64,000 nt of DNA. Origin: Arachnia propionica (lineage in GTDB: Bacteria; Actinomycetota; Actinomycetes; Propionibacteriales; Propionibacteriaceae). The stretch lies in the NCBI RefSeq assembly GCF_003859805.1, contig NZ_RQZG01000012.1, positions 1 through 64,000 of the forward strand, written 5' to 3'. This document shows positions 1-64,000 of this stretch, one piece after another. The notes beneath the pieces were generated by a model that saw only the letters and a program-made list of their open reading frames with translations, was not told the origin of the DNA and ran no database searches. Position numbers and translations under genes: made by a program. Positions within the stretch are counted from its first letter, which is position 1. Each line of letters starts with the position of its first letter.

Positions 1-1
1 A

Positions 2-91
2 ATACTCGCCACCGGCCACCGAGGACGCCTCAACGAACTCCCCGCCATCATCCGGATCGTCACCCAACTCGAACTCCTGAGAACCCAATGA
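2..91 (+). CDS. Transposase C-terminal end (partial, cut by window edge)
   Basis: Only the last 29 codons are present, reading ILATGHRGRLNELPAIIRIV and ending in LELLRTQ before a TGA. The pattern (I)LATG(Y/H)RGRL-ELP-IIRIVT-LE resembles, from memory, the C-terminus of IS5-type DDE transposases found in actinobacteria, which end a few residues after this motif. The gene would begin left of the window. The A-rich bases just after the stop could include the right end of the element, but no inverted repeat can be tested without the left end. It could instead be the end of another gene. Confidence 0.5.
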   Translation: MLATGHRGRLNELPAIIRIVTQLELLRTQ

Positions 92-151
92 CAAAAACCT
101 TCGTGAATAACGCCCCAACTTTCGTTCAAGATTTGACTCCTGCAGTCCGGA

Positions 152-922
152 TCATCTATGGAAGACCGGGACCTGATCGGTGGAGCGGGCGTCGTCGAGG
201 GTGTAGCCGTCCTCGGCGAAGTCGTGGAGGGCGGCGACGGTGCGGACCCGGTTCCGGATCAGCCAGGCCGCCATCGTGCCCCGGGCCCGCTTGGCGTGGA
301 AGCTGACCACCCGCGGTACGCCGTCGCGGCCGCGGTCCTCGAAGCGCGGGGAGATCACCTTCACGCCGAGACGCTCGGGATCGACGACACCGAAGTACTC
401 CTGCGAGGCCAGGTTGACCAGCACCTGCGCGCCCGGCGAGGCGGCCAGGTCCTCGGCCAGCAGATCGGTGACGGTGCTGCCCCACCAGTCATGGAGGTTC
501 CTGCCCCGCGCCGTCGCCAGCTTCGTGCCCATCTCCAGCCGGTGCGGCTGGATCAGGTCCAGCGGGCGCAGCAGCCCGTACAGTCCGGACAGGATCCGCA
601 GCGTCTTCTGGGCCTCCGTGAAGTCGCGCGTGGTGAACGACTGGGCGTCCAGGCCCTGGTAGACGTCCCCGGCGAAGGTCAGGACGGCGGGGCGGGCGTT
701 GTCCGGGGTGTGCTCGGGGTCGAAGTCGTGGTAGCGCGCCGCGTTGAGGTGCGCCAGGTCGTCGGAGATGCGCATCAACGCGGCGATCTCCTGCGGCGAC
801 TTCTCCCGCATCACGTCGATCAGCCGGGCAGACTCCGCCACCAGCCGCGGTTCGGTGTGGTTGCGGGTGGGAAGCGGGGAGGTCAGGTCCAGGGTCTTGG
901 CGGGCGAGATGACAGCGAGCAT
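152..922 (-). CDS. yaaA: Peroxide stress protein YaaA (DUF328 family)
   Basis: Protein of 256 residues, the usual length for YaaA. It starts with the family signature MLAVISPAKTLD and keeps the central block LxxLSGLYGLLRPLDLIQPHRLEMG and the C-terminal segment with VISPRFEDR and VVSFHAKRARG. YaaA is a cytoplasmic protein that in E. coli limits free intracellular iron and Fenton damage during hydrogen peroxide stress; its biochemical activity is not well defined. The gene is monocistronic here, facing away from the next gene. A GAGGG stretch lies directly before the ATG. The overlapping plus-strand frame of similar length is a GC-rich shadow. Confidence 0.93.
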   Translation of the reverse strand: MLAVISPAKTLDLTSPLPTRNHTEPRLVAESARLIDVMREKSPQEIAALMRISDDLAHLNAARYHDFDPEHTPDNARPAVLTFAGDVYQGLDAQSFTTRDFTEAQKTLRILSGLYGLLRPLDLIQPHRLEMGTKLATARGRNLHDWWGSTVTDLLAEDLAASPGAQVLVNLASQEYFGVVDPERLGVKVISPRFEDRGRDGVPRVVSFHAKRARGTMAAWLIRNRVRTVAALHDFAEDGYTLDDARSTDQVPVFHR

Positions 923-1051
923 CCCTCATTGTGACTGGTCGGGGTCGAAAGATCGAAACTGGTCTGGGAGTCCGGCGAGGTCAGGACTATCGTGATCGAT
1001 GGAGGCGAGGACGCCTCCATGAGCGGGCATCACATGGGGAATGAGGACAAC

Positions 1052-2377
1052 ATGGACGTGCGACCGGGACTGACCGCCCTGACGTTGACAGCAGTGCTGC
1101 TGGCTGGCTGTGGCGGTGGTGGGAACCAGGCCGATCCGGCCCCGACGTCGGCTGCGACGGCGGGGAGCACCACGACAGCGGCGACGACGTCGACGACCGG
1201 TGCCGGGGACTGCCCCGACCTCGCCGTCGATCCCGGCTGGTACGGCGACAACCACCAGAGGCTGAGCGAGATGCTCACCCGGCTGGGCACCTGCGGTGGT
1301 GCCGGTGACGTCGCCTCCGGGGCCCCACTCGCACTGTTCGACTGGGACAACACCGTCGTCAAGAACGACATCGGGGACGCCACCACCTACTGGATGATCG
1401 CCAACGGCAAGGTGCTGCAACCCGCCGACTGGGCCACGGTCAGCACCTGGCTCACCCCGGAGGCGGCACAGGCACTGACGACGGCGTGCGGGGCCCTGGC
1501 CGAGCCCGGCCAACCACTGCCCACCGACACCCCGGCGGGGATGGCCTGCGCCGACGAGATCCTCGAGGTCTACTCCGACGGCGAGACCACCGCCGACCTG
1601 AAGGCCTTCGCCGGGTACAACGCGCGACGGATCGAACCTCAGTACGCCTTCGCCGCGCAGCTGCTCGCCGGGTACACCGACGCCGAGGTGATGGACTTCG
1701 CCCGTCAGGCACGCGACCAGAACCTGAACGCCCCCGAGGGCACGCAGCAGCAGGTCGGCAGCGAGGACGTCACCGGTTGGGTGCGCCACTACGACCAGGT
1801 CACCGACCTGATCCAGGTGATGCAGGCCCGTGGTTTCGACGTGCGGATCGTCTCCGCGTCGTCGGAGCCGGTGGTGCGGGTGTGGGCCGAGTCGCTCGGG
1901 CTCGAGGGGGACAAGGTGATGGGGGTGACCGTCGTCCACGACGGCGACCGGCTCACCAGCACCCTCACCGCGTGCGGTGGGGACGAGACGTCGATGACCT
2001 ACATCGAGGGCAAGCGGTGCCGCGTCAACGAGCAGATCTTCGGCATCACCGGTCCGGCCGCCTTCGACCCGGCCCCCGAGGACAAGCGGGCCGTCTTCGG
2101 CGCGGGGGACTCCGACACCGATGTCTCCTTCATGATCGACGCCACGGAGCTGAGGCTCGCCATCAACCGCAACAAGACGGAGCTGATGTGTCACGCCTAT
2201 GACAACGAGGACGGCAAGTGGCTCATCAACCCGATGTTCATCGATCCCGAGGACCAGGAGGACGATCCCTACCCCTGCTCCACCGCCGGTGAGATCCTGC
2301 CCGACGGCGGGAAGGGTCCGCTGAAGGACATCGCCGGGAACCTCATCGAGGACCAGCAGGACACGGTCCACCGCTGA
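1052..2377 (+). CDS. Secreted HAD-superfamily phosphatase, lipoprotein
   Basis: Protein of 441 residues from the ATG at 1052, chosen because it gives a clean lipoprotein signal peptide (MDVRPGLTALTLTAVLLAGC, lipobox LAGC) preceded by a GAGGA ribosome site; earlier in-frame starts would spoil it. After a low-complexity Thr/Ala linker come HAD motifs: motif I LFDWDNT with the nucleophile Asp near residue 97, a motif II-like IVSASSEP, and motif IV GAGDSDTDVSFM. The order and the SSEPVVRVWA segment resemble phosphoserine-phosphatase-like enzymes. It is expected to be an extracytoplasmic, membrane-anchored phosphomonoesterase of unknown substrate. A possible -10 (TATCGT, 988-993) implies a leader holding a small GGAGGCG/CGCCTCC hairpin at 1001-1018. 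Confidence 0.82.
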   Translation: MDVRPGLTALTLTAVLLAGCGGGGNQADPAPTSAATAGSTTTAATTSTTGAGDCPDLAVDPGWYGDNHQRLSEMLTRLGTCGGAGDVASGAPLALFDWDNTVVKNDIGDATTYWMIANGKVLQPADWATVSTWLTPEAAQALTTACGALAEPGQPLPTDTPAGMACADEILEVYSDGETTADLKAFAGYNARRIEPQYAFAAQLLAGYTDAEVMDFARQARDQNLNAPEGTQQQVGSEDVTGWVRHYDQVTDLIQVMQARGFDVRIVSASSEPVVRVWAESLGLEGDKVMGVTVVHDGDRLTSTLTACGGDETSMTYIEGKRCRVNEQIFGITGPAAFDPAPEDKRAVFGAGDSDTDVSFMIDATELRLAINRNKTELMCHAYDNEDGKWLINPMFIDPEDQEDDPYPCSTAGEILPDGGKGPLKDIAGNLIEDQQDTVHR

Positions 2378-2569
2378 GCCTGACACGCGGGAAGCGATCG
2401 TCGTCCCGGGATGGGAACGGGGAGATCCTGACGGGGCGGTCGACGGTGCTCCCCACCCCCGCGCCCCAGACACGACTCGCAGATGTTCGACGGTTCGCCG
2501 CCGATTGCGGGGTGGAAGCAGAGCGGCGGTTCGTGCACCACCGGGGCAGCACCCACCCTCCGGTCCCGG

Positions 2570-3619
2570 TCACAGCGCCGCGACGATGTCCGCGACCTCC
2601 ACGACGACGGTCTGCTGGCTGCCGTCAGGCCCGGCCCAGGTGGTGAGTGCCAGGTGCCGTCCTGCGCGCCCCGCGTGATGGAACGGGGACATGGTGTACT
2701 CGCTGTCACGACCGAAGATCTCGCGGGCGGTGACCAGCGGGAAGCCCTCGACCTGGAGTTCGCGCCCGAGCGTCAACGTCGCCGGATCGAAGGTCCAGAC
2801 GCGGCCGTCGCCGCTTCGCACCAGCGCCAGGTCCTCGGTCAGGAAGGTCTCCCAGAAGCCGACCCCGTCGACCTCGTCGAAGATCTCCGTGTCCCCCTCG
2901 GCGGTGACCGTGGGCCTCACACCCGCCCAGTCGCAGCTGAGGTAGCGGTGGTCGTCGTTGTCCCACACGAGGGCCCGCCGTCCCGACGGGGACCACGCCA
3001 CCTGTGCCCGATCCTGGCGGGGGAACAGCTGCGTGGCGCGGACCTCCTTCCGGCCCACCCCCTGGGTCAGGGTCAACAGCCACGACCCGATGCCGTCCTG
3101 CCCACCACCGAGGTTCAGCATCATCTGCTGCGCGCCCGGCGTGGTGGTCACCGTGACGACATCCAGCTGCGTGATCGACGCGAAGAACGGGTCCATCATG
3201 TCCGCCACCGCGACGGCCACGCCGTTCGTGGCATCCAGGCAGTGCAGTTTGATGTGCTCCGGCTCCAGCCGCTCCACCACCCACACCAGCGAGCCGTCCA
3301 GGCCGGGACAGACCTGCTCGGCCTCGAGCGGACTCACCCAGCGCTCGGCCCAGGACTCGGCGTCGCGGCACCGCAGCCCGTCACTCTCCTGGGCCACCAG
3401 CAGGTCACCGCGCACCGCCGCGACCACCGGCCCCGACGCGCAGTCCAACCGGTGACCGCGCTCCTCGAGACCGTCGTCGACGACCCTGGTCACCGAGCCA
3501 TCGGCGGCGAGCAGCAGGGTGCGGTCGTCGGTCAGGACGGCAGGGATCACGCGATGTTCCCCGGTCAGGACCGCGACGGGGGAGCAGGAGATGGGTGAGG
3601 ACGAGGAGGAATCAGGCAT
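2570..3619 (-). CDS. Hypothetical protein, beta-propeller-like
   Basis: About 349 residues from the ATG at 3619 (MPDSSSSS). In-frame ATGs at 3628, 3685 and 3715 are possible, but no convincing ribosome site decides the start. Longer versions would run into the promoter of the divergent penicillin-binding protein gene. I recognise no family. The sequence is rich in short beta strands with repeated patterns such as DRTLLLAADGSVTRVV, VAWSPSGRRALVWDND and LVRSGDGRVWTFDPATL. These look like blades of a WD40/YVTN-type propeller. There is no clear signal peptide unless the Ser-rich start hides one (SPISC is a weak lipobox). Function unknown. Confidence 0.65.
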   Translation of the reverse strand: MPDSSSSSPISCSPVAVLTGEHRVIPAVLTDDRTLLLAADGSVTRVVDDGLEERGHRLDCASGPVVAAVRGDLLVAQESDGLRCRDAESWAERWVSPLEAEQVCPGLDGSLVWVVERLEPEHIKLHCLDATNGVAVAVADMMDPFFASITQLDVVTVTTTPGAQQMMLNLGGGQDGIGSWLLTLTQGVGRKEVRATQLFPRQDRAQVAWSPSGRRALVWDNDDHRYLSCDWAGVRPTVTAEGDTEIFDEVDGVGFWETFLTEDLALVRSGDGRVWTFDPATLTLGRELQVEGFPLVTAREIFGRDSEYTMSPFHHAGRAGRHLALTTWAGPDGSQQTVVVEVADIVAAL

Positions 3620-3782
3620 GCCACCCATCGTGGCGGCAGACGTTGACGCTGTCTTGACAGCGGTTTGTCCGTCACGTTCGGACATTCTCGAGGCCGAGAT
3701 CACGTCGTAGATCATTGTACTTTCGGCCAGGTGAGACATGTCCACCGCGGCCCCCGGGGTGGGAAACCTTGATCCCGGGCCG

Positions 3783-3788
3783 TAGTCT
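3783..3788 (+). promoter_or_regulatory. -10 element of a leaderless promoter (TAGTCT)
   Basis: TAGTCT lies seven bases before the ATG of the penicillin-binding protein gene and no Shine-Dalgarno sequence intervenes, so transcription probably starts at or next to the start codon. One of ten such cases in the window. Confidence 0.55.
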
Positions 3789-3795
3789 GGACCCC

Positions 3796-6036
3796 ATGTC
3801 TGAGGAGAAGAAGAAGCCGAAGGCCCGCCGCAGCAAGTCCCGGGCACGGAAGATCCTGGGGCGGATCGCCCTGGGCTTCGTGGCCCTGCTCATCGTGCTC
3901 GGACTCACCGGGGTCGGCACCTTCTTCTACCTCTACTCCACCACCAAACTGCCGGACCCGAACAGCGACTTCACCACCAACACCACCTTCCTCTACTACG
4001 ACGACGGCAGCACACAGCTGGGCTCACTCGCCGTCCAGAACCGCGTCACCCTCACCTACGCGGAGATGCCGCAGGTGGTCAAGGACGCAGTGATCGCAGC
4101 CGAGAACTCGTCGTTCTTCACCGATCCCGGTTTCTCCCTCACCGGCATGGCGCGCGGCATGTGGAGCATCGCCCGTGGCGGCGAGGTGCAGGGCGGTTCC
4201 ACCATCACCCAGCAGTACATCAAGATCCTCTACCTCAACTCGGAACGCAGCGCCCAACGCAAGATCCGGGAGCTGATACTCGCCATCAAGATGGGGCGGG
4301 AGGTGCCGAAGGAACAGATCCTGGAGGGCTACCTCAACACCATCTACTTCGGGCGCGGCGCCTACGGCATCGAGGCCGCCGCGAAATCGTACTTCCTGAA
4401 GCCGGCGGCGGAGCTCAGCCTCGCCGAGGCGGCCACGCTGGCCGCCATCCTCAACAACCCGGCCGGGTTCAACCCATCGGGCGGTGACAAGCACCGTGAA
4501 CGCCTGCTGGGCCGCTACCAGTACGTGCTGAAGCAGATGCTGGCCGAGGGATACATCACCCAGGCCGAGCACGACGCCAACCAGGCCGCGCTACCGGAAT
4601 TCCCCGAGGTGCCGAAGTCGAACCGCTACGGCGGGCCGAAGGGATTCCTCATCACCCAGATCGAGTCCGAGCTGGACGCCCTCGGGTTCAGTGAGGAGCA
4701 GGTCCAGGGTGGTGGTCTCCACGTCACCTCGACCATCAACGAGGCGATGCAGAACAGCGCCGTCGAGACCGCCCAGAAGTACACCGAGCAGGCCGCCGCC
4801 GACGCCTCGACCCCGCAGGACCCGGCACAGCTCCACATCGGCATCGCCTCGGTGGACACCGGCACGGGCGGGGTACTGGCCCTCTACGGTGGGCCCGACT
4901 ACGTGGAGAACTCCCGGAACTGGGCGACGACCCCCCGCCCGGCCGCGTCGACGTTCAAGACCTTCGCCGCCGTCGCTGGGCTGCGCAACGGGTACTCGCT
5001 GGACAGCATCCTCAAGGGCGACACCTTCACCCCGCGCGGCGACCCGAAGCCCGTCCGCAACGAGTTCAGCCACCAGTACGGTGACGTGACACTGCGCAGG
5101 TCCATCGCCGAATCCATCAACACGGCCTTCGTGGACATGACCCAGGAGATCAAGGACGGGCCGCAGGAGGTCATCAAGGCCGCCAACGACGCGGGCGCGC
5201 CGGAAGGTCCGGGCTGGGACCCGAACAACCGCATCGCGCTCGGTGCGGCGGAGGTCAGCCCGCTGAACATGGCCAACGCCTACGCGACCCTGGCCGACGG
5301 CGGGAAGTACAAGCCGACCCACTTCGTCGCGAAGGTCACCGACCGGCACGGCAACATCCTCTACGAGGCGAAACAGGAGCCGGCGCAGAACATCGACGCG
5401 AACGTCGCGGCCAATGTCACCGACGCCCTGACCTCGGTGGTCGAGGAGGGCACCGGCAAGAAGGCCTCGGCACTGAAGCGGCCCGTCGCGGGCAAGACCG
5501 GCACCAACGGTGTGGGCGACGACATCACCTCCGCCTGGTTCGTCGGCTACACCCGGCAGGTCTCGACGGCCGTGATGTACGTGGCGGGCGACTCCGGCAA
5601 CGAGGACCTCGATCCGTACAAGCGCCCGCAGGACAAGACCTTCTTCGGGTCGTCCTACCCGCTCATGACGTGGGTGGATCACATGACCACCGTCTCGGAG
5701 GGGATGGAGGTGCTGGACTTCGACGCCCCGAAGAAGATCGACGGCAGGTCGGCCTCGCCCAGCCCGTCGTCGACGGTGGTCCAGCCGGAGCAGCCGACGG
5801 AGACCGAGACCCCCACCGAGAGCCCGACGGAGGTCCCGACCGGGGGGCAGGACCCTGAACCCGTCCCGACGACGCAGGCCCCGACGAGGGAACCGAGCCG
5901 GGAGCCCTCGGAGACGCCGAGGGAACCGAGACCGACGAAGGAACCCACGCAGTCGGAGGCCCCGAGGCCGAGTCGCACCCCGACCGAACCGGCCCCGGAA
6001 CCCAGCTCGACCAACAACGAGGGGGAGAACGAGTAG
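3796..6036 (+). CDS. Class A penicillin-binding protein (transglycosylase/transpeptidase)
   Basis: Bifunctional peptidoglycan synthase of 746 residues. A basic cytoplasmic tail (MSEEKKKPKARRSKSRARK) is followed by one membrane anchor at about 22-47. Next comes a GT51 glycosyltransferase domain with AAENSSFF near residue 103 (a variant of the usual EDxxF, with Asn for Asp), GGSTITQQYIK and the RKIRELILAIK block. The transpeptidase domain has all three motifs: STFK (Ser385), SIN (440-442) and KTG (567-569). The last ~90 residues are a Pro/Thr/Glu/Ser-rich tail, probably running through the wall. It polymerises lipid II and cross-links glycan strands outside the membrane. The ATG at 3796 has no SD but an adjacent -10 element. 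Asn in place of the second acidic residue of the GT motif is worth noting. Confidence 0.95.
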   Translation: MSEEKKKPKARRSKSRARKILGRIALGFVALLIVLGLTGVGTFFYLYSTTKLPDPNSDFTTNTTFLYYDDGSTQLGSLAVQNRVTLTYAEMPQVVKDAVIAAENSSFFTDPGFSLTGMARGMWSIARGGEVQGGSTITQQYIKILYLNSERSAQRKIRELILAIKMGREVPKEQILEGYLNTIYFGRGAYGIEAAAKSYFLKPAAELSLAEAATLAAILNNPAGFNPSGGDKHRERLLGRYQYVLKQMLAEGYITQAEHDANQAALPEFPEVPKSNRYGGPKGFLITQIESELDALGFSEEQVQGGGLHVTSTINEAMQNSAVETAQKYTEQAAADASTPQDPAQLHIGIASVDTGTGGVLALYGGPDYVENSRNWATTPRPAASTFKTFAAVAGLRNGYSLDSILKGDTFTPRGDPKPVRNEFSHQYGDVTLRRSIAESINTAFVDMTQEIKDGPQEVIKAANDAGAPEGPGWDPNNRIALGAAEVSPLNMANAYATLADGGKYKPTHFVAKVTDRHGNILYEAKQEPAQNIDANVAANVTDALTSVVEEGTGKKASALKRPVAGKTGTNGVGDDITSAWFVGYTRQVSTAVMYVAGDSGNEDLDPYKRPQDKTFFGSSYPLMTWVDHMTTVSEGMEVLDFDAPKKIDGRSASPSPSSTVVQPEQPTETETPTESPTEVPTGGQDPEPVPTTQAPTREPSREPSETPREPRPTKEPTQSEAPRPSRTPTEPAPEPSSTNNEGENE

Positions 6037-6169
6037 CGCGACGACCACGCCGTCGCCCGGGCCGCGGTCGCCCACCCACGCGCTGGTCGGGGCCGAGTTC
6101 CCCGGTCACCCGCAGGTCCGAGGGGCTGCTGCCCGACGGTCCGTTGCCCACGGACCCACACTTTGTGGA

Positions 6170-6205
6170 CACGAATCGCAGGTGAGGGACGACAGGACGT
6201 CGGCA
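6170..6205. repeat. CACGAATCGCAGGTGA repeat, copy 1
   Basis: The partner of 31636-31671, in the gap between the penicillin-binding protein gene and the GT-C-like gene. Otherwise the gap 6037-6262 shows no feature I can support. Confidence 0.4.
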
Positions 6206-6262
6206 GGGGTGGGTGGCTGCGGGGCCACGAGCTGAGATGGGCGGCAGGGCTGGCCCACCCCT

Positions 6263-6268
6263 TAGAGT
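6263..6268 (+). promoter_or_regulatory. -10 element of a leaderless promoter (TAGAGT)
   Basis: TAGAGT is six bases (TTCCCC) before the ATG at 6275, with no Shine-Dalgarno sequence. Confidence 0.5.
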
Positions 6269-6274
6269 TTCCCC

Positions 6275-7687
6275 ATGAGGAATGCGCTGGTTGCCGGGCT
6301 CGGGGGGCCGATGGGGCGGTACGCCCGCCCGCGGGGCCAGTGGTTCAACCCGCTGCGGTGGAGCCTCGTCGTCGGGGTCGGGCTGTTCATCGTGCTGGCG
6401 CTGCGTCAGGTGCCGTGCGTGCAGACCAGCTCCACCGAGACCGTCAACGCGTTCATCCGGTTGTGCTACTCCGACATCACGGTGGCCTGGACCAATGAGC
6501 ACTTCGGGGCGGGGGACTCCCCGCTTCAGGGATCACCGATGCTCCACCCGCCCCTGCTGGGGCTGGTGCTGCTGCTCGCGGTGCGGCTGACCCTGGTGCT
6601 GCGTCCCGGCGACCCCGGCCTGACCCCGGGCAGTCCGCAGGCCGTCGATCTGCAGCTGGCCCAGGCGCAGGTGTTCCTCGCCGTGATGATGCTGGTGCTG
6701 TTCGTCAGCTTCCTCGTGGTGGTGGTGTGTGTCAGTTTCCTCGGCCGTGGCTCCCGGGAGTCACGGGTCCCCGGTTGGGACGGGATGCTGGTCGCGGCCT
6801 CCCCGGTGGTGCTGGCCTCCGGGTTGATCTCCTACGACCTGCTGGGCATCGCCCTGGTGGCGGTGGGACTGCTCCAGTTCGCCAGACGACGGCCCGCCGT
6901 CGCCGGACTGGTTCTCGGGCTGGCCGCCGGGGCCTCGTTGCTGGCGCTGACCGTGGCCCTGGCCGTGGCCTTCACCATCGCCCTGCGGGGCAGGTCGCGG
7001 CAGCTGATGCAGTTCGTGTTGCCGACGGTGGGCAGCGTCGTCGTGGTGAACCTGCCGCTGCTGGTGTGGCAGCCGGTGGCCCTGCTGGAGTTCTACCGTG
7101 CGGAGATGGACAAGGAGGTCGGCTACGGGTCGCTGTTGTTCGCGGGCAGGATGGTCGGCTGGGAGGTGCGCTCGGCCGGCTCGTTGGGTCTCCTGCTGAC
7201 CAGCCTGACCCTGGCGTGTCTCATGGTGTGGCTGTATCTCAGACACCTGAGGCCACGCGTCGGCGTCGTCATCGCCCTGTTCGTGTTCCCGACGGTGCTC
7301 CTCGGCGCGTCCTACGGGCCGCAGACCTCGCTGTGGCTGCTGGTCGTGCTGGTGCTGGCCAGGCCGTACCGTCTCGAACTCGTGGCCTTCAGCGTCACGC
7401 AGGTGCTCTACTGGGCGGCGGTGTGGGGGTACCTGGCCGGGCACCTCAGCAGCAACCCGAACCTGTACTTCCTCACCCTGCTCATCCGGGTGGGGGTGGA
7501 GATCTGGATCTTCGTCCGGTGCGTGCGCGATGCCGCCCATCCGATCCGCGACGGCCTCCGCACCCCGGGCATCCCGGACCCGATCGGCGGCGTCCTCAAC
7601 GACGGCGAGCGGCTCGCCGGCATCGACGGGCCGCTCCTCGAGACAGTGCCCGGGACCACGGGAATCCCGGACCGCCACCGGCCGTGA
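6275..7687 (+). CDS. Polytopic membrane protein, GT-C / GT87-like
   Basis: Protein of 470 residues with about ten to eleven hydrophobic segments. After the first membrane helix there is an extracytoplasmic loop with Cys residues and the sequence RLCYSDITVAW. CYSDI recurs, as far as I remember, in actinobacterial GT87-like (DUF2029-related) membrane mannosyl- or arabinosyltransferases. Those enzymes use polyprenyl-phosphate sugars to build envelope glycans. No other catalytic motif is clear, so the assignment is by topology and this one motif. The C-terminus is a short hydrophilic tail. It lies downstream of the penicillin-binding protein gene but has its own promoter, and is followed by two small genes on the same strand. 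Confidence 0.65.
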   Translation: MRNALVAGLGGPMGRYARPRGQWFNPLRWSLVVGVGLFIVLALRQVPCVQTSSTETVNAFIRLCYSDITVAWTNEHFGAGDSPLQGSPMLHPPLLGLVLLLAVRLTLVLRPGDPGLTPGSPQAVDLQLAQAQVFLAVMMLVLFVSFLVVVVCVSFLGRGSRESRVPGWDGMLVAASPVVLASGLISYDLLGIALVAVGLLQFARRRPAVAGLVLGLAAGASLLALTVALAVAFTIALRGRSRQLMQFVLPTVGSVVVVNLPLLVWQPVALLEFYRAEMDKEVGYGSLLFAGRMVGWEVRSAGSLGLLLTSLTLACLMVWLYLRHLRPRVGVVIALFVFPTVLLGASYGPQTSLWLLVVLVLARPYRLELVAFSVTQVLYWAAVWGYLAGHLSSNPNLYFLTLLIRVGVEIWIFVRCVRDAAHPIRDGLRTPGIPDPIGGVLNDGERLAGIDGPLLETVPGTTGIPDRHRP

Positions 7688-7704
7688 GCCCTTGCCCACG
7701 GCAG

Positions 7705-7710
7705 TAGGGT
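7705..7710 (+). promoter_or_regulatory. -10 element (TAGGGT) of a probable leaderless promoter
   Basis: TAGGGT lies eight bases before the ATG at 7719 and two before the alternative ATG at 7713. The spacing supports 7719 as the start. Confidence 0.45.
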
Positions 7711-7718
7711 TGATGGGT

Positions 7719-8270
7719 ATGGGATCACGAGCCGTGTCAGGGCCGCTGGGCCGGGTTCTCGGGGCCGGATCGGTGCGCAGCGCGCATCTCGGGGTCGTCG
7801 CTGCCCCTGTCGAGAAGGTCTGGGAGGCCCTCGTCGCGCTGCGCTGGGACGACCTGCCCGTCGGCAGCGTCCTCATGCGGCTACGAGGGCTCGGCCGGGT
7901 CACCGACGACGTCACCTGCCTGGACCTGTTCGCCCCGTACGCGGTCATGCTGCAGGAGGCGCCCCGCTCCTGCGTTCTCGCGATGATCGGGAAGCCGTGG
8001 TCGCCCGTCCCGCGCACCCGCCGCGTCGGTTCCTTCGACGACTTCGTCGCCTTCGACGAACCGGGGTGGCTCAGGTACGGCATGGAGTGGTGCCTCACCC
8101 CCACCGACGACTCCCGCACCCTCATCGAGACCCGCACGCTGTGCCAGCCGACGAGTCGGTCCGCCGCGGTCCTGTTCCGCGCCTACTGGACCCTCATCCG
8201 GGCCGGGAGCACCCTGATCCGCAGGGAGATGATCGCCGCGATCCGCAACCGGGCCGAGCGGGAGTCATGA
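7719..8270 (+). CDS. SRPBCC-type (START-like) protein
   Basis: Protein of 183 residues. The N-terminal half (HLGVVAAPVEKVWEALVALRWDDLPVG) has the opening pattern of SRPBCC/START-like ligand-binding folds, where a strand is followed by P-x-x-x-V-W-x-x-L. The later part contains F-D-E-P-G-W-L-R-Y and a conserved-looking ETRTLCQPTSRSAAVLFRAYW segment. These suggest the DUF2867-like or polyketide-cyclase-like branch. No enzymatic residue can be named. The start is set by the -10 element just upstream. Its stop overlaps the next ATG (ATGA), so the two are translated together, possibly as a ligand-binding protein with a membrane partner. Confidence 0.65.
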   Translation: MGSRAVSGPLGRVLGAGSVRSAHLGVVAAPVEKVWEALVALRWDDLPVGSVLMRLRGLGRVTDDVTCLDLFAPYAVMLQEAPRSCVLAMIGKPWSPVPRTRRVGSFDDFVAFDEPGWLRYGMEWCLTPTDDSRTLIETRTLCQPTSRSAAVLFRAYWTLIRAGSTLIRREMIAAIRNRAERES

Positions 8271-8653
8271 ACCTTCCCTTCCTCATCGCCGGTCTCCTGC
8301 TGCTCGCGGCCTGCGCGGTCCACGTCGTCGCCGGGGACAGGGAGCAGCGCCAGCTCCGCCCCGCCACCCGCGACCACTTCGGCCATTGGCTCACCGGACG
8401 CTGTGTCTTCCACATGGCCAGCATCGACCTGCTGGTGCAGGGGGCGGTCATCCTGCTGCTCGGTCTCGAGGTGATCCCTTTCTCCTGGGCGCTGGTCGCA
8501 ATCCTGCTGGTCCTCCAGGTGGGCTACCTCATCGCCTGGCTGGTCACTCTGGTGGCATCCGGGGCGAGGCGGGAGGACTACGCTCGACAAGCCCAGTGGG
8601 CCTTGTTCCTCGTGGTCGTGGTACTGCTGTCGGTGGGGTGGGCGATCCACTGA
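8267..8653 (+). CDS. Small membrane protein, four TM helices
   Basis: Protein of 128 residues with hydrophobic segments at about 3-21, 53-72, 75-97 and 107-126. The first short loop carries a charged stretch (GDREQRQLRP). The ATG overlaps the stop of the SRPBCC gene by four bases, the usual mark of translational coupling. There is no recognisable catalytic motif and I do not know a function. Confidence 0.72.
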   Translation: MNLPFLIAGLLLLAACAVHVVAGDREQRQLRPATRDHFGHWLTGRCVFHMASIDLLVQGAVILLLGLEVIPFSWALVAILLVLQVGYLIAWLVTLVASGARREDYARQAQWALFLVVVVLLSVGWAIH

Positions 8654-8659
8654 CCGTGA

Positions 8660-8830
8660 ATGTCTGACGAATGTACTGCTTCTGGTTCCGTGCGTACGGT
8701 CACCAAACGCGAGCTGAACCAGGACACGGCCGCCACCCTTCAGCAGGTTGACGACGACAATGACGTCATCGTGACCGAACGAGGCAGGCCACGCTGGCGG
8801 ATCAGCACGGTCGATCCCGTGAAGGACTGA
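8660..8830 (+). CDS. Orphan Phd/YefM-type antitoxin
   Basis: A 56-codon reading frame (below usual ORF length cut-offs) reading MSDECTASGS, then VRTVTKRELNQDTAATLQQV and a tail VIVTERGRPRWRIST. The block T-K-R-E-L-N-Q-x-T-A-x-x-L-x-x-V followed by V-T-E-R-G-R-P-R-W-R is the DNA-binding half of Phd/YefM antitoxins. The GTG at 8690 (VRTVTKREL) is an equally good start and would match the family's usual N-terminus. Phd proteins normally repress their operon and neutralise a PIN or RelE/Doc toxin encoded just downstream. Here the next gene is on the other strand and no toxin reading frame follows. It is therefore either a solitary regulator or the remains of a toxin-antitoxin pair. Confidence 0.75.
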   Translation: MSDECTASGSVRTVTKRELNQDTAATLQQVDDDNDVIVTERGRPRWRISTVDPVKD

Positions 8831-8831
8831 A

Positions 8832-9857
8832 TCAGTTCCAGCGCAACTCGTCGAAGGTCGTGGTGGTCAGCCTGCAGGTGACCGGGACCTCGTCGCCGAC
8901 CTTCACCCCCGGCTCGGCCCCACCGACGAACAGCATCGAGGCGTGCATGTGCGGGGGCTCCGCGAACGGCCGCTTCTTCCCGGCGACGGTGAACGGCGAC
9001 AACGACATGCCCACCGCGTCCAGCATCCCCTGCGCCACCGTCACCCCACGCGACCTCAGGCTCTTCTGCGACGGCGGGGCCGCCAGCGCGACCCCGTGCG
9101 CCGTACCACCCGAGACCACGACGATCCACCCGTCGCGGGAGGCCCGCATCTGGTGGTAGCCGTGGCGGCTGCCCCGCGAGGTCCGGTGCACGTCCAGCAC
9201 CGTCGCGGTGGTGGTCAACGCCGTTGGTTCTCCCATCCACAGCCTCGTGCCCATCCGCATCCGGGTGCGCACCCCCAGATGGGTGCGCAGCCTGCGGTAG
9301 TCCAATGCGTTCAGGTGGGACACCCACACCGCGCCACGCTGCTGCGCGACGGCGGCCGAGGCCAGCTGCTGCGCCTCGGCCAGCACCCCCGTCGGCGGGA
9401 AGTGCAGCGACCAGCCCTCGAAGGTCAACGACCCGAGCCCCACCGAGGCGATCTCCTCGGCCGTGATGCCGTGCCGGTTCATCGAGGTCCTGATCTCCAC
9501 CAGCACCCGGGCCCTGGGGTGTGACCGCGACACCTCGTCGAGGTCCTCCAGCCGTGAGATGGTGGAGATCACCCCCGGGTCCTCCAGCAACGCCGTCGCG
9601 ACGGGGTCGAAGGGGCGCCACGGGTTCAGCACGACGACGTCACGACTCCACCCGGCGGCCCGCACCACCGCGACCTCCTGGGCGATCCCGACGGCGATGC
9701 AGTCGTCGTTCATCCGGGCGGCCTCACGGGCCAGCACGTCGAGGCCGAAACCGTACCCGTTGCCCTTGGCCACCGGGACCAGACCGGGGAACTCGTCGTG
9801 GACCGCCTTGACGTTGGCACGCCAGGCACGTGTGTCGATGTTGAGGCTGAGAGTCAT
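8832..9857 (-). CDS. Alanine racemase-like PLP enzyme
   Basis: Protein of 341 residues with the fold-type III PLP-barrel pattern. The PLP lysine lies in VPVAKGNGYGFGLDVLAREA near residue 30, where canonical alanine racemases have VxKANAYGHG. An HFPPTG segment and an arginine-rich RMRMGTRLWMG strand follow. It is shorter than Alr (about 370), and the C-terminal domain is short and divergent, so the substrate may not be alanine. Its ATG begins one base after the end of the stop codon of the FemX-like gene, so the two form an operon. In several actinobacteria such a protein accompanies a FemX/MurM-type transferase, which suggests a role in making the peptidoglycan cross-bridge. Confidence 0.8.
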   Translation of the reverse strand: MTLSLNIDTRAWRANVKAVHDEFPGLVPVAKGNGYGFGLDVLAREAARMNDDCIAVGIAQEVAVVRAAGWSRDVVVLNPWRPFDPVATALLEDPGVISTISRLEDLDEVSRSHPRARVLVEIRTSMNRHGITAEEIASVGLGSLTFEGWSLHFPPTGVLAEAQQLASAAVAQQRGAVWVSHLNALDYRRLRTHLGVRTRMRMGTRLWMGEPTALTTTATVLDVHRTSRGSRHGYHQMRASRDGWIVVVSGGTAHGVALAAPPSQKSLRSRGVTVAQGMLDAVGMSLSPFTVAGKKRPFAEPPHMHASMLFVGGAEPGVKVGDEVPVTCRLTTTTFDELRWN

Positions 9858-9858
9858 G

Positions 9859-10986
9859 TCACCGTCGCTTCAGGTACTGCTGGAAGGCGAAGTACAGCAG
9901 GGGATTGATGGGTCGGTCCCACTCCCCGACGTGGGCCACGGCCTCGCCGCCCGTGCCCACCTTGAACTGGATGAGGCCGATCTCCGGGTCGTCGGCGGAA
10001 AGCCCCTCGGTGATGCCACGCAGGTCGTAGACAGTTGCCCCGGCATCGCGGGCGTCACGCATCATCTGCCACTGGATGGCGTTCGAGCCACGCACCTCCC
10101 GCTTCGCCGTGGTGGAGGCCCCGTAGGAGTACCAGGCGTGACGGCCCACCCGGATCCAGGTGGTCGCGGCCACCAGGTCACCCTCGTGCTCGGCCAGGTA
10201 GACCCGCATCCGATCCGGGGTCTCGCCGTTCAGCGCATCCCACATCGTCTCGAAGTAGCCGAGCCCCCGCCCGGTGAAACCGTCACGGGCCGCGGTCTCC
10301 AGGTAGATCTCGTGGAACCGGGCCAGGTCCGCGCGTTCCCCACGCGTCACCGTGACCCCCATCTTGTCGGCCTTCTTGATGTTGCGCCGCCACAGCTGGT
10401 TCATGCCCTTCAGCAGCTGCTCATCGGTCAGTGCCCCGCCGTCGGCACCGGTCAGCCGCACCTGGTAGTTGAACTTCGGCTGACCGGCGGCGAACCCGTG
10501 GCCCTCCCCCTGCGGCTGCCAGCCGAGATGCTCCAAGGAGCGGATCAGGCGGGTGCCGACCAGCGTCGTCTCGTCAGGGGTCGCCTCCGAGAGCACGGAG
10601 ATCTTCTCGTCCGCGATGGCCTCCTTGACGGTTGGGGCCAGCCAGCGACGGTGCACCACCGTCGGGCCGATCCTGACCGCGAACGCCTTCTCCCTCCTGG
10701 CGTGGGCGACGAGCGCGTCCAGGTGCTCCGCCACATCGGGGCGTTCCCAGTCCAGCACCGGACCCTCCGGCAGGTAGGCCAGGTGACGTCTCAGCCTCGG
10801 CAGCTGCCTCAACAGGATGAGACCGACGCCGGTGAGCACGTCACCGTCGAAGAAACCGATGGACTGGCTGCGCCACTCGGGCTTGACCTGTCCCCAGGCG
10901 GGAAGCTGCAGGAAACTGGCCTCGCCGCGCGCCTCGATGAACGCGAGGTGTTGGGCGGCGGAGATGGGGCGGACGGTGATGCTCAC
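9859..10986 (-). CDS. FemAB/MurM-type peptidoglycan cross-bridge aminoacyltransferase
   Basis: Protein of 375 residues with the FemAB double-GNAT architecture. It opens SITVRPISAAQHLAFIEARG, then FLQLPAWGQVKPEWRSQSIGFFD (typical FemX opening SFLQSxxWgxvK). Later come NYQVRLT, WRRNIKKADKMGVTV, the FHEIYLETAARDGF block, and GSNAIQWQMMRDARDAGATVYDLRGI near the end. These enzymes move amino acids from tRNA to lipid II on the cytoplasmic face of the membrane. The GTG at 10986 has no SD but a TAGGTT -10 box six bases upstream. It is co-transcribed with the racemase-like gene that follows. Confidence 0.9.
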   Translation of the reverse strand: MSITVRPISAAQHLAFIEARGEASFLQLPAWGQVKPEWRSQSIGFFDGDVLTGVGLILLRQLPRLRRHLAYLPEGPVLDWERPDVAEHLDALVAHARREKAFAVRIGPTVVHRRWLAPTVKEAIADEKISVLSEATPDETTLVGTRLIRSLEHLGWQPQGEGHGFAAGQPKFNYQVRLTGADGGALTDEQLLKGMNQLWRRNIKKADKMGVTVTRGERADLARFHEIYLETAARDGFTGRGLGYFETMWDALNGETPDRMRVYLAEHEGDLVAATTWIRVGRHAWYSYGASTTAKREVRGSNAIQWQMMRDARDAGATVYDLRGITEGLSADDPEIGLIQFKVGTGGEAVAHVGEWDRPINPLLYFAFQQYLKRR

Positions 10987-10992
10987 GCCCCA

Positions 10993-10998
10993 AACCTA
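10993..10998 (-). promoter_or_regulatory. -10 element of a leaderless promoter (TAGGTT)
   Basis: On the minus strand TAGGTT is six bases (TGGGGC) before the GTG of the FemX-like gene; no ribosome site is present. Confidence 0.5.
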
Positions 10999-11020
10999 CC
11001 GGCTTCCCGGGTCTGCTCGC

Positions 11021-11473
11021 CTACCGGTGGAGCTGGGAGCGGATCTCCTCGGAACTGCGGACCACCGCCACCGCCACCTCCAGCGCCACCCGGAGCGCCG
11101 TCGCCACGGCGAGGAACAGCACCGCGGAGGTGAACAGCCGCAGCACACCGGTCCCGGCGTCGATGGTGAAGGCCCCGATCGTGTCGGTGAGCAGCAGCAC
11201 CCCGAGGGCGATGAGCAGCACCAGGTACGCGATCTTCACCGCACGCAGGGTGAGCAGTGAGCCGAACGTGAAGTCGAACAGGGACCGGAAGTACACCGCG
11301 ACGGGATTGGGGGCGGGCGGAGGCGGCGGGGGAGCGGCCGGGGCCTGCTGCTGTTGCTGGGCCGGGGTGCCCCAGGCCTCCATCGCCTGCTGGTCCCACA
11401 CGTTGCCGGTGGGCTGGGACTGCTCCCACACGTTGCCGGAGACGTTCGGGTCGTAGGGTTGCTGGTTGCTCAT
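11021..11473 (-). CDS. DUF4282 membrane protein
   Basis: Protein of 150 residues. The first ~60 are a Gln/Pro/Asn-rich cytoplasmic region with two near-repeats (SGNVWEQSQPTGNVWDQQ) and a poly-Gln/poly-Pro run. Then comes a DUF4282 core: YFRSLFDFTFGSLLTLRAVK, a membrane helix, a short loop and a second helix leading into the basic tail RSSEEIRSQLHR. DUF4282 proteins are two-helix membrane proteins of unknown function, common in actinobacteria. An AAGGA ribosome site lies before the ATG. It sits between the FemX-like gene and the pyrophosphatase, with no clear functional link to either. Confidence 0.82.
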   Translation of the reverse strand: MSNQQPYDPNVSGNVWEQSQPTGNVWDQQAMEAWGTPAQQQQQAPAAPPPPPPAPNPVAVYFRSLFDFTFGSLLTLRAVKIAYLVLLIALGVLLLTDTIGAFTIDAGTGVLRLFTSAVLFLAVATALRVALEVAVAVVRSSEEIRSQLHR

Positions 11474-11582
11474 GCACCAATCCTTCCGAGGAGATCGAGG
11501 GGATCACAAGAACCCTTCCATGGTTCGGGGTGGCAGCGACACCCGAACGACGCCGCCACCCCGACACCTGGCCAAAGGAATG

Positions 11583-14054
<2,472 letters not shown>

Positions 14055-14218
14055 CGTTGCTCCCTTGCAGTGTGGGGGCTCGGCTGCCGTGCCGAACACC
14101 GTGGTCAGGACTCTACGCCTGTGCCCTGACAGAAATCATCGGGGGTGTGCATCGGGCAGCTGACCTGCGCGGATGCAGGGTCGGGCATGATGGTGCCGTT
14201 GTCTTCAGGAGGTGTTCG

Positions 14219-14566
14219 ATGACGAGGGTGTGTTTCGAGCTGCAGGTCAGGCCGGAACTGCTGGACGAGTACATCGCGCGGCACAGCCCGGTGTGGCCGG
14301 AGATGCTGGCCGAGATCGAGGCCGCCGGCCGCAGGAACTACTCACTGTTCCTGGCCGAGGGCGGCAGGCTCGTCGGCTACTACGAGACCGACGACGACGA
14401 GGCGGCGCAGGCGTATCTCGCGGCCTCCCCCGTCGCGGCGCGGTGGGAGGCGGAGATGTCCAGGTTCTTCGTCGGCCTCGACACGCGGGCGGATCAGGCC
14501 GCCACACCGCTGCGTGAGGTGTTCAACCTCGCCGATCAACTCCAGACGGCGCGACAGGCGGGGTGA
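14219..14566 (+). CDS. rhaM: L-rhamnose mutarotase-like protein (DUF718)
   Basis: Protein of 115 residues, close to the usual 104-115. It has the family pattern RVCFELQVRPELLDEYIARH, SPVWPEMLAEIEAAGRRNYS, then LVGYYETDDDEAAQAYLAAS and a C-terminal RFFVGLD. L-rhamnose mutarotases (a ferredoxin-like, dimeric fold) interconvert the alpha and beta anomers of rhamnose. The strong AGGAGGT at 14207-14213 sets the ATG at 14219. There are no other rhamnose genes in the window, so the actual sugar is uncertain. Confidence 0.85.
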   Translation: MTRVCFELQVRPELLDEYIARHSPVWPEMLAEIEAAGRRNYSLFLAEGGRLVGYYETDDDEAAQAYLAASPVAARWEAEMSRFFVGLDTRADQAATPLREVFNLADQLQTARQAG

Positions 14567-14570
14567 ACCT

Positions 14571-14600
14571 CCCGTGGGCCGAGGCCGCTCGGCCCACGGG
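14571..14600. terminator. Bidirectional terminator hairpin
   Basis: A perfect 13-bp stem (CCCGTGGGCCGAG, loop GCCG) lies between the convergent mutarotase and SRPBCC genes. There is no U-tract, as is common in actinobacterial terminators. Confidence 0.65.
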
Positions 14601-14608
14601 AAGCGGGG

Positions 14609-15001
14609 TCAGGAACCAGCGACGATCTGGTCCAGGGCGTTGGTCCACTTCGTCTCCAGCGCCGTCACGTCGGCGTCGGAGGGAAGGTTCTCGTGGCTCA
14701 GGTCGAGCCGGGTGCCATCACCCTCGGTGTGCAGCTGCAGGTCCACCAGGGTGGCGGGAGCGCCCTCAGACCCGTGCCATGAGAAGCGGATCTGCTCCAG
14801 TGGGTGGAAGCTGCGGGTGATGCCGTAGGTGCCGTCGGTCGCCCGCCAGTCCTCCCCCTTGTTGCCGAGGACCCCGCCCTCGCCGAGGAGGGTGGCCTGG
14901 CCCTCGGGTCTCATGATGAAGGCCCACACGTCCTTGAGCGGGGTCTCGGTCACCCGGCTCACGACGACTTTGGTTTCGCTGACTGCCTCCGTGGTCTCCA
15001 T
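14609..15001 (-). CDS. SRPBCC/AHSA1-like protein
   Basis: Protein of 130 residues starting METTEAVSETKVVVSRVTET, then PLKDVWAFIMRPEGQATLLG, RSFHPLEQIRFSWHG, and a C-terminal helix ALETKWTNALDQIVAG. This order is typical of AHSA1/SRPBCC (Bet v1-like) domains, small proteins with a hydrophobic ligand pocket. The ATG at 15001 follows a GAAAGG ribosome site; the upstream in-frame start at 15094 would add an unrelated hydrophilic stretch. No ligand or partner can be named. Confidence 0.75.
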   Translation of the reverse strand: METTEAVSETKVVVSRVTETPLKDVWAFIMRPEGQATLLGEGGVLGNKGEDWRATDGTYGITRSFHPLEQIRFSWHGSEGAPATLVDLQLHTEGDGTRLDLSHENLPSDADVTALETKWTNALDQIVAGS

Positions 15002-15132
15002 GATGTGCCTTTCGTCCACTCCGGGCGTCGACTGTGGCGTCCGGTGCTGCCAGCCTAGTGGCTGCTCCACGGAACGGAAGGGGCAGGGACACAAAAATGT
15101 CGAAGAACTGGAAGAACGTGAAGGGTGGGTGG

Positions 15133-15546
15133 TCAGTCCTGCGGGGTCCGGCCCTCCAGCACCCAGGACAGGAACTCGCTGAGCTCGCCGGTCTCACCGT
15201 CGCGGCCGCCGCGCCCCACCTGCAGCGACGGGCGACTCGCCTCCAGCTTCACGCCCTTCAGTCGCGCCATGAAACCTCCCGGCACGATGAGCACCTGGTA
15301 GCCGCCGTCGGTGTCGATGGCGATGGAGCGGTTCTGCCGCAGGTACCAGCCCTGCTTGTCGGTGCGGACGACATGGCCGTCGAGGGTGGTGGCCTGCAAC
15401 GGCACCGGGGCGATGCCCGCGGCCCTCGCGTCGCGGATGAACCGGTCGATCAGCACCTGCGCCCGGGACGCCTCCAGCTCGGCCGCCTGCTCCGCCAACT
15501 CGAGGCGACGCAGTGCGTCGGCCTTCCGCTGTTCCCGATCGTCCAT
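15133..15546 (-). CDS. Conserved hypothetical protein
   Basis: Protein of 137 residues. An N-terminal helix (DDREQRKADALRRLELAEQA) is amphipathic and could form a coiled coil. It is followed by a mixed region with RTDKQGWYLRQNRSIAIDTD and a strand-rich end. I do not recognise a family with confidence, but the composition is that of a soluble cytoplasmic protein conserved in actinobacteria. Transcription appears leaderless. It is divergent from the TetR gene, with 64 bases between the two start codons. Confidence 0.65.
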   Translation of the reverse strand: MDDREQRKADALRRLELAEQAAELEASRAQVLIDRFIRDARAAGIAPVPLQATTLDGHVVRTDKQGWYLRQNRSIAIDTDGGYQVLIVPGGFMARLKGVKLEASRPSLQVGRGGRDGETGELSEFLSWVLEGRTPQD

Positions 15547-15552
15547 GGGGCA

Positions 15553-15558
15553 AGCCTA
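15553..15558 (-). promoter_or_regulatory. -10 element of a leaderless promoter (TAGGCT)
   Basis: Minus-strand TAGGCT lies six bases (TGCCCC) before the ATG at 15546. Confidence 0.5.
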
Positions 15559-15599
15559 CGGTGGTGGGGAACAGCCGTCCATCATGTGGTACGCCGTGC

Positions 15600-15605
15600 T
15601 AGCGT
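15600..15605 (+). promoter_or_regulatory. -10 element of a leaderless promoter (TAGCGT)
   Basis: TAGCGT lies five bases (GGGGC) before the ATG of the TetR-family gene at 15611. Confidence 0.5.
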
Positions 15606-15610
15606 GGGGC

Positions 15611-16222
15611 ATGGCGACGACGCGAGAACGGATCCTTGAGGCAGCCTGCGGGATCGCCCGGCGTTCCGGGCTGAGAGCGGTGACGGTGCGGGCCGTCGCG
15701 ACGACGACCGGTGTGGGGATGGGAACCCTCCGGCACCACTTCCCGAGCCAGGGTGGCCTGCACGTCGCGGTGCTGGAACGCATGCTGGGCGAGGACATCG
15801 ACGAGTCCCGGCTGCAGGAGCCCTCCCTGACCCCGGCGGAGCGGCTGACGGCCTGCCTCCAGCAGTTCCTGCCCGAGGAGCCCTGGCGGCAGCAGATGTG
15901 GTTCGACATGCACCGGGCCGGGACCGGACCTGAGGCCAGTGGGGCCACCCGGGAGCACCTGGCGGGTGTCACCCGTCGGCGACGGACCCTGGTCGAGGCG
16001 TGGCTCACCCGACTGGTCGACGACGGGGCGAGGCTGCGCGCCCGGGAGCGCACCAGCAGGTTCCGACCCGCAGCGGACCCGCTCGACGTGACGGAGGCGG
16101 CCCTGATGCTGACCTCGGTGGTCTCGGGGCTGTGCCTCGACGTCCTGACCGAGGGGTCCGGGGTCACCGTCGATCAGGCGCGGAGCCTGCTGGCCCGGGT
16201 GGTGGAGGACCTGATCTCGTGA
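15611..16222 (+). CDS. TetR-family transcriptional regulator
   Basis: Protein of 203 residues. The N-terminal 50 form a TetR helix-turn-helix: TRERILEAACGIARRSGLRA, VTVRAVATTTGVGMGTLRHH, then FPSQGGL. The rest is a helical ligand-binding domain with a run of arginines (TRRRRTLVEAW). The DNA-binding domain is intact. It is divergent from the 137-residue hypothetical gene and convergent with the SigJ gene, so the hypothetical gene is the most obvious possible target besides itself. No operator palindrome stands out in the short gap. Confidence 0.9.
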   Translation: MATTRERILEAACGIARRSGLRAVTVRAVATTTGVGMGTLRHHFPSQGGLHVAVLERMLGEDIDESRLQEPSLTPAERLTACLQQFLPEEPWRQQMWFDMHRAGTGPEASGATREHLAGVTRRRRTLVEAWLTRLVDDGARLRARERTSRFRPAADPLDVTEAALMLTSVVSGLCLDVLTEGSGVTVDQARSLLARVVEDLIS

Positions 16223-16235
16223 GGTCCGGCAGCTC

Positions 16236-17063
16236 TCACACGGCCCGGAGCTTGGCCGGGTTCCGCACCAGGTACAGCGCCTCGATCCGACCCTCGTGGA
16301 TCCCCAGCCAGACCACCTGATCCAGGGCGCCGTCGACGAACACCAGGTGGGCATCCGCCCGGTTGAGGTGGGCCGGGGCGATGGTGACCCGACCCGCGAA
16401 CCTCGCGCCCAGACCCGCCAGGAACCGCGCGACCTGCTCGGAGCCCACCACCGGGCGACGAGCCGCGGCGACGGCGCCGCCGCCGTCGGAGACCAGGGTC
16501 ACGTCGGTGGCCAGGAGGTCCACCAACTGCGCCACCTCCCCGTCGCGCACGGCGGCGAAGAAGCGTTCCACCAGCTGGCGGGTGGTGGCGTCGTCGTGGG
16601 TGAACCGGGGGCGACGGCGGGCCGCGTGGGCCCGGGCCCGGGAGGCGGCCTGCCGCACCGCGGCGGGGGAGCGGTCGAGGAATTCGGCCACCTCGTCGAA
16701 GCTGAAGGCGAACACGTCGTGCAGCAGCAGGGTGGCGCGTTCGATCGGTGACAGCGCCTCCAGCGCCACCAGCAGCGCGACCTCCACCTCTGCCGCCCGC
16801 TCCACCGCTTCGTCTGCGCCGTCGCTGGTCAGCACGGGTTCGGGCAGGTAGGGGCCGACGTAGTCGGTGCGGGAGGTGCGCAGCCGGTCGATCGCCAGGT
16901 TGGTGGTGATGCGGGCCAGCAGGGCGCGTGGGTCGCGGACCTCCGTCGTCATCCACACCCGGGCCAGGGCCTCCTGTGCGATCTCCTCGGCGTCCGCCCA
17001 CGAGCCGGTGATGTCGTAGGCCAGCCGCACCGCCAGGTTGCGGTGTCGTGACGCGTCGCTCAT
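16236..17063 (-). CDS. sigJ: SigJ-type ECF RNA polymerase sigma factor
   Basis: Protein of 275 residues. Sigma region 2 is at the start (LAVRLAYDITGSWADAEEIA, QEALARVWMTT), followed by TNLAIDRLRTSR. Region 4 lies at about 110-160 (ALSPIERATLLLHDVFAFSF, DEVAEFLDRSPAAVRQAASR). A C-terminal SnoaL-like domain starts near TRQLVERFFAAVRDGEVAQL. A fused SnoaL domain and no anti-sigma gene are typical of the SigJ (ECF41-like) group, whose C-terminal domain itself tunes activity. Its ATG overlaps the stop of the upstream oxidoreductase by four bases. ECF41-type sigma factors commonly control such an adjacent oxidoreductase or carboxymuconolactone-decarboxylase gene. Confidence 0.92.
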   Translation of the reverse strand: MSDASRHRNLAVRLAYDITGSWADAEEIAQEALARVWMTTEVRDPRALLARITTNLAIDRLRTSRTDYVGPYLPEPVLTSDGADEAVERAAEVEVALLVALEALSPIERATLLLHDVFAFSFDEVAEFLDRSPAAVRQAASRARAHAARRRPRFTHDDATTRQLVERFFAAVRDGEVAQLVDLLATDVTLVSDGGGAVAAARRPVVGSEQVARFLAGLGARFAGRVTIAPAHLNRADAHLVFVDGALDQVVWLGIHEGRIEALYLVRNPAKLRAV

Positions 17064-18115
17064 CGTGGCCCCCTCGCCCACATGGCCGGGCCGTAGAGGT
17101 GTGGGAGGCGGGCGGGGACCAGCCAGGCGGCCCGCGAGATGAGCTCCTTGGCCGCAGCTCCCATCCGTCCGGTGACGGTGCGGCCGGTCGGGGTGCCGTC
17201 GGGGTTCAGGGACTCGTGGCTGCCGACGCCGCGGCCCAGCGAGAGAAGGCGCTTGTCGTAGCCGAAGTCGAGGGGCTTCGGGGCCTGGCCCGCGAGGCTG
17301 GCCAGCACTGCGTCGGCGACGGTGGCCCCCATCGGCATGGCGGAGGCGCAGCCACGGTGCAGCCAGTCGCGCCCGGCCACGCGCACCGCGTCCCCGGCAC
17401 CCCACAGCCCGGGCTGCGGCTGGCCGTCGCGGAGGATGCGCAGGAACGGATCGACGGTGAGGCCCCGGGTGAGGGGCTCCGGGTCGGGGCCGGTGGCGTC
17501 GATGGTGAGGTCGCCTCCCCGGGACTGCTCGGTGAGTTCGATGCGGAGCTGGCCGAGGCGGGTCGTCAGCTGGGTCATGGCCCGGGGTGCGAGGTCCGGC
17601 AGGTCGCGGTGGACCAGGGACACGGTGAGGTCGGGGCGTGCGGCCGCGATCTCCGTCGCGGTCTCGATGCCCGTCAGTCCTGCTCCGATCACCTCCACGG
17701 TGCCTGAGCGTAGCCGGGAGAGTGCGTCGCGGAGGGTGAGGGCGGCCTCGAGCGAGTCGAGGGAGCCGGGCCGGGCCACTCCGTGTCCGCAGGCCAGCAC
17801 GATGTGCTGGGCCTGGAACTCGCGACCGTCGGCGAGGTGGACCCGGCCCGGAGACACGTCGACGACCTCGCCGCGGGCCAGGTCGGCGCGACGGTGGAGC
17901 CGTGTTCTCAAGGGACATGCCACTTTGTCGACATGCCGGGTCCCGGCGACGAGCTGGTGCAGCCGGATCCGGTCCACGGCCTTGTCCCGGCGGTCGATGA
18001 GCAGCACCCGCGCGTGGCGGGCCATCCGATTGGCGGCCAACAGGCCGGCGTACCCGGCCCCGATCACGATCACATCCATACCCATGCGACGATGCGGGCT
18101 CCCGTTGTGTGACAT
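17060..18115 (-). CDS. FAD-dependent pyridine nucleotide-disulfide oxidoreductase (NDH-2-like)
   Basis: About 351 residues. The FAD Rossmann motif (DVIVIGAGYAGLLAANRMAR) lies near the start, an internal NAD-binding motif follows (TVEVIGAGLTGIETATEIAA), and a second FAD-contact motif is LWGAGDAVRVAG. This is the Pyr_redox_2 pattern of NADH dehydrogenase-like flavoproteins. The start is uncertain: the ATG at 18115 has an AGGAA ribosome site seven bases upstream, while ATGs at 18085 and 18079 begin nearer the first strand. It is the promoter-proximal gene of a two-gene operon with sigJ, the usual arrangement in which the sigma factor's target lies next to it. Electron acceptor and role are unknown. 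Confidence 0.85.
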   Translation of the reverse strand: MSHNGSPHRRMGMDVIVIGAGYAGLLAANRMARHARVLLIDRRDKAVDRIRLHQLVAGTRHVDKVACPLRTRLHRRADLARGEVVDVSPGRVHLADGREFQAQHIVLACGHGVARPGSLDSLEAALTLRDALSRLRSGTVEVIGAGLTGIETATEIAAARPDLTVSLVHRDLPDLAPRAMTQLTTRLGQLRIELTEQSRGGDLTIDATGPDPEPLTRGLTVDPFLRILRDGQPQPGLWGAGDAVRVAGRDWLHRGCASAMPMGATVADAVLASLAGQAPKPLDFGYDKRLLSLGRGVGSHESLNPDGTPTGRTVTGRMGAAAKELISRAAWLVPARLPHLYGPAMWARGPR

Positions 18116-18159
18116 GCGGGTGTTCCTGGCTGCGACTCGGCACGCCACGTCCATGGTTA

Positions 18160-18214
18160 CCGCTGGTCGAGCCGGTTCCGGAGATCTGCGGAGGAACCGA
18201 GTCGAGACCTCTGG
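18160..18214. repeat. CGCTGGTCGAG dispersed repeat, copy A
   Basis: About 55 bp starting CGCTGGTCGAGCCGG and ending GTCGAGACCTCTGG. Clearly related copies lie at 34539-34590 and, as an inverted pair, at 57594-57729. It is located in the intergenic DNA upstream of the oxidoreductase gene. Confidence 0.65.
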
Positions 18215-18336
18215 TGCACGGTACGGGGACTCAGGGTCAGCGGAGTGCTCGGGGCCTGCCACGGACTTCGTGCGCTCGAGGTCTGGCGTGAGCAGCGGCT
18301 GGGCGGAGCCCTCGTGGGCTGGGATGTACCATGCCC

Positions 18337-19896
18337 TCAGGCGGTGTCGTCCTGGTCTGGGTCGCCTGCTGTCAGCTGCTTCACCCCGCATGGTGCGGAG
18401 CCGGTGAGCCACAGTGGTGCTGTGAGCTCATCATCGCAGGGGTGGCGAACATGGGCTGCGAGGCGATCGAAGAATGTGGCGAGGGCAGTTTGCCACTCGG
18501 CAACGTCATCATCGGGTTTGATCACGAACGAGTCCGACCGGTTCTTCCAGCACAGCTCCAAACTGAGTCTTCCGTCCTTCTCCTTGGGGTCGCTGATCCG
18601 GAGGTAGCGCAACTCGCTCAAGTCGTTGGTCTCGCCCAGTACTCCATTTTTCTCCAGGTCCTTCAGTCTTGGGGCATGGAACATCTCCTTGCTGAGCACC
18701 AAGAGGTGCTTGTCAGCAACCGCCATCGCAACCAAGGTGTCCTTCGGGGCAAGTTCTGCGAGGCCCAGAGCCGCAAGCTTCGCCTCGGGGGAGTCCGGCT
18801 GGGCCCCGACGAGCACTGCATCCTCTGGCACCTGGATGGCCAGCTGGGGCAGGAGCTGCTCGAGCCCTTCCAGCAGACTGAATGGTTCCTCCTTGGCCTT
18901 CTTGTTGGGGAGGAGGGAGAGTGCCATTTCCTTGACTTCCCCGGCTTTCTTTTCAGCCTTGTGACGCAAGGATGGTTCGAGCAGTTCCTGTCTGAGTGCG
19001 GTGCGATGGATTCGGGTGCCGCATTCTTCAATTACGGTGGAGTCCTTGAAGTGTTGATCGAATGTTATTTCCAGGGAAACGCGTCTGCTCTCAGCCGGTT
19101 CTTGCTGAGCGAGAATCCAGTTGATCCGAAAGCGCACATCGGTGGCGAGTTGTGCGGCTTGCATGTGGTCGAGAACCTGTTGCTTCTCGTGGTTGGTGGC
19201 GTTTCGCTTGGCTGCTTGGTGGTCCTTCAGTGTGTTGGTGAAGAAATCAAAGGCCTTGCTGATTGATGATTCTGCGTCTCGCAGTTGAGCTTGCAGATGT
19301 TCAGGAATCTGGCCATTTCCATTGACATGTTTGAGTGCTTCCAGAATTTTCCCGGCGGCAAATTTTAGACTGCTCCTGTGTTCCTGTTCCAAGATGTCAA
19401 GAATCCGATCCAGCTTTTGCTCCACGCTGCCGATGCGTTGTGAGAGAGCTGTCATCTGCAGGGTGAGGGCGAACAAGCTCGCTGCAGGACCGAGCGCGGA
19501 CAGCACTGTGGCGGCCTGAGCTCCGGTGGCGGGCAGCCACCCGACGTGTTGCGCGATCTTTCCGTTCTTGAGCAGGACGCCACCGAAGGCGCCATTCACC
19601 TTCATCGCCTGTGCGCCAGCAGACATGGCCTCGAGCGTGGAGTCGGTCAGGCGCACGATCCCTGCGGCGTGGGACAAGCCGTTCCACACTTGCGCGACAA
19701 TGTTCATGCCGCTGGTGAACGTGGCTGTCAGGTTGCCCCAGTTGACCTCTCCAAGCTGTCCATCCTCCTCAATCTCGAACTGACTGGCCTCCTCGGCGTT
19801 TCGGGTGAAGAGGACGCCCACGTCGGGGCTGATCGGTATGACAACTCCTTCAGGGTCGTTCGGCGATGAGGCCATGATGGGTTCTGCTGTGCTCAT
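18337..19896 (-). CDS. Unknown protein, AT-richer island gene, coiled coil and PH-like C-terminus
   Basis: Protein of 519 residues that I do not recognise. Seen: an acidic N-terminus (EEASQFEIEEDGQLGE); an Ala/Gly-rich stretch at about 55-155 with hydrophobic helices (VLSALGPAASLFALTLQMTA); a coiled coil (QRIGSVEQKLDRILDILEQE); a long helical, Gln/Lys-rich middle; and a C-terminal domain reading DTLVAMAVADKHLLVLSKEM ... LRYLRISDP ... SFVIKPDDDVAEWQTALATF. The last part has the strand order and terminal helix of bacterial PH-like domains. Base composition is visibly lower in GC, with codons such as AAT, TTG and AAA that neighbours avoid, which suggests transfer. The frame is intact. It stands alone. 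A membrane-active or defence role is only a guess. Confidence 0.8.
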   Translation of the reverse strand: MSTAEPIMASSPNDPEGVVIPISPDVGVLFTRNAEEASQFEIEEDGQLGEVNWGNLTATFTSGMNIVAQVWNGLSHAAGIVRLTDSTLEAMSAGAQAMKVNGAFGGVLLKNGKIAQHVGWLPATGAQAATVLSALGPAASLFALTLQMTALSQRIGSVEQKLDRILDILEQEHRSSLKFAAGKILEALKHVNGNGQIPEHLQAQLRDAESSISKAFDFFTNTLKDHQAAKRNATNHEKQQVLDHMQAAQLATDVRFRINWILAQQEPAESRRVSLEITFDQHFKDSTVIEECGTRIHRTALRQELLEPSLRHKAEKKAGEVKEMALSLLPNKKAKEEPFSLLEGLEQLLPQLAIQVPEDAVLVGAQPDSPEAKLAALGLAELAPKDTLVAMAVADKHLLVLSKEMFHAPRLKDLEKNGVLGETNDLSELRYLRISDPKEKDGRLSLELCWKNRSDSFVIKPDDDVAEWQTALATFFDRLAAHVRHPCDDELTAPLWLTGSAPCGVKQLTAGDPDQDDTA

Positions 19897-20040
19897 GCCC
19901 CCACTATGGCACTGGACCAGCGATTCCGCAGGGAGCGATCCATGGTGATGCTCAGGGGTGAGAATCAACGAGCGAAGGGGCTGTTCCCTACACTGTTGCG
20001 ATGTTCTCAACCCAGTCAGCCCCGGTGCCGGAGGTCGACC

Positions 20041-21759
20041 GTGCGTGATCCGAACACCCTGTCGCGGACCCTCGACCGGATCGACGGGCACGGCTACCCC
20101 TCCTACCGCCAGCTGCGGGGGCAGCACCGGATCGGGTCGCTCACGCTCACCGTCGACCACGTGGCCGCCGATCCGTACGCGCCGCCGTCGCGGATCCGCC
20201 TCATCCTGGACCGTGAGGTGGCGGGCATCCCCGACGACCTCACGCACGACCCCGCCGGGCGGGTCGCGACGAGCGACTTCCTCACCCGGACCTTCGCCGA
20301 GGTCGCGCGCAGGACGGTGCCGAGGCCGACCGGCACCGGCAACAGTGGCCTGGTCCACATCGGAACCCCCGGCCAGGAGGTGCTGGAGCGCACCAGCGTG
20401 CTCATCGCCGACGACCGCGTCGAGGCCCGGATCGACGTCGGCCTGCCCGCCTTTGGCCGCCGGATCGACGGTCGCGGTGCGGGTCGGCTGCTCATCGACG
20501 TGCTGCCGCGCATCGCCGAGCAGTCGCTGGTGCACGCCAACCTGGGCCAGCAGGCCTTGCGCGACCACGTCGTCCTCCACCGCGACCAAGACCACCTGCA
20601 GGGCCTGTTGGCGGAGCGGGGGCTTGTCGCCTTCGTCGGGGACGGCGCGATCCTGCCCCGTCGTTCCGGCGACTCCGACCTCCCACTGGCACACCGTGCG
20701 GTTCCGTTCGTCAGTCCGGATTCCCTGCGCGTGAGCTTCGACCTGCCCAGTGGTCGGCGAGTGACGGGAATGGGCATCCCGGAAGGGGTGAGCGTGATCG
20801 TCGGCGGCGGCTACCACGGCAAGTCCACCCTGCTGCGGGCCCTGGAGCGTGGCGTCCATCCCCACATCGCCGGGGACGGCCGGGAGTGGGTCATCACCCG
20901 TGCCGACGCGGTGACGATCCGCGCCGAGGACGAACGGGCCGTCACCGGCGTGGACATCTCCCCGTTCATCACCAACCTGCCGACCGGCGTCGACACCCGC
21001 GTCTTCTCCACCACCACGGCCTCCGGCTCCACCTCGCAGGCTGCGAACCTCGTCGAGGCACTGGAGGCAGGGACGAGCACCCTCCTGATCGACGAGGACA
21101 CCTCGGCCACCAACTTCATGATCCGCGACGACCGGATGCGGCAGCTGATCCCGGCCAGCCGGGAACCGATCACCCCGTTCGTGGAGCGCATCCGGCCCCT
21201 GCTCACGGAGAAGGGAGTCTCGACGGTGCTGGTCGCGGGCGGCTCCGGGGCCTTCTTCGGGGTGGCCGACCACGTCATCGCGCTCCACGCCTACGAGGTG
21301 AGCGACGTCACCGCTGAGGCCCACCGCATCGCCGGAACACCTCCCGGCGACAGCGCCCGGGTGTTCACCGGGTCACCACCACGGCTGCTCACCCGGGGCT
21401 CGCTCACCCCGTCGCGCAAGGGGCGTGCGGCCCGGGCACGAGGCAGGGGCGCGATCCAGTTCGGCGACGAGATGATCGACCTGACGGCGGTGGCGCAGCT
21501 GGTGGATGCGGCCCAGACCGAGGCCATCGCCCACGCCCTCGACCGCATCGTCGACCTGGTGAGCAGTCGCGAGATGTCCCTGGCCGAGGTCGTCGTCGAG
21601 ATCGGACGCCGCATCGACGAGCACGGCCTGGACTGGCTCTCCCCCTTCCAGGGGCATCCCGGCCACCTGGCCCGGCCCCGTCGCCATGACATCCACGCCG
21701 CCGTCAACCGGTACCGACGCCTGCGGCTGGGGCGGGGACACTCCGACCCGATCAGCTGA
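20041..21759 (+). CDS. ABC-class P-loop ATPase (PF09818 family)
   Basis: About 572 residues. The GTG at 20041 was chosen because a GGAGGT site lies six bases upstream. The N-terminal ~240 residues carry the family pattern YPSYRQLRGQ near the start and GQEVLERTSVLI further on. The Walker A is GGGYHGKSTLLRALERGVHP, followed by GREWVI and a Walker B-like TSTLLIDEDTSATNFMIRDD. These are hallmarks of the predicted ABC_ATPase family, where the catalytic strand reads LLIDEDTSATNFM. The family is widespread and soluble, with no transporter partner and no established function. It is divergent from the unknown AT-richer gene and convergent with the HxlR gene. Confidence 0.9.
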   Translation: MRDPNTLSRTLDRIDGHGYPSYRQLRGQHRIGSLTLTVDHVAADPYAPPSRIRLILDREVAGIPDDLTHDPAGRVATSDFLTRTFAEVARRTVPRPTGTGNSGLVHIGTPGQEVLERTSVLIADDRVEARIDVGLPAFGRRIDGRGAGRLLIDVLPRIAEQSLVHANLGQQALRDHVVLHRDQDHLQGLLAERGLVAFVGDGAILPRRSGDSDLPLAHRAVPFVSPDSLRVSFDLPSGRRVTGMGIPEGVSVIVGGGYHGKSTLLRALERGVHPHIAGDGREWVITRADAVTIRAEDERAVTGVDISPFITNLPTGVDTRVFSTTTASGSTSQAANLVEALEAGTSTLLIDEDTSATNFMIRDDRMRQLIPASREPITPFVERIRPLLTEKGVSTVLVAGGSGAFFGVADHVIALHAYEVSDVTAEAHRIAGTPPGDSARVFTGSPPRLLTRGSLTPSRKGRAARARGRGAIQFGDEMIDLTAVAQLVDAAQTEAIAHALDRIVDLVSSREMSLAEVVVEIGRRIDEHGLDWLSPFQGHPGHLARPRRHDIHAAVNRYRRLRLGRGHSDPIS

Positions 21760-22168
21760 GAGCAGGATCACCTCGGCCCTGTTGTTCCCGAGCGGCCTCG
21801 ATCAGCTCGTAGTTGTCCTCCGCCCACTGCTTCAAGGGCAGGATCGCCTCGAGCAGCGAACGACCCAGCTCGGTCAGGTGGTAGCTCACCGAGACCGGCA
21901 CCGTCGCCACGACGCTGCGGTTCACCAGCCCGTCGGCCTCCAGGTTCCGCAGGGTCTCGGTGAGCATCTTCTGCGACGCCCCGGCAAGTTGTCGGTGCAG
22001 TTCCGCGGAGCGAAGGGGCGTGCTGCTGTCCCCGAGGCGGCACAGCACCAGCATCGTCCACTTGGTGCTGATGCGGGCGAACAGCTTCTGGCTGGGACAG
22101 TTGGCCAGGTAGGCGTCGAAGGCTCGCTTCTCCGACTCGCGACGCTGGGCGGCTGTGCTGGTCGGCAT
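21752..22168 (-). CDS. HxlR-family transcriptional regulator
   Basis: Protein of 138 residues. It has a winged-helix HxlR domain: a conserved Cys in ANCPSQKLFARISTKWTMLV, RSAELHRQLAGASQKMLTET, LRNLEADGLVNRSVVATVPV and SYHLTELGRSLLEAILPLKQ. The single N-terminal Cys is the redox-sensing position in several HxlR proteins. An AGGAGA site lies before the ATG. The gene is divergent from the NADP-type oxidoreductase, so it most likely controls that gene in response to electrophiles or oxidants. Its C-terminus overlaps the end of the PF09818 gene by eight bases. Confidence 0.92.
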   Translation of the reverse strand: MPTSTAAQRRESEKRAFDAYLANCPSQKLFARISTKWTMLVLCRLGDSSTPLRSAELHRQLAGASQKMLTETLRNLEADGLVNRSVVATVPVSVSYHLTELGRSLLEAILPLKQWAEDNYELIEAAREQQGRGDPALS

Positions 22169-22264
22169 GGGTTCTCCTGGGTGGCTACGGCACTTTGAAG
22201 TGCCCTCTTCTGCAAGACGGGGACCACGGCCATCGTAGGTGGGAGTCAAGAAAAGGAGGACATC

Positions 22265-23152
22265 ATGAGAGCAGTCATCAGCAGGACCCCGGGGGCACTC
22301 AGCCTGGCGGAGGTTCCCGTCCCGCGTTCCGACGCCGGGCAGGTCCTGGTGCAGGTGCACGCCAGCGCCCTCAACCCGGTGGATGCACAGACCCTCGACG
22401 GGTTCTACCACGACCTCGGGATGGTCACCCAGAGTGACGGCGTGGGGCTCGGCTGGGATGCGGCCGGTGTGGTGCTGGAGGTGGGCCCGGAGGTGGCCGG
22501 TGTCGCACCGGGAGATCGCGTCGCGCTGCTCAGCCACGGTGTGGACAAGCCACTCGGTGCCCTGGCGGAGCAGGTGGTGGTGCCGAGTGAGGCCGTCGCC
22601 CCCCTGCCGGGCCAGCTGCCCTTCGACCTGGCGGCCACGGTGCCGCTGAACGGACTCACCGCGTGGCAGGCCGTCGACCTGCTGGGGGAACCGGATGGCA
22701 GGCTGTTGGTCACGGGGGCCGCGGGCGCCGTCGGCGCACTGGGCTGCCTGTTCGCCAGGGAACGGGGCTGGGAGGTGGTGGGCCTCGCACGGCCGGGCGA
22801 CGAGACCTTCGTCCGTTCCCTGGGGGTGGAGTACACCGCGGGGCTGGAAGGGCTGACCGTGGACGCCGTCCTCGATGCCGCGGTGATCCCCGAGCAGAGC
22901 CTCGACGTCGTGCGTGACGGGGGCCGCTACGTCGGGGTGATCCCGCCGGCCGTGCCGGAGTCACGTCGTGGCATCAGCCCGACGGCGGTCTTCGTGCAGC
23001 CTGACGCGGCGCTGCTGCAGACCCTGGTCAACCGTGCAGGACAAGGCGAGCTGCCACTACGGATCGCCGCACGCCTTCCGCTCGATGACATCGAGGAGGC
23101 GCTCGCGCTGTCGCGCACCAGTGGGCTGCGGGGTCGCGTCGTGCTGGTGTAG
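22265..23152 (+). CDS. NADP-dependent zinc-independent alcohol dehydrogenase / quinone reductase-like
   Basis: Protein of 295 residues in the medium-chain dehydrogenase superfamily. It has an N-terminal GroES-like domain (VLVQVHASALNPVDAQTLDG, GLGWDAAGVVLEVGPEVAG), then a Rossmann domain (GRLLVTGAAGAVGALGCLFA). The zinc-ligand cysteines of alcohol dehydrogenases are absent, as in quinone oxidoreductases. A strong AAGGAGG precedes the ATG. Divergent orientation from the HxlR regulator suggests an inducible detoxification enzyme for quinones or other electrophiles. Confidence 0.9.
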   Translation: MRAVISRTPGALSLAEVPVPRSDAGQVLVQVHASALNPVDAQTLDGFYHDLGMVTQSDGVGLGWDAAGVVLEVGPEVAGVAPGDRVALLSHGVDKPLGALAEQVVVPSEAVAPLPGQLPFDLAATVPLNGLTAWQAVDLLGEPDGRLLVTGAAGAVGALGCLFARERGWEVVGLARPGDETFVRSLGVEYTAGLEGLTVDAVLDAAVIPEQSLDVVRDGGRYVGVIPPAVPESRRGISPTAVFVQPDAALLQTLVNRAGQGELPLRIAARLPLDDIEEALALSRTSGLRGRVVLV

Positions 23153-23170
23153 CTGGTGGTCCAGCAGAGA

Positions 23171-23242
23171 AGCGCTGCAAACGTGCGGCGCGTTGCTCTT
23201 GAGAACGCTCCCATCAGCAACGCTCCGCACGTTTGCAGCGCT
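23171..23242. terminator. Long near-perfect inverted repeat (27-bp arms), probable terminator
   Basis: Arms of 27 bp (23171-23197 and 23216-23242) start AGCGCTGCAAACGTGCGG and pair with one mismatch around an 18-base loop, followed by TTT. It lies 18 bases after the oxidoreductase stop. It is longer than most terminators and could also be a miniature element. Confidence 0.55.
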
Positions 23243-23320
23243 TTCGGGGTGGAACGCGGTGAGAACACGGATGTGTGGCCCTCGCTACGATGGGCACACC
23301 TGCGATCCCGAGGAGCGACG

Positions 23321-23773
23321 ATGACCAGTTGGCGTGAGTTCGAGCCGGCACTTGCCGAGGTACTGCCCAAGCTGCCCGACGGTGCCCGCCTGGTCATCAG
23401 CGGGTCGAGCGGACTGGTCCAGTTCATCCGCGATGCCGCCGAGTTGGTCGTCGAGGTGTCGAACGAGTCCAGCGAGGACCAGCCCCGGCTCACGGACCGG
23501 GGCTGGGTGATGATCGACTCCTGGTCCGGCATCTGGCGTCGCACCTTCCCGCATCCGGCCACCGGCGACGACGCGGGCACCGTCGTCGCCGAGACCGGCT
23601 ACGTCCTCAAGGTGGTCTTCGGCTGGACCGGGCTGGCCGATCACACCTATGCCTCGTGGCGGGAGGTCAGCAAGAGTTTCCTCGGATTGTTCTCGAGGAC
23701 CGAGGAGAAACCCCTCAGCTGGCCCAGCCTCGGCCTGGCCCGGACCCGCGAGGACGGCCCCATCAACGACTGA
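23321..23773 (+). CDS. Hypothetical protein, possibly TY-Chap-like
   Basis: Protein of 150 residues with an AGGAG ribosome site before the ATG and a TACGAT -10 candidate at 23285. The N-terminal half (WREFEPALAEVLPKLPDGAR, LVISGSSGLVQFIRDAAELV) alternates strand and helix. It recalls the TY-Chap N-domain pattern, in which a single-domain protein starts W-x-x-F-x-x-x-L and has VQF in the second strand. This is recollection, not a confirmed match. No catalytic residues, signal peptide or membrane segment are seen. Function unknown. Confidence 0.6.
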   Translation: MTSWREFEPALAEVLPKLPDGARLVISGSSGLVQFIRDAAELVVEVSNESSEDQPRLTDRGWVMIDSWSGIWRRTFPHPATGDDAGTVVAETGYVLKVVFGWTGLADHTYASWREVSKSFLGLFSRTEEKPLSWPSLGLARTREDGPIND

Positions 23774-23866
23774 GCCTCTCAACCGCCACTGCCTGAGGAC
23801 ACTCCGGCACCCGGGAACTCCTCGTCAACGTCACCAGGTCCACTCCTGGCGACTGCACCCCCTTGA

Positions 23867-24069
23867 TTTGCCTGCCTTGTGATGGTTTCGCCTGTCCTGG
23901 GGCGGAAATGCCTGTCTTGTTCGGGTTTACCTGCCTTATTGGACAGGCAATTCGATTTTGGGCAGGCAAACCGTGCGCAAGACAGGCGAAACGGTCTCAG
24001 GACAGGTAAACCCGAACAAGGCAGGCGAAAGCGGAACAAGACAGGCGAACCGTGCTCAAGACAGGCGAA
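23867..24069. repeat. 20-bp-period iteron array 1 (4 forward + 7 reverse units)
   Basis: Eleven 13-bp units. Forward type (consensus TTYGCCTGYCYTG) begin at 23867, 23887, 23907 and 23926. Reverse type (CARGRCAGGCRAA) begin at about 23938, 23958, 23978, 23998, 24017, 24037 and 24057. Starts are 19-20 bp apart, with variable 6-7 bp between cores. The order makes a large imperfect dyad. It fills the space between convergent genes; reading frames through it are spurious. Related arrays lie at 33241-33447 and 42842-42945. Confidence 0.85.
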
Positions 24070-24169
24070 ACCGGTTGTCACGGGATGACGGGCAGGGGAT
24101 GCCCACGGGCCCGGGCAGGACAGCGGGCATTCCGCCGCCGGTCGGGCCGAGGGCACCTGGCGTCTCGGC

Positions 24170-24260
24170 GTCGAGCCCCGGTGGCGCGGTGCTCAGGACA
24201 CCTGCCGACCCGACAACTCCGGACGACTGGGTCGAGCCCCGGTGACGGGGTGCTCGGGAC
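24170..24260. repeat. Short direct repeat, two copies 61 bp apart
   Basis: Two 30-bp copies (24170-24199 and 24231-24260) beginning GTCGAGCCCCGGTG and differing at a few positions. They lie between array 1 and the end of the citrate synthase gene. Apart from array 1 and these copies I see nothing in 23774-24342. Confidence 0.55.
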
Positions 24261-24342
24261 TCGCCACCGGGCCTCGACCGCGACCTCCCCGCGCTCGCCT
24301 CCCCAGGTGCGCAACGCGGGGACGGCCGTGAGGACGTGCTTC

Positions 24343-25629
24343 TCAGCGCTGCTCGATCGGCACGTAGTCGCGCTTCGGCTGGCCGACGTAGATCTGGCGG
24401 GGACGACCGATCTTGCGCTTCGGGTCGGCGTGCTCCTCGCGCCACTGGGCCAGCCAGCCGGGGAGGCGTCCCAGCGCGAACAGCGCGGTGAAGTACGAGG
24501 CCGGGAAGCCCATCGCCTCGTAGATCAGACCCGTGTAGAAGTCGACGTTCGGGTACAGCCGACGCTCGATGAAGTAGTCGTCGTTCAGTGCCGTCTCCTC
24601 CAGCTCCAGCGCCATGTCCAGCATCTGGTTGTTCTTCCCCGACGCCCGGAGGATCTGGTCCGCGTGCGACTTGATGATCCGGGCACGGGGATCGTAGTTC
24701 TTGTAGACGCGGTGGCCGAAGCCCATCAGCCGCACCCCGGAGGACTTGTCCTTCACCTGGGAGACGAAGGTCTTCACGTCCAGACCCTCCTCCTTCAGGT
24801 ACGACAGCATCTCCAGCACCGCCTGGTTCGCGCCCCCGTGCAACGGACCCGACAGGGCGTTGACGCCCGAGGCGACGGCGGCGAAGATGTTCGCATCCGA
24901 CGACCCGACCATGCGCACCGTCGCCGTCGAGCAGTTCTGCTCGTGGTCGGCGTGGAGGAGGAACAGGGTCTCGAAGGCCCGCACGACGGCGGGATCCAGG
25001 TCGTACTCCTCCTGCGGCGTGCCGAACGACAGCCTGAGGTAGTTCTCCACGTAGTTCAGCTTCGTCAAGGGGTACAGGAACGGCTCACCCACCGACGACT
25101 TGTAGGCGTAGCCGATCAGCGTCGGCATCATCCCGAGCAGCTTGAGGGTGGAGATCTCCACCTGCTCCGGGTCGTGCGGGTCCAGGAACTGCCGGTTGAA
25201 CGCGCCCGCACCGATCACTCCCGCGCTGAGCACCATCATCGGGTGCGCACCACGCGGGAAGGAACGGAACAGCTCCCGCATCCGCTCGTCGAGCATCATC
25301 CGCCGCATCACGTTGTCCCGGAACTCGTCCAGCTGCGTCTGCGTGGGCAGCTCACCGTAGATCAGCAGGTACGCGACCTCCAGGAACGACGACTTCTCGG
25401 CCAGCTGTTCGATGGGGTAGCCGCGGTACCGCAGGATCCCCTTCTCGCCGTCGATGAACGTGATCTCGGACCTGCACGAGGCCGTGTTGACGAATCCGAC
25501 GTCCAGGGTGGAGTTGCCCGTGCTGCCCAGCAGCGTGCTGATGTCGTATCCGTTGTTGCCCTCGGTCGCCTCGACGACCCCGAACTCCAGCTCGGCGTCG
25601 CCGTGCTTGAAGGTGGCGGTATCAGTCAT
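24343..25629 (-). CDS. gltA: Citrate synthase
   Basis: Protein of 428 residues, the length of type II hexameric citrate synthases. It carries the active-site histidines in SGPLHGGANQAVLEM and GFGHRVYKNYDPRAR, the conserved GILRYRGYPIEQLAE near the N-terminus, and an Asp in NVDFYTGLIYEAMG. It condenses oxaloacetate and acetyl-CoA, the entry step of the TCA cycle. The start at 25629 is preceded by a GGAG. It is monocistronic and divergent from a UMF1-type transporter. Confidence 0.97.
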   Translation of the reverse strand: MTDTATFKHGDAELEFGVVEATEGNNGYDISTLLGSTGNSTLDVGFVNTASCRSEITFIDGEKGILRYRGYPIEQLAEKSSFLEVAYLLIYGELPTQTQLDEFRDNVMRRMMLDERMRELFRSFPRGAHPMMVLSAGVIGAGAFNRQFLDPHDPEQVEISTLKLLGMMPTLIGYAYKSSVGEPFLYPLTKLNYVENYLRLSFGTPQEEYDLDPAVVRAFETLFLLHADHEQNCSTATVRMVGSSDANIFAAVASGVNALSGPLHGGANQAVLEMLSYLKEEGLDVKTFVSQVKDKSSGVRLMGFGHRVYKNYDPRARIIKSHADQILRASGKNNQMLDMALELEETALNDDYFIERRLYPNVDFYTGLIYEAMGFPASYFTALFALGRLPGWLAQWREEHADPKRKIGRPRQIYVGQPKRDYVPIEQR

Positions 25630-25784
25630 GTCTCCGGTGAACCTTCCTGCTGATGGCGACGGTGCGATGTCGCCGTTGTGCTGCCTGCCATCGGTGGCGT
25701 GCGCCCAACCATACAGCCCAACCGGTGGAAGTGAATTCTTCGCACGCGAAGCGAACAACTCCGCCAGCAGTCCCGGAGGATGGG

Positions 25785-25790
25785 TAGCGT
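25785..25790 (+). promoter_or_regulatory. -10 element of a leaderless promoter (TAGCGT)
   Basis: TAGCGT is six bases (GGCCCT) before the GTG at 25797. The GGAGGA at 25775 is too far away to be its ribosome site. Confidence 0.5.
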
Positions 25791-25796
25791 GGCCCT

Positions 25797-27122
25797 GTGA
25801 GCGATACCGACGGCGACGAGGCAATGGCCCTGGGGCACCGCAGGGTCACACGGGGCAGGGTGCTCAGCTGGTGCCTGTGGGACTGGGGGACCCAGCCCTT
25901 CGCCACCGTCATCACCACCTTCGTCTTCGGTGCCTACATCTCCTCCGGCAGCCTCTTCGGCACGGGTGAGCACGACGACACCCCGGCGGCGATGCTCGGT
26001 GTCGCGACCGCCGTCGCCGGGGTGCTGATCGCGCTGCTGGCCCCGGTGCTGGGGCAGGGCTCGGACCGCTCCGGCAAACGGATGAGGCACCTGATGTGGC
26101 AGACCTTGGCGTTGGCGGTCCTGTCCGCGGCACTGTGGTTCGTGGCACCGGAGCCCTCCCACCTGTGGCTGGGGTTGGTGCTGCTGGGGCTCGGCAACGT
26201 CGTCGCGGAGGTGGCGAACGTCAACTACTACGCCTCCATCGAGCGGGTCGCCACGCCGGAGACCGTCGGTCGGGTCTCGGGGCTCGGCTGGGGGATGGGG
26301 TATCTCGGTGGCATCGTCATCCTGCTCATCATCGTCGGGGCCTCCGGTGGTGACGTGGATGCGACGGATGTCCGCAACGCGATGCTGCTGTGCGGGGCCT
26401 GGACGGTGGTCTTCACCATCCCGATCTTCCTGGCCATCAAGGATCATCCGGTGGCCTCCCCGCCGCCGCGGCAGGGCGTGGCCGCCGCCTATCGGGAGCT
26501 GTTCGCCTCCATCCGACGCATTTACCGGGCCTCGCCGCACACCATCTGGTTCCTGTTGTCGTCGGCCCTGTTCCGCGATGGTCTGGCCGGGGTGTTCACC
26601 TTCGGCGCGGTGCTGGCGGTGAAGGTGTTCGGGTTCTCCCCGACCGAGGTCATCATCTTCGGTGTGGTGGCGAACGTGACCGCGGGGATCACGACCATCG
26701 CCTTCGGGCACCTCGACGACCGGATCGGTCCGAAGCGGGTGATCCTGATCTCACTGGTCTCCCTGGTGGTGCTGGGGGTGGCGATGTTCGTGCTCCACGG
26801 CGGCGGGCAGTGGGTGTTCTGGGTGTTCGGGCTGCTCATGACGGTGTTCGTCGGCCCGGCACAGTCCGCGTCGCGGTCGTTCCTGGCCCGGATCATCCCG
26901 GAGGGCCACTCCGGTGAGGTGTTCGGGCTGTACGCGACGACGGGGCGGGCCGTGTCCTTCCTGTCGTCGACGATGTGGGTGCTGCTGCTGTGGGTCGGGT
27001 CCCTGCTGGTCCCGGTGGGCGAGTCGGCCGTGCACTTCGGGGTGCTGGGTGTGGTGCTGGTGCTGGCGGCCGGTCTGGTGGCGTTGCTGCCGGTCAGGGA
27101 GGACGGGCACAGGACGATTTGA
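25797..27122 (+). CDS. UMF1-family MFS transporter
   Basis: Protein of 441 residues with about 12 membrane segments. The signature of the UMF1/Atg22-like branch is at the start: LSWCLWDWGTQPFATVITTF then VFGAYI. A central GHLDDRIGPKRV is an MFS loop motif, and RSFLARIIPEGHSGEVFGLY is also typical. Atg22-like proteins export amino acids from the yeast vacuole, but substrates of bacterial members are unknown. Start is the GTG next to the -10 element. It ends 5 bases before the YceI operator region. Confidence 0.88.
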   Translation: MSDTDGDEAMALGHRRVTRGRVLSWCLWDWGTQPFATVITTFVFGAYISSGSLFGTGEHDDTPAAMLGVATAVAGVLIALLAPVLGQGSDRSGKRMRHLMWQTLALAVLSAALWFVAPEPSHLWLGLVLLGLGNVVAEVANVNYYASIERVATPETVGRVSGLGWGMGYLGGIVILLIIVGASGGDVDATDVRNAMLLCGAWTVVFTIPIFLAIKDHPVASPPPRQGVAAAYRELFASIRRIYRASPHTIWFLLSSALFRDGLAGVFTFGAVLAVKVFGFSPTEVIIFGVVANVTAGITTIAFGHLDDRIGPKRVILISLVSLVVLGVAMFVLHGGGQWVFWVFGLLMTVFVGPAQSASRSFLARIIPEGHSGEVFGLYATTGRAVSFLSSTMWVLLLWVGSLLVPVGESAVHFGVLGVVLVLAAGLVALLPVREDGHRTI

Positions 27123-27127
27123 AAGTT

Positions 27128-27159
27128 GTTGAAGCATCAATTATCATTGAGGCATCAAC
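27128..27159. promoter_or_regulatory. 32-bp imperfect palindrome, candidate MarR-type operator of yceI
   Basis: The sequence runs GTTGAAGCATCAAT, then TATCA, and ends TTGAGGCATCAAC. It contains two TTGARGCATCAA half-palindromes 18 bp apart, inside a larger dyad, directly upstream of the YceI ribosome site. The AT-rich block stands out strongly. TTGA-N4-TCAA sites are typical of MarR-family regulators, but none is encoded nearby. Confidence 0.65.
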
Positions 27160-27180
27160 CACTGAACGCAGGAGATGAAC

Positions 27181-27723
27181 ATGACCGTCCTCACCGACCT
27201 CAACGCCGACTACACCCTCGACCCCACCCACACCAACATCGGGTTCGAGGTGCGCCACGCGATGATCACCAAGGTCCGCGGCCACTTCGAGGCCACCGGC
27301 ACCGCCCACCTCGTCGGGTCCGACCCGGCTGCCAGCAACGTCAGCATCAGCCTGGACGTCGCCTCCGTCGACACCGGCAACAAGGACCGCGACGCCCACC
27401 TGACCAGCCCCGACTTCTTCGACGTGGCCCAGTTCCCCACCATCGACTTCCGCTCCACCGCGGTCGCCCTCAGCAACCCGACCGAGGTCGAGGTCACGGG
27501 TGACCTGACCATCCACGGCACCACCCGTCAGGTCACCATCCCCATGGAGCTCACCGGCGTCGCCGTCGATCCCTTCGGCAACGAGCGGGTCGGCTTCGAG
27601 GGTGGGCTGACCATCAAGCGCTCCGACTTCGGGCTCACCTGGAACGCCGCGCTGGAGGCCGGCGGTGTGCTCGTCTCCGACAAGGTCAACCTCGTCTTCG
27701 ACGTCTCGCTCATCAAGGCCTGA
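27181..27723 (+). CDS. YceI-family protein
   Basis: Protein of 180 residues with the YceI lipocalin-like beta-barrel pattern: YTLDPTHTNIGFEVRHAMIT, a strand ending VSISLDVASVDTGNKDRDAH, LTSPDFFDVAQFPTIDFRST, then a conserved EVTGDLTIHGTTRQVTIP and the SDFGLTWNAALEAGGVLVSD end. The family binds polyisoprenoid-like lipids. There is no signal peptide, so this member should be cytoplasmic. The ATG at 27181 has AGGAG six bases upstream; the in-frame ATG at 27175 does not have the right spacing. A tandem palindromic operator upstream suggests induction by a MarR-type regulator. Confidence 0.94.
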   Translation: MTVLTDLNADYTLDPTHTNIGFEVRHAMITKVRGHFEATGTAHLVGSDPAASNVSISLDVASVDTGNKDRDAHLTSPDFFDVAQFPTIDFRSTAVALSNPTEVEVTGDLTIHGTTRQVTIPMELTGVAVDPFGNERVGFEGGLTIKRSDFGLTWNAALEAGGVLVSDKVNLVFDVSLIKA

Positions 27724-27742
27724 GTCGTATCACCCGTTGCCC

Positions 27743-27782
27743 CGTGTGGCCCTGCTGTCATCCGTGACGGCGGGGCCACACG
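27743..27782. terminator. Bidirectional terminator
   Basis: Stem CGTGTGGCCC/GGGCCACACG extended by further pairs and wobbles, lying between the convergent yceI and ArsR genes. Confidence 0.65.
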
Positions 27783-28118
27783 TCATTTGAGGCCGACGGG
27801 GGTGGCGTCGGTGGAGGCCGAGTCGAGCACTGATCCCAGCAGTCCGGGGAAGCGTTCCTCGAGGTCGGCGCTGCGGAGACGGACGTAACAGCGGGTGCCC
27901 TCGGCGCGGGTGCGGGTGATGCCTGCGCTGCGGAGGGTCTTCATGTGGTGGCTCAGGGTCGATTTCGAGACCGGGGCGTCGAGTTCGCCCCACTGGCGTT
28001 CCTGCCCGTCCGAGAGCAGGGAGACGATGCCGAGCCGCAGGGGGTCGGACAGTGCGGAGAGCACTCGGGTGAGTGAGAGTTCTCCCGTCGCCGGGTGCTT
28101 GGTGTCTGGCGGGGGCAT
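27783..28118 (-). CDS. ArsR-family transcriptional regulator
   Basis: Protein of 111 residues. Winged-helix ArsR pattern: LSLTRVLSALSDPLRLGIVS, LLSDGQERQWGELDAPVSKS, TLSHHMKTLRSAGITRTRAE, then GTRCYVRLRSADLEERFPGL. It lacks the metal-binding ELCVCDL motif and has a single Cys in the wing strand (RCYV), so it is likely a non-metal or thiol-responsive member. It is divergent from the MFS gene at 28380. The two palindromic sites in between are the likely operators, making the transporter its target. Confidence 0.9.
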   Translation of the reverse strand: MPPPDTKHPATGELSLTRVLSALSDPLRLGIVSLLSDGQERQWGELDAPVSKSTLSHHMKTLRSAGITRTRAEGTRCYVRLRSADLEERFPGLLGSVLDSASTDATPVGLK

Positions 28119-28299
28119 CTCGTCATTGTAGGAGGGGGAGCGGTGAGGGTGGAATCCGTTGCGGTCGCCCCTGGCCCCTGGTGTCGCCAGAACTCCTCGA
28201 CTGTCCCGATGTTCTTCGTCGTCCTGCCCTGCCGGGAGGACGTCGTGGTGGCCCCTGCCCCGGTCCTGTGCCCTGTGTGATGATGCGCGCGGAAGAATA

Positions 28300-28315
28300 T
28301 TCGACGATGGTCGAA
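28300..28315. promoter_or_regulatory. Candidate ArsR operator 1
   Basis: A perfect dyad TTCGAC-GATG-GTCGAA in the ArsR/MFS intergenic region. TCGAACAT within it recurs in operator 2. Confidence 0.6.
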
Positions 28316-28334
28316 CATTGGTTATCATGTTTTG

Positions 28335-28354
28335 TGTTCGTCGAACATCGAACA
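28335..28354. promoter_or_regulatory. Candidate ArsR operator 2
   Basis: TGTTCG-8-CGAACA dyad with a second TCGAACA nested inside. TTATCATG between the two operators may hold the -10 of the MFS gene. Confidence 0.55.
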
Positions 28355-28379
28355 TGCTTGCTCGTCCACAAGGGGAACC

Positions 28380-29558
28380 ATGCGTCAAGACTGGTCCTGA
28401 CTCACCGCCCTGTTCATCGCCGCACTGGCCCTCGGCACTGATGAATTCGTCATCGCGGGGGTCCTGAACACCGTCGCAGCGGACCTCCACGTCACCGCAG
28501 GGGCTGCTGGGCAGCTCGTCACATCCTTCGCCCTCGCCTTCGCGCTGGGTGCCCCGGCGCTCGCCGTGTGGGTGGATCGTCGCCCGCGTCGTGTCGTGCT
28601 GCTCGCAGGACTTGGCGTCTTCGTGCTGACCAACATCGGATGTGCCCTCGCCCACGACATGACATCCCTCATGATCGTGCGTGTCCTCGCAGGCCTCTCG
28701 GCTGCGGTGGTCTCGACCACCGCCTTCGCCACGGCGGCCGAGGGGGCACCTGAGGGCAGACAGGGGAGATACCTGGCCGTGGTCACGACAGGGCTGACGG
28801 TGGCTCTGTTCACCGGGGTCCCCGTCGGGACCTGGCTGGCCGAGGTCCTGTCCTGGCGCACGACATTCGTGCTCATCGCAGCCGTGGCGGCGAGCTCCGC
28901 GCTGATCGCCGCGGCGACGATGCCGCGCCTGCCGGGGTCCGCCCCCAGCACCCTCGCGGAGCGGTTCGCCCCGTTGCGCAACCCCGGCGTGCTGCGCATG
29001 GTGGTCGCGGTCCTGGCCTGCGGTACCGGAGGCCTGATGTTCTACACCTACCTCGGGCCGATCACCCTGCACACTCTCGGGACCGACGCGCCGTTGCCGT
29101 TCCTGCTGCTGGTCGTCGGGGTCGTCGGGCTCGGATCGGCCCTTCTCGGCGGTCGTCTCACCGATCTCCACGGGGCCCGGTGGGCACGCCTGATGATCCT
29201 CGGAGGTCATGTCCTCGCGCTGGCTGCGCTGACCGTCATCGTCCAGGTGACGGCCCCGGTGTGGTGGTTCGGTCCCGGCCTGGCGGTCTGGGCCGTGTTC
29301 GCCTGGGCCCTGAACCCGCCGTTGCAGGCCAGCACCATCGCAGCCGCCCCGGAGGCCGCGATGACAGCGGTCTCCTTGAACGTGTCGGGCCTCTACCTCG
29401 GTGCTGCCGCAGGCGGTGCACTCGGCGGGTTCCTGCTCGATCGGTCCAGTGCGCCCGTGCTTCCCGCGGTGGGCGTGATCGCCCTGGGCGTGGCGTGGCT
29501 GATCGCGGCCCCGCGGCACACGAACGAGCTGGAGCGGTCCCACGCAGCACCGTGCTGA
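28380..29558 (+). pseudogene. MFS transporter (DHA1-like) with in-frame TGA at codon 7
   Basis: The ATG at 28380 has a good AAGGGGA ribosome site. The frame reads M-R-Q-D-W-S, then TGA (28398-28400), then continues without interruption as LTALFIAALALGTDEFVIAG for 385 more codons to 29558. The continuation starts with TM1 and the D-E-F-V-I-A-G motif of DHA1 exporters (AraJ/Cmx-like), so the stop lies just before TM1. After the stop the first good start is the GTG at 28566, which would lose TM1-TM2. Either the gene is inactivated by a nonsense mutation, the stop is read through, or a base call is wrong. The rest is intact, with 12 TM segments predicted overall. Confidence 0.75.
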
Positions 29559-29591
29559 CGTGGTTGCAGGAGGGCGTTGGGGTGCCTCGGA

Positions 29592-29597
29592 TAGGCT
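29592..29597 (+). promoter_or_regulatory. -10 element of a leaderless promoter (TAGGCT)
   Basis: TAGGCT is six bases (GGGGAC) before the ATG at 29604. Confidence 0.5.
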
Positions 29598-29603
29598 GGG
29601 GAC

Positions 29604-30491
29604 ATGTCTGAGTGGTTCACCATCGATGAACAGGTGTGGCAGGAGGAGGCCGTCCCCCTCATGCCCATCTTCATGTTCTTCGACGGCTACCTCGACGCGG
29701 GGCGGGTCGGTGCCACCGTCATCGAGACCCTGCTGGAGCACTGCAGACCGAAGCTGCTCGGCACCTTCGACTGGGACCTGGTCCACGACTACCGGGCGCG
29801 TCGCCCCGGGATGCTGTTCGACACCGACCACTGGGTCTCCGTCGAGCAGCCGGTGGCGCGGCTGCACATCGCCAACGACGCCGACGACGAACCCTTCCTG
29901 GTGTTGCGCGCACCCGAACCGGACCAGCGCTGGAAGCTGCTGGTCAAGGAGTTCGAGAAACTGTTCTGCAAGCTCGACGTCGGGATGATCGTCAGCGCCC
30001 ACGGCTTCCCCATGACCCTGCCGCACACCCGCCCCACCCCGCTGACCGTCTACTCCAACAGCCAGGACCTGCGCGTGCCCAACCCGCGCTGGGTGGACCG
30101 GCTGACCATCCCCGCGTCGTTCATCTCCTACCTGGACTTCCACCTGGGGCCGATCGGGATCCGCACCCTCGGCGTCGGTGCGCACGTGCCCCACTACCTG
30201 GCCGGTTCCTCGTTCGGACAGGCGGCCGCGACGGTGATGCACCACCTGGCCGATGCGACGAAACTGAGGCTGCCGACCGATGAGCTGGACCTGGAGGCCC
30301 AGGCCAACCTCATGGCCATCGAGGCCGACACCGCGAACGACGAGACCGCGGCGGAGCTGCTGGCGCAGCTCGAGGAGCAGTACGACCGCTACTCCGAGGC
30401 CACCAGCGAACTCCTGCCGACCGCCGATGAGCTCGGTGCCGCCGTCGAGAAGTTCCTGGCCCAGCAGAACGACGACCCGCCGCAGGGCTGA
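29604..30491 (+). CDS. PAC2-family protein
   Basis: Protein of 295 residues. It matches the actinobacterial PAC2 pattern: PIFMFFDGYLDAGRVGATVI near the start, TFDWDLVHDYRARRPGMLFD, then WKLLVKEFEKLF and GLGIPMT-like (SAHGFPMTLPHTRPTPLTVY). A long C-terminal helix follows (ETAAELLAQLEEQYDRYSEA). PAC2 names a proteasome-assembly chaperone in eukaryotes, but bacterial members have no settled function. The gene lies upstream of the PRPP synthetase-like gene on the same strand, though that gene has its own promoter candidate (TAGGCT at 30546). Confidence 0.88.
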   Translation: MSEWFTIDEQVWQEEAVPLMPIFMFFDGYLDAGRVGATVIETLLEHCRPKLLGTFDWDLVHDYRARRPGMLFDTDHWVSVEQPVARLHIANDADDEPFLVLRAPEPDQRWKLLVKEFEKLFCKLDVGMIVSAHGFPMTLPHTRPTPLTVYSNSQDLRVPNPRWVDRLTIPASFISYLDFHLGPIGIRTLGVGAHVPHYLAGSSFGQAAATVMHHLADATKLRLPTDELDLEAQANLMAIEADTANDETAAELLAQLEEQYDRYSEATSELLPTADELGAAVEKFLAQQNDDPPQG

Positions 30492-30581
30492 GCGCCACGC
30501 GTGCGGAATCGTGTGAACTTCTGGCCTGAACGCCGGTGAGCGGTCTAGGCTGGGTCCGGTCGTCCAGGTCAGGGGGAAGTC

Positions 30582-31562
30582 GTGAAGGACATCGTCGTTT
30601 TCTCAGGATCCGCCCATCCGGGCTTGGCGGACGAGATCTGTGGTCATCTCGACATCCCACGCTCCCACGCGCGGATCTCCCGGTTCAGCAACGACTGCCT
30701 GCAGGCGCAGCTGCTGGCCAACTGCCGACAACGTGACGTCTACATCGTGCAGCCGCTCGTGCCGCCCACGCAGGAGCACCTCATGGAGCTGCTGCTGATG
30801 ATCGACGCGGCGCGCGGCGCCTCGGCAGGGCAGATCACCGCCGTCATGCCGCACTACGCCTACGCGCGCTCGGACAAGAAGGACGCCTCCCGGATCTCCC
30901 TGGGTGGCCGCCTCGTCGCCGACCTGCTGGTCACCGCCGGGGTGGACCGGGTGCTGACGATGGCCCTCCACGCCCCGCAGGTGCACGGGTTCTTCTCCTG
31001 CCCGGTGGATCACCTCACCGCTCTCGGGGTGATCGCCGATCACTACCGCAGACGCGATCTCAGCAACCACGTGGTGGTCTCCCCGGACCTCGGCAACGCC
31101 AAGCAGGCGACGCTGCTGGCGCGGCTCCTGGGATTGCCGGTTGCGGCGGGGAACAAGCAGCGGCTGGCGGACGACAAGGTGGTGATCTCCTCGATCGTCG
31201 GCGATGTCGCGGGCAAGAAGGTGATCGTGCTGGACGACGAGATCGCCACGGGCGGGTCCATCGTCGAGATCGTCTCCAAGGTGGTGGAGGAGGGCTGCGT
31301 GGAGGCCTCCGTCGCCTGCACCCACGGCCTGTTCACCGGAAAGGCGGTGGAGCGGCTCACCACCGCCCGGCACATCGCGGAGGTGGTGACCACGAACACC
31401 GTACCCGCGCCCGAGAACTTCCCGGGCCTGCAGGTGCTGAGTGTGGCCTCCCTGTTCGCGGAGGCCATCGCCAGGATCCACGAGGGGCAGTCGGTGTCGA
31501 GGCTGTTCAACGGGGTGGACCCGGCCTACGCCCCGCCGCCGGAGCCGGAGGGGCTGTTCTGA
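30582..31562 (+). CDS. Ribose-phosphate pyrophosphokinase-like protein (divergent PRPP synthetase)
   Basis: Protein of 326 residues; the GTG start has AGGGGGA upstream. It has the two phosphoribosyltransferase-like domains of PRPP synthetases. The N-terminal VVFSGSAHPGLADEIC replaces the usual FSGxAxxxLA. The catalytic loop is YARSDKKDASRISLGGRLVA instead of YARQDRKxxxR. The PRPP site is VIVLDDEIATGGSI, with Ser where most have Thr. Canonical enzymes make PRPP from ribose 5-phosphate and ATP for nucleotide, His and Trp synthesis. The divergence in both loops suggests a second, specialised paralogue rather than the main prs, which usually lies next to glmU. Confidence 0.88.
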   Translation: MKDIVVFSGSAHPGLADEICGHLDIPRSHARISRFSNDCLQAQLLANCRQRDVYIVQPLVPPTQEHLMELLLMIDAARGASAGQITAVMPHYAYARSDKKDASRISLGGRLVADLLVTAGVDRVLTMALHAPQVHGFFSCPVDHLTALGVIADHYRRRDLSNHVVVSPDLGNAKQATLLARLLGLPVAAGNKQRLADDKVVISSIVGDVAGKKVIVLDDEIATGGSIVEIVSKVVEEGCVEASVACTHGLFTGKAVERLTTARHIAEVVTTNTVPAPENFPGLQVLSVASLFAEAIARIHEGQSVSRLFNGVDPAYAPPPEPEGLF

Positions 31563-31635
31563 GTCCTGAGGCCCATCAGGCAGATGGTCCGGTCCCGTCG
31601 AAGGGGTGAGATCCTCACCGCGCCGGGACATGGCA

Positions 31636-31671
31636 GCACGAATCGCAGGTGAAGGGCGGCAGGGCGTCGTC
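31636..31671. repeat. CACGAATCGCAGGTGA repeat, copy 2
   Basis: A 36-bp stretch beginning GCACGAATCGCAGGTGAAGG that matches 6170-6205 over a perfect 16-bp core and a partly conserved flank. Both copies are intergenic. Confidence 0.4.
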
Positions 31672-31723
31672 ATCGTCCGGCGGGTCTCCTGCCCCGGTGG
31701 CCCGTGGGTCGGGCCCCGGAAGG

Positions 31724-33028
31724 CTAGTGACGCGACTGCCGGATGCGCGCCGCGACCTCGCGCCAGGTGGGGACGACGACGCCGTGTGCCCGCATCTTGG
31801 TGCGCAGCTGGGCCCGGGTGATGTAGATCCCGGCGATGCCTGCGGCGAAGAAGGGCAGCTGCAGTGCCATCGCCAGGTTGAGCTGGGCCGGGGTGTAGTC
31901 GCCGTCGGGGGCCAGCCAGCCCAGCACCGTGCCCATCAGCAGCAGGCACAGCGTCGCGCCGGTGAAGGAACCGGCGATGACCAGGCCGTTCGCGGCTCCC
32001 AACCGGTGGGCGGGCAGCAGGGTGCGGGGGTAGTCGAAACCGATGCCGGTGCCCGGACCACCGGCGGCCATCGCCAGCACCAGGGTGATGAGCAGCCACC
32101 AGGGGACGGGGCCGGGCCACAGCAGCGCGATCCCCCAGGCGACGACGTGGGCCCCGATGACCACCAGGGCCAGGTTGCTGCGCCGGAGGGGGTGCCGGGC
32201 GGTCAGCCAGCCCAGCAACGGTGCGAAGAACATCGAGCCGAGGACGGTGAGGCTGAACAGGAAGGCGGCCTCGGTCTCGGAGCGGTGCTGGGCGACGATC
32301 AGCCAGGGGATGCCCCAGATCATCGCGAACACGTTGACGCTGAAACCGCTGGTGAGGTGCACGAAGAAGCCGAGCCGGGTGGCGGGGTGTCGCCACGCGT
32401 CGACGATTCCTCTCGGGAGGTCACGGATGCGGTCCTCGGCGGGGAGGGGACGTGTCGCCCCGGCCGGGACGTCCTTGACCAGCAGGGCGCAGCCGACCGC
32501 ACAGGCCAGTGAACAGATGGCGGCGACCAGGAACGTCGTCGCCCAGCCGTGCAGGGAGTGGAGCGGCAGCAGCAGGGCGACGGCGGCGATCTGCCCCAGC
32601 TGCCCGAGCAATCCGGAGAGCTGGCTGAGCACCGGCACCCGCGGGGCGGGGAACCAGGCCGGGATGAGCCGCAGCACCGCACCGAACATGCAGGCGTCGC
32701 CGATGCCGAGCAGCACCCGGACCGCCAGGGCCAGGCCCAGGGAGTCGGTGAAGGCCATGCCGGTCTGCGCCACCGTCATGATGAGGGACCCCGCGACGAG
32801 TACCGCCCGCGCCCCGTAGCGGTCGATGAGGACGCCGACGGGGGCCTGGGTCACGGCGTAGACGGCCAGCTGCACCATCACGAAGGTGGAGACGATGCCG
32901 ATGCTCGTGTTGAAGTGCTCGGCGGTCTGGATGCCGAGTGTGCCGAGGCTGGTGCGGTGCATGATCGCCGTCGCGTAGGCGAGGATGCTGATGGTCCACA
33001 CGACCCACGCCATGCGTTCGTTGCGCAC
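31724..33028 (-). CDS. MFS transporter
   Basis: Protein of 434 residues with 12 membrane segments. The GTG at 33028 was chosen for its GGAGGA ribosome site eight bases upstream; the ATG at 33013 (MAWVVWTISI) is the other option. The first loop carries the MFS motif GVLIDRYGARAVLVAGSLIM. GSMFFAPLLGWLTARHPLRR is the equivalent loop in the second half, confirming the internal duplication. The cytoplasmic C-terminus is basic. No substrate-specific motif is visible; the overall look is of a metabolite or nitrate/oxalate-type MFS carrier. Confidence 0.87.
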   Translation of the reverse strand: MRNERMAWVVWTISILAYATAIMHRTSLGTLGIQTAEHFNTSIGIVSTFVMVQLAVYAVTQAPVGVLIDRYGARAVLVAGSLIMTVAQTGMAFTDSLGLALAVRVLLGIGDACMFGAVLRLIPAWFPAPRVPVLSQLSGLLGQLGQIAAVALLLPLHSLHGWATTFLVAAICSLACAVGCALLVKDVPAGATRPLPAEDRIRDLPRGIVDAWRHPATRLGFFVHLTSGFSVNVFAMIWGIPWLIVAQHRSETEAAFLFSLTVLGSMFFAPLLGWLTARHPLRRSNLALVVIGAHVVAWGIALLWPGPVPWWLLITLVLAMAAGGPGTGIGFDYPRTLLPAHRLGAANGLVIAGSFTGATLCLLLMGTVLGWLAPDGDYTPAQLNLAMALQLPFFAAGIAGIYITRAQLRTKMRAHGVVVPTWREVAARIRQSRH

Positions 33029-33240
33029 AGTTCCTCCCGATTCTCGGGAAGATTGTAAGGGCTGCCCCGGGGTTCGGTGACGCAGATTCCTCGGCCCCGG
33101 GACTCGGCCCCGGGACAGCGCATGACCTCCGGGGTGGTGCCCGGAGCAGGTCTCGTGGACAGCACCCCAGCGTGACCGGTGTGGTCCGGTGTGTGCCGGA
33201 TGGGTGGGTTCGTGGTCACGCGGGGCCGGGCCGGGGCGCT

Positions 33241-33447
33241 TTCGCCTGTCCTGCTGTGGGCTCGCCGGTCCTGATGTCGGCTCGCCTGTCCTGCTCCGGT
33301 TCGTTTTCGCCTGTCTTGTTCGGGTTTGCCTGTCCTGGTGTCGGTTCGCCTGCCTTAAATCGAATTGCCTGTCTAATAAGGCAGGCAAACCCGAACAAGA
33401 CAGGCAATTGATGATCAAGGCAGGCGAACCGGAACAAGGCAGGCGAA
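33241..33447. repeat. 20-bp-period iteron array 2 (7 forward + 4 reverse units)
   Basis: Forward units begin at 33241, 33261, 33281, 33306, 33325, 33345 and 33364. Reverse units begin at about 33377, 33396, 33416 and 33435. Spacing is 19-20 bp except for one 5-bp insertion (33281 to 33306). The arrangement is the mirror image of array 1 (4+7) and totals 11 units again. The dyad centre is GCCTGTCTAATAAGGCAGGC. It lies in the 548-bp gap between the MFS start and the metallopeptidase end; the rest of that gap shows nothing clear. Confidence 0.85.
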
Positions 33448-33576
33448 CCGGGCCGCCTCGGATTCCAGGAAACCCACCCCGGGATGGGGCGAGGCGGTGG
33501 TGCGGGAAGGCCGGTGTGCGACTCGGGAACATCCACGCTCGGGGCCTGCAGAGGTCCCCAGCGGGTCGTCGTTGTC

Positions 33577-34407
33577 TCACTCGCTCCCGGTGAGGGCCTT
33601 GATCCAGGCGGGCTGCGACGGTGTCGTCGTGGCGGCGATCTCCTCGGCGGTCACGTCGCAGGCGGCCTTCTTGCCGGGGCCGGGGCCGAACTCCCGGCCG
33701 TCGAAGACGTTCTTCCTGACCCACTCGTAGTAGGCCTTGTGGCGGGGGGTGTCGTAGGGGTTGTCCTTCGCGCAGCGGGCGACGTAGTAGCCGACGGTCT
33801 CGGCCAGGATCTCGGTGTCCTTGCTCCCGGCGTACTCGCTGAAGTGCCCTTCCTTCTTCGCAAGGGTCTGGAATTCACGCCAGTAGGCCGGGTTGCCGAA
33901 ACGGTCGGAGTTCCAGGCGTGGGTCAACTCGTGGATGACCAGTCGGGACAGCTTCCCGGGGTCCTTGTCGTCCATGACCTCGGCCCACTTGGCGAAGTCG
34001 AAGGTGACGTGACCGCCCTTGGTCAGCGACCAGTCGCCCCACGCGTAGCCCCGGATGGAGCCGGCGTTGAGTCCGACCTGCCCGTTCTTCTCGGTGATGG
34101 TGGCCATGAAATCGGTGCAGGCGACGGCGTCGAGCGACTGCCACACGATGCGGATCTGTTCGCGGTGGGCGTCGCTCCAGCCGTTGCCGGTGAGGGTGAG
34201 CCCGTAGTTCGCCGCGAGTTGTTCCTTGATCTTGGTGATGGAGACGTCCTTGCCGGGCCACGGATGGGTGACGGGGCACGGCGCATGGATGCCGACGGCG
34301 GAGGGGCCGACGGGTGTGTCGCTCTCATCGGCGGTGGCCCGGGAGCCGAGCACGACGCCGGTGAGGACCATGACCGTGATGGCCAGGCACAGCGCGAGCT
34401 TTCGCAT
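33577..34407 (-). CDS. Secreted zinc metallopeptidase-like protein (HELTH)
   Basis: Protein of 276 residues. It has a Sec signal peptide (MRKLALCLAITVMVLTGVVL, cleavage near SRATA), then a domain with VIHELTHAWNSDRFGNPAYW, an HExxH zinc site preceded by a helix, and a downstream ILAETVGYYVARC where the Glu is a plausible third ligand (gluzincin-like spacing). TITEKNGQVGLNAGSIRGYA and HVTFDFAKWAEVMDD lie before it. The HELTHAW context resembles lethal-factor-like or DUF4157-like secreted peptidases, but I cannot name the family. The ATG at 34407 has a GGAGAAGG site. It is expected to be extracellular. Confidence 0.78.
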   Translation of the reverse strand: MRKLALCLAITVMVLTGVVLGSRATADESDTPVGPSAVGIHAPCPVTHPWPGKDVSITKIKEQLAANYGLTLTGNGWSDAHREQIRIVWQSLDAVACTDFMATITEKNGQVGLNAGSIRGYAWGDWSLTKGGHVTFDFAKWAEVMDDKDPGKLSRLVIHELTHAWNSDRFGNPAYWREFQTLAKKEGHFSEYAGSKDTEILAETVGYYVARCAKDNPYDTPRHKAYYEWVRKNVFDGREFGPGPGKKAACDVTAEEIAATTTPSQPAWIKALTGSE

Positions 34408-34538
34408 CCTTCTCCATTCACTACCCCCGGGGAAGAGTCTCTCAGGATTCTCAGGAATGTCAACCCGCCGGGGGGTGTTGCGCGTCACGACGGCGCATCC
34501 CGGCAGCCATCCGCCGCTGGCCTGATCGCCGCCCCAGC

Positions 34539-34590
34539 CGCTGGTCGAGGCGGGTCCGGAGCGTGCAGAGGACCCGTGTCGCGACCTCTG
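34539..34590. repeat. CGCTGGTCGAG dispersed repeat, copy B
   Basis: Starts CCGCTGGTCGAGGCGGGTCC and ends GTGTCGCGACCTCTGG, aligned along its length with copy A at 18160. It is the only structure I can identify in the gap 34408-34766. Confidence 0.6.
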
Positions 34591-34766
34591 GCCCACGGTG
34601 CGGGCCCTGAGACGGGTGGAGGCCTCGTCGAGGAGCGCTCCTCTCGGGCAGGAACCGCCAGGGAAGAACCCTCTCGCCGTCGACCACCTGAACCCGCCGA
34701 CGGTGAGACGTCCTGTGCCCGCGAATCGTGCTCCGGGGAAGGGCGGAGAAGGGGCACGTCGGGGGG

Positions 34767-36002
34767 TCAGTGGCTGAGGGGGTTGGGAGGTGCCTGGGCG
34801 TCGACCAGCTGGCGGGTGTTGGCCGACAGCAGACGGTCGAGGACCACGGAGGCGGCCCCGACGCTCTCCGAGGCGTGCGGGGAGGATGCGGAGGAGATGC
34901 TCACCTCGCGCGCCGTGCGCAGCACCGCCCGGGAGTTGGTCACATCTCTCAGGTGCGGCAGGGTGACCTCGGGCAGCAACGGCCCGTACGGCCCGCCGAG
35001 CACGATCTCACTGAGGTCCAGCATGTCGCTCAGCGTCGCAGCGGCGGCTCCCAGGTGTTCCCCCATCCGCACGAAGAGGGCTTCCACCGACGGCTCGTCG
35101 GCTCGGGCGCAGAGCCTGCGGAACTGCTCCCCGACCTCACCCTGGCTCCGTGGCTCGGGCTCATCGGAGATCCCCAGGGTCCGGGCCTCACGCACGATGC
35201 TCTCCGGCAGGGCCAGCTGCCCCAGGGTGCCGGGGGTGCCGCAGCAGGGGCAGGGGGTGCCGGAGGAGGCCACCCTGAGGTGCCCGATCTCACCGATGTT
35301 GCCGGTCATGCCCAACTGCACCTCCCCGCCCGCGACGAGCCCGAAACCCACGCCGGTGCCGAGGTACAGGTACCCGAAGTCCCCCGAGCCCCGTCGCAGC
35401 CACTTCTCGCCCGTCGCGGAACAGATCACGTCCTTCTCCACGAACACCGGGCAGGCCAGCCGCTGCGACAGCGGGGAGCCGAGGTCGATGTTGCGCCAGG
35501 TCGGCATGGTCGGGGGATCGAGCACGATGCCGTTCATCAGGGGACCCGGCATCGCGATCCCCACGCCGACCAGCCGGGGGTTGATCAGCAGCGGATCGCC
35601 CAGCAGTTCCTGCACCGTCGTCTCGATCTGGGTGACGGCGGCCTCGGGGTCGAAGTCGTGGGAGGTCGCGGTGGCGGTCTCCACCTGCGGCTGGCAGGTC
35701 AGGTCGACGACGACGCCGTGGACCATCACGGGGTCGACGTGGATGCCCACCGCCAGCATCGCCAAGGGAGTGGTCCTCAGGATGGTGCGGGGCTTGCCCA
35801 TCCCGGCGTTGTGGGTGCCCGCCTCCTGCACCAGCCCCTCGTCCAGGAGGCGACGGGTCACGCCGGAGACCGTCTGGGCCGACAACCCGGTGGCCTTGCT
35901 GATCTCCACCCGGCTCACGCCGTCGGGATGTCGCCTGATGCAGTCGAGGACGACGCTCAGGTTGTATCCCCCGAGTCGGGGCAGGTTGATGCCCTGATGC
36001 AT
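34767..36002 (-). CDS. ROK-family transcriptional regulator
   Basis: Protein of 411 residues. An N-terminal winged helix (VSRVEISKATGLSAQTVSGV, TRRLLDEGLVQEAG) precedes a ROK sugar-kinase-like domain with GVGIAMPGPL, YLYLGTGVGFGLVAGGEVQL and GNIGEIGHLRVASSGTPCPC. The zinc-site cysteines (CPCCGTPGTL) are in place. Such proteins (NagC/Mlc/XylR-like) are sugar-sensing repressors. The glucokinase-type catalytic Asp expected before the zinc region is not obvious. No strong ribosome site precedes the ATG. It is divergent from ilvE with 60 bp between the starts. Its own targets are unclear. Confidence 0.9.
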   Translation of the reverse strand: MHQGINLPRLGGYNLSVVLDCIRRHPDGVSRVEISKATGLSAQTVSGVTRRLLDEGLVQEAGTHNAGMGKPRTILRTTPLAMLAVGIHVDPVMVHGVVVDLTCQPQVETATATSHDFDPEAAVTQIETTVQELLGDPLLINPRLVGVGIAMPGPLMNGIVLDPPTMPTWRNIDLGSPLSQRLACPVFVEKDVICSATGEKWLRRGSGDFGYLYLGTGVGFGLVAGGEVQLGMTGNIGEIGHLRVASSGTPCPCCGTPGTLGQLALPESIVREARTLGISDEPEPRSQGEVGEQFRRLCARADEPSVEALFVRMGEHLGAAAATLSDMLDLSEIVLGGPYGPLLPEVTLPHLRDVTNSRAVLRTAREVSISSASSPHASESVGAASVVLDRLLSANTRQLVDAQAPPNPLSH

Positions 36003-36049
36003 GAGGCCATTGAACCATGGGACGGCTGTGCCGGTGCCGCGGTATGGGA

Positions 36050-36055
36050 TAGTCT
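36050..36055 (+). promoter_or_regulatory. -10 element of a leaderless promoter (TAGTCT)
   Basis: TAGTCT lies seven bases (CCGCGAC) before the ATG of ilvE. Confidence 0.5.
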
Positions 36056-36062
36056 CCGCGAC

Positions 36063-37139
36063 ATGGCCACGTTCCAACTGCACCGGACCGATCATCCCGC
36101 CCCCGACGCCGAGCGCGAGGCCGTCGTCGCCGATCCGGTGTTCGGGAAGCACTTCACCGACCACATGGCGGTGGCCGACTACACGGAGGGACGCGGCTGG
36201 CACGACCTGAGGATCGTCGCCACCGATGACTTCCGGCTGCACCCCGCGGCTGCGGTGCTGCACTACGGGCAGGAGATCTTCGAGGGTCTGAAGGCGTACC
36301 GGCACGCCGACGGCTCGGTGTGGCTGTTCCGGCCGGAGCGCAACGCCTCCCGGTTCGTCTCCTCGGCCCACCGCCTGGAGATGGCCCCGTTCCCTGAGGA
36401 GGCCTTCCTGGCGTCGCTGCACGAGCTGGTGGAGCTGGAACAGGCGTGGGTGCCGCAGGGCGACGGCGAGCAGTCGCTGTACCTTCGGCCCTTCCAGATC
36501 GCCAACGAGCCGTATCTCGGGGTGCGCGAGGCCAAGAACTACATCTACGGGCTGTTGGCGACCCCCGTCGGCGCGTACTACCCGGCCCCGGTGAAGCTGT
36601 GGGTGACGAAGAACTTCACCCGTGCCGCCCCCGGTGGCACCGGCACCGCGAAGTGTGGTGGCAACTACGCGGCCTCGCTGGCGGCGGCCAATGAGGCGGC
36701 GGCGCACGGCTGCGGTCAGGTGCTCTACCTCGACGGTGCGGAGCATCGTTGGCTGGAGGAGTGCGGCACCATGAACTTCATGATGGTGACCAGCGACGGT
36801 GAGCTGGTGACCCCGGCGCTCGGCTCGATCCTGGAGGGGGTGACCCGCGACTCGCTGCTCAGGCTCGCCGTCGATCACGACCTGAGGCCCGTCGAGCGGC
36901 AGATCTCCATCGACGAGCTGCGCGACGGTGTGGCCTCCGGCCGGGTCGTGGAGACCTTCGCCTGTGGCACGGCGGCGGTCATCACGCCCATCGTCGGGTT
37001 CAACTCGCCGGAGCACGGGGAGCAGCAGGTCGGCGACGGTGAACCGGGTCCGGTGACGCAGGCGCTGCGGGCGCACCTGCTGGACATCCAGTACGGCCGG
37101 GCCGAGGACGTCCACGGGTGGATGAGGAAGGTCTGCTGA
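36063..37139 (+). CDS. ilvE: Branched-chain amino acid aminotransferase
   Basis: Protein of 358 residues, fold-type IV PLP enzyme. Landmarks are the N-terminal GWHDLRIVATDDFRLHPAAA, LHYGQEIFEGLKAYRHADGS, RPERNASRFVSSAHRLEMAP, the PLP Lys in GTGTAKCGGNYAASLAAANE, and WLEECGTMNFMMV, then the phosphate-binding loop GSILEGVTRDSLLRLA. It transfers the amino group between branched-chain 2-oxo acids and glutamate in Ile, Leu and Val synthesis. Apparently leaderless, so no leader-peptide attenuation is possible. The next gene starts two bases after its stop. Confidence 0.97.
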   Translation: MATFQLHRTDHPAPDAEREAVVADPVFGKHFTDHMAVADYTEGRGWHDLRIVATDDFRLHPAAAVLHYGQEIFEGLKAYRHADGSVWLFRPERNASRFVSSAHRLEMAPFPEEAFLASLHELVELEQAWVPQGDGEQSLYLRPFQIANEPYLGVREAKNYIYGLLATPVGAYYPAPVKLWVTKNFTRAAPGGTGTAKCGGNYAASLAAANEAAAHGCGQVLYLDGAEHRWLEECGTMNFMMVTSDGELVTPALGSILEGVTRDSLLRLAVDHDLRPVERQISIDELRDGVASGRVVETFACGTAAVITPIVGFNSPEHGEQQVGDGEPGPVTQALRAHLLDIQYGRAEDVHGWMRKVC

Positions 37140-37140
37140 G

Positions 37141-37620
37141 GTGATCCGGCCCGTGATCGGGGTGCTCGGCTACGTCCGGCAGGGTGGTCGGGTGCTGCTG
37201 GTGCACCGCAGTCGCGACGGTGACGACCACCGGGGCAAGTGGATCGGGCTGGGCGGGAAGCTGGAGCCGGATGAGGACGTGTTGAGCTGTCTGAGGCGGG
37301 AGCTCAGGGAGGAGGCCGGGATCGAGGTCCGCTCGGCTGAGCTGCGCGGCACGATCTCCTGGCCGGGGTTCGGCTCGGACGGCGCGGACTGGTTCGGGCT
37401 GGTCTTCGTGGTGGACGACTTCGACGGGGAGCCGCCGGGGCGCAACGACGACGGGCCGCTGGCCTGGGTGCCGGTGGCCGAGGTGATGGACCTGCCGATG
37501 TGGGAGGGGGACCGGTACTTCGTGCCGCTGGTGCTGGATGAGGATTCGCGTCCGTTCCACGCGGTGATGCCGTACCGTGACGGTGAGTTGGTGGCCGACG
37601 CCGTCGTCCTCTCCCGCTGA
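37141..37620 (+). CDS. NUDIX hydrolase (MutT-like)
   Basis: Protein of 159 residues, GTG start. The complete NUDIX box G-x5-E-x7-R-E-U-x-E-E-x-G-U is GGKLEPDEDVLSCLRRELRE followed by EAGIE. Before it lies the usual VLLVHRSRDGDDHRGKW strand. MutT-type members hydrolyse 8-oxo-dGTP and related nucleoside diphosphates. The substrate here is not determined by the sequence. It starts two bases after the ilvE stop, so expression is coupled to it. Confidence 0.92.
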   Translation: MIRPVIGVLGYVRQGGRVLLVHRSRDGDDHRGKWIGLGGKLEPDEDVLSCLRRELREEAGIEVRSAELRGTISWPGFGSDGADWFGLVFVVDDFDGEPPGRNDDGPLAWVPVAEVMDLPMWEGDRYFVPLVLDEDSRPFHAVMPYRDGELVADAVVLSR

Positions 37621-37660
37621 TCCGCCCTCTCGAACACCCGACGTTATGTCATTTCAGTGA

Positions 37661-37707
37661 GTTCTTGGGCATGTCATTGACAACATGCATACCTGATGCC
37701 CGAGAAC
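37661..37707. other. Hairpin in the NUDIX/L36 gap
   Basis: GTTCTTGGGCAT and ATGCCCGAGAAC can pair with one mismatch around a 23-base AT-richer loop. Possibly the terminator of the ilvE-NUDIX unit. Confidence 0.4.
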
Positions 37708-37717
37708 GTGATGAAAC

Positions 37718-37748
37718 GGGGCGGTGCGACCTGCCAGCGCACCGCCCC
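37718..37748 (-). terminator. Terminator of the L36 gene
   Basis: A perfect 11-bp stem GGGGCGGTGCG/CGCACCGCCCC with GTTT after it on the minus strand, 20 bases beyond the L36 stop. Confidence 0.75.
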
Positions 37749-37768
37749 TTGCCTCGGGATCGACCGGT

Positions 37769-37891
37769 TCAGCCCTGCCGGGCCTTGAACCGGGGGTTCT
37801 TCTTGTTGATGACGTAGAGATGGCCTCGGCGTCGCACGATCTGCGACCCGGGCTGCATCTTCAACGCGCGGATGGATGCTCTGACCTTCAT
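37769..37891 (-). CDS. rpmJ: 50S ribosomal protein L36, zinc-independent (C-minus) paralogue
   Basis: Protein of 40 residues reading [20 protein letters not shown], then [20 protein letters not shown]. It is the YkgO-type L36: the zinc-ribbon Cys/His ligands of ordinary L36 are missing and the [14 protein letters not shown] end is diagnostic. Such copies replace the zinc-binding L36 when zinc is scarce, and free zinc in doing so. AGGAGGTG precedes the ATG, and a Zur-like site overlaps the expected promoter. Confidence 0.95.
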
Positions 37892-37908
37892 GACTGACAC
37901 CTCCTGTT

Positions 37909-37927
37909 GAGAAACGTTATCATTCTC
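37909..37927. promoter_or_regulatory. Candidate Zur operator between rpmJ and the CobW-like gene
   Basis: On the minus strand GAGAATGATAACGTTTCTC: a GAGAA/TTCTC dyad enclosing ATGATAACG, close in look to actinobacterial Zur sites, which centre on an AT-rich AATGATAA core. It lies in the short gap between two divergent genes of the kind Zur normally represses. Confidence 0.6.
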
Positions 37928-37951
37928 TCTCGTCGTGGTCGAGTCGAGAGG

Positions 37952-38953
37952 ATGTGCTGCGCTGTGGGCATCGATGTGGTGGTGGTGGGAGCCTGTCTGC
38001 CGGAGAGGCGACGCTGTGCGGCCAGTCTGGCCGAGATCAACGTCATGTCCCTGATCACAGCCGACCAGCTGCGTGGACACCGCGACCCCGTCGTCGCCGC
38101 TGCACGTGAGGCCCAGCTGGGGGAGGCCGTCATCGAGTTCCCCGACGGCGTCTCCCTGCCCCGGGTGATCGGCGCCCTGGCCGACCCGGAGGGACCGACC
38201 CGACTGGTCGAGATCATCTGCGTCGTCGACGCCGCCCACCTCATCGCGGACCTGAGGGGGATGGACACCGTCACGGAACCGGTGGGCGACGGCCCCGCCC
38301 CGGTGCGCTTCACCACCCGGGCCCGTGCGGTGTGCGCCCAGCTGGAGTACGCATCCACCGTCGTCGTGGTGGGATGGCGGAACACGGCTGATCTCGACGT
38401 GGTGCTGGCCCTGATCGCCCACCTGGGCCCACAGGCCCGGATCGAACTGGATACCGGGGTGGGCGTCGTGCTCGACCGGGAGCGTCCCTACACCGTCGAT
38501 CAGGACCGGCCCGGGTGGATGGCGCTGCTCAGCGACGACCTCTCGCCCCTGCACGCCCACCCGCGGGTCCAGGCCTTCCGCTACGAACAGGTGCGACCGC
38601 TGCACCCGGAGCGACTGCTGGCCACGCTGGATGCGATCTCGGGGGAGCACTACGGCACGGTGCTGCGCTCAAGTGGCTTCTGTCGGCTGGCGACCCGCCC
38701 GGGCGTGGTGGCGCAGTGGGATCACGTGGGAACGGTGATCGCCTTCGACCCCGTCGCCGTGGACACCGCCGACGAGGAGGTGCTGGCCATCGGTCAGGAC
38801 CTGGGGATCATCGGGGTGGACCTGGACGTCACAGCGCTGACCCTGGCCCTGGACGCCGCGGCCCTCGACGACGGTGAACTGCTGGCCGGGCCGAGGAGGT
38901 GGCGTGAGCTGCGTGATCCGCTGCCCGCCTGGCCCGACCCCAGCCGTCGTTGA
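37952..38953 (+). CDS. CobW/COG0523-like zinc-homeostasis protein with degenerate GTPase motifs
   Basis: Protein of 333 residues from the ATG at 37952; the GTG at 37964 ([12 protein letters not shown]) has better spacing from GAGAGG. COG0523 landmarks are [20 protein letters not shown] and, in the C-terminal domain, [20 protein letters not shown]. However, the P-loop is replaced by [17 protein letters not shown], with no GxxGxGKT, and the NKxD strand reads VVVVGWRN. The CxCC metal motif is also absent. It therefore looks like a pseudo-GTPase relative of zinc metallochaperones. The Zur-like site shared with the zinc-free L36 gene supports a role in zinc starvation. Confidence 0.75.
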
Positions 38954-39038
38954 TTCTCAGGGACGATTCAGGGGAAGTCCCTCTTCTCCCGCGCGGGAAC
39001 GGGGGCACACTGGAGGAACAGGTGCCCGAGGAGGAATC

Positions 39039-39506
39039 ATGAACGACTGGAACCACGACGAGAGCCAGCAGCAGGCTGGGGAGCACGATACCCACGCCGA
39101 GCAGGTCTTCGGCGACGAGGCGGAACAGGCGACGGAGACCGTCGACGGTGAGGTGGTCACCGAGCCGCACACCGATGAGGAGAGGAAGCCCTTCGGGGAG
39201 GACGCGGCGAGGTTCGTTGTCGACGCCGGCTATGCCATCGCGGGATTCGCGGGGCTGGTGGGTGAGAAGGCCAAGGCGTTCTACGACGACCAGAAGGCCG
39301 AGTACGCCAAGACCCATCCGGAGGTCGACGCGCCCGGTGCCCGCCAGTTCCTCGAGCAGCTGGGAACGCACCTCAACAAGTTCGTCGACGAGATCAACAA
39401 GGGCTTCCGCGAACTGAGCGAGAAGGGCCGTGACGTGGTGAACCGTCGCTCGGGGGAGACCTCGCAGCCGGAGGAGACCACCCCGGAGCAGCCTCAGGAC
39501 CACTGA
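39039..39506 (+). CDS. Hypothetical acidic protein
   Basis: Protein of 155 residues behind an ideal GAGGAGGAATC ribosome site. N-terminal ~50 residues are Glu/Gln/His/Asp-rich and disordered. A middle Ala/Gly-rich helix (DAGYAIAGFAGLVGEKAKAF) and a charged helix (QLGTHLNKFVDEINKGFREL) follow, then a Ser/Glu/Pro-rich tail. This is the layout of small actinobacterial envelope- or stress-associated proteins of unknown function. A strong terminator lies 14 bases after the stop. Confidence 0.7.
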   Translation: MNDWNHDESQQQAGEHDTHAEQVFGDEAEQATETVDGEVVTEPHTDEERKPFGEDAARFVVDAGYAIAGFAGLVGEKAKAFYDDQKAEYAKTHPEVDAPGARQFLEQLGTHLNKFVDEINKGFRELSEKGRDVVNRRSGETSQPEETTPEQPQDH

Positions 39507-39519
39507 GCCACTCCTGTCC

Positions 39520-39560
39520 GACCGGTGGAGGGGAAACCGAGGGTTTCCCCTCCACCGGTC
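39520..39560. terminator. Terminator, perfect 19-bp stem
   Basis: GACCGGTGGAGGGGAAACC pairs perfectly with its complement around a 3-base GAG loop. Confidence 0.8.
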
Positions 39561-39643
39561 GTGTCGGTTTGTTCGGCTCCTGCTGACGCCGTGTCGTCGT
39601 GGTGTTCCGGAGCGAGGCCCGGCGGCCCTCCATGCTCGCCCGC

Positions 39644-40200
39644 ATGTCTGATCTGTTCACCGAGTCCCCGATCACGGCTGCTGAGCGACGAGAACTGCGG
39701 CACCCCGGGGAGCGTCCTGCGCTGGTGGTGGCCGGGGTCGTGATGGTGCTGGCCGTCGCGCTGGTGGTGCTGGTGCTGGTGGCGTTGCCCATCGAGGGAG
39801 AGTTGGGGGAGGAGGCCACGGGCCTGTTGGGTGAGGTGGGCCTGGCGATGATGCTGCCGATCAGCCTCATCCTGCTCCGGGGGATGCGACGTGCCAAGCC
39901 GCGGGCCAGGGGAGCTGCCATCACGGCGGAGCAGTACCCGCAGTTGCACGAGATGATCGTGGCGGCGGGGCTCAGTCGGGTGCCGTAGGCCTACCTGGTG
40001 AGCGACCCGTCGATCGAGCCGTGCCGCAAGGACCACGGGATGCGGGACGTGGTGGTGATCGGCACGGACTTCTTCGCCGGGTGCCGGGAGAACGACCAGT
40101 GGGAGGCGATGCGGTTCATGGTGGCGCACGAGGTGGCGCATCCACGCCCTGCTCACCCCGGGGGCCAGGGGTCGGGTCCTCTGGCCGCTCCGGGCCAAGG
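39644..40200 (+). pseudogene. Decayed M48-type membrane metallopeptidase
   Basis: The frame starts MSDLFTESPITAAERRELRH, has two hydrophobic helices, then ITAEQYPQLHEMIVAAGLSR-VP. An in-frame TAG (39986-39988) follows. The same frame then continues AYLVSDPSIEPCRKDHGMRD, VVVIGTDFF and MRFMVAHEVAH. The pieces are those of an M48 (HtpX-like) peptidase: two TM helices, the propeptide-like linker, the strand leading to the active site and an intact HEVAH zinc motif. After HEVAH the sequence changes to a non-homologous Pro-rich run. So a stop replaces what is probably a Glu codon (GAG to TAG), and the C-terminal half is lost. The 200 bases up to the next gene show no other remnant. Confidence 0.75.
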
Positions 40201-40423
40201 GGTGAGTCCTTCCGCCAGCACACCCAGCTGTCGATGTCGGGACCTCCTGGACGTGCGGGGGACCTTGTCACGATCCACGGCAGTGAGCAGTACACGATGG
40301 GCTGGCGTGATGCGGAGTCAATTCCCGGCATCGAGCTGAAGTGCAATGATGAGGTGGATCCGTGGCGGGTTGAGCGTTTCAACGGTTGCGGGCCCGAGAG
40401 CCCAGGACTTCGGGAGGCAATGA

Positions 40424-41578
40424 GTGAGGAACCGTTTCGGCATCCCGGTGGTCTGTGGCCTGATGGCCGCCGTCGTCACGGTGCTGTGCCAGCTGCTGGC
40501 GCACCCGGCGCCGTTCCATCCCAGCCGACTGCTCAGCGTCGCCACCACCGACCCCCTGGCCGCCCTGCTGGCGGAGCGTGACCCGGCCTTCCTCTTCACC
40601 ACCGCGGCCGACCACTACGACGGCACCTACTACGTGGCGGTGGCGCTCGACCCCTTCGCGACGGGGCAGGCCCACGACCTGATCGACCTGGCCGCGTACC
40701 GCTACGGGCATCCCCTCCACGGGTGGGTCGCCGGGCTGCTGTCCCTCGGGCAGCCCACGCTGCTGCCGTGGGTGTTCTGGGGGTTGAGCGTCGCATCGAC
40801 GGTGGCGGCCGCGGTGCTCATGTCGGCGCTGGCCCGCAGGCTCGGTGGGTCGCCCTGGCTGGGGCTGCTGGTGTGCTTCACCCCCGGGCTGCTGTTCAGC
40901 GCCAGCACTGCGCTGACCGAGCCCGGGCAGGTGGCGCTCATCTGCGCGCTGCTGCTGGCCTGGCACCGCGAGGAGCGCTCCTGGCCGGTGATCGCGACCC
41001 TGGGGGTGGCGGTGTGCCTGATGAAGGAGCAACTCGTGCTGGTCCCCGTCGCCCTCGGGCTGGCGGAGCTGCTGCGCTGGATCCGCACCCGCACCATCGA
41101 CTGGCGGCCCGTCCCGCCGCTGCTGGCCGGTCCCGTCGTCCTCGCCGCCTGGCTGCTGTACGTGCGTTCCCGGTTCACCGCCGAGCAGAGCACCTATGAC
41201 GACGGCAATGTCGGTGCCCCCGTCGTCGGCTGGTTGGAGACCTTCGACCTGGCCAACCAGATGCGTGTCGGTGATTTCCTGTCCTCACAGATCGGGTCGA
41301 CGGCGGTGCCGGGGCTCCTCGCCGTCGCGGCGGTGCTGGTGGTGGCCTCCGTGGTCGGCCTGGTCCAGCGCAGTGCACTGGGTCTCGTGGTGCTGCTGCA
41401 GAGCGTGCTGGTCTCGACGCTGGGGTGGCGCACCCTGCTGTACCCGCACGAGATGTTCCGCATCCCGTCGGTGACGCTCAGTCTGGCGGCGCTCCTGCTG
41501 GTCCTGGCCGTCACCGGAAATGCGGCCCGGTGGTCGCGAACCGTCGACAGGGCGACGATCCACGACCACCGGGAGTAG
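40424..41578 (+). CDS. Polytopic membrane protein, possible GT-C glycosyltransferase
   Basis: Protein of 384 residues; the GTG start has GGGAGG eight bases upstream. About nine to ten hydrophobic segments. The first periplasmic loop contains AADHYDGTYYVAVALDPFAT, and the pattern D-H-Y-D-G-T-Y-Y recalls the D-x-x-x-Y of PIG-V/GT-C mannosyltransferase-like proteins. AYRYGHPLHGWVAGL follows as in those families. The assignment is by topology and this loop only. It would act on the outer face of the membrane with a polyprenyl-linked sugar. Convergent with the Gln-rich membrane protein. Confidence 0.6.
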   Translation: MRNRFGIPVVCGLMAAVVTVLCQLLAHPAPFHPSRLLSVATTDPLAALLAERDPAFLFTTAADHYDGTYYVAVALDPFATGQAHDLIDLAAYRYGHPLHGWVAGLLSLGQPTLLPWVFWGLSVASTVAAAVLMSALARRLGGSPWLGLLVCFTPGLLFSASTALTEPGQVALICALLLAWHREERSWPVIATLGVAVCLMKEQLVLVPVALGLAELLRWIRTRTIDWRPVPPLLAGPVVLAAWLLYVRSRFTAEQSTYDDGNVGAPVVGWLETFDLANQMRVGDFLSSQIGSTAVPGLLAVAAVLVVASVVGLVQRSALGLVVLLQSVLVSTLGWRTLLYPHEMFRIPSVTLSLAALLLVLAVTGNAARWSRTVDRATIHDHRE

Positions 41579-41589
41579 GTCGGAGCAGG

Positions 41590-42552
41590 TCACTTCCAGG
41601 CTGTGATGAATTCCTGGGTGGTGGCCGCCACGTCGGCAGCGCTCGTGGCCGGGATCATGGTGCTGGTCAGGGTGCCACCATGCGCATCGGTGAAGCAGGT
41701 GTAGACCTCGTTGCTCGCACCGGTGTCGCTCAATGTTCCGCAGACCGAGCTGCCATGGGTCTCCAGGTTCTTGAGGGTCCCGGCTGCGGCATCCTTCCCG
41801 CCGGGAAGCTCGATGAAGACGACGCTGAAAACCGTGAATTGACCGCTTTGGGTGTAGACCTTGGCCATCGTCTCCGTGCTGGTCGTCTCGTCTGTGTCGG
41901 GGCCGGTGGTGAACTGGCCGAACGAGTCCGGGAACGCCGGAACATTGGAGTTCGTCCCGGTGGTCGGCTGCTGGCCGGCCGTCGCGGTGGTCTCCGTCGG
42001 CTTCGACGTCTCGGCCGGCGTCGCGCTCTTGGTGGGTTCGGTGCTCTTCGTCGGCTCCTGGCTGGTCTCGCTCGGGGTGCTGCTCTGCTGGGCGGTGGAG
42101 GGGGCGGTCGTCTCCCCACTCTTGCCCTTGGTGACCAAGTAGAAGCCGAGCCCACCGAGCAGGAGCACGATCACCACGACCAGGACGATCACGAGGGGGT
42201 TGACGCCGCGCTTCGCAGGGGGTGCGGTGGCCTCGTGCATGCCGTACGCCTGGGCGTAGGGCTGCTGGTCATATCCGGGCTGGCCGTATCCGGGCTGCTG
42301 GCCGTATCCGGACTGCTGGTCATACCCGGGCTGCTGGCCGTAGGGTGACTGCGCCGACTGGTCGTAGGGCTGCTGGGGGTACGGTTGGCCCTGCTGGGGG
42401 TATGGCTGTCCCTGCTGGGGGTACGGCTGTCCCTGCTGGGGGTGACCACCCTGGTGCGGGTAGCCCTGCTGGGGGTAGGGCTGTCCTTGTGGGGGCTGGT
42501 TTCCCATCGGGCCGTTCGGCTGTCCGCCGCCGGGCCACTGGTTGTTGCTCAT
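41590..42552 (-). CDS. Single-pass membrane protein with Q/P/Y-rich repeats
   Basis: Protein of 320 residues. The first ~110 are a cytoplasmic run of PYPQQGQ and PGYGQ/PGYDQQ repeats. One membrane helix (NPLVIVLVVVIVLLLGGLGF) is followed by a Thr/Ser/Pro/Glu-rich stalk and a C-terminal extracytoplasmic domain of about 110 residues with two Cys (SVCGTLSDTGASNEVYTCFT) that could form a disulfide. Such an architecture is common in actinobacterial DUF4333- or PknH-sensor-like proteins, but I cannot assign the domain. Transcription seems leaderless. Confidence 0.75.
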   Translation of the reverse strand: MSNNQWPGGGQPNGPMGNQPPQGQPYPQQGYPHQGGHPQQGQPYPQQGQPYPQQGQPYPQQPYDQSAQSPYGQQPGYDQQSGYGQQPGYGQPGYDQQPYAQAYGMHEATAPPAKRGVNPLVIVLVVVIVLLLGGLGFYLVTKGKSGETTAPSTAQQSSTPSETSQEPTKSTEPTKSATPAETSKPTETTATAGQQPTTGTNSNVPAFPDSFGQFTTGPDTDETTSTETMAKVYTQSGQFTVFSVVFIELPGGKDAAAGTLKNLETHGSSVCGTLSDTGASNEVYTCFTDAHGGTLTSTMIPATSAADVAATTQEFITAWK

Positions 42553-42559
42553 GGACACC

Positions 42560-42565
42560 ATGCTA
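42560..42565 (-). promoter_or_regulatory. -10 element of a leaderless promoter (TAGCAT)
   Basis: Minus-strand TAGCAT lies seven bases (GGTGTCC) before the ATG at 42552. Confidence 0.5.
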
Positions 42566-42655
42566 AGGGGCAAGGGGCCATCCGGTCACCAGCGGCGGGA
42601 TTGGCGTACGGCACCAAAGGCGTGGTAGTGTTCATCCTCGGATCAACAATCCGAT

Positions 42656-42738
42656 GCGCGAGTGGCGGAATGGCAGACGCGCCGGCTTCAGGTGCCGGTG
42701 CCCGCAAGGGCGTGGAGGTTCAACTCCTCTCTCGCGCA
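42656..42738 (+). tRNA. tRNA-Leu (anticodon CAG)
   Basis: An 83-nt class II tRNA. Acceptor arm GCGCGAG/CTCGCGC with discriminator A. D-arm GGCGGAATGGCAGACGC, anticodon stem CCGGC/GCCGG around TTCAGGT (anticodon CAG, codon CUG), a long variable arm CCCGCAAGGGC, and a T-arm with GGTTCAACTC. CCA is not encoded. A terminator hairpin follows. Confidence 0.95.
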
Positions 42739-42742
42739 CGAT

Positions 42743-42771
42743 GAGAACCCCCGGTGGAGCCGGGGGTTCTC
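42743..42771 (+). terminator. Terminator after tRNA-Leu
   Basis: Perfect 12-bp stem GAGAACCCCCGG/CCGGGGGTTCTC around TGGAG. Confidence 0.8.
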
Positions 42772-42841
42772 CCATTTCCGGACGTCCAGCCCCACCACCG
42801 CAGGCCCAGTGCCTGTCACTCCCCCCGTCACGCCCCGTCGG

Positions 42842-42945
42842 TTCGCCTGTCCTGGATCGGGTTTGCCTGCCTTGTTCGGAATTGCCTGTCTTGTTGGGCA
42901 GGTAATTCCGAACAAGGCAGGCGAACCGGCCGCAAGGCAGGCGAA
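42842..42945. repeat. 20-bp-period iteron array 3 (3 forward + 3 reverse units) upstream of Wadjet
   Basis: Forward units begin at 42842, 42862 and 42881; reverse units at about 42894, 42913 and 42933. The two halves pair almost perfectly: F2 plus its spacer (TTTGCCTGCCTTGTTCGGAA) is the complement of R2 with one mismatch. It ends about 28 bp before the candidate -10 of the jet operon. Confidence 0.85.
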
Positions 42946-42972
42946 CCGCGGGGTGGGTCGGTGGGAAGGCGG

Positions 42973-42981
42973 TAATAAGCT
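42973..42981 (+). promoter_or_regulatory. Candidate -10 of the jetABCD promoter
   Basis: TAATAAGCT (TAATAA or TAAGCT as hexamer) lies between iteron array 3 and the AAGGAGG ribosome site of jetA at 42995. It is the only AT-rich stretch in this gap. Confidence 0.5.
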
Positions 42982-43006
42982 TGGTCCGTCAGGGAAGGAG
43001 GACGAC

Positions 43007-44434
43007 GTGGACCAGCCCGCCGTCGAGCTGCTGCGTGACCAGAGTGCGGCCTGGCGGCTGCTGCGAGCCACGAACAGCCCCCTCATCCTGTCCTTCCTCG
43101 GTGGTTTCTTCGTCACCGTCAACCGCGGCGCCACCCCCGCCCACATCGTCGCCTCGGCCCTGGAGGACCATCTGTTCGCCCTGGTCGACGGCGACGAACG
43201 CTACCCGCGCCCACCCACCCAGTACCTGGAGGAGTGGGCCGCACCCGAGGCCGGGTACCTCCGCCGCTTCTACCCACCCGGCCACGACGAGATCCACTAC
43301 GAGGTCACCCCCGCCTTCGAGAAGGCCTATGCCTGGGTCGACTCCCTCCAGGCCCGTTCCTTCGTCGGCACCGAGTCACGCCTCCACACCGTCGTCGACC
43401 TGCTCCGCCAGATCGTCCACGGCACCGATGCCGACCCCACCTCCCGCCTGGCCGAGCTGCAGCGCCGCCGTGACCTCATCGACGCCGAGATCGCCGCCGT
43501 CGAGGCCGGGCAACCCCCCATCCTCGACGACGTCAAGGTCCGTGACCGCTACCAGCAGGTCGCCACCACCGCCCGCGCCCTGCTCAGCGACTTCCGGGAG
43601 GTCGAGGAGAACTTCCGGCACCTCGACCGGGCCGCCCGCGAGAAGATCGCCGGCTGGGACGGCACCAAGGGGGACCTGCTGGCCGAACTCGTCGGCTCCC
43701 GCAGCGACATCACGGGCTCCGACCAGGGCCGCAGCTTCCAGGCCTTCCACGACTTCCTGCTGTCGGGCAGCCAGCAGGAGGAACTGAGCACGCTGCTCTC
43801 CCGCGCCACCGACCTGCTGGGACCCGACGCCGACCAGCGGCTGCGCACCATCCACCACGACTGGGCCGAGGCCGCCGAACGCACCCAGCACACCGTCCGA
43901 CAACTGTCCGAACAGCTCCGGCGGTTCCTCGACGACCAGGTGTGGCTGGAGAACCGGCGTGTGCTGGACCTGGTGCGCGGCATCGAGGCCGCCGCCCTCC
44001 AGGTCCGCGACGCACCCCCTGAGTGGGGCATCGAGATCGACCTGCCCGGCCTGCCCATCGTGCTGCCCTTCGAACGTCCCCTCTACGAACCCCCGACGAC
44101 GGCGGACGTGGTCAGCCTCATCCCGCCCGTGGGGGACGACCCCCTCGACGACGAGGCCCTGTTCACGCAGCGTTTCGTCAACGCCGCCCGTCTGGCCGAG
44201 CTGGTGCGGGGCGTCCTGCCGCCGAGGTCCTCGATGCAGCTGGAGGACATCGTGGACCTGTACCCGCTGGAGCAGGGAGCCGCCGAGATCGTCGGCTACC
44301 TCAGCATCAGCGATGACGAACTGAGCGTGGAACTCGACGACGGCGACGTCACTGTGCTGGACTACCCCGACGAGCACGACGAGCAACGATGGCGTCGGGC
44401 ACGACTACCGAAGGTGACGGTGAGACGACGATGA
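43007..44434 (+). CDS. jetA: Wadjet subunit JetA (DUF3375)
   Basis: Protein of 475 residues. GTG start set by AAGGAGG six bases upstream. It has the DUF3375 opening AVELLRDQSAAWRLLRATNS, then PLILSFLGGFF, an N-terminal winged-helix region with ALEDHLFALVDG and LRRFYPPGHDEIHYEVTPAF, and long helices carrying ERTQHTVRQLSEQLRRFLDD. JetA is the kleisin-like subunit that bridges the JetC heads and binds JetB (a MukF-like role). In type I Wadjet the complex extrudes DNA loops, senses small circular plasmids and cleaves them. First gene of the four-gene operon; its stop overlaps the jetB start (ATGA). Confidence 0.95.
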   Translation: MDQPAVELLRDQSAAWRLLRATNSPLILSFLGGFFVTVNRGATPAHIVASALEDHLFALVDGDERYPRPPTQYLEEWAAPEAGYLRRFYPPGHDEIHYEVTPAFEKAYAWVDSLQARSFVGTESRLHTVVDLLRQIVHGTDADPTSRLAELQRRRDLIDAEIAAVEAGQPPILDDVKVRDRYQQVATTARALLSDFREVEENFRHLDRAAREKIAGWDGTKGDLLAELVGSRSDITGSDQGRSFQAFHDFLLSGSQQEELSTLLSRATDLLGPDADQRLRTIHHDWAEAAERTQHTVRQLSEQLRRFLDDQVWLENRRVLDLVRGIEAAALQVRDAPPEWGIEIDLPGLPIVLPFERPLYEPPTTADVVSLIPPVGDDPLDDEALFTQRFVNAARLAELVRGVLPPRSSMQLEDIVDLYPLEQGAAEIVGYLSISDDELSVELDDGDVTVLDYPDEHDEQRWRRARLPKVTVRRR

Positions 44435-44997
44435 GTGTGGAACCCGAGGTGAGCCGGGCCATCATCAAACTGATGCAGGGAGTGGTCTACCGGGAGGTCG
44501 ACGAGGACACCTGGGGCACCCTGGAGCGCGCCTCCGGGGCCATCCGCGACCACTTCGCCGACATCGGGGTGGACGTGGTGGTCGCCGACGCCGAGGGCTT
44601 CGCCTACCTGCGTTCCCGCTCCGACGACGGCGACGACGAGCTGCCGCGACTGGTGCGTCGCCGGGCCCTGACCTACAACGTCTCCCTGCTGCTGGTGCTG
44701 CTGCGCAAACGCCTCGCCGAGTTCGAGTCCCTGTCCACCGATTCCAAACTGGTGCTCACCGGGGAACAGATCGTCGACCTGCTGCGCACCTTCCAGGCCG
44801 AGACCTCCAACGAGGCACGCATCGCCGATCAGGCCGAACGCACCGTCAAGCAGGTGGCGGACCTCGGGTTCCTGCGCCCGCTGCGTGGGGAGCCGGACCA
44901 CTGGGAGGTGCAGCGGGTGCTCAAGGCATTCGTGGATGCGGAGACGATGGCTGATTTCGAGGCGAAACTGCGGCAGTACGCGGGGGTGGAGTCATGA
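44431..44997 (+). CDS. jetB: Wadjet subunit JetB (DUF4194)
   Basis: Protein of 188 residues. It reads SRAIIKLMQGVVYREVDEDT, WGTLERASGAIRDHFADIGV, an Asp/Glu-rich turn, then RRRALTYNVSLLLVLLRKRL and a final wing with LGFLRPLRGEPDHWEVQRVL. These are the tandem winged helices of DUF4194/MukE-like KITE proteins. JetB is the KITE subunit that dimerises on the JetA kleisin. The ATG at 44431 is in a four-base overlap with jetA; an upstream in-frame ATG at 44389 would duplicate the end of JetA. Its stop overlaps the jetC start. Confidence 0.93.
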   Translation: MSVEPEVSRAIIKLMQGVVYREVDEDTWGTLERASGAIRDHFADIGVDVVVADAEGFAYLRSRSDDGDDELPRLVRRRALTYNVSLLLVLLRKRLAEFESLSTDSKLVLTGEQIVDLLRTFQAETSNEARIADQAERTVKQVADLGFLRPLRGEPDHWEVQRVLKAFVDAETMADFEAKLRQYAGVES

Positions 44998-47900
44998 GCG
45001 ACGCCCTGTTCCCCACCGTCGAGCTCGGATCCGCAGGACGTGCCGGGTACCGGCTCAAGCACCTGGAGGTGTTCAACTGGGGCACCTTCCACGACCGGGT
45101 GTGGCGGCTGACCCCCGACGGCGAGACGGCGTTGCTCACCGGGGACATCGGCTCCGGCAAGTCCACCCTGGTCGATGCCGTCACCACCCTGCTCATGCCC
45201 GCCGGGAGGATCGCCTACAACAAGGCCGCCGGGGCCGATGCACGGGAACGCACCCTGCGTTCCTACGTGGAGGGGCACTACAAGTCGGAGCGGGTGGAGT
45301 CCTCCGGGCGTTCCCGTGCCGTCGGGTTGCGCACCGACGGCACCACCTACTCCGTGATCGTCGGGGTGTTCAGCAACGACGGTTTCGACGAGACCATCTC
45401 GTTGGCCCAGGTGTTCCAGCAGCGTGACCCGAAGGGGCAGCCGTACCGGTTCTTCGTCACCGCCACCAGGGCGTTGGACGTCCACACCGACTTCGGGCAC
45501 TTCGGCACCGACCTGAAGGCCCTGCGGAAACGGCTGCGCTCCGACCCGGAGGTCACCCTCTTCGACGACTACCCGAAGTACGCGTCGTCACTGCGACGGC
45601 TGCTCGGGATCCGCTCCCAGCAGGCCCTGGAGCTGTTCCACCAGACGGTGTCGATGAAATCGGTGGGGAACCTCAACGAGTTCGTCCGGGACCACATGCT
45701 GGAGCCGGCGGACGCCTCGGGTCGGGTGGCGGGCATCCTCAGCCATTTCGACGACCTCACCAAGGCCCACGACGCGGTCAGACGGGCCCGGGAGCAGCTC
45801 GAGGTCCTGACCCCGCTGGTGGCCACCAGTCAACGCTACGACACGGCGCTGAGCAGCCGTGAGGCCGGTCAGGCGCAGCTGGAGGCGGTTCGGCTGTTCG
45901 TCGCCGAGCATCGCGCCCAGCTGCTCGCCGACGAGGTGGCGGCCTGCGTCGTCGAGGAGACCCGGCTGGAGTCGCAGTGCGATGTGGAGCGGCAGCGTCG
46001 CAAGGCCCTGGAGCGGGAACGGGAGACCCTCATCGAGGAGCGCAGTGAGGCGGGCGGCAACCGTATCGGGGAGCTGGAGCGTCTCGCCCGCGACGCCCGC
46101 ACCGAGGCCGGGACCAGACTGCGATGGCGGGGCGCATTCGACGACGCCGTCGGCAAGGCCGGCCTGGCGCCGGTCGGTGACGCCGACGCCTTCGCGGCCC
46201 TGCTCGCGACCACCGGTGAGCTCACCGCCGGGCTGGTGAGTGCCCGGCAGCAGGTCGAGGCCCGGCGTGGTGACGCGGAGGCCCGGGTGCGTGACCACCG
46301 TCGTGGCCTGGCGGAGGTGGCGCGGGAGGTCGAGAGCCTGGAACAGCGCAGCAGCAACCTCCCCGCTGAGCAGGTGATGCTCCGTGAGCTGCTCTGCGAC
46401 GACCTGGGCTTGACCACGGACCAGCTGCCGTTCGCCGGGGAGCTGCTGGACGTGTCACAGGAGCACGGCCAGTGGCGGGGAGCTGCGGAGCGGGTGCTGC
46501 GTGGTTTCGCGCTGTCGCTGCTGGTGCCCGACGAGCACTACCGTGTGGTGTCGGCGTGGGTGAACGAGCGTCGTCTGGAGCTGCCGGGGCGGGACGGTCG
46601 ACGGGTCGGAGCCCGGCTCACCTACGAGCGGGTCTCGACGCGACGCATCCGCAGCCAGGCGGAGCCGTCGCCGTGGCTGCGGTTGGCGGACTGCCTGGAG
46701 GTCCGTGACGGACCGTTCGCGGCGTACCTCGAGCAGGAGCTGCAGCGGCGTGCCGACCATCGCTGCGCCGAGGACCTGGCCGAGTTCCGTGACTTCCACG
46801 TGGCCAGGGCCGTCACCCGCCAGGGGCAGGTGAGGAACGGGGACCGGCACGTCAAGGACGACCGGCACCGTGCCGATGATCCACGACGGTGGGTGCTCGG
46901 CTGGGGCAATGAACGCAAACTGCAGGTGCTGCAGCAGGAGGTCGCGGAACTGCAGCAGGCGGTGCGGCACGCGGAGCAGGAGGTGTCGGCGGCCCGGGGT
47001 GAGCTGGAGCAGATCCAGGGGCAGTTGGACGCCCTGAACCGGCTGGGGGAGTACCGTTCCTGGACCGATCTGGACCACGAGGAGGCGACGGCCCGTGCCC
47101 AGGCGGCCGAGACCGAACGGGCACGGCTTGAGGGGGCGTCGTCGCGGCTGGTGGAGATCACCCGTCAGCTGGAGGCCAACTCCGGGCGCATCGCGAGGAC
47201 CGATGCGGTGATCGAGGAACTCACCAAGAAGGTGGCCCGGTTGGAGGGGGAGCGGGTCAAGGCGGAGCAGGCGAGGGCGGCTGACGACGCCCGCGTCGCC
47301 GCGCACCCCGATCCGGAGCGGGCCAGGGCCAGCTACCCGGCGCTCATCACGCAGCTCGGGACGATGCCCGCCACCTCGGCGGCATGGGAACCGGCCAGGG
47401 AGCAGCTGGAGGACGACCTCGGGCGTCGGATCGAACGGCTGCACCGGGAGCTCGGCGGGTTGGGGCAGGGTCTGCTCGCCGGGATGAACGAGGTGCTGCG
47501 GCGCTGGCCGGAGCTGAGGGTGGACCTGGACCCGGCCGTCGAGGCGCGGGACGAGTTCGTCGCGCTGCACCGGCAGGTCAGCGACGACGACCTGCCCCGT
47601 TTCGAGGAGGAGTTCAAGCAGCAACTCAACACGAACACGGTGCGGGAGTTGGCGCAGTTCAACGCGTGGTTGCGGCGGCAGGCCGAGCAGATCGACGACC
47701 GGGTGGCGCACATCAACGAGGCGCTCGGGGCCATCGACTACAACCCGGGTCGCTATGTGCGGCTGGAGAAGCAGAACACCAACAACAGCGACGTGATCGC
47801 CTTCCGGGAGGACCTGCGGCGTGCCGTCGATCACGCCCTGTCGGGGGACCACTACTCGGAGCAGCGGTTCCTGGACGTCAAGGCCATCATCGAGCGGTTC

Positions 47901-48386
47901 CGGGGTCGGGAGGGGCATGCCGAGGCGGATCGGGCGTGGACCCGTCGCGTCACGGATGTGCGGAACTGGTTCGTGTTCTCCGCCTCGGAGCGGGATCACG
48001 ACACCGACGAGGAGTGGGAGCACTACTCCGACTCCGACGGCAAGTCCGGCGGTCAGAAGGAGAAGTTGGCCTACACCATCCTGGCGGCGTCGCTGGCCTA
48101 CCAGTTCGGGCTGGAGTGGGGGGTGGAGCGCTCCCGGGACTTCCGGTTCGCCGTGATCGACGAGGCCTTCGGGCGGGGCTCGGACGCCTCGACGCGGTAC
48201 GCGTTGACGTTGTTCGCGAAGCTGGGGTTGCAGTTGCTCATCATCACGCCGTTGCAGAAGGTGCAGGTCATCGAGCCGTACGTGCGGGCCATCGGGTACG
48301 TGGACAACCCGGGTGGCACCAATTCGCGGCTGCACACCATGACCATCGAGGAGTACCGGAGCAGACGAGGCAGGCGTGAGCGATGA
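44994..48386 (+). CDS. jetC: Wadjet SMC-like ATPase JetC
   Basis: Protein of 1130 residues. Walker A is LLTGDIGSGKSTLVDA at about 48-63, in the N-terminal half-domain. Long coiled-coil arms enclose a hinge region near 420-600. The C-terminal half-domain has the ABC signature DSDGKSGGQKEKLAYTILAA at about 1018 and Walker B FRFAVIDEAFGRGSD at about 1050. This is the MukB/COG4913-type layout of JetC, the motor that extrudes DNA with ATP. All nucleotide-site motifs are present, so the protein should be active. ATGA overlaps join it to jetB and jetD. Confidence 0.96.
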   Translation: MSDALFPTVELGSAGRAGYRLKHLEVFNWGTFHDRVWRLTPDGETALLTGDIGSGKSTLVDAVTTLLMPAGRIAYNKAAGADARERTLRSYVEGHYKSERVESSGRSRAVGLRTDGTTYSVIVGVFSNDGFDETISLAQVFQQRDPKGQPYRFFVTATRALDVHTDFGHFGTDLKALRKRLRSDPEVTLFDDYPKYASSLRRLLGIRSQQALELFHQTVSMKSVGNLNEFVRDHMLEPADASGRVAGILSHFDDLTKAHDAVRRAREQLEVLTPLVATSQRYDTALSSREAGQAQLEAVRLFVAEHRAQLLADEVAACVVEETRLESQCDVERQRRKALERERETLIEERSEAGGNRIGELERLARDARTEAGTRLRWRGAFDDAVGKAGLAPVGDADAFAALLATTGELTAGLVSARQQVEARRGDAEARVRDHRRGLAEVAREVESLEQRSSNLPAEQVMLRELLCDDLGLTTDQLPFAGELLDVSQEHGQWRGAAERVLRGFALSLLVPDEHYRVVSAWVNERRLELPGRDGRRVGARLTYERVSTRRIRSQAEPSPWLRLADCLEVRDGPFAAYLEQELQRRADHRCAEDLAEFRDFHVARAVTRQGQVRNGDRHVKDDRHRADDPRRWVLGWGNERKLQVLQQEVAELQQAVRHAEQEVSAARGELEQIQGQLDALNRLGEYRSWTDLDHEEATARAQAAETERARLEGASSRLVEITRQLEANSGRIARTDAVIEELTKKVARLEGERVKAEQARAADDARVAAHPDPERARASYPALITQLGTMPATSAAWEPAREQLEDDLGRRIERLHRELGGLGQGLLAGMNEVLRRWPELRVDLDPAVEARDEFVALHRQVSDDDLPRFEEEFKQQLNTNTVRELAQFNAWLRRQAEQIDDRVAHINEALGAIDYNPGRYVRLEKQNTNNSDVIAFREDLRRAVDHALSGDHYSEQRFLDVKAIIERFRGREGHAEADRAWTRRVTDVRNWFVFSASERDHDTDEEWEHYSDSDGKSGGQKEKLAYTILAASLAYQFGLEWGVERSRDFRFAVIDEAFGRGSDASTRYALTLFAKLGLQLLIITPLQKVQVIEPYVRAIGYVDNPGGTNSRLHTMTIEEYRSRRGRRER

Positions 48387-49519
48387 GGACGGCATGGTCC
48401 GGGCCGGAGGCGGTCCGGGTGGTGGTGCAGCGTCGCTGGAACAGCGGTGAGCTGTTGCGTGCCCACGCCGCCGGGGAGGAGTTGGTGCCGATCCGGGTGC
48501 CGTTGAAGGGGCCGCGTGCGGCGGAGGTCGCGGACCAGTTGGCGCGGATCGAGGCGTGGATCAGCAGGCTGGAGAAGGCCTCCGGGGGTGGGGACTGTTT
48601 CGAACTGGTGTGGAAGCAGGTCGGTGGGCGGCGGTTCCAGCGGGAGCGGCTGCCCAGCCACGCCGTCGTCACGAGCCTGGAGCAGGCGTGGCGGCTGCTG
48701 GGGTCGCGGGCGGAGGTGGACCGGTTCGACGAGGTGCTGGCGCTGGTGGCGGGGGTCCCGACGGTGCGGGCGTGGGTGCTGGAGCATCCGCTGCGGGCGT
48801 TGCGGATCGACGACTGGCGGGCGCTGCTGGCCACCTTCACCTGGCTGGACGGGCACCGGGGATCGGGACGGCACCTGCGGGAGATGAGTGCGCCGGGGGT
48901 GGACACGAAGTTCGCGGAACGGCACCGGGGTGTGTTGGCGGAGCTGCTGCGGGTGCGGGGCTCAGCGACGGGTTTCCTCGACGATCTGGGGCTGGGGCGT
49001 CGCCCGGAGCTGGTGCGGTTGCGGCTCGGGTCGGGGCTGGGGTGGCTCGGGCTCAGTGAGGTGGCGGTGCGGGCCGAGGAGCTGGCCCGGCTGGAGTTGA
49101 CGCCGTCGCGGGCCCTCATCGTCGAGAACGAGGTGACGTATCTGAGTGTGCCGGTTCCGGATGACGGGGTGGTGCTGTGGGGACGCGGTTTCGACGTGGA
49201 CCGGGTGGGGCGGTTGCCGTGGCTGGCGGGTGTGGAGGTGACGTACTGGGGTGACATCGACACGCATGGTTTTGCGATCCTGAACCGGTTGCGTGGCTGG
49301 CTGCCCGAGGTGCGTTCGGTGCTGATGGATCGGGAGACGCTGCTGGAGCACCGTGACCAGTGGGTGCGTGAGGGACGCCCGACGGTGGCGTCGCTGTCCA
49401 GGCTGAGCCCTCAGGAGGGGTTGCTGTACCGCGAGCTGGTGGAGGACCGGTTGGGGAGCAGGGTCCGGTTGGAGCAGGAGTTGATCTGCTGGCCCTGGGC
49501 CCTGGAGCGGCTGGGCTGA
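48383..49519 (+). CDS. jetD: Wadjet nuclease subunit JetD (DUF3322/DUF2220, TOPRIM)
   Basis: Protein of 378 residues. The N-terminal DUF3322 half begins with WSGPEAVRVVVQRRWNSGEL. The C-terminal half is DUF2220, a TOPRIM-like nuclease, with RALIVENEVTYLSVPVPDDG (the catalytic Glu strand) and EVTYWGDIDTHGFAILNRLR (the D-x-D metal site). JetD cleaves the plasmid DNA trapped by the JetABC loop extruder; both metal-site motifs are intact. It is the last gene of the operon and a strong terminator follows at 49537. Confidence 0.95.
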   Translation: MRTAWSGPEAVRVVVQRRWNSGELLRAHAAGEELVPIRVPLKGPRAAEVADQLARIEAWISRLEKASGGGDCFELVWKQVGGRRFQRERLPSHAVVTSLEQAWRLLGSRAEVDRFDEVLALVAGVPTVRAWVLEHPLRALRIDDWRALLATFTWLDGHRGSGRHLREMSAPGVDTKFAERHRGVLAELLRVRGSATGFLDDLGLGRRPELVRLRLGSGLGWLGLSEVAVRAEELARLELTPSRALIVENEVTYLSVPVPDDGVVLWGRGFDVDRVGRLPWLAGVEVTYWGDIDTHGFAILNRLRGWLPEVRSVLMDRETLLEHRDQWVREGRPTVASLSRLSPQEGLLYRELVEDRLGSRVRLEQELICWPWALERLG

Positions 49520-49536
49520 GTCCTGCGCAGGTGTTC

Positions 49537-49578
49537 GGTGGTTGGCAACAGTCGCTTTGGCGACTGTTGCCAACCACC
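49537..49578. terminator. Terminator of the jet operon, perfect 19-bp stem
   Basis: GGTGGTTGGCAACAGTCGC and its exact complement around TTTG, between convergent jetD and the lipoprotein gene. Confidence 0.8.
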
Positions 49579-49583
49579 TTGAG

Positions 49584-50963
49584 TCATGACCATCCGATGG
49601 CCGGGTAGAACAATGTCTCGTTGGCCAGTCCCCAGGACGTGACCGCGAGGGCCTCCGCATTCCCCAGCAGAGGTAGTTCGGCGATGATCGTGCCGGAGCC
49701 CAGGTTCCGCAGGTGGAGGGTCGCGTCATCGCTCAGGGTGTCCTTGTCGTTGGGGCCTGAGTACAGGACATTGCCGAAGATGGCCCTGGCCCGAGGAGGA
49801 CGCTCATCCAGACCGGCCGTGACCCTGAAGTCGGGCGCTGGGGCTCCCACCCGCCACACCCACAACGAGCCTCCCTTCTCGTGGTCCGCGGATCCGATCA
49901 GTGCCCGGGACTCCGACCAGATCTGTGGGGGCCTGAAACTGACCGCGCCATGGCTGGTGATGTCCTGCAGATCAATGGTGGCGTCATGACGCAACGACGT
50001 GACGTGGACCGCCTCGTGGTTCCACTGCTCGGTGTCGTCGTCCACCAGATCCGCGAAGTACAGCCATTCACCCGCCACGAACAGCGGCATCCAGGCACCC
50101 ACCTCGACCACGCTTCCCGTCAGCGGAGCCACCACGACCCGGGTGCCGTCCTGGCGGGTCAGCACGATGGCCTCGCCGAGGACGTGGTTCATCACCGGGG
50201 TGGCGTCCGCGACGACGTCGTGGGCATCGAACCGCACGGAGAGATCGCTCGTGACGAGCCGGACCGCCACGTGATCCCCGGGGGCCTTGAGCGTCGTGGT
50301 CCCGACCAGCACCAGTTCTCGTCCCGTCTCGTCGAGGCTCAGGGTCAGGGCGCGGATGGCGTGCGGGTCGATCCCCTCCCGGATCTTCACGGTGGCCGCG
50401 ACGGCGCCGTCGCCCAGCCCCACCTTGACCACGTGCAGGGCGTACCGGGACGCTGCTTCCTGCACCCCCACCACGAGGTAGGCGTGTTGCTCGTCCAGCA
50501 CCGCCCGACCCGCGGTGAGTGGCCGACCGCGTCCGTCCTCCTCGACGGGGGCCCCGGGCGACGGTGTGACCAGGGCGTCGAGCTCCACCTTCTCGGTGGC
50601 GAAGGTGCCGGAGTCATCGAGCTGGAGGATCCAGGTGCTCGGCCCCTTGACGTTGACGACCGCGGGAAACCATGCCTCCTCCTGCCCCCTGGGGTCCTTC
50701 TCCCCTCGCAGCACTGCACCGCACAGCCAGTGGTGCCTCACGGCGGTGATGCGGGTGGCCACGGGAGCGGTTGGCCACGTCGGCGCATGTCGGAACGAGG
50801 TGGGGACGACGAAGGAGCCCGGCGGTTCCGGAGGCGGGGAGGTGGAGGCCGACGGTGCCGGTGGGATGTTGGGCGTGGGAACGGTCTCGGGAATGGCGGG
50901 GGTGTCGGCGCAGGCCGACAGGGCGGAGACGGCCCCCACCCAGAGGAAGTGACGACGACGCAT
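49584..50963 (-). CDS. Tat-type lipoprotein, paralogue 1 (propeller-like)
   Basis: Protein of 459 residues. The signal peptide MRRRHFLWVGAVSALSAC has a twin-arginine motif (RRRHFL) and a lipobox (LSAC), so it is a predicted Tat-exported lipoprotein. After a Pro/Ser/Thr linker it carries repeated short strands (WILQLDDSGTF, GGSLWVWRVGAPAPDFRVTA, LHLRNLGSGTIIAELPLLGN). It ends in WGLANETLFYPAIGW, which matches the end of the neighbouring gene. GAGGAG precedes the ATG. It begins nine bases after the end of its paralogue, with which it forms one unit. Function unknown; the fold may be a beta propeller. Confidence 0.75.
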   Translation of the reverse strand: MRRRHFLWVGAVSALSACADTPAIPETVPTPNIPPAPSASTSPPPEPPGSFVVPTSFRHAPTWPTAPVATRITAVRHHWLCGAVLRGEKDPRGQEEAWFPAVVNVKGPSTWILQLDDSGTFATEKVELDALVTPSPGAPVEEDGRGRPLTAGRAVLDEQHAYLVVGVQEAASRYALHVVKVGLGDGAVAATVKIREGIDPHAIRALTLSLDETGRELVLVGTTTLKAPGDHVAVRLVTSDLSVRFDAHDVVADATPVMNHVLGEAIVLTRQDGTRVVVAPLTGSVVEVGAWMPLFVAGEWLYFADLVDDDTEQWNHEAVHVTSLRHDATIDLQDITSHGAVSFRPPQIWSESRALIGSADHEKGGSLWVWRVGAPAPDFRVTAGLDERPPRARAIFGNVLYSGPNDKDTLSDDATLHLRNLGSGTIIAELPLLGNAEALAVTSWGLANETLFYPAIGWS

Positions 50964-50971
50964 GATGCTCC

Positions 50972-52384
50972 TCAGGAAGGACTGGACGTGGGGGACGGCG
51001 TGGCTGCCCCCGGTAGCCACTGCGTGGCGCGGTAGAACCGTGGGCCCTTGATCGTGTCCGCGTCGAGGACGCCCCAGGCAGTGACGTGCACGTCGTTCAA
51101 GGGAGCATCGGCGGACCACTCGAGCGGGAGTTCCTGATCGCTGCCCAGCGGTTGGATGACCAGGAGGTTCTTCGTCTTCTGCTGTGCATCCGTCTCCCGG
51201 TGCCAGAGGTAGAGTGCTCCTTGGTGGAAGCCCGCGGACAGCAGGTCCCCGTACGACTTCAGGGTGACGGTCCGGGTGGGGGTGTCGGAGTCCGGCTGAT
51301 GGATGGTCAGCGGCATTCCACTGAGGTCCCTGACCGACACCAGCGGATCGATGAACACGCTCGGCCAGGAGGGGTACGGCAAGGACGTGCCGCCCAGGTG
51401 GGCTGGGAGGGACTTCTCCTGCCCGGTGAGCACGTTTCGCATCACATGGGTCTCCCCGCCGCGGGTGCCGGTGGTCTCATACGACCAGCCACCCATCACC
51501 CGACCCACCCTGCGGTCCGGCTTCTGAAGGGTCTCACCGTTGGTCAGGAAGACCACGAGTCGTGCCTGATTCGCTCCCGTGTGCACCGCGATGGCCTGGC
51601 CCAGAGGAGTGACGATCGGGTCCCGCTGGTGTCGCAGGAGTGAATGGGCGTCGAACTCGACCCCCAACGTCCCGGCACTGACCCGCAGCCCCAGCCAGTC
51701 GGCCCCGTCGGTCAGCCTGTTGTCGTGGGCGACGAGCAGTGCGGTGCGGTCCTCGTTGAAGGACAGCTGCAGTTCCTCGTGGAGTTTCTCGCCGGTCCTG
51801 CAACGCTCGCCCAGGGTCACCGACCCGACCACGGCCCCGTCGGCCAGGTGGATCTTGAGCAGCACCAGGGCAGAGCCCTTCTCGAGGACCTCGGTGATGT
51901 CCTGGTCAGGCCTCTCGAGGGGGACCACACCCATCGTCACGTACGCGTGGGTGTCGTCCATGACAGCGGGTCCGGGGAACAGCACGGTACGGGCGGTTCC
52001 CGGGGAATCCCCGTGCCCGTCGGGGCTCTGCGGGGTCACCTTGACGGTGGTCCAGGAGCCGTCCTCGGTGAGGGAGACGGCCCGCGTCGTCGGTCCTGTC
52101 ACATCGACGACCACCGGGGTCCACCCATCGCGGAAGATGTGCCTCAGCTCCGGAATGACCATGGCTGCCGTGAGGTACTGGTTCCTGATCCCGGTCATGA
52201 CCACGTCCGCCTTGGCCCCGGGCCATGCGGATTTCTTCTCGAATCCCCAGGGGAGACGGCCAGCGGGGTCCGAGGAGCCCCACCCGAGCCACGAGCAGCC
52301 GCTGAGGCCTGTCAGGGCCGTCCCGGCGAGGGCCAGGGTCGTGAGGAACCTCCGGCGGGGGAGCAGGGGCCGTGCCGTCGTCAT
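50972..52384 (-). CDS. Tat-type lipoprotein, paralogue 2
   Basis: Protein of 470 residues. The signal peptide contains RRRFLTTLALAG and the lipobox LSGC, a clear Tat lipoprotein. The core has the same order of features as the downstream gene: LPGPAVMDDTHAYVTMGVVP aligned with VLDEQHAYLVVGVQE, LQLSFNEDRTALLVAHDNRL with TLSLDETGRELVLVG, and the final WGVLDADTIKGPRFYRATQW with WGLANETLFYPAIGW. The two therefore arose by duplication. Folding through Tat suggests assembly in the cytoplasm before export. The ligand is unknown. Confidence 0.75.
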   Translation of the reverse strand: MTTARPLLPRRRFLTTLALAGTALTGLSGCSWLGWGSSDPAGRLPWGFEKKSAWPGAKADVVMTGIRNQYLTAAMVIPELRHIFRDGWTPVVVDVTGPTTRAVSLTEDGSWTTVKVTPQSPDGHGDSPGTARTVLFPGPAVMDDTHAYVTMGVVPLERPDQDITEVLEKGSALVLLKIHLADGAVVGSVTLGERCRTGEKLHEELQLSFNEDRTALLVAHDNRLTDGADWLGLRVSAGTLGVEFDAHSLLRHQRDPIVTPLGQAIAVHTGANQARLVVFLTNGETLQKPDRRVGRVMGGWSYETTGTRGGETHVMRNVLTGQEKSLPAHLGGTSLPYPSWPSVFIDPLVSVRDLSGMPLTIHQPDSDTPTRTVTLKSYGDLLSAGFHQGALYLWHRETDAQQKTKNLLVIQPLGSDQELPLEWSADAPLNDVHVTAWGVLDADTIKGPRFYRATQWLPGAATPSPTSSPS

Positions 52385-52605
52385 CGTCGCCCTTGCCTGT
52401 TTGCCTGGAAGAAGGCGCCGTGTCCCCGGGAGGTGATCGCGACAGGACCGGTCGGCGGGTGCTCGGTCTCGGGCAGGACCCCGGGCTCGGTGTGGGTGAG
52501 GGTGTGGAAGGTGCGACGGTGCATGAGACCCCTGTTCTCGGGCCCGACGTCGGTCGTGGGCCTTTCAGGCATTCTAGGGAACCAGGAGGTCACCTCGACG
52601 CCCGG

Positions 52606-53450
52606 TCACCATCGCCATGTCTCCGCGGAGAGGCAGTGGCCGTTGAGGGCGATGTTCGTGGAGTTCTCGAGGGGTGGCGGCTGGTTCGCGGAGCAGCCCC
52701 CATGGACGGCGGCACTCCACGGGACGGGGCGTTCCTGCGCCGCCCAGAGGGCCTTCGTGGTCCTCTCCTCGGGTGCCCGCAGCGCGATCCTCCCGTCAGT
52801 GTCGTGCTCCTTCAGGACCAGGTGGGGGTCCTCAGGTGCTCCCACGCGATGCAGCGAGTTCCCCCGTGATGTCCTCGGGAACCGTCGCAGGATCGATCAC
52901 CTCGCCGGTGAGGACGTGACGCCCGTGACACCCCGCCCCCATCAACAGGCCGGAACCGTCGGCAGTGAGGCTGAGGGTGGGGCTGACGGCCTGGAACCCC
53001 CCGATGCTCCGACCGACCTCGACGTGTGCCACGACAGTGACATCGCTGAGCCGTACCGTGACGAGGTGGGCAAGGCCCCGGACCTGCTCCGGCTTCGTGC
53101 CGGTGGGCATCCCTGCCACCACGAGGAGGAAGGCGTGGGTGTCGTCGAGCAGGGCGCCGGTGGGTGCCAGCGCCTCGCCCATGAAGGGGTGGTGCTTCTC
53201 CGGGCCCCAGCGGCCCTGTGCACCTGGTCGAGTTGTGTGAACAGGTCGGGGAGATCAGTTCTCCCCATCCGGGAACCGCCAGCCGGATCCTTGATCAGGA
53301 GCCATGTCGTCGGTTCATCGAGGTCGACCAGCGCGGGGCCACGACGTCCTGTATCCGGCTGCTGCCCAGCGGCATCCAGCCGATGCCGCCACACGGACGG
53401 TCCCGTCGAGGGGCGTTGCTGGTGGGGTCGGCGCGGACCTCCGGTCACAG
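52606..53450 (-). pseudogene. Decayed third paralogue of the Tat lipoprotein family
   Basis: Reading 53450 towards 52606 on the minus strand, two frames together cover the family core. One gives GPALVDLDEPTTWLLIKDPA (compare GPSTWILQL in paralogue 1). After a frameshift near 53180 the other gives GALLDDTHAFLLVVAGM and AVSPTLSLTADGSGLLMGAG (compare AVLDEQHAYLVVGVQE and TLSLDETGRELVLVG). No intact signal peptide or continuous frame remains. Together with the intact genes this shows a three-member tandem family with one member lost. The 220 bases between this and paralogue 2 show no remnant I can place. Confidence 0.7.
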
Positions 53451-53531
53451 TGGGGGTCGTCCCGCAACCGCATCATGTCGAACGCGTACCCGGCCGGGAT
53501 CGGCGACGTGTGCCCAGGATGTGCTGCCGAC

Positions 53532-53567
53532 GGCCCCGATCCGGGGTGAGACGACCGGATCGGGGCC
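53532..53567. terminator. Terminator hairpin after the isomerase gene
   Basis: GGCCCCGATCCGG pairs perfectly with its complement around a 10-base loop, 15 bases beyond the isomerase stop on the minus strand. Confidence 0.65.
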
Positions 53568-53582
53568 AGCAGGGGCGAAGGA

Positions 53583-54581
53583 TCAGAGGTTGGCGGCAGC
53601 GGCGAGCAGCGTCCTCGCGCTGACAGCGAGCCCCTCCTCCTGGCCGAGGGAGGAGTCCTCGTGCTCGATGTTGACGTTGAGGTCCGGGTTGACCCGCTGC
53701 AGGGCCTGCAGGAAACGGGTCCAGTAGTCCACGTCGTGGCCGTTGCCGACGGCGACGAACCGCCACGCCGGGTCCTCGGGCCAGGCGTTGCACCAGAACC
53801 CGATGCCGGTGGGGACCTTGCCCGGATCGTCGGCGGGGACCCGGGTGAAGGAGGTGTCCAGCACACCCCGGTAGCTGGCCCCGGGGAAGATCTTCGTGTC
53901 CTTCGCGTGGACGTGCCCGATGTGGGCTCCCAGCCGCTCGATCACGTCGATGGGTTCCATCTGCTGCCAGAACAGGTGGGAGGGGTCCAGGTTGACGTGG
54001 ATGTTCGTCGTCCCCGCCTCCGCGATGAAACGCTCGAAGGTCGGGGTGTTGAACACCACGTTGTGCGGGTGCAGTTCCCAGCACACCTTCACCCCGCGCT
54101 CGGCGGCGAACCGGTCCACCTGCTGCCAGAACGGGACGAGCACCGACCACTGGTGGTCGAGGATGTCCAGGTCCACCCCGTTCCACGGGTTGACCACCCA
54201 CGACGGGTACTTCGCATCCGGGTCGGACCCGGGACAGCCGGACATCGTCACGATCTCCGCCACCCCCAGCTTCGATGCCAGGTCGATGGCCTTGTACACG
54301 TCCTCGGCATGCTTCGGCCCGACCCCGGGAAGCGGGGAGAGCGGGTTCCCGGAGGCGTTCAACCCGGACAGGGTCATGCCCCGGGAGGCGAACTTCTCCA
54401 GGTACTCCTGCCGGGCCGTCTCGTTGCCGAGCAGCAGATCGACGTGGGCGTGCGGGCTGGGGATGAAACCGCCGACGTTGACCTCGGCCCCGCTCAATCC
54501 GTTGGCGGAGAGGATGTCGAGGACCTCGTCGAGGTTCCGGTCCTGCAGGCAGGCGGTGTAGGCACCGTAGGTGAAGGCCAT
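53583..54581 (-). CDS. Sugar phosphate isomerase/epimerase (xylose isomerase-like TIM barrel)
   Basis: Protein of 332 residues. TIM-barrel pattern of the COG1082 group: LDEVLDILSANGLSGAEVNV at the start, GVKVCWELHPHNVVFNTPTF with a metal-ligand Glu/His, NIHVNLDPSHLFWQQMEPID, HIGHVHAKDTKIFPGASYRG, and a terminal NVNIEHEDSSLGQEEG. It is expected to be a divalent-metal sugar or inositol-intermediate isomerase. It ends one unit with the Gfo/Idh dehydrogenase gene (13 bases apart), and the pair is divergent from mmsA. This is typical of inositol or rare-sugar catabolism, with the exact substrate unknown. Confidence 0.9.
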   Translation of the reverse strand: MAFTYGAYTACLQDRNLDEVLDILSANGLSGAEVNVGGFIPSPHAHVDLLLGNETARQEYLEKFASRGMTLSGLNASGNPLSPLPGVGPKHAEDVYKAIDLASKLGVAEIVTMSGCPGSDPDAKYPSWVVNPWNGVDLDILDHQWSVLVPFWQQVDRFAAERGVKVCWELHPHNVVFNTPTFERFIAEAGTTNIHVNLDPSHLFWQQMEPIDVIERLGAHIGHVHAKDTKIFPGASYRGVLDTSFTRVPADDPGKVPTGIGFWCNAWPEDPAWRFVAVGNGHDVDYWTRFLQALQRVNPDLNVNIEHEDSSLGQEEGLAVSARTLLAAAANL

Positions 54582-54594
54582 GGGATGCTCCTGA

Positions 54595-55782
54595 TCAGTC
54601 GATGGTGATGGTGAGGCCGTCAGCGGCGGCACTGCGGGCGATGGCGTCGGCGATCCGCAGCTCACGGTGGCCGTCGGCGAACGACGCGCAGGGCGGCAGC
54701 GCGCCGTCGGTGACCCCCGCCACCTGCTGCAGGAAGGCGTGGGCCTGATAGGTGAACTGTTCGATCTGGGTGAAGCCGACCCCCTGGAAGGCCATCGACG
54801 ACCCGTTGGCGAAGTACGGGAACGACGGCCCGACCAGCACCTGGCGAGGCCCGCCGAGACCTACCGGGGAGGAGGAGTCGGTGAGGGTGATCTCCCCGGC
54901 CCGGGCCATGTCGAAGTCGGCGCGGCCCTCGGTGCCGATCACCTCGAAACGCAACGAGTTGGGGGTGCCGTGGGCGATGCGGGAGACGGAGAACGTCCCC
55001 ACCACCCCTGACGCGAAGCGTGCGGTGAACGTGGCCACGTCGTCGTTGGTGACGGGCACCAGTTCACCCCCGGAGGCAGCGGTGACCCCGCGACCACCCA
55101 TCACCACCCCTGACGGGGTCGGGCGTTCGGTGATGACGGTGGACAGGATCGCGCCACTGACGGAGACGATCGGGCCGCAGACCAGCTCGGCCGCGTCGAT
55201 GAGGTGGGAGCCGACGTCCCCGAGGGCGCCGGAGCCCATCGGGCCGGTGTAGCGCCACGCGATGGGGGTCAGGGGATCGACACCGTAGTCACAGAAGTAG
55301 GAGCCGTTGAAGTGGCTCACCGTCCCGAGGGTGCCGTCCTGCACCAGTTCCGCGATCCGCGCGATGCCCGGGTTGCGGCGGTAGCAGTACCCCAAACCGG
55401 TCACGACGTCGTGGCCGGCCTCCAGCTCCGCCATCGCGGCGGCGTCGTCGAGGGTGTCGGCGAGGGGTTTCTCGCACAGCACGTGCTTACCGGCCCTGAC
55501 CAGGGCCTCGGCCATCTCACGGTGCAGCGAGTTCGCCACCACGATGGAGACGATGTCGATGTCGTCATCGGCGACGATGTCGCGCCAGTCCGCGGTCGCG
55601 TGCTCGTAGCCGTAGGCCTTCGCCGCCGATTCGGCGAACGGCAGGTGCTGGTCGGCGATGGTGGCCAGTCTCAGCCGGGGGAGGTCGGAGTCGTAGATGG
55701 TGTTGACCTGCCGCCACGCGTTGGCGTGGGTGCGGCCGGCCATGCCGGCGCCGATGACGGCGACCGAGAGCGTGGGGGACAT
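54595..55782 (-). CDS. Gfo/Idh/MocA-family oxidoreductase
   Basis: Protein of 395 residues. N-terminal Rossmann motif LSVAVIGAGMAGRTHANAWR, then DDDIDIVSIVVANSLHREMA and the EKP catalytic motif in AGKHVLCEKPLADTLDDAAA. The C-terminal domain has GSGALGDVGSHLIDAAELVC with the conserved D-x-G-x-H. These are NAD(P)-dependent sugar or polyol dehydrogenases. It is the first gene of the unit with the isomerase and divergent from mmsA, so both units probably serve one catabolic pathway and share the regulatory region between them. Confidence 0.93.
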   Translation of the reverse strand: MSPTLSVAVIGAGMAGRTHANAWRQVNTIYDSDLPRLRLATIADQHLPFAESAAKAYGYEHATADWRDIVADDDIDIVSIVVANSLHREMAEALVRAGKHVLCEKPLADTLDDAAAMAELEAGHDVVTGLGYCYRRNPGIARIAELVQDGTLGTVSHFNGSYFCDYGVDPLTPIAWRYTGPMGSGALGDVGSHLIDAAELVCGPIVSVSGAILSTVITERPTPSGVVMGGRGVTAASGGELVPVTNDDVATFTARFASGVVGTFSVSRIAHGTPNSLRFEVIGTEGRADFDMARAGEITLTDSSSPVGLGGPRQVLVGPSFPYFANGSSMAFQGVGFTQIEQFTYQAHAFLQQVAGVTDGALPPCASFADGHRELRIADAIARSAAADGLTITID

Positions 55783-55841
55783 GGGAACCTCTCTCGACGG
55801 TGAGCGCTGGGGCTGTGCCACCATCATCCACCCGGGATGGG

Positions 55842-55873
55842 CAAAGTTCAACTGGATGTTCGGACAAACTTTG
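55842..55873. promoter_or_regulatory. Candidate operator in the Gfo/Idh-mmsA intergenic region
   Basis: CAAAGTT and AACTTTG arms are set 18 bp apart in an AT-richer stretch. Its right half, GGACAAACTTTGAG (55862-55875), recurs as GGACAAAGCTTCAG at 55964-55977, just where the mmsA promoter should be. Probably bound by one regulator controlling both units. Confidence 0.5.
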
Positions 55874-56038
55874 AGATGCGCGCCACGCATCTCAGATGGT
55901 CACCTGCTCCTCCCCGTGGGGTGGGGGAGGGGATGCCATGTCAGCAATCCGGTGGTATTGTATGGACAAAGCTTCAGGTGTGAGGTGTGCCCCGACGCCG
56001 GGGTCACCCCAGGCTGAACCACCTTCGAGAGGAAACCC

Positions 56039-57535
56039 ATGCCCACCATCTCCCACTGGATCGACGGCGCTCCGTACGAGGGCCAGCCCGACCACACGAT
56101 CCCCGTCGAGAACCCCGCCACCGGCAAGGTGACCGCCGAACTGCTGTCGGCGAGCAGGGCTGATCTCGACCACGCCGTCGCCTCCTCCCGCGCCGCCCAG
56201 AAGAAGTGGGCCAAGTACTCGCTGGCCAAGCGCACCGCCATCATGTTCAAGATGCGTGAACTGGTGCTGGCCAACCAGGACGAACTGGCCCGCGCCATCG
56301 TCGACGAGCACGGCAAGGACTACTCGGACGCCATCGGAGAGATCCAGCGTGGCCGCGAGACCCTGGACTTCGCCTGCGGTATCGCCGCCGCGCTGAAGGG
56401 CGAGTACTCCTTCGACATCTCCAGCGGCGTGGACATCCACACCATCCGCCAGCCCGTCGGCGTGGTGGCTGGCATCTGCCCGTTCAACTTCCCCGTGATG
56501 GTGCCGATGTGGATGCACCCCATCGCCATCGCCACCGGCAACGCGTTCCTGCTCAAGCCCGCCTCGCCGACCCCCACCGCGTCGCTCATCATCGCGCGCC
56601 TCTACAAGGAGGCGGGGCTGCCCGACGGCGTGTTCAACGTGCTGGCCGGTGACCGCCAGCTGGTCTCCGACATCCTCACCCACTCCGGCATCGACGCGAT
56701 CTCCTTCGTCGGCTCCACCCCGGTGGCGCACATCGTGCAGGACACCGGTGTGTCCCACGGCAAGCGGGTCCACGCCCTGGGCGGGGCCAACAACCACGCC
56801 ATCGTGATGCCCGACGCGGACCTGGAGTTCGCCGCCCAGCACATCTCCGCCGCCGCCTTCGGTGCCGCCGGTGAGCGTTGCATGGCGCTGCCCGTGGTGG
56901 TCGCCGTCGGTGGGGTCGGTGACCGGCTGGCTGAGCTCGTCGCCGCGAACGGCGCGAAGATCAAGGTGGGCTACGGCATGGATGAGGGGGTCCAGATGGG
57001 CCCGGTCATCACCGCCAAGGACCGCGACCGCATCGTCGGGCTCATCGACGACGGTGAGGCGCGCGGTGCGAAGGTGGTGCTCGACGGTCGTGGATGCAAG
57101 GTCGAGGGCTACGAGGACGGCTTCTGGGTCGGCCCGACGGTGCTGACGAAGGTGCCGCTGGACGCCCCGGTCTACAAGGACGAGGTGTTCGGGCCGGTGC
57201 TGTGCATCGTCGAGGCGGAGAACTACGCCGAGGCCATCGAGATCGTCAACGCCTCCGAGTTCGGCAACGGTGCGGCCATCTTCACCAACGACGGTGGCTA
57301 CGCGCGTCGGTTCCAGCTGGACGTGGAGGCCGGCATGGTGGGTGTCAACGTGCCGATCCCGACGCCGGTGGCGTACTACTCCTTCGGTGGGTGGAAGGAG
57401 TCGCTGCTGGGTGACACCCACATCCACGGCCCGGAGGGTGTCCACTTCTACACGCGGGCCAAGGCCATCACCAGCCGGTGGCCCTCGGAGTCCGGCGCCT
57501 ACGCCGCGACGATGAGCTTCCAGCGCGAGGAGTGA
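56039..57535 (+). CDS. mmsA: CoA-acylating methylmalonate-semialdehyde dehydrogenase
   Basis: Protein of 498 residues, the usual length. It has the aldehyde dehydrogenase fold: GVVAGICPFNFPVMVPMWMH, NAFLLKPASPTPTASLIIAR, ISFVGSTPVAHIV, then HALGGANNHAIVMPDADLEF, the catalytic Cys in GAAGERCMALPVVVAVGGVG, and the end GWKESLLGDTHIHGPEGVHF. The GERCMA context and the missing general-base Glu are typical of the CoA-acylating branch. It converts (methyl)malonate semialdehyde to propionyl- or acetyl-CoA, the last step of inositol or valine catabolism. Divergent from the sugar isomerase/dehydrogenase pair. Confidence 0.95.
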   Translation: MPTISHWIDGAPYEGQPDHTIPVENPATGKVTAELLSASRADLDHAVASSRAAQKKWAKYSLAKRTAIMFKMRELVLANQDELARAIVDEHGKDYSDAIGEIQRGRETLDFACGIAAALKGEYSFDISSGVDIHTIRQPVGVVAGICPFNFPVMVPMWMHPIAIATGNAFLLKPASPTPTASLIIARLYKEAGLPDGVFNVLAGDRQLVSDILTHSGIDAISFVGSTPVAHIVQDTGVSHGKRVHALGGANNHAIVMPDADLEFAAQHISAAAFGAAGERCMALPVVVAVGGVGDRLAELVAANGAKIKVGYGMDEGVQMGPVITAKDRDRIVGLIDDGEARGAKVVLDGRGCKVEGYEDGFWVGPTVLTKVPLDAPVYKDEVFGPVLCIVEAENYAEAIEIVNASEFGNGAAIFTNDGGYARRFQLDVEAGMVGVNVPIPTPVAYYSFGGWKESLLGDTHIHGPEGVHFYTRAKAITSRWPSESGAYAATMSFQREE

Positions 57536-57545
57536 GCCAGAGCTG

Positions 57546-57583
57546 AGAGCGCCGGGGAGGTCGAGAGGCCTCCCCGGCGCTCT
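57546..57583. terminator. Terminator of mmsA
   Basis: Perfect 15-bp stem AGAGCGCCGGGGAGG with an 8-base loop, directly after the stop codon. Confidence 0.8.
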
Positions 57584-57593
57584 GTCGTCCTCC

Positions 57594-57729
57594 CAGCTGG
57601 TCGAGCCGCGAAGCTGAGCGATCGTGTCGAGGCCTCCGGGACCCGGTGCCGGAACTCAGGTGGAGCGGAGACCTCGCCGGGTCTCGGCACGGTTTCCTTC
57701 GCAGGTTCGCGGCCCGGCTCGACCAGCGG
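57594..57729. repeat. CGCTGGTCGAG dispersed repeat, inverted pair (copies C1 and C2)
   Basis: The left copy starts AGCTGGTCGAGCCGCGAAGC (57594-57638). The right copy is the same family on the other strand (57668-57729), reading CGCTGGTCGAGCCGGGCC from 57729 leftwards. Together they bracket about 30 bp and resemble a small inverted-repeat element. Apart from this, the terminator and the operators, the gap 57536-57988 shows nothing. Confidence 0.6.
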
Positions 57730-57837
57730 CGGGAAGGTGCCGTGGCTGGTCGTGGGTCGGCTTCGTGGGGGCGATGGTGGGTGCGGCAGGTGGGGTGCCG
57801 GGTGGGCGACCGATGGGTCGGGCAAAGGTCTCGAATC

Positions 57838-57850
57838 GGTAACGTTTTCC
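57838..57850. promoter_or_regulatory. Candidate LacI-type operator 1
   Basis: GGTAACGTTTTCC is symmetric about the central CG, the classic AACGTT-core look of LacI-family sites. Confidence 0.5.
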
Positions 57851-57924
57851 GCCCGGAGAGGGGCCACTGAACTTGGCTCTGGCTACTGCAGATGCCGTCG
57901 ATGAGAGGTTCTTGAGCGGGTTTG

Positions 57925-57938
57925 TGAGAGCGCTTCCA
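57925..57938. promoter_or_regulatory. Candidate LacI-type operator 2
   Basis: TGAGAGCGCTTCCA fits TGnnAnCGnTnnCA exactly, the consensus of CebR-like cellobiose repressors, and lies 50 bp before the first gene of the sugar operon. Confidence 0.65.
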
Positions 57939-57988
57939 TCCTGGCGAGAAGTGCGGTACTGTCTCCTCAACACACACGAGGAGGTGGC

Positions 57989-59026
57989 ATGACCAGAGTT
58001 CCCGCCCCGGGCGTCGATCACGGCATCCCGGCCAGCAAGCGGTGGCGCTACGGCGAGACCCCGTGGCGCGACGTCCCACCGTGCCCGCCTGCCGCCCGCG
58101 TCATCGTCGACAACGACTTCGCCGGTGACCCGGACGACCTGTACCAGCTCGTCCACCACCTGCTCTCGCCGAGTGTGGAGGTCGTCGGCGTCGTCGCCTC
58201 CCACCTGCGCGACGGCGACCCCATGACCGATTCATCCCACACCGCCACCGACGCCGAACTCATCGCGCTGGACCTGCTGGCCCGCATGGGGTGCGAATCC
58301 ACCGAGCTCATCTGGCGTGGCGCCGAGCAGGCCCTGGCGGACTGCGAGACCCCGCAGGACTCGCCCGCCGCCCGCCGCATCATCGCCGAGGCCCTGAGGG
58401 ACGATCCTCGCCCGTTGTACTACGCGGCCGGTGGTGGGCTCACCGATCTGGCCTCGGCCATCCTCATCGAACCCGAGGTGGCCGAACGCCTCACCCTGGT
58501 GTGGGTCGGAGGTTCCGAGTACGCCGGGCTCGGCGACCCGCCGCCCGGTGCGATGCCGATCGAGTACAACCTCATGATCGACGTCAACTCCGGCCGTGTC
58601 TGCTTCGACGCGCAGGACCTGACCATCTGGCAGGTGCCGCGCGACACCTACCGGCAGGCCATCATCTCCGAGTCGGTGCTGCGGATCCGGCTCGGCCAGA
58701 GCGGACCGTTGGGCGCGTACATGTACCGCGAGATCAAACAACTGCTCGACGACTGCGCCGCCGCCGGGCAACCCGTCACGGGTGGCTACGACATCGGCGA
58801 CAACGCCCTCGTGCTGCTCACCGCGCTCCAGACGGTCTACGAGGCCGACACCTCGTCGTCGCGATGGATCGTCAAACCAACACCTCGGATCATGGAGTCC
58901 GGGGACTACCGACCGATGCACGGCACCCGGCCCATGCGGGTCTACACCAGCATCGACATGCGCCTGATCGTTGAGGACCTGTGCCTCAAGATCGAGGAAT
59001 TCGCCAAGTGGCAGGCCGACGTCTGA
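57989..59026 (+). CDS. Nucleoside hydrolase-like protein
   Basis: Protein of 345 residues behind GAGGAGG. It has the metal-binding Asp cluster of inosine-uridine nucleoside hydrolases, VIVDNDFAGDPDDLYQLVHH at about 38-57, the pattern D-x-D-x-x-x-D-x-D-D. LYYAAGGGLTDLASAILIEP and IEYNLMIDVNSG (the N-x-x-x-D second shell) follow, and YDIGDNALVLLTALQTVYEA near the end supplies the last ligand. Such enzymes cleave N-glycosidic bonds of nucleosides. Here the position at the head of a beta-glucoside-type operon under LacI-like operators suggests a substrate other than plain nucleosides, perhaps a glycoside taken up by the importer. Confidence 0.85.
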   Translation: MTRVPAPGVDHGIPASKRWRYGETPWRDVPPCPPAARVIVDNDFAGDPDDLYQLVHHLLSPSVEVVGVVASHLRDGDPMTDSSHTATDAELIALDLLARMGCESTELIWRGAEQALADCETPQDSPAARRIIAEALRDDPRPLYYAAGGGLTDLASAILIEPEVAERLTLVWVGGSEYAGLGDPPPGAMPIEYNLMIDVNSGRVCFDAQDLTIWQVPRDTYRQAIISESVLRIRLGQSGPLGAYMYREIKQLLDDCAAAGQPVTGGYDIGDNALVLLTALQTVYEADTSSSRWIVKPTPRIMESGDYRPMHGTRPMRVYTSIDMRLIVEDLCLKIEEFAKWQADV

Positions 59027-59145
59027 AACCCCGGACGACAGCACTGTCGAGGAAGTGAATCCACCACGGTTCCCCGGTGACACCATCGGGAAATCACCAG
59101 ACAAGAAAACCAGCGGAAACAATCCACTGAACAAGGGAGTTCCCA

Positions 59146-60417
59146 ATGACAATCAGGAAGAAGGCACTCGCGCTGGCCGCGACCACCGGCGTGCTGCTCG
59201 CGATGACCGCATGCGGTGGCTCACAGAGCGGAGACGGCGACGGCGGACAGGTCACCCTCACCATCTCACTGTTCAACGACTTCGGGTACGAGGAGCTGTA
59301 CAAGGAGTACATGAAGCAGAACCCGAACATCAAGATCGAGGAGCAGCGCACCGCCCAGGCGACCAACGCCCGCGACGACCTGAACACCAAGATCGCCGCC
59401 GGGTCCGGGCTGGCCGATGTCGTTGCCGTCGAGGGTGACTGGATGCCAGAGCTGGTCCAGTACGATGACCAGTGGGTCGACCTCAGCGGCGACGACGTGA
59501 AGGACCGCTGGTTCGACTGGAAGGCCCAGAAGGCCACCTCCCCGGACGGCAAGCTGCTCGGCTACGGCACCGACTCCGCCCCCAACGCCATCTGCTACCG
59601 CGCCGATGTCTTCGCCGAGGCCGGGCTGCCGAGCGACCGCGAGGAGGTCGCGAAGCTGCTGGAGGGCGACTGGGAGAACTACTTCAAGGTCGGGGCCGAC
59701 TTCAAGGCCAAGAAGCCCGATGTCGCGTGGTTCGACTCCAGCTCGGTGGTCTTCCAGGGCATGATCTCGCAGATGCCGAACGCCTTCGAGAACAGCGACG
59801 ACACCCCCATCCCGCTGGACCAGAACGCCGACATGAAGAAGGTCTACGACCTCATCAGCGCCAACATGGACCAGTCGGCCCACCTCGTCGCCTGGACCGA
59901 TGACTGGACCGCTGCCTTCCAGGGTGAGCCGAAGTTCGCCACCACGATGTGCCCGAGCTGGATGGCCGGTGTCATCAAGGACCAGGCCGCAGGCGTCACG
60001 GGCTGGGACATCGCCCCGGTCTTCCCCGGTGGCCCCAGCAACTCCGGTGGCTCCTACCTGATGGTCCCCACCCAGTCGAAGCACCAGGAGGAGGCCAAGA
60101 AACTGGCCGACTGGCTGACCGCGCCCGAGCAGCAGCTCAAGGCCTACAAGGTGAAGGACACCTTCCCGAGCCAGAAGAAGGCCGTCGAGTCCCCCGAGAT
60201 CGCTGACTCCAAGAGCGAGTTCTTCAACGACGCGCCGGTCGGCAAGATCTACGGTGACATGGCCTCCAAGATCACCGTCCAGCCCTTCACCGGCAAGCGG
60301 TACGCCCAGATCCGTGGCATCGTCGGTGACGCCCTGGGACGCGTCGACACCGGTGCTGCCAGTGCTGAGGACTCCTGGCAGCAGGCCTTGGAGCAGTACA
60401 AGAACGAAGTCAAGTGA
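59146..60417 (+). CDS. ABC sugar importer, solute-binding lipoprotein
   Basis: Protein of 423 residues with a lipoprotein signal peptide ending LLAMTAC. It has the family-1 binding-protein fold: VTLTISLFNDFGYEELYKEY, then ARDDLNTKIAAGSGLADVVA and PSWMAGVIKDQAAGVTGWDI, with NSGGSYLMVPTQSKHQEEAK near the end. This looks like the CebE/cellobiose or oligosaccharide cluster. It delivers sugar to the permeases encoded next. An AAGGGA ribosome site precedes the ATG. The hairpin after the stop probably keeps this gene expressed more than the permeases. Confidence 0.93.
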   Translation: MTIRKKALALAATTGVLLAMTACGGSQSGDGDGGQVTLTISLFNDFGYEELYKEYMKQNPNIKIEEQRTAQATNARDDLNTKIAAGSGLADVVAVEGDWMPELVQYDDQWVDLSGDDVKDRWFDWKAQKATSPDGKLLGYGTDSAPNAICYRADVFAEAGLPSDREEVAKLLEGDWENYFKVGADFKAKKPDVAWFDSSSVVFQGMISQMPNAFENSDDTPIPLDQNADMKKVYDLISANMDQSAHLVAWTDDWTAAFQGEPKFATTMCPSWMAGVIKDQAAGVTGWDIAPVFPGGPSNSGGSYLMVPTQSKHQEEAKKLADWLTAPEQQLKAYKVKDTFPSQKKAVESPEIADSKSEFFNDAPVGKIYGDMASKITVQPFTGKRYAQIRGIVGDALGRVDTGAASAEDSWQQALEQYKNEVK

Positions 60418-60435
60418 CCATCGTCCACCAACACG

Positions 60436-60467
60436 GCTGAGGGCACCCCGCCCGGGGTGCCCTCAGC
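60436..60467 (+). terminator. Intercistronic hairpin between binding protein and permease
   Basis: A perfect 14-bp stem GCTGAGGGCACCCC with loop GCCC. It is likely a partial terminator or mRNA stabiliser, common in binding-protein operons. Confidence 0.75.
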
Positions 60468-60479
60468 AAGGGGAATGAC

Positions 60480-61499
60480 ATGACAGTGACATCCAAGGAG
60501 CAGCCGGAGCTGGCAACGCAGTTCCCGGCCCCGAGACTGCGCATGACCGGCAGCGAGCGGTTCAACCGCCTCGACATGAAGGTCAGTCCCTATCTCTACG
60601 TGGCCCCGTTCTTCATCATCTTCGGGCTCACCGGGCTCTTCCCGATGCTCTACACCGCCTTCATCTCTGTCCATGAATGGCATCTCATCAAGGGAAATCA
60701 GGGTTTCGTCGGATTCGAGAACTTCTCCTCCGTGCTGGGGCAGCCCAACTTCTGGAAGTCACTCGGCAACACCTTCTCCATCTTCGTCCTGTCCTCGATT
60801 CCCCAGCTCATCGCGGCGGTGCTCATCGCCGCCGCACTGGATGCCAACCTGCGCGCCAAGACCTTCTGGCGGCTGGGGGTGCTCATGCCCTACGTCGTCA
60901 CCCCCGTCGCGGTCTCGCTCATCTTCGGCAAGCTGTTCGCCGACCAGAGCGGCCTGGTCAACGCCCTGCTGGCCGTCGTCAACCAGAATCCCGTCGGATG
61001 GCACGTCGACCCACTGGCGGCGCACTTCGCCATCGCCACGATGGTCAACTTCCGCTGGACCGGCTACAACACCCTCATCATCCTGGCCGCCATGCAGGCC
61101 ATCCCCCGCGACCTCTACGAGGCCGCCATCATCGACGGGGCCAGCCGGGTACGGCGATTCTTCTTCGTCACCATCCCGATGATCCGCCCCACTCTCATCT
61201 TCATGGTGCTCACCTCCACCATCGGTGGACTGCAGATCTTCGACGAGCCCAAGACCTTCGACTCCAGCGGTCGGGGAGGGCCTGATCAGCAGTGGATGAC
61301 GTTGACGATGTACCTCCACGACATGGGGTGGGGTGCGACACGTGACTTCGGCCGGGCCGCTGCCATCGCCTGGCTGCTGTTCCTCATCGTCATCGCCCTG
61401 GCCGCCGTCAACTACCTCATCGTCAGGCTGATCTCCTCGGAGGAACCGGGGGCGAACAAGCGCAGGAACACCCGTCGCACCAAGGAGGTCTCCGCATGA
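60480..61499 (+). CDS. ABC sugar importer permease 1
   Basis: Protein of 339 residues with six membrane segments after a long cytoplasmic N-terminus. The EAA loop that contacts the ATPase is YEAAIIDGASRVRRFFFVTI. It is MalF/CebF-like. GGGG-type ribosome site (AAGGGGAATGAC) before the ATG. Coupled to permease 2 by the overlap ATGAG. Confidence 0.92.
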   Translation: MTVTSKEQPELATQFPAPRLRMTGSERFNRLDMKVSPYLYVAPFFIIFGLTGLFPMLYTAFISVHEWHLIKGNQGFVGFENFSSVLGQPNFWKSLGNTFSIFVLSSIPQLIAAVLIAAALDANLRAKTFWRLGVLMPYVVTPVAVSLIFGKLFADQSGLVNALLAVVNQNPVGWHVDPLAAHFAIATMVNFRWTGYNTLIILAAMQAIPRDLYEAAIIDGASRVRRFFFVTIPMIRPTLIFMVLTSTIGGLQIFDEPKTFDSSGRGGPDQQWMTLTMYLHDMGWGATRDFGRAAAIAWLLFLIVIALAAVNYLIVRLISSEEPGANKRRNTRRTKEVSA

Positions 61500-62446
61500 G
61501 CCGCGACCAGATGTCGGCCCCGGCCATCGAACAGTTCGCCGGGAAGGGAGCGGCACGGGCCGCCCGCCGTCGCGCCATCCGCAACGGTGAGGTGCCGCAG
61601 TCCAGGGGCGCCGCATTCGGGGTGGATCGTCGGCCGGGGATCTTCACCTACCTCTTCCTCGCCATCGTCGTGGCGGCCTGCTTCGCCCCGCTCTACTACT
61701 CCCTCATCCTGGCCTCCCACACCGGTGCCGAGGTGGCCCAGAAATCGCTGCCGTCACTGTTGCCCGGTGGAGAGCTGCTGGTGAACCTGCAGCGGGTCTT
61801 CGAATCCGACATCAAGATCTGGCAGGCGGTCTGGAACTCCGTCATCGTCGCGGTGGTCACCGCCGTCTCGGTGATGCTCACCTCCACCCTGGCCGGCTTC
61901 GCCTTCTCCAAGCTGCGCTTCAAGGGAAGCAACGCTCTGCTGGTCTTCATCATCGCCACCATGGCCGTCCCCGCCCAGCTGGGCGTGGTGCCGCTGTTCA
62001 TGATCATGGCCAAGCTGGGCTGGGTCGGTGAGCTGCAGGCCGTCATCGTGCCCGGTCTGGCCTCGGCCTTCGGGGTGTTCTGGATGACCCAGTACCTGCG
62101 CGGTGCCCTGCCCTACGAGCTGGTGGAGGCCGCCCGTGTCGACGGCTGCTCCATGATCCGCACCTTCTGGCACGTGGCCCTGCCCGCCGCCCGCCCCGCC
62201 ATGTCGATGCTCGGCATGTTCACCTTCGTGGGCTCGTGGACCAGCTTCTTCTGGCCCTTCATCGTCCTGGGCTCGAAGAACCCGACGCTGCCCGTCGCCC
62301 TGACCCTGCTGCAGGGTCGCTACTTCACCGACTACTCACTCGTCATGACCGGGGTCCTCATCACGACCGTCCCGCTCATGATCCTGTTCATCTTCGCCGG
62401 TCGGCAGCTCGTCGCCGGTGTCATGCAAGGAGCTGTCAAGGGATGA
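61496..62446 (+). CDS. ABC sugar importer permease 2
   Basis: Protein of 316 residues with six membrane segments, MalG/CebG-like. The EAA loop reads VEAARVDGCSMIRTFWHVAL. It opens with a basic cytoplasmic N-terminus (GKGAARAARRRAIRNGEV). Its ATG overlaps the end of permease 1 and its stop overlaps the glucosidase start (ATGA), so all are translated together. No ATPase gene follows. In related actinobacteria such importers share one multifunctional ATPase (MsiK) encoded elsewhere. Confidence 0.92.
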   Translation: MSRDQMSAPAIEQFAGKGAARAARRRAIRNGEVPQSRGAAFGVDRRPGIFTYLFLAIVVAACFAPLYYSLILASHTGAEVAQKSLPSLLPGGELLVNLQRVFESDIKIWQAVWNSVIVAVVTAVSVMLTSTLAGFAFSKLRFKGSNALLVFIIATMAVPAQLGVVPLFMIMAKLGWVGELQAVIVPGLASAFGVFWMTQYLRGALPYELVEAARVDGCSMIRTFWHVALPAARPAMSMLGMFTFVGSWTSFFWPFIVLGSKNPTLPVALTLLQGRYFTDYSLVMTGVLITTVPLMILFIFAGRQLVAGVMQGAVKG

Positions 62447-63855
62447 CCACCTACGAATTCCCCGAGGATTTCCTCTTCGGGGCCGCCACCGCCGCCTTCC
62501 AGATCGAGGGCGGGGACGTCGACGGGCGCGGCCGCTCCGTGTGGGACGCGTTCTGTGAGCAGCCCGGCCGCATCCTCGACGGCAGCAACGGGCTCATGGC
62601 CTGCGACCACTACAACCGGATGCCCGAGGACGTCGCCCTGATGAAGGAGCTGGGGCTGAACGCCTACCGCTTCTCCACCTCCTGGGCCAGGGTCTGCCCC
62701 GACGGGAGGACCGTCAACCCCAAGGGAGTGGACTTCTACTCCCGGCTCGTCGACGAGCTGCTCGCCGCCGGGATCACGCCCTGGGTGACGCTGTTCCACT
62801 GGGAGACCCCGGAGGCGCTGGAGCTGGAGGGCGGCTGGACCAACCGGGAGACCGCCCACCGGTTCGCCGATTTCACAGGCGTCATGGCCGAGGCCCTCGG
62901 TGATCGCGTCGAGACCTTCACCACCCTCAACGAGGCCTGGTGCGCCTCCTTCCTGTCGTATGCGGGTGGGGTGCACGCGCCCGGCCGGGTGGAGCCGCGC
63001 GCCGCCGTCGCGGCCGCCCACCACCTGCTGCTCGCGCACGGACTGGGGGTGAAGGCGCTGCGGGCCGCCGGTGACTTCCAGGTCGGCATCACCGTCAACA
63101 CCACCTACTCGCACCCCCACGACCCCGACAACCCGGCCGACGTGGACGCCGCCCGTCGCGTCGACGGTGGGTTCATGCGATTCTTCCTCGACCCGATCTT
63201 CAGGGGTTCCTACCCCGCCGACGTGCTGGAGGACATGGCCGAGGCCGGGCTGAAGGAACTGGCCACGCCCGAGGACCTCGCGATCATCCATCAACCCATC
63301 GACGTGCTCGGTGTCAACTTCTACAACGGCTCGGTCCACGCCGGGGCCGAGCCGGGCGCGGTCCGCGAGGTCACCGTCGATGAGCACGGGTACGAGCACG
63401 CCTCTCCCATGGTCGGCAGCGAGACGGTGCAGCCGAAGCTCCGCGACCTGCCGCAGACCTCGATGGGCTGGGAGGTCCTGGCCGAGGACTTCCGGCTCAC
63501 GCTGGAACGCATCCACCGCGACTACACCGGTCCCGCCGGGATCCCGATCGTCGTGACGGAGAACGGGGCCGCCTACCGGGACGTCCCCGACGAGAACGGC
63601 TTCGTCGACGACACCGACGATCGGCTGGCCTACATCCGGGACCACCTCGTCGCGCTCCACCAGGCCATGGCCAACGGTGCCGACGTGCGCGGCTACCTGG
63701 TGTGGTCGTTCCTCGACAACTTCGAGTGGGCGATGGGCTACACGGAGCGGTTCGGGATCGTGCGTGTCGACTACGACACCTTCACGCGCACCCCGAAGGC
63801 CAGCGCCCTGTGGTACGCCGATGTCGCCCGCACCCACCGGTTCGAGGTGCCGTGA
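62443..63855 (+). CDS. Glycoside hydrolase family 1 beta-glucosidase
   Basis: Protein of 470 residues, usual GH1 length. N-terminal FPEDFLFGAATAAFQIEGGD; acid/base Glu164 in TTLNEAW; nucleophile Glu373 in IVVTENGAA; and near the end the aglycone-site WSFLDNFEWAMGYTERFGIV. There is no signal peptide, so it cleaves imported beta-glucosides or oligosaccharides in the cytoplasm. It overlaps permease 2 and the next gene by four bases. The LacI/CebR-like operator upstream of the operon fits induction by a beta-glucoside or cellobiose. Confidence 0.96.
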   Translation: MTTYEFPEDFLFGAATAAFQIEGGDVDGRGRSVWDAFCEQPGRILDGSNGLMACDHYNRMPEDVALMKELGLNAYRFSTSWARVCPDGRTVNPKGVDFYSRLVDELLAAGITPWVTLFHWETPEALELEGGWTNRETAHRFADFTGVMAEALGDRVETFTTLNEAWCASFLSYAGGVHAPGRVEPRAAVAAAHHLLLAHGLGVKALRAAGDFQVGITVNTTYSHPHDPDNPADVDAARRVDGGFMRFFLDPIFRGSYPADVLEDMAEAGLKELATPEDLAIIHQPIDVLGVNFYNGSVHAGAEPGAVREVTVDEHGYEHASPMVGSETVQPKLRDLPQTSMGWEVLAEDFRLTLERIHRDYTGPAGIPIVVTENGAAYRDVPDENGFVDDTDDRLAYIRDHLVALHQAMANGADVRGYLVWSFLDNFEWAMGYTERFGIVRVDYDTFTRTPKASALWYADVARTHRFEVP

Positions 63856-64000
63856 GTCGCGCACTGTTCCTGGGTGGGCCGGGCAACATCTCCGAGTCCA
63901 CCATCGCGCGACTGCTGGAGCTGGGCTGGGAGGTCGCGGTGCTCAAGCGCAGCCCCGGCGGGCTGCTGGGATTGGACGTCCGGGTCTTCCAGGGGGATCG
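63852..64000 (+). CDS. NAD-dependent epimerase/dehydratase-like protein (N-terminus only)
   Basis: The GTG at 63852 overlaps the glucosidase stop (GTGA). The 49 visible residues read SRALFLGGPGNISESTIARL, then LELGWEVAVLKRSPGG. They begin a Rossmann fold with G-G-x-G-x-I, the extended short-chain dehydrogenase (sugar epimerase) type. The gene runs out of the window and is in the same operon. Confidence 0.75.
   Translation, partial: MSRALFLGGPGNISESTIARLLELGWEVAVLKRSPGGLLGLDVRVFQGD

Follow-up and report, generated by a model that had tools for sequence, protein, structure and literature searches.

Phased dyad arrays dispersed in the genome of Arachnia propionica and the gene for a putative AbiEi/nuclease fusion that they bracket

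Arrays in the 64-kb window

The window, that is, the whole stretch of 64,000 nucleotides analysed here, belongs to the genome of Arachnia propionica, of the Propionibacteriaceae (G000; other G numbers are comparison genomes and L numbers are loci). Three arrays of short half-site units were found in the window, and the gene bracketed by such arrays lies outside it. The arrays and their neighbours are as follows.

23321-23773, + strand, YbjN/TY-Chap-like gene, convergent with citrate synthase across array 1
23867-24069, no strand, array 1, 4 forward and 7 reverse half-site units with a 19-20-bp period
23926-23951, no strand, centre of array 1, two abutting head-to-head units
24343-25629, - strand, citrate synthase
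31724-33028, - strand, MFS transporter, neighbour of array 2
33241-33447, no strand, array 2, 11 units (7 forward and 4 reverse)
33364-33389, no strand, centre of array 2, abutting head-to-head units
33577-34407, - strand, ORF, neighbour of array 2
42656-42739, tRNA-Leu, flanking array 3
42842-42945, no strand, array 3, the smallest form (104 bp), with 3+3 units of which one is degenerate
42881-42906, no strand, centre of array 3, abutting head-to-head units, the reverse unit degenerate
43007 (start), JetA (DUF3375), flanking array 3

The original prediction described array 1 as eleven units, four forward then seven reverse, with starts 19-20 bp apart, and re-reading of the sequence confirmed this (order ++++-------; start-to-start steps 20, 20, 19, 13, 19, 20, 20, 19, 20 and 20 bp). 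The two related arrays that it placed at 33241-33447 and 42842-42945 were both present and had the same plan as array 1. Forward half-sites follow each other at 20 bp, usually with a 19-bp step beside the centre, then come a dyad and the reverse half-sites. At the invariant centre, marked by the 13-bp step, two head-to-head units abut and form a 20-bp dyad with unit centres 10 bp apart, from which half-sites run outwards every 19-20 bp. Most arms have 3-4 units, the smallest form of the array is 104 bp long, and a few copies have no centre; for example, the dyad was missing in L185:3058-3149 (G000) and retained in the near-identical G024 copy (L217:2933-3057). The unit copies closest to the centre are the furthest from the consensus, and weaker preferences exist beyond the 13-mer, with GG ahead of the T-run. 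In other species of the genus the plan was kept with 19-bp steps, in addition to tail-to-tail units with starts 16 bp apart.

Two other features were observed in the window. A complete type I Wadjet operon (JetA-JetB-JetC-JetD) occupies 43007-49519, and array 3 ends 61 bp ahead of the jetA start. A further family of dispersed repeats, CGCTGGTCGAGC..TCCGGAG..GTCGAGACCTCTGG, was found at 18160-18227, 34532-34598 and about 57623-57662, and is common to many loci of G000 and G024.

Protein contact sites or hairpins

Placement of all units on the same face of the DNA had been proposed from the two helical turns per unit, and the measured distances made this stronger: centre-to-centre spacing is 10 bp for head-to-head units, 19-21 bp for tandem units and 21 bp for tail-to-tail units (in other species), all of them whole helical turns, so all half-sites would lie on one side of the helix. 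At the variable pyrimidines (Y positions) of opposed units, pairing was at or often below chance expectation, and opposed spacers were non-complementary. Base pairing between the arms does not covary, which makes a protein footprint likelier than a hairpin. The cores were expected to be conserved while the spacers vary; between G021 and G035, 5.3% of core sites differed versus 11.1% of spacer sites (p=0.004), a comparison somewhat biased by the core mask, which demands a core match.

The prediction that this is an undescribed family, distinct from CRISPR, simple REP and iterons, was supported, and phasing on one face fits protein binding. In a CRISPR array the repeats, about 21-48 bp long, all point the same way and alternate with unique spacers of comparable length; the present units are 13 bp long with gaps of 6-7 bp, and their orientation flips at the centre. 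The co-operative binding of a multimeric protein that had been suggested held in part: the phasing fits protein binding, and a multimer is only a possible form of the protein, known AbiEi-type antitoxins being monomers that bind one repeat each (PMC7319586).

Dispersal of the arrays in the genome

The 3.4-Mb genome of G000 has 103 exact matches of the 13-mer TTYGCCTGYCYTG, 52 of them forward and 51 reverse, and none of the reversed-pattern control; a strict tandem pattern gave 61 matches versus 0. About 36 arrays were located in the genome, all intergenic. The original prediction would have failed if copies elsewhere had no 19-20-bp period, or if the arrays were confined to the three places and non-homologous; in fact the period was kept and the arrays could be aligned. 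In G000 and G024 together, the 59 arrays that were scored all lay between genes as predicted by a home-made codon-usage script. In G000, 15 arrays were placed between convergent genes, 14 between tandem genes and 6 between divergent genes.

Alignments of dispersed G000 arrays with the two arrays flanking the gene described below span about 80-130 bp with agreement of up to 86-90%, so these arrays have a common ancestry. Type B arrays (L187:3084-3353, L217:2790-3072, L201 and L185) have a conserved flank of about 130 bp, CGGCGATTCGTGACC...CAGCACGCTGA, giving a repeated unit of about 270 bp. No array was found in the plasmids searched, and the pattern scan of viral sequences gave scattered matches. 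The first pattern scan of the whole collection was too loose, and its matches were chiefly unrelated single ones.

The bracketed gene, a putative AbiEi/nuclease fusion

Clustering of the proteins that neighbour arrays revealed one gene that, in three species, has an array on each side. In G000 it is located on contig C77 (L214:3211-4128), encodes 305 aa and has a YibE/F-like gene and a class I tRNA synthetase gene as neighbours. Two arrays thus bracket an AbiEi/nuclease fusion gene in G000, which provides a candidate cognate protein; this candidate and the different words of related species were both missed by the original prediction.

The N-terminal two thirds of the protein is an AbiEi-type winged-helix/antitoxin-fold module, with an AbiEi_4 match in 22 of 23 proteins and PADLOC AbiEi in all 23. 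In the C-terminal third, E237 and K243 are invariant and D226 is near-invariant across homologues, a D-E-K set that we take to be of the PD-(D/E)XK type. One homologue matched DUF559 above the cut-off and REase_MTES_1575 below its cut-off; the C-terminal half of the G000 protein had no direct Pfam match, and no PDB match was found. From these residues and matches, the C-terminal domain is likely a DUF559/PD-(D/E)XK-like nuclease. A classical transposase between the arrays was rejected by Pfam. No AbiEii nucleotidyltransferase toxin was present beside the gene among the G000 neighbours scanned.

Homologues, some of them weak, were found in 25 of 40 genomes of the genus. The homologue is split into two frames in G005 (L301) and has a stop inside the matched stretch in G025 (L296) and G007 (L298), which suggests that some species can do without the gene. 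Arrays were present with no homologue detected in G024, the draft genome with the most arrays, and in G213, a single contig rated complete; G031 had arrays and only weak homologue matches. The right-hand neighbour of the gene has a homologue in G024, and the DNA next to this homologue contains no array. Draft contigs often terminate in or near an array (L241, L258 and L259 of G030; L220 of G024), so assemblies may lose bracketed genes. Phages gave no match to the gene, no relatives occurred on viral contigs, and plasmid records had weak relatives only; with the array scans of plasmids and viruses above, a plasmid or phage origin was rejected.

Bracketing and word specificity

Homologues in the genus, in the order and beyond it mostly had dyad arrays on both sides, each with its own word. 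Examples from the genus are TTYGCTGGCCTTA in G002, G004 and G005, GACGCCACCCTTA in G021 and G035, ACGCCCGCC in G013, G025 and G032, GACGCCAGCCTT in G023, and CTGGATACAAGCC in G027, the words of some flanks being assigned by eye. Comparison of the left flank of a gene with its own right flank gave 33.2 shared 8-mers versus 13.6 for non-cognate flanks (permutation, 0/20000), and in an order-level sample the values were 39.1 and 13.7 (0/20000). The distal-DNA control had no left-right effect of this kind.

Nested-dyad geometry at p<=0.01 was detected in 23 of 50 genus flanks versus 0 of 50 controls, and in 16 of 44 order flanks versus 1 of 44 controls; this strict test was built on the G000 plan, and about half of the flanks fail it, some through differing spacing or asymmetry. 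Relatives from Tsukamurella and Collinsella had repeats that match across the gene by eye with other spacing, and did not pass the G000-geometry test. In one Collinsella relative (L403:1770-2846), long dyads TGTCTCGATCTGTAAC...GTTACAGATCGAGACA stand on each side, with a geometry unlike that of G000.

Dispersed copies of the GCTGGCC and GCCACCCTT words were nearly confined to genomes in which the gene is bracketed by the word in question. The GCTGGCC tandem pattern occurred in 4 of 40 genus genomes, three of which (G002, G004 and G005) have the gene bracketed by this word and one of which (G213) has no detected gene. The GCCACCCTT pattern was found among the same 40 in G021 (38) and G035 (53), whose genes are both bracketed by the GCCACCCTT word, in addition to one overlapping 18-bp repeat in G029.

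Co-resident paralogues (five pairs) had essentially no word in common. With near-identical orthologues removed, word similarity tracked winged-helix identity (Mantel r 0.24-0.28, p<=0.006). In G002 and G004 the gene is found close to the neighbour gene that it also has in G000, and a change of word within an orthologous line is therefore probable.

Turnover between sister species

Many array sites are common to G000 and G024, and to G021 and G035, with unit numbers that differ by whole 19-bp steps; the arrays sampled in the sister species G021 and G035 were mostly common to both. Array L377 is missing from the syntenic G021 site (L377/L384), where loss of the array by deletion between short repeats would explain the junction equally well. 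Among the arrays sampled in G021 and G035 there was no clean insertion with target duplication, and the orthologous loci of G000 and G024 had divergent arrays and no clean empty site. With shared sites, changing unit numbers and the ambiguous L377, movement of arrays between sites is plausible and unproved.

Interpretation

We consider it probable that the arrays are the dispersed cognate sites of one bracketed AbiEi/nuclease fusion gene, and that the dispersed arrays are its non-autonomous copies. The AbiEi module would bind each half-site. At the central dyad two protomers may sit head to head, and further ones would be added outwards at intervals of two helical turns, all on one face of the DNA. 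The result would be a cooperative nucleoprotein array beside which the nuclease domains, with their presumed cleavage activity, are placed. The arrays on either side of the gene would repress it and mark the ends of the unit. The dispersed arrays would be non-autonomous, spread and maintained with help of the nuclease, as REPINs rely on RAYTs.

Another explanation, which we regard as unlikely, is that these are operator arrays of a regulator, either the AbiEi/nuclease protein or a different AbiEi-like one, which would repress its own gene together with a regulon, with the arrays kept by host selection and not by selfish spread. The intergenic position of all arrays, some directly upstream of genes (61 bp before jetA, for instance), and the slower change of cores than of spacers agree with it, and the promoter of M. 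tuberculosis Rv2827c, an AbiEi-type protein, has four repeats to which this protein binds (PMC7319586). However, the placement of the G000 arrays has no promoter bias, array positions and unit numbers have in some cases turned over between sister species, words that differ between species would demand repeated rewiring of the regulon, and two-sided bracketing is more than an operator needs.

Nested hairpins that form transcription terminators or RNA structures would account for the overall inverted symmetry and for the many arrays between convergent genes. This reading was rejected as very improbable, since the arms do not covary, their spacers do not pair and no Rfam match was obtained; it also leaves the 19-21-bp phasing and the match of word to gene unexplained. 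A passive MITE of an unrelated transposase, with bracketing due to insertion near any gene, is rated lower still: the conserved flank of type B arrays is MITE-like, but the same gene family is bracketed repeatedly, with different words, in many genera, which chance insertion cannot yield. A REP/BIME-type element mobilised by RAYT (Y1 HUH transposase) follows a like logic of cognate intergenic repeats around a gene, species-specific words and correlation of gene with repeat (PMC2817692), but is scarcely credible and was rejected here, as Y1_Tnp (PF01797) was absent from all 8 array-bearing genomes (5 of 14 control genomes were positive) and the units are non-palindromic half-sites in arms free of hairpin-type covariation.

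Comparison with known systems

REP/REPIN with RAYT (PMC2817692, PMC3116915) is the nearest known system in logic. In both, a gene is bracketed by cognate intergenic repeats, the repeats are dispersed genome-wide, and species-specific words co-evolve with the gene. The two components are nevertheless unrelated: the enzyme here is AbiEi plus a PD-(D/E)XK-like domain and not Y1 HUH, and the repeats consist of non-palindromic half-sites set in phase about a single central dyad, whereas REPs are short hairpins. The number is also different, about 36 arrays and not hundreds.

Known AbiEi-type antitoxins recognise inverted repeats in their own promoters, one monomer to each repeat, and Rv2827c occupies four at once (PMC7319586). 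The AbiE type IV toxin-antitoxin system resembles the present one in its AbiEi-type domain and the several inverted repeats beside the gene; it differs in that here a likely nuclease domain is fused, AbiEii is missing as a neighbour in G000, and the arrays stand on both sides and genome-wide, with more sites and a shorter phased period. DUF559, Vsr-like and REase_MTES_1575 PD-(D/E)XK proteins appear to resemble the C-terminal domain with its conserved acidic and lysine residues, but the AbiEi fusion and the associated cognate arrays set the present family apart.

No account of such arrays tied to AbiEi/DUF559 proteins was found in the open-access literature searched, so the gene-plus-repeat system looks undescribed, although an earlier description outside this literature could be missed. 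In its widest form, to which we give even chances, the proposal is of an independently evolved REP/RAYT analogue widespread in Actinomycetota, in which AbiEi-PD-(D/E)XK genes are bracketed by cognate phased dyad arrays, the word diversifies with the winged helix, and the arrays populate the host genome non-autonomously.

The finding would tie a common and unexplained actinobacterial gene family, whose members are annotated either as AbiEi antitoxins or as DUF559 proteins, to specific DNA sites. It would also be a second, unrelated answer to the problem posed by REP and RAYT, the joint persistence of an enzyme and dispersed intergenic repeats. Dozens of natural pairs of protein and word may serve as a data set on change of winged-helix DNA specificity, with the prediction that each protein would bind its own bracket word and not that of its neighbour.

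What the first reader, a model, noticed from the sequence alone, without database searches (positions are those of the whole stretch)
43007..49519. Complete type I Wadjet (JetABCD) anti-plasmid system
Four genes with ATGA overlaps encode DUF3375 (JetA), DUF4194 (JetB), an SMC-like ATPase with intact Walker A, signature and Walker B motifs (JetC), and a DUF3322/DUF2220 TOPRIM nuclease with an intact D-I-D metal site (JetD). Gene order and domains define type I. All catalytic residues visible are present, so it should be functional. It is next to a tRNA-Leu gene, a common integration point.
Basis: partly seen in the sequence, partly recalled or inferred. Interest (0 to 1): 0.62.

Follow-up and report, generated by a model that had tools for sequence, protein, structure and literature searches.

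The report
Ordinary type I Wadjet anti-plasmid system
This is a complete, apparently intact four-gene bacterial defence system (type I Wadjet) that probably loops through small circular DNA and cuts it; it is a normal member of a well-known family, found in an actinobacterium beside a leucine tRNA gene.

Summary
Four open genes lie at exactly 43007-49519 on the + strand, with three ATGA start/stop overlaps: jetA (475 aa), jetB (188 aa, start 44431), jetC (1130 aa) and jetD (378 aa). All four hit the type I PADLOC models (E 4e-88 or better) and the matching Pfam domains; JetA, JetC and JetD also match solved Wadjet structures. Walker A, signature, Walker B, the Toprim Glu, D-I-D and the C-terminal LEQE are present. 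It is a normal type I Wadjet, inferred to extrude and cleave small circular plasmids.

The tRNA-Leu argument is weak: no copy of the tRNA 3' end elsewhere in the window, no integrase nearby, and Wadjet-free relatives have a different downstream flank. Horizontal acquisition is supported by distribution instead: JetC is 62-63% identical to other actinobacterial families, but 54-55% to congeners.

Side findings: a sister species keeps only an intact orphan jetD at this site; the same genome carries a second, JetD-less JetABC (MksBEF-like); the proposed MksG catalytic tyrosine is Phe here; JetB lacks the N-terminal extension reported to contact JetD; a large modular palindromic repeat between tRNA-Leu and jetA recurs at about 35 loci.

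The parts
42656..42739 (+). tRNA-Leu (CAG), chromosomal neighbour upstream of the operon; not part of the system
   Evidence: ARAGORN, Rfam RF00005
42834..42953 (.). copy of a genome-wide modular palindromic repeat between tRNA-Leu and jetA (arms 55 nt, 82% complementary)
   Evidence: RNA fold z-score -13.3
43007..44434 (+). jetA, DUF3375 kleisin subunit, 475 aa, GTG start with AGGAGG upstream
   Evidence: PADLOC JetA1 E 4.8e-183, Pfam E 3.6e-134, PDB JetA E 8.6e-25
44431..44997 (+). jetB, DUF4194/MksE-like KITE subunit, 188 aa; ATGA overlap with jetA
   Evidence: PADLOC JetB1 E 3.7e-88, Pfam, start
44994..48386 (+). jetC, SMC/MukB-like ATPase, 1130 aa; Walker A 45141-45167, signature 48045-48065, Walker B 48147-48170
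   Evidence: PADLOC JetC1 E 0, PDB JetC E 1.3e-58, motifs
48383..49519 (+). jetD, DUF3322 + Toprim nuclease, 378 aa; VENE 49121-49132, DID 49253-49261, RLEQE 49466-49480
   Evidence: PADLOC JetD1 E 9.2e-124, Pfam, PDB MksG/JetD, alignment
49537..49578 (+). perfect 19-bp inverted repeat with 4-nt loop shortly after the jetD stop; possible transcription terminator
   Evidence: the repeat finder I10; not picked up as a T-run terminator

Best explanation
A complete type I Wadjet (JetABCD, also called MksBEFG/EptABCD) operon. By homology, JetC with JetA and JetB forms a dimer-of-dimers SMC motor that loads on DNA and extrudes it; on a small closed circle extrusion finishes, the motors meet and JetD, a Toprim endonuclease, is activated and cuts, so incoming plasmids are lost. 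Shown here: intact genes, domains, motor and nuclease residues, the same operon in distant relatives. Inferred from characterised homologues: complex assembly, loop extrusion, circle sensing, cleavage, plasmid restriction in this host. The operon was probably acquired horizontally and has sat beside tRNA-Leu since before the split from the sister species G010.
For: Type I PADLOC models for all four genes; Pfam domains; PDB matches to JetA, JetC, JetD and MksG; ATGA-coupled order A-B-C-D; ATPase and Toprim residues present and conserved among aligned JetD relatives; the same jetABCD order in loci from several actinobacterial and proteobacterial families; JetC tree places it among JetD-bearing actinobacterial Wadjets. 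Mechanism from PMC10586767 and PMC10123090.
Against: No activity data. The match to characterised proteins is remote (phmmer E 1e-58 for JetC, 3e-17 for JetD). JetB lacks the N-terminal extension in which an IFDR motif was reported to contact JetD (PMC10586767). The MksG Tyr258 position is Phe. No promoter-like site was found, although the scan covers only the sigma-70 consensus.
Confidence: 0.95

Rival explanations
1. A chromosomal condensin of the MksBEF kind, with JetD incidental, that organises the chromosome rather than restricting plasmids.
For: JetABC is homologous to MukBEF/MksBEF (MksE PF21980 E 1.7e-16); JetD-less relatives exist, one in this same genome.
Against: jetD is present, translationally coupled and has intact catalytic residues; the closest JetC relatives all travel with jetD; patchy presence in the genus (this JetC clade in 3 of 37 genomes) fits defence better than housekeeping. 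The JetD-less second complex is the better condensin candidate.
Confidence: 0.04
2. An intact-looking but inactive or decaying Wadjet, like the remnant in the sister species.
For: G010 has no jetABC at the same site and its jetD has 15 lineage-specific changes at 119 outgroup-invariant columns; JetB here lacks the N-terminal extension known from characterised systems.
Against: Only 3 such changes on the window's own lineage; all four frames open, all motifs present; the short JetB is shared by the whole actinobacterial clade, so it is ancestral and not decay.
Confidence: 0.06
3. The operon is cargo of an integrative element that inserted into tRNA-Leu (compatible with Wadjet function, but a different origin).
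For: A relative (G022) does have a tyrosine integrase directly downstream of the same tRNA-Leu; tRNA genes are common attachment sites (general knowledge).
Against: No second copy of the tRNA 3' end in the window, no integrase among the neighbours scanned, no tRNA in 8 of 9 fetched JetABCD loci of the wider family, and Wadjet-free G004/G006 have an antiporter there instead of the window's right flank.
Confidence: 0.08

Closest known systems
Type I Wadjet JetABCD of E. coli GF4-3 and P. aeruginosa PA14 (PDB 8as8/8q72, 8dk1-8dk3, 7til)
   Same: Same four subunits, order, domains, ATPase motifs and Toprim acidic residues
   Different: Remote in sequence; JetB 188 aa here against 249-250 aa, lacking the N-terminal extension
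Corynebacterium glutamicum MksBEFG (MksG PDB 8b7f)
   Same: Actinobacterial JetD/MksG relative; metal-binding E236/D279 positions conserved
   Different: Tyr258, the proposed catalytic tyrosine of MksG, is Phe270 in this JetD and Phe in the close relatives aligned
JetABCD operons of Amycolatopsis antarctica, Jiangella anatolica, Nocardioides agariphilus, Mycolicibacter acidiphilus
   Same: Same operon, JetC 62-63% identical, JetA 64-68%, the same short JetB and the same JetC N-terminal start (S/T-D/E-G/A-L-F)
   Different: Different chromosomal sites, no tRNA found within the fetched loci
MksBEF condensins without MksG
   Same: Homologous JetA/B/C subunits
   Different: This system has JetD; the JetD-less type is the second complex on contig C76 of the same genome

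Membership tests
Wadjet type I | jetA-jetB-jetC-jetD in one operon, in that order | tested here: met
Wadjet type I | JetA DUF3375, JetB DUF4194 | tested here: met
Wadjet type I | JetC SMC/MukB-like ATPase with Walker A, signature, Walker B | tested here: met
Wadjet type I | JetD with DUF3322 + Toprim (JetD_C) and metal-binding Glu and DxD | tested here: met
Wadjet type I | Profiles of type I rather than II or III are the best hits | tested here: met
   best hits all type 1; JetC2 and JetD3 appear only at E 3e-5 or weaker
Wadjet type I | ATP-dependent cleavage of small circular DNA, plasmid restriction | not testable with these tools
   needs a bench assay
tRNA-integrated genomic island | Duplicated tRNA 3' end (att) flanking the insert | tested here: not met
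   last 22 nt of tRNA-Leu found once in the window at up to 4 mismatches
tRNA-integrated genomic island | Integrase gene in the insert | tested here: not met
   no integrase among the neighbours scanned
tRNA-integrated genomic island | Empty site in relatives | tested here: not met
   left flank conserved but right flank differs in Wadjet-free relatives
MksBEF condensin (JetD-less) | No nuclease subunit in the operon | tested here: not met
   jetD present

The most novel reading that the evidence does not exclude
In this actinobacterial Wadjet clade JetB lacks the N-terminal extension that contacts JetD in the E. coli-type complex, and a conserved short N-terminal motif of JetC (M-[ST]-[DE]-[AG]-L-F-[SP], e.g. 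MSDALFPT at 44994-45017), separated from the ATPase core by a variable linker, has taken over recruitment or activation of JetD. The motif is seen in every clade member examined; the role is a guess.
Probability: 0.12. Interest if true: 0.4.

Novelty: new member of a known kind. Interest (0 to 1): 0.15.

Why it matters
It is a routine defence operon, useful mainly as a practical warning that the host may resist plasmid transformation. The comparison adds modest points: congeners show likely stages of Wadjet loss (orphan full-length jetD in G010, truncated jetD in G021), and a JetD-less JetABC is kept beside a complete one, which bears on how MksBEF-type condensins could arise from JetABCD. A natural Phe at the proposed MksG catalytic Tyr argues against a tyrosine nucleophile being general in actinobacterial JetD.

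Tried and rejected
Empty-site test at tRNA-Leu: no clean empty site; G004/G006 carry a Na/H antiporter there and G000/G010 carry that gene elsewhere. Search for att duplication: negative. Idea that an N-terminal LF motif marks JetD binding: weakened because the JetD-less second complex has SLFEGD in JetB too. RAYT/Y1 transposase as mobiliser of the palindromic repeat: none in the genome. A first motif scan failed on a too-strict pattern and was redone. Structure prediction was not run: sequence matches to solved structures already settle the folds. A literature search for the IFDR motif found only the review.

Full report
What is there. Four overlapping genes on the + strand at 43007-49519 encode JetA, JetB, JetC and JetD. 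The three junctions are ATGA overlaps, jetA has AGGAGG before its GTG start, and no frame is interrupted. The longest jetB ORF begins at 44389, but the ATGA at 44431 and the start of profile homology (residue 15 of the long form) make 44431 the better start.

What it is. PADLOC, Pfam and PDB sequence searches agree. Best PADLOC hits are JetA1 4.8e-183, JetB1 3.7e-88, JetC1 0 and JetD1 9.2e-124. Pfam gives DUF3375, DUF4194/MksE, AAA_29 with SbcC_Walker_B, and DUF3322 with JetD_C. JetC matches two solved JetC proteins at 1e-58 and 3e-57, JetA at 9e-25; JetD matches MksG at 1e-23 and JetD at 3e-17 and 3e-16. JetB itself did not reach the PDB threshold; a related JetB from the same genome did.

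Active sites. JetC has Walker A GDIGSGKST, signature SGGQKEK and Walker B FAVIDEAF. JetD has the Toprim Glu in VENE, a DID pair and the LEQE glutamates; in the alignment of 13 JetD proteins the first Glu, both Asp and both C-terminal Glu are kept. In C. glutamicum MksG, E236 and D279 bind the metal and Y258 was proposed as nucleophile, with residual activity in Y258A and two C-terminal glutamates as alternatives (PMC10123090). Counting along the alignment from E236, Y258 falls on the last residue of G-x-G-F here, JetD F270. Phe also occupies it in seven other close relatives, while L026, L028, L029 and L030 have Tyr and the G010 orphan has Leu. So Tyr is not a general feature of actinobacterial JetD.

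JetB. Characterised JetB is 249-250 aa and its domain starts after roughly 35 residues; the review PMC10586767 reports an IFDR motif at its N terminus that contacts JetD. JetB here starts straight at the domain (188 aa), as in all close relatives. The clade's JetC proteins instead share a short start such as MSDALFPT, MTDALFST, MSDGLFSA, MNEGLFSA. A transfer of the JetD contact from JetB to JetC is possible but untested, and a similar LF motif in a JetD-less complex weakens it.

Origin. Among 37 genomes of the genus searched (own plus 36), JetC of this clade occurs in three: G000, G001 and G017. Own JetC is 62-63% identical to proteins of Amycolatopsis, Jiangella, Nocardioides and Mycolicibacter but 54-55% to G001 and G017. 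A tree places it in this multi-family clade, with G001/G017 as a separate pair, though the inner order is not resolved. Horizontal acquisition is the natural reading. The order is likely Propionibacteriales (inference from genome sizes of the related families; not tested).

The tRNA-Leu site. The sister genome G010 has the same left flank and tRNA-Leu; jetD (72% aa, 383 aa, intact frame) begins about 150 bp after the tRNA, preceded by only about 45 bp of the jetC end, and no jetABC of this clade was found in that genome. Synteny resumes beyond window 53581; in between lie propanediol-utilisation-like genes (aldehyde dehydrogenase, cobalamin adenosyltransferase) in G010 and paralogous lipoprotein-like genes in the window. 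The simplest reading is ancestral presence and loss of jetABC in G010. A caveat: dS for jetD (0.70, NG86) is twice that of two nearby genes (0.33), so replacement by a divergent copy is not excluded. The orphan keeps Glu, DID and LEQE but changed 15 of 119 outgroup-invariant positions against 3 on the window's lineage, consistent with relaxed constraint. Wadjet-free G004 and G006 have a Na/H antiporter beside the tRNA, so there is no simple empty site; the tRNA 3' end is not duplicated in the window. G022 has an integrase at this tRNA, so the gene can serve as an attachment site, but nothing shows that it did so for Wadjet.

Second complex. Contig C76 of the same genome encodes JetA-, JetB- and JetC-like proteins (508, 262, 1133 aa) with type I PADLOC hits and no jetD beside them; the only jetD match in the genome is that of the window. 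It is conserved at 79-82% with the same MFS and ArsA-like neighbours in G010 and at 73-82% in G024. A relative in another family of the order (L016) does have a jetD-like stretch next to it, so loss of JetD is plausible. It is likely an MksBEF-type chromosomal condensin (inference; PMC10586767 proposes that MksBEF arose by loss of JetD).

Palindromic repeat. Between tRNA-Leu and jetA lies a 120-bp imperfect palindrome built of about 20-bp units containing GCCTGYCYTG. It folds at -109 kcal/mol against -55 for shuffles. By my count, about 35 separate loci of the genome carry copies or parts; G024 has many, G002, G004, G010 and G030 only fragments. No Y1 transposase is present and no Rfam family matches. 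It is not part of Wadjet; it may insulate jetA from tRNA transcription (guess).

Verdict. Ordinary, well-preserved type I Wadjet; new member of a known kind.

Noticed in passing
window 42834-42953; also 23887-24069 and 33276-33456; about 35 loci in the genome: Modular palindromic interspersed repeat made of ~20-bp units with GCCTGYCYTG, forming very stable hairpins; abundant in G000 and G024, fragments in G002, G004, G010; no Y1/RAYT transposase in the genome.
   Followed up: partly
G000 contig C76 (L035:7885-13544, - strand): Second JetABC-like operon without jetD, conserved with its neighbours in sister genomes; likely MksBEF-type condensin.
   Followed up: partly
G010 C34:30670-31797 (L088); G021 (L110:6503-7357): Orphan jetD genes: a full-length intact one directly after tRNA-Leu in the sister species, and a truncated one in another congener.
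   Followed up: partly
window 49584-53182: Tandem paralogous lipoprotein-like genes with no Pfam match; a further cluster of six copies on contig C14 of the same genome, and copies in G002, G004, G010, G018.
   Followed up: no
window 57593-57740: Another palindromic stretch, unlike the one by jetA, with dozens of partial matches across sister genome G010: a second interspersed repeat family.
   Followed up: no
JetD residue 270 (window 49190-49192): Phe at the position of MksG Tyr258, the proposed catalytic tyrosine, in this clade of JetD.
   Followed up: partly
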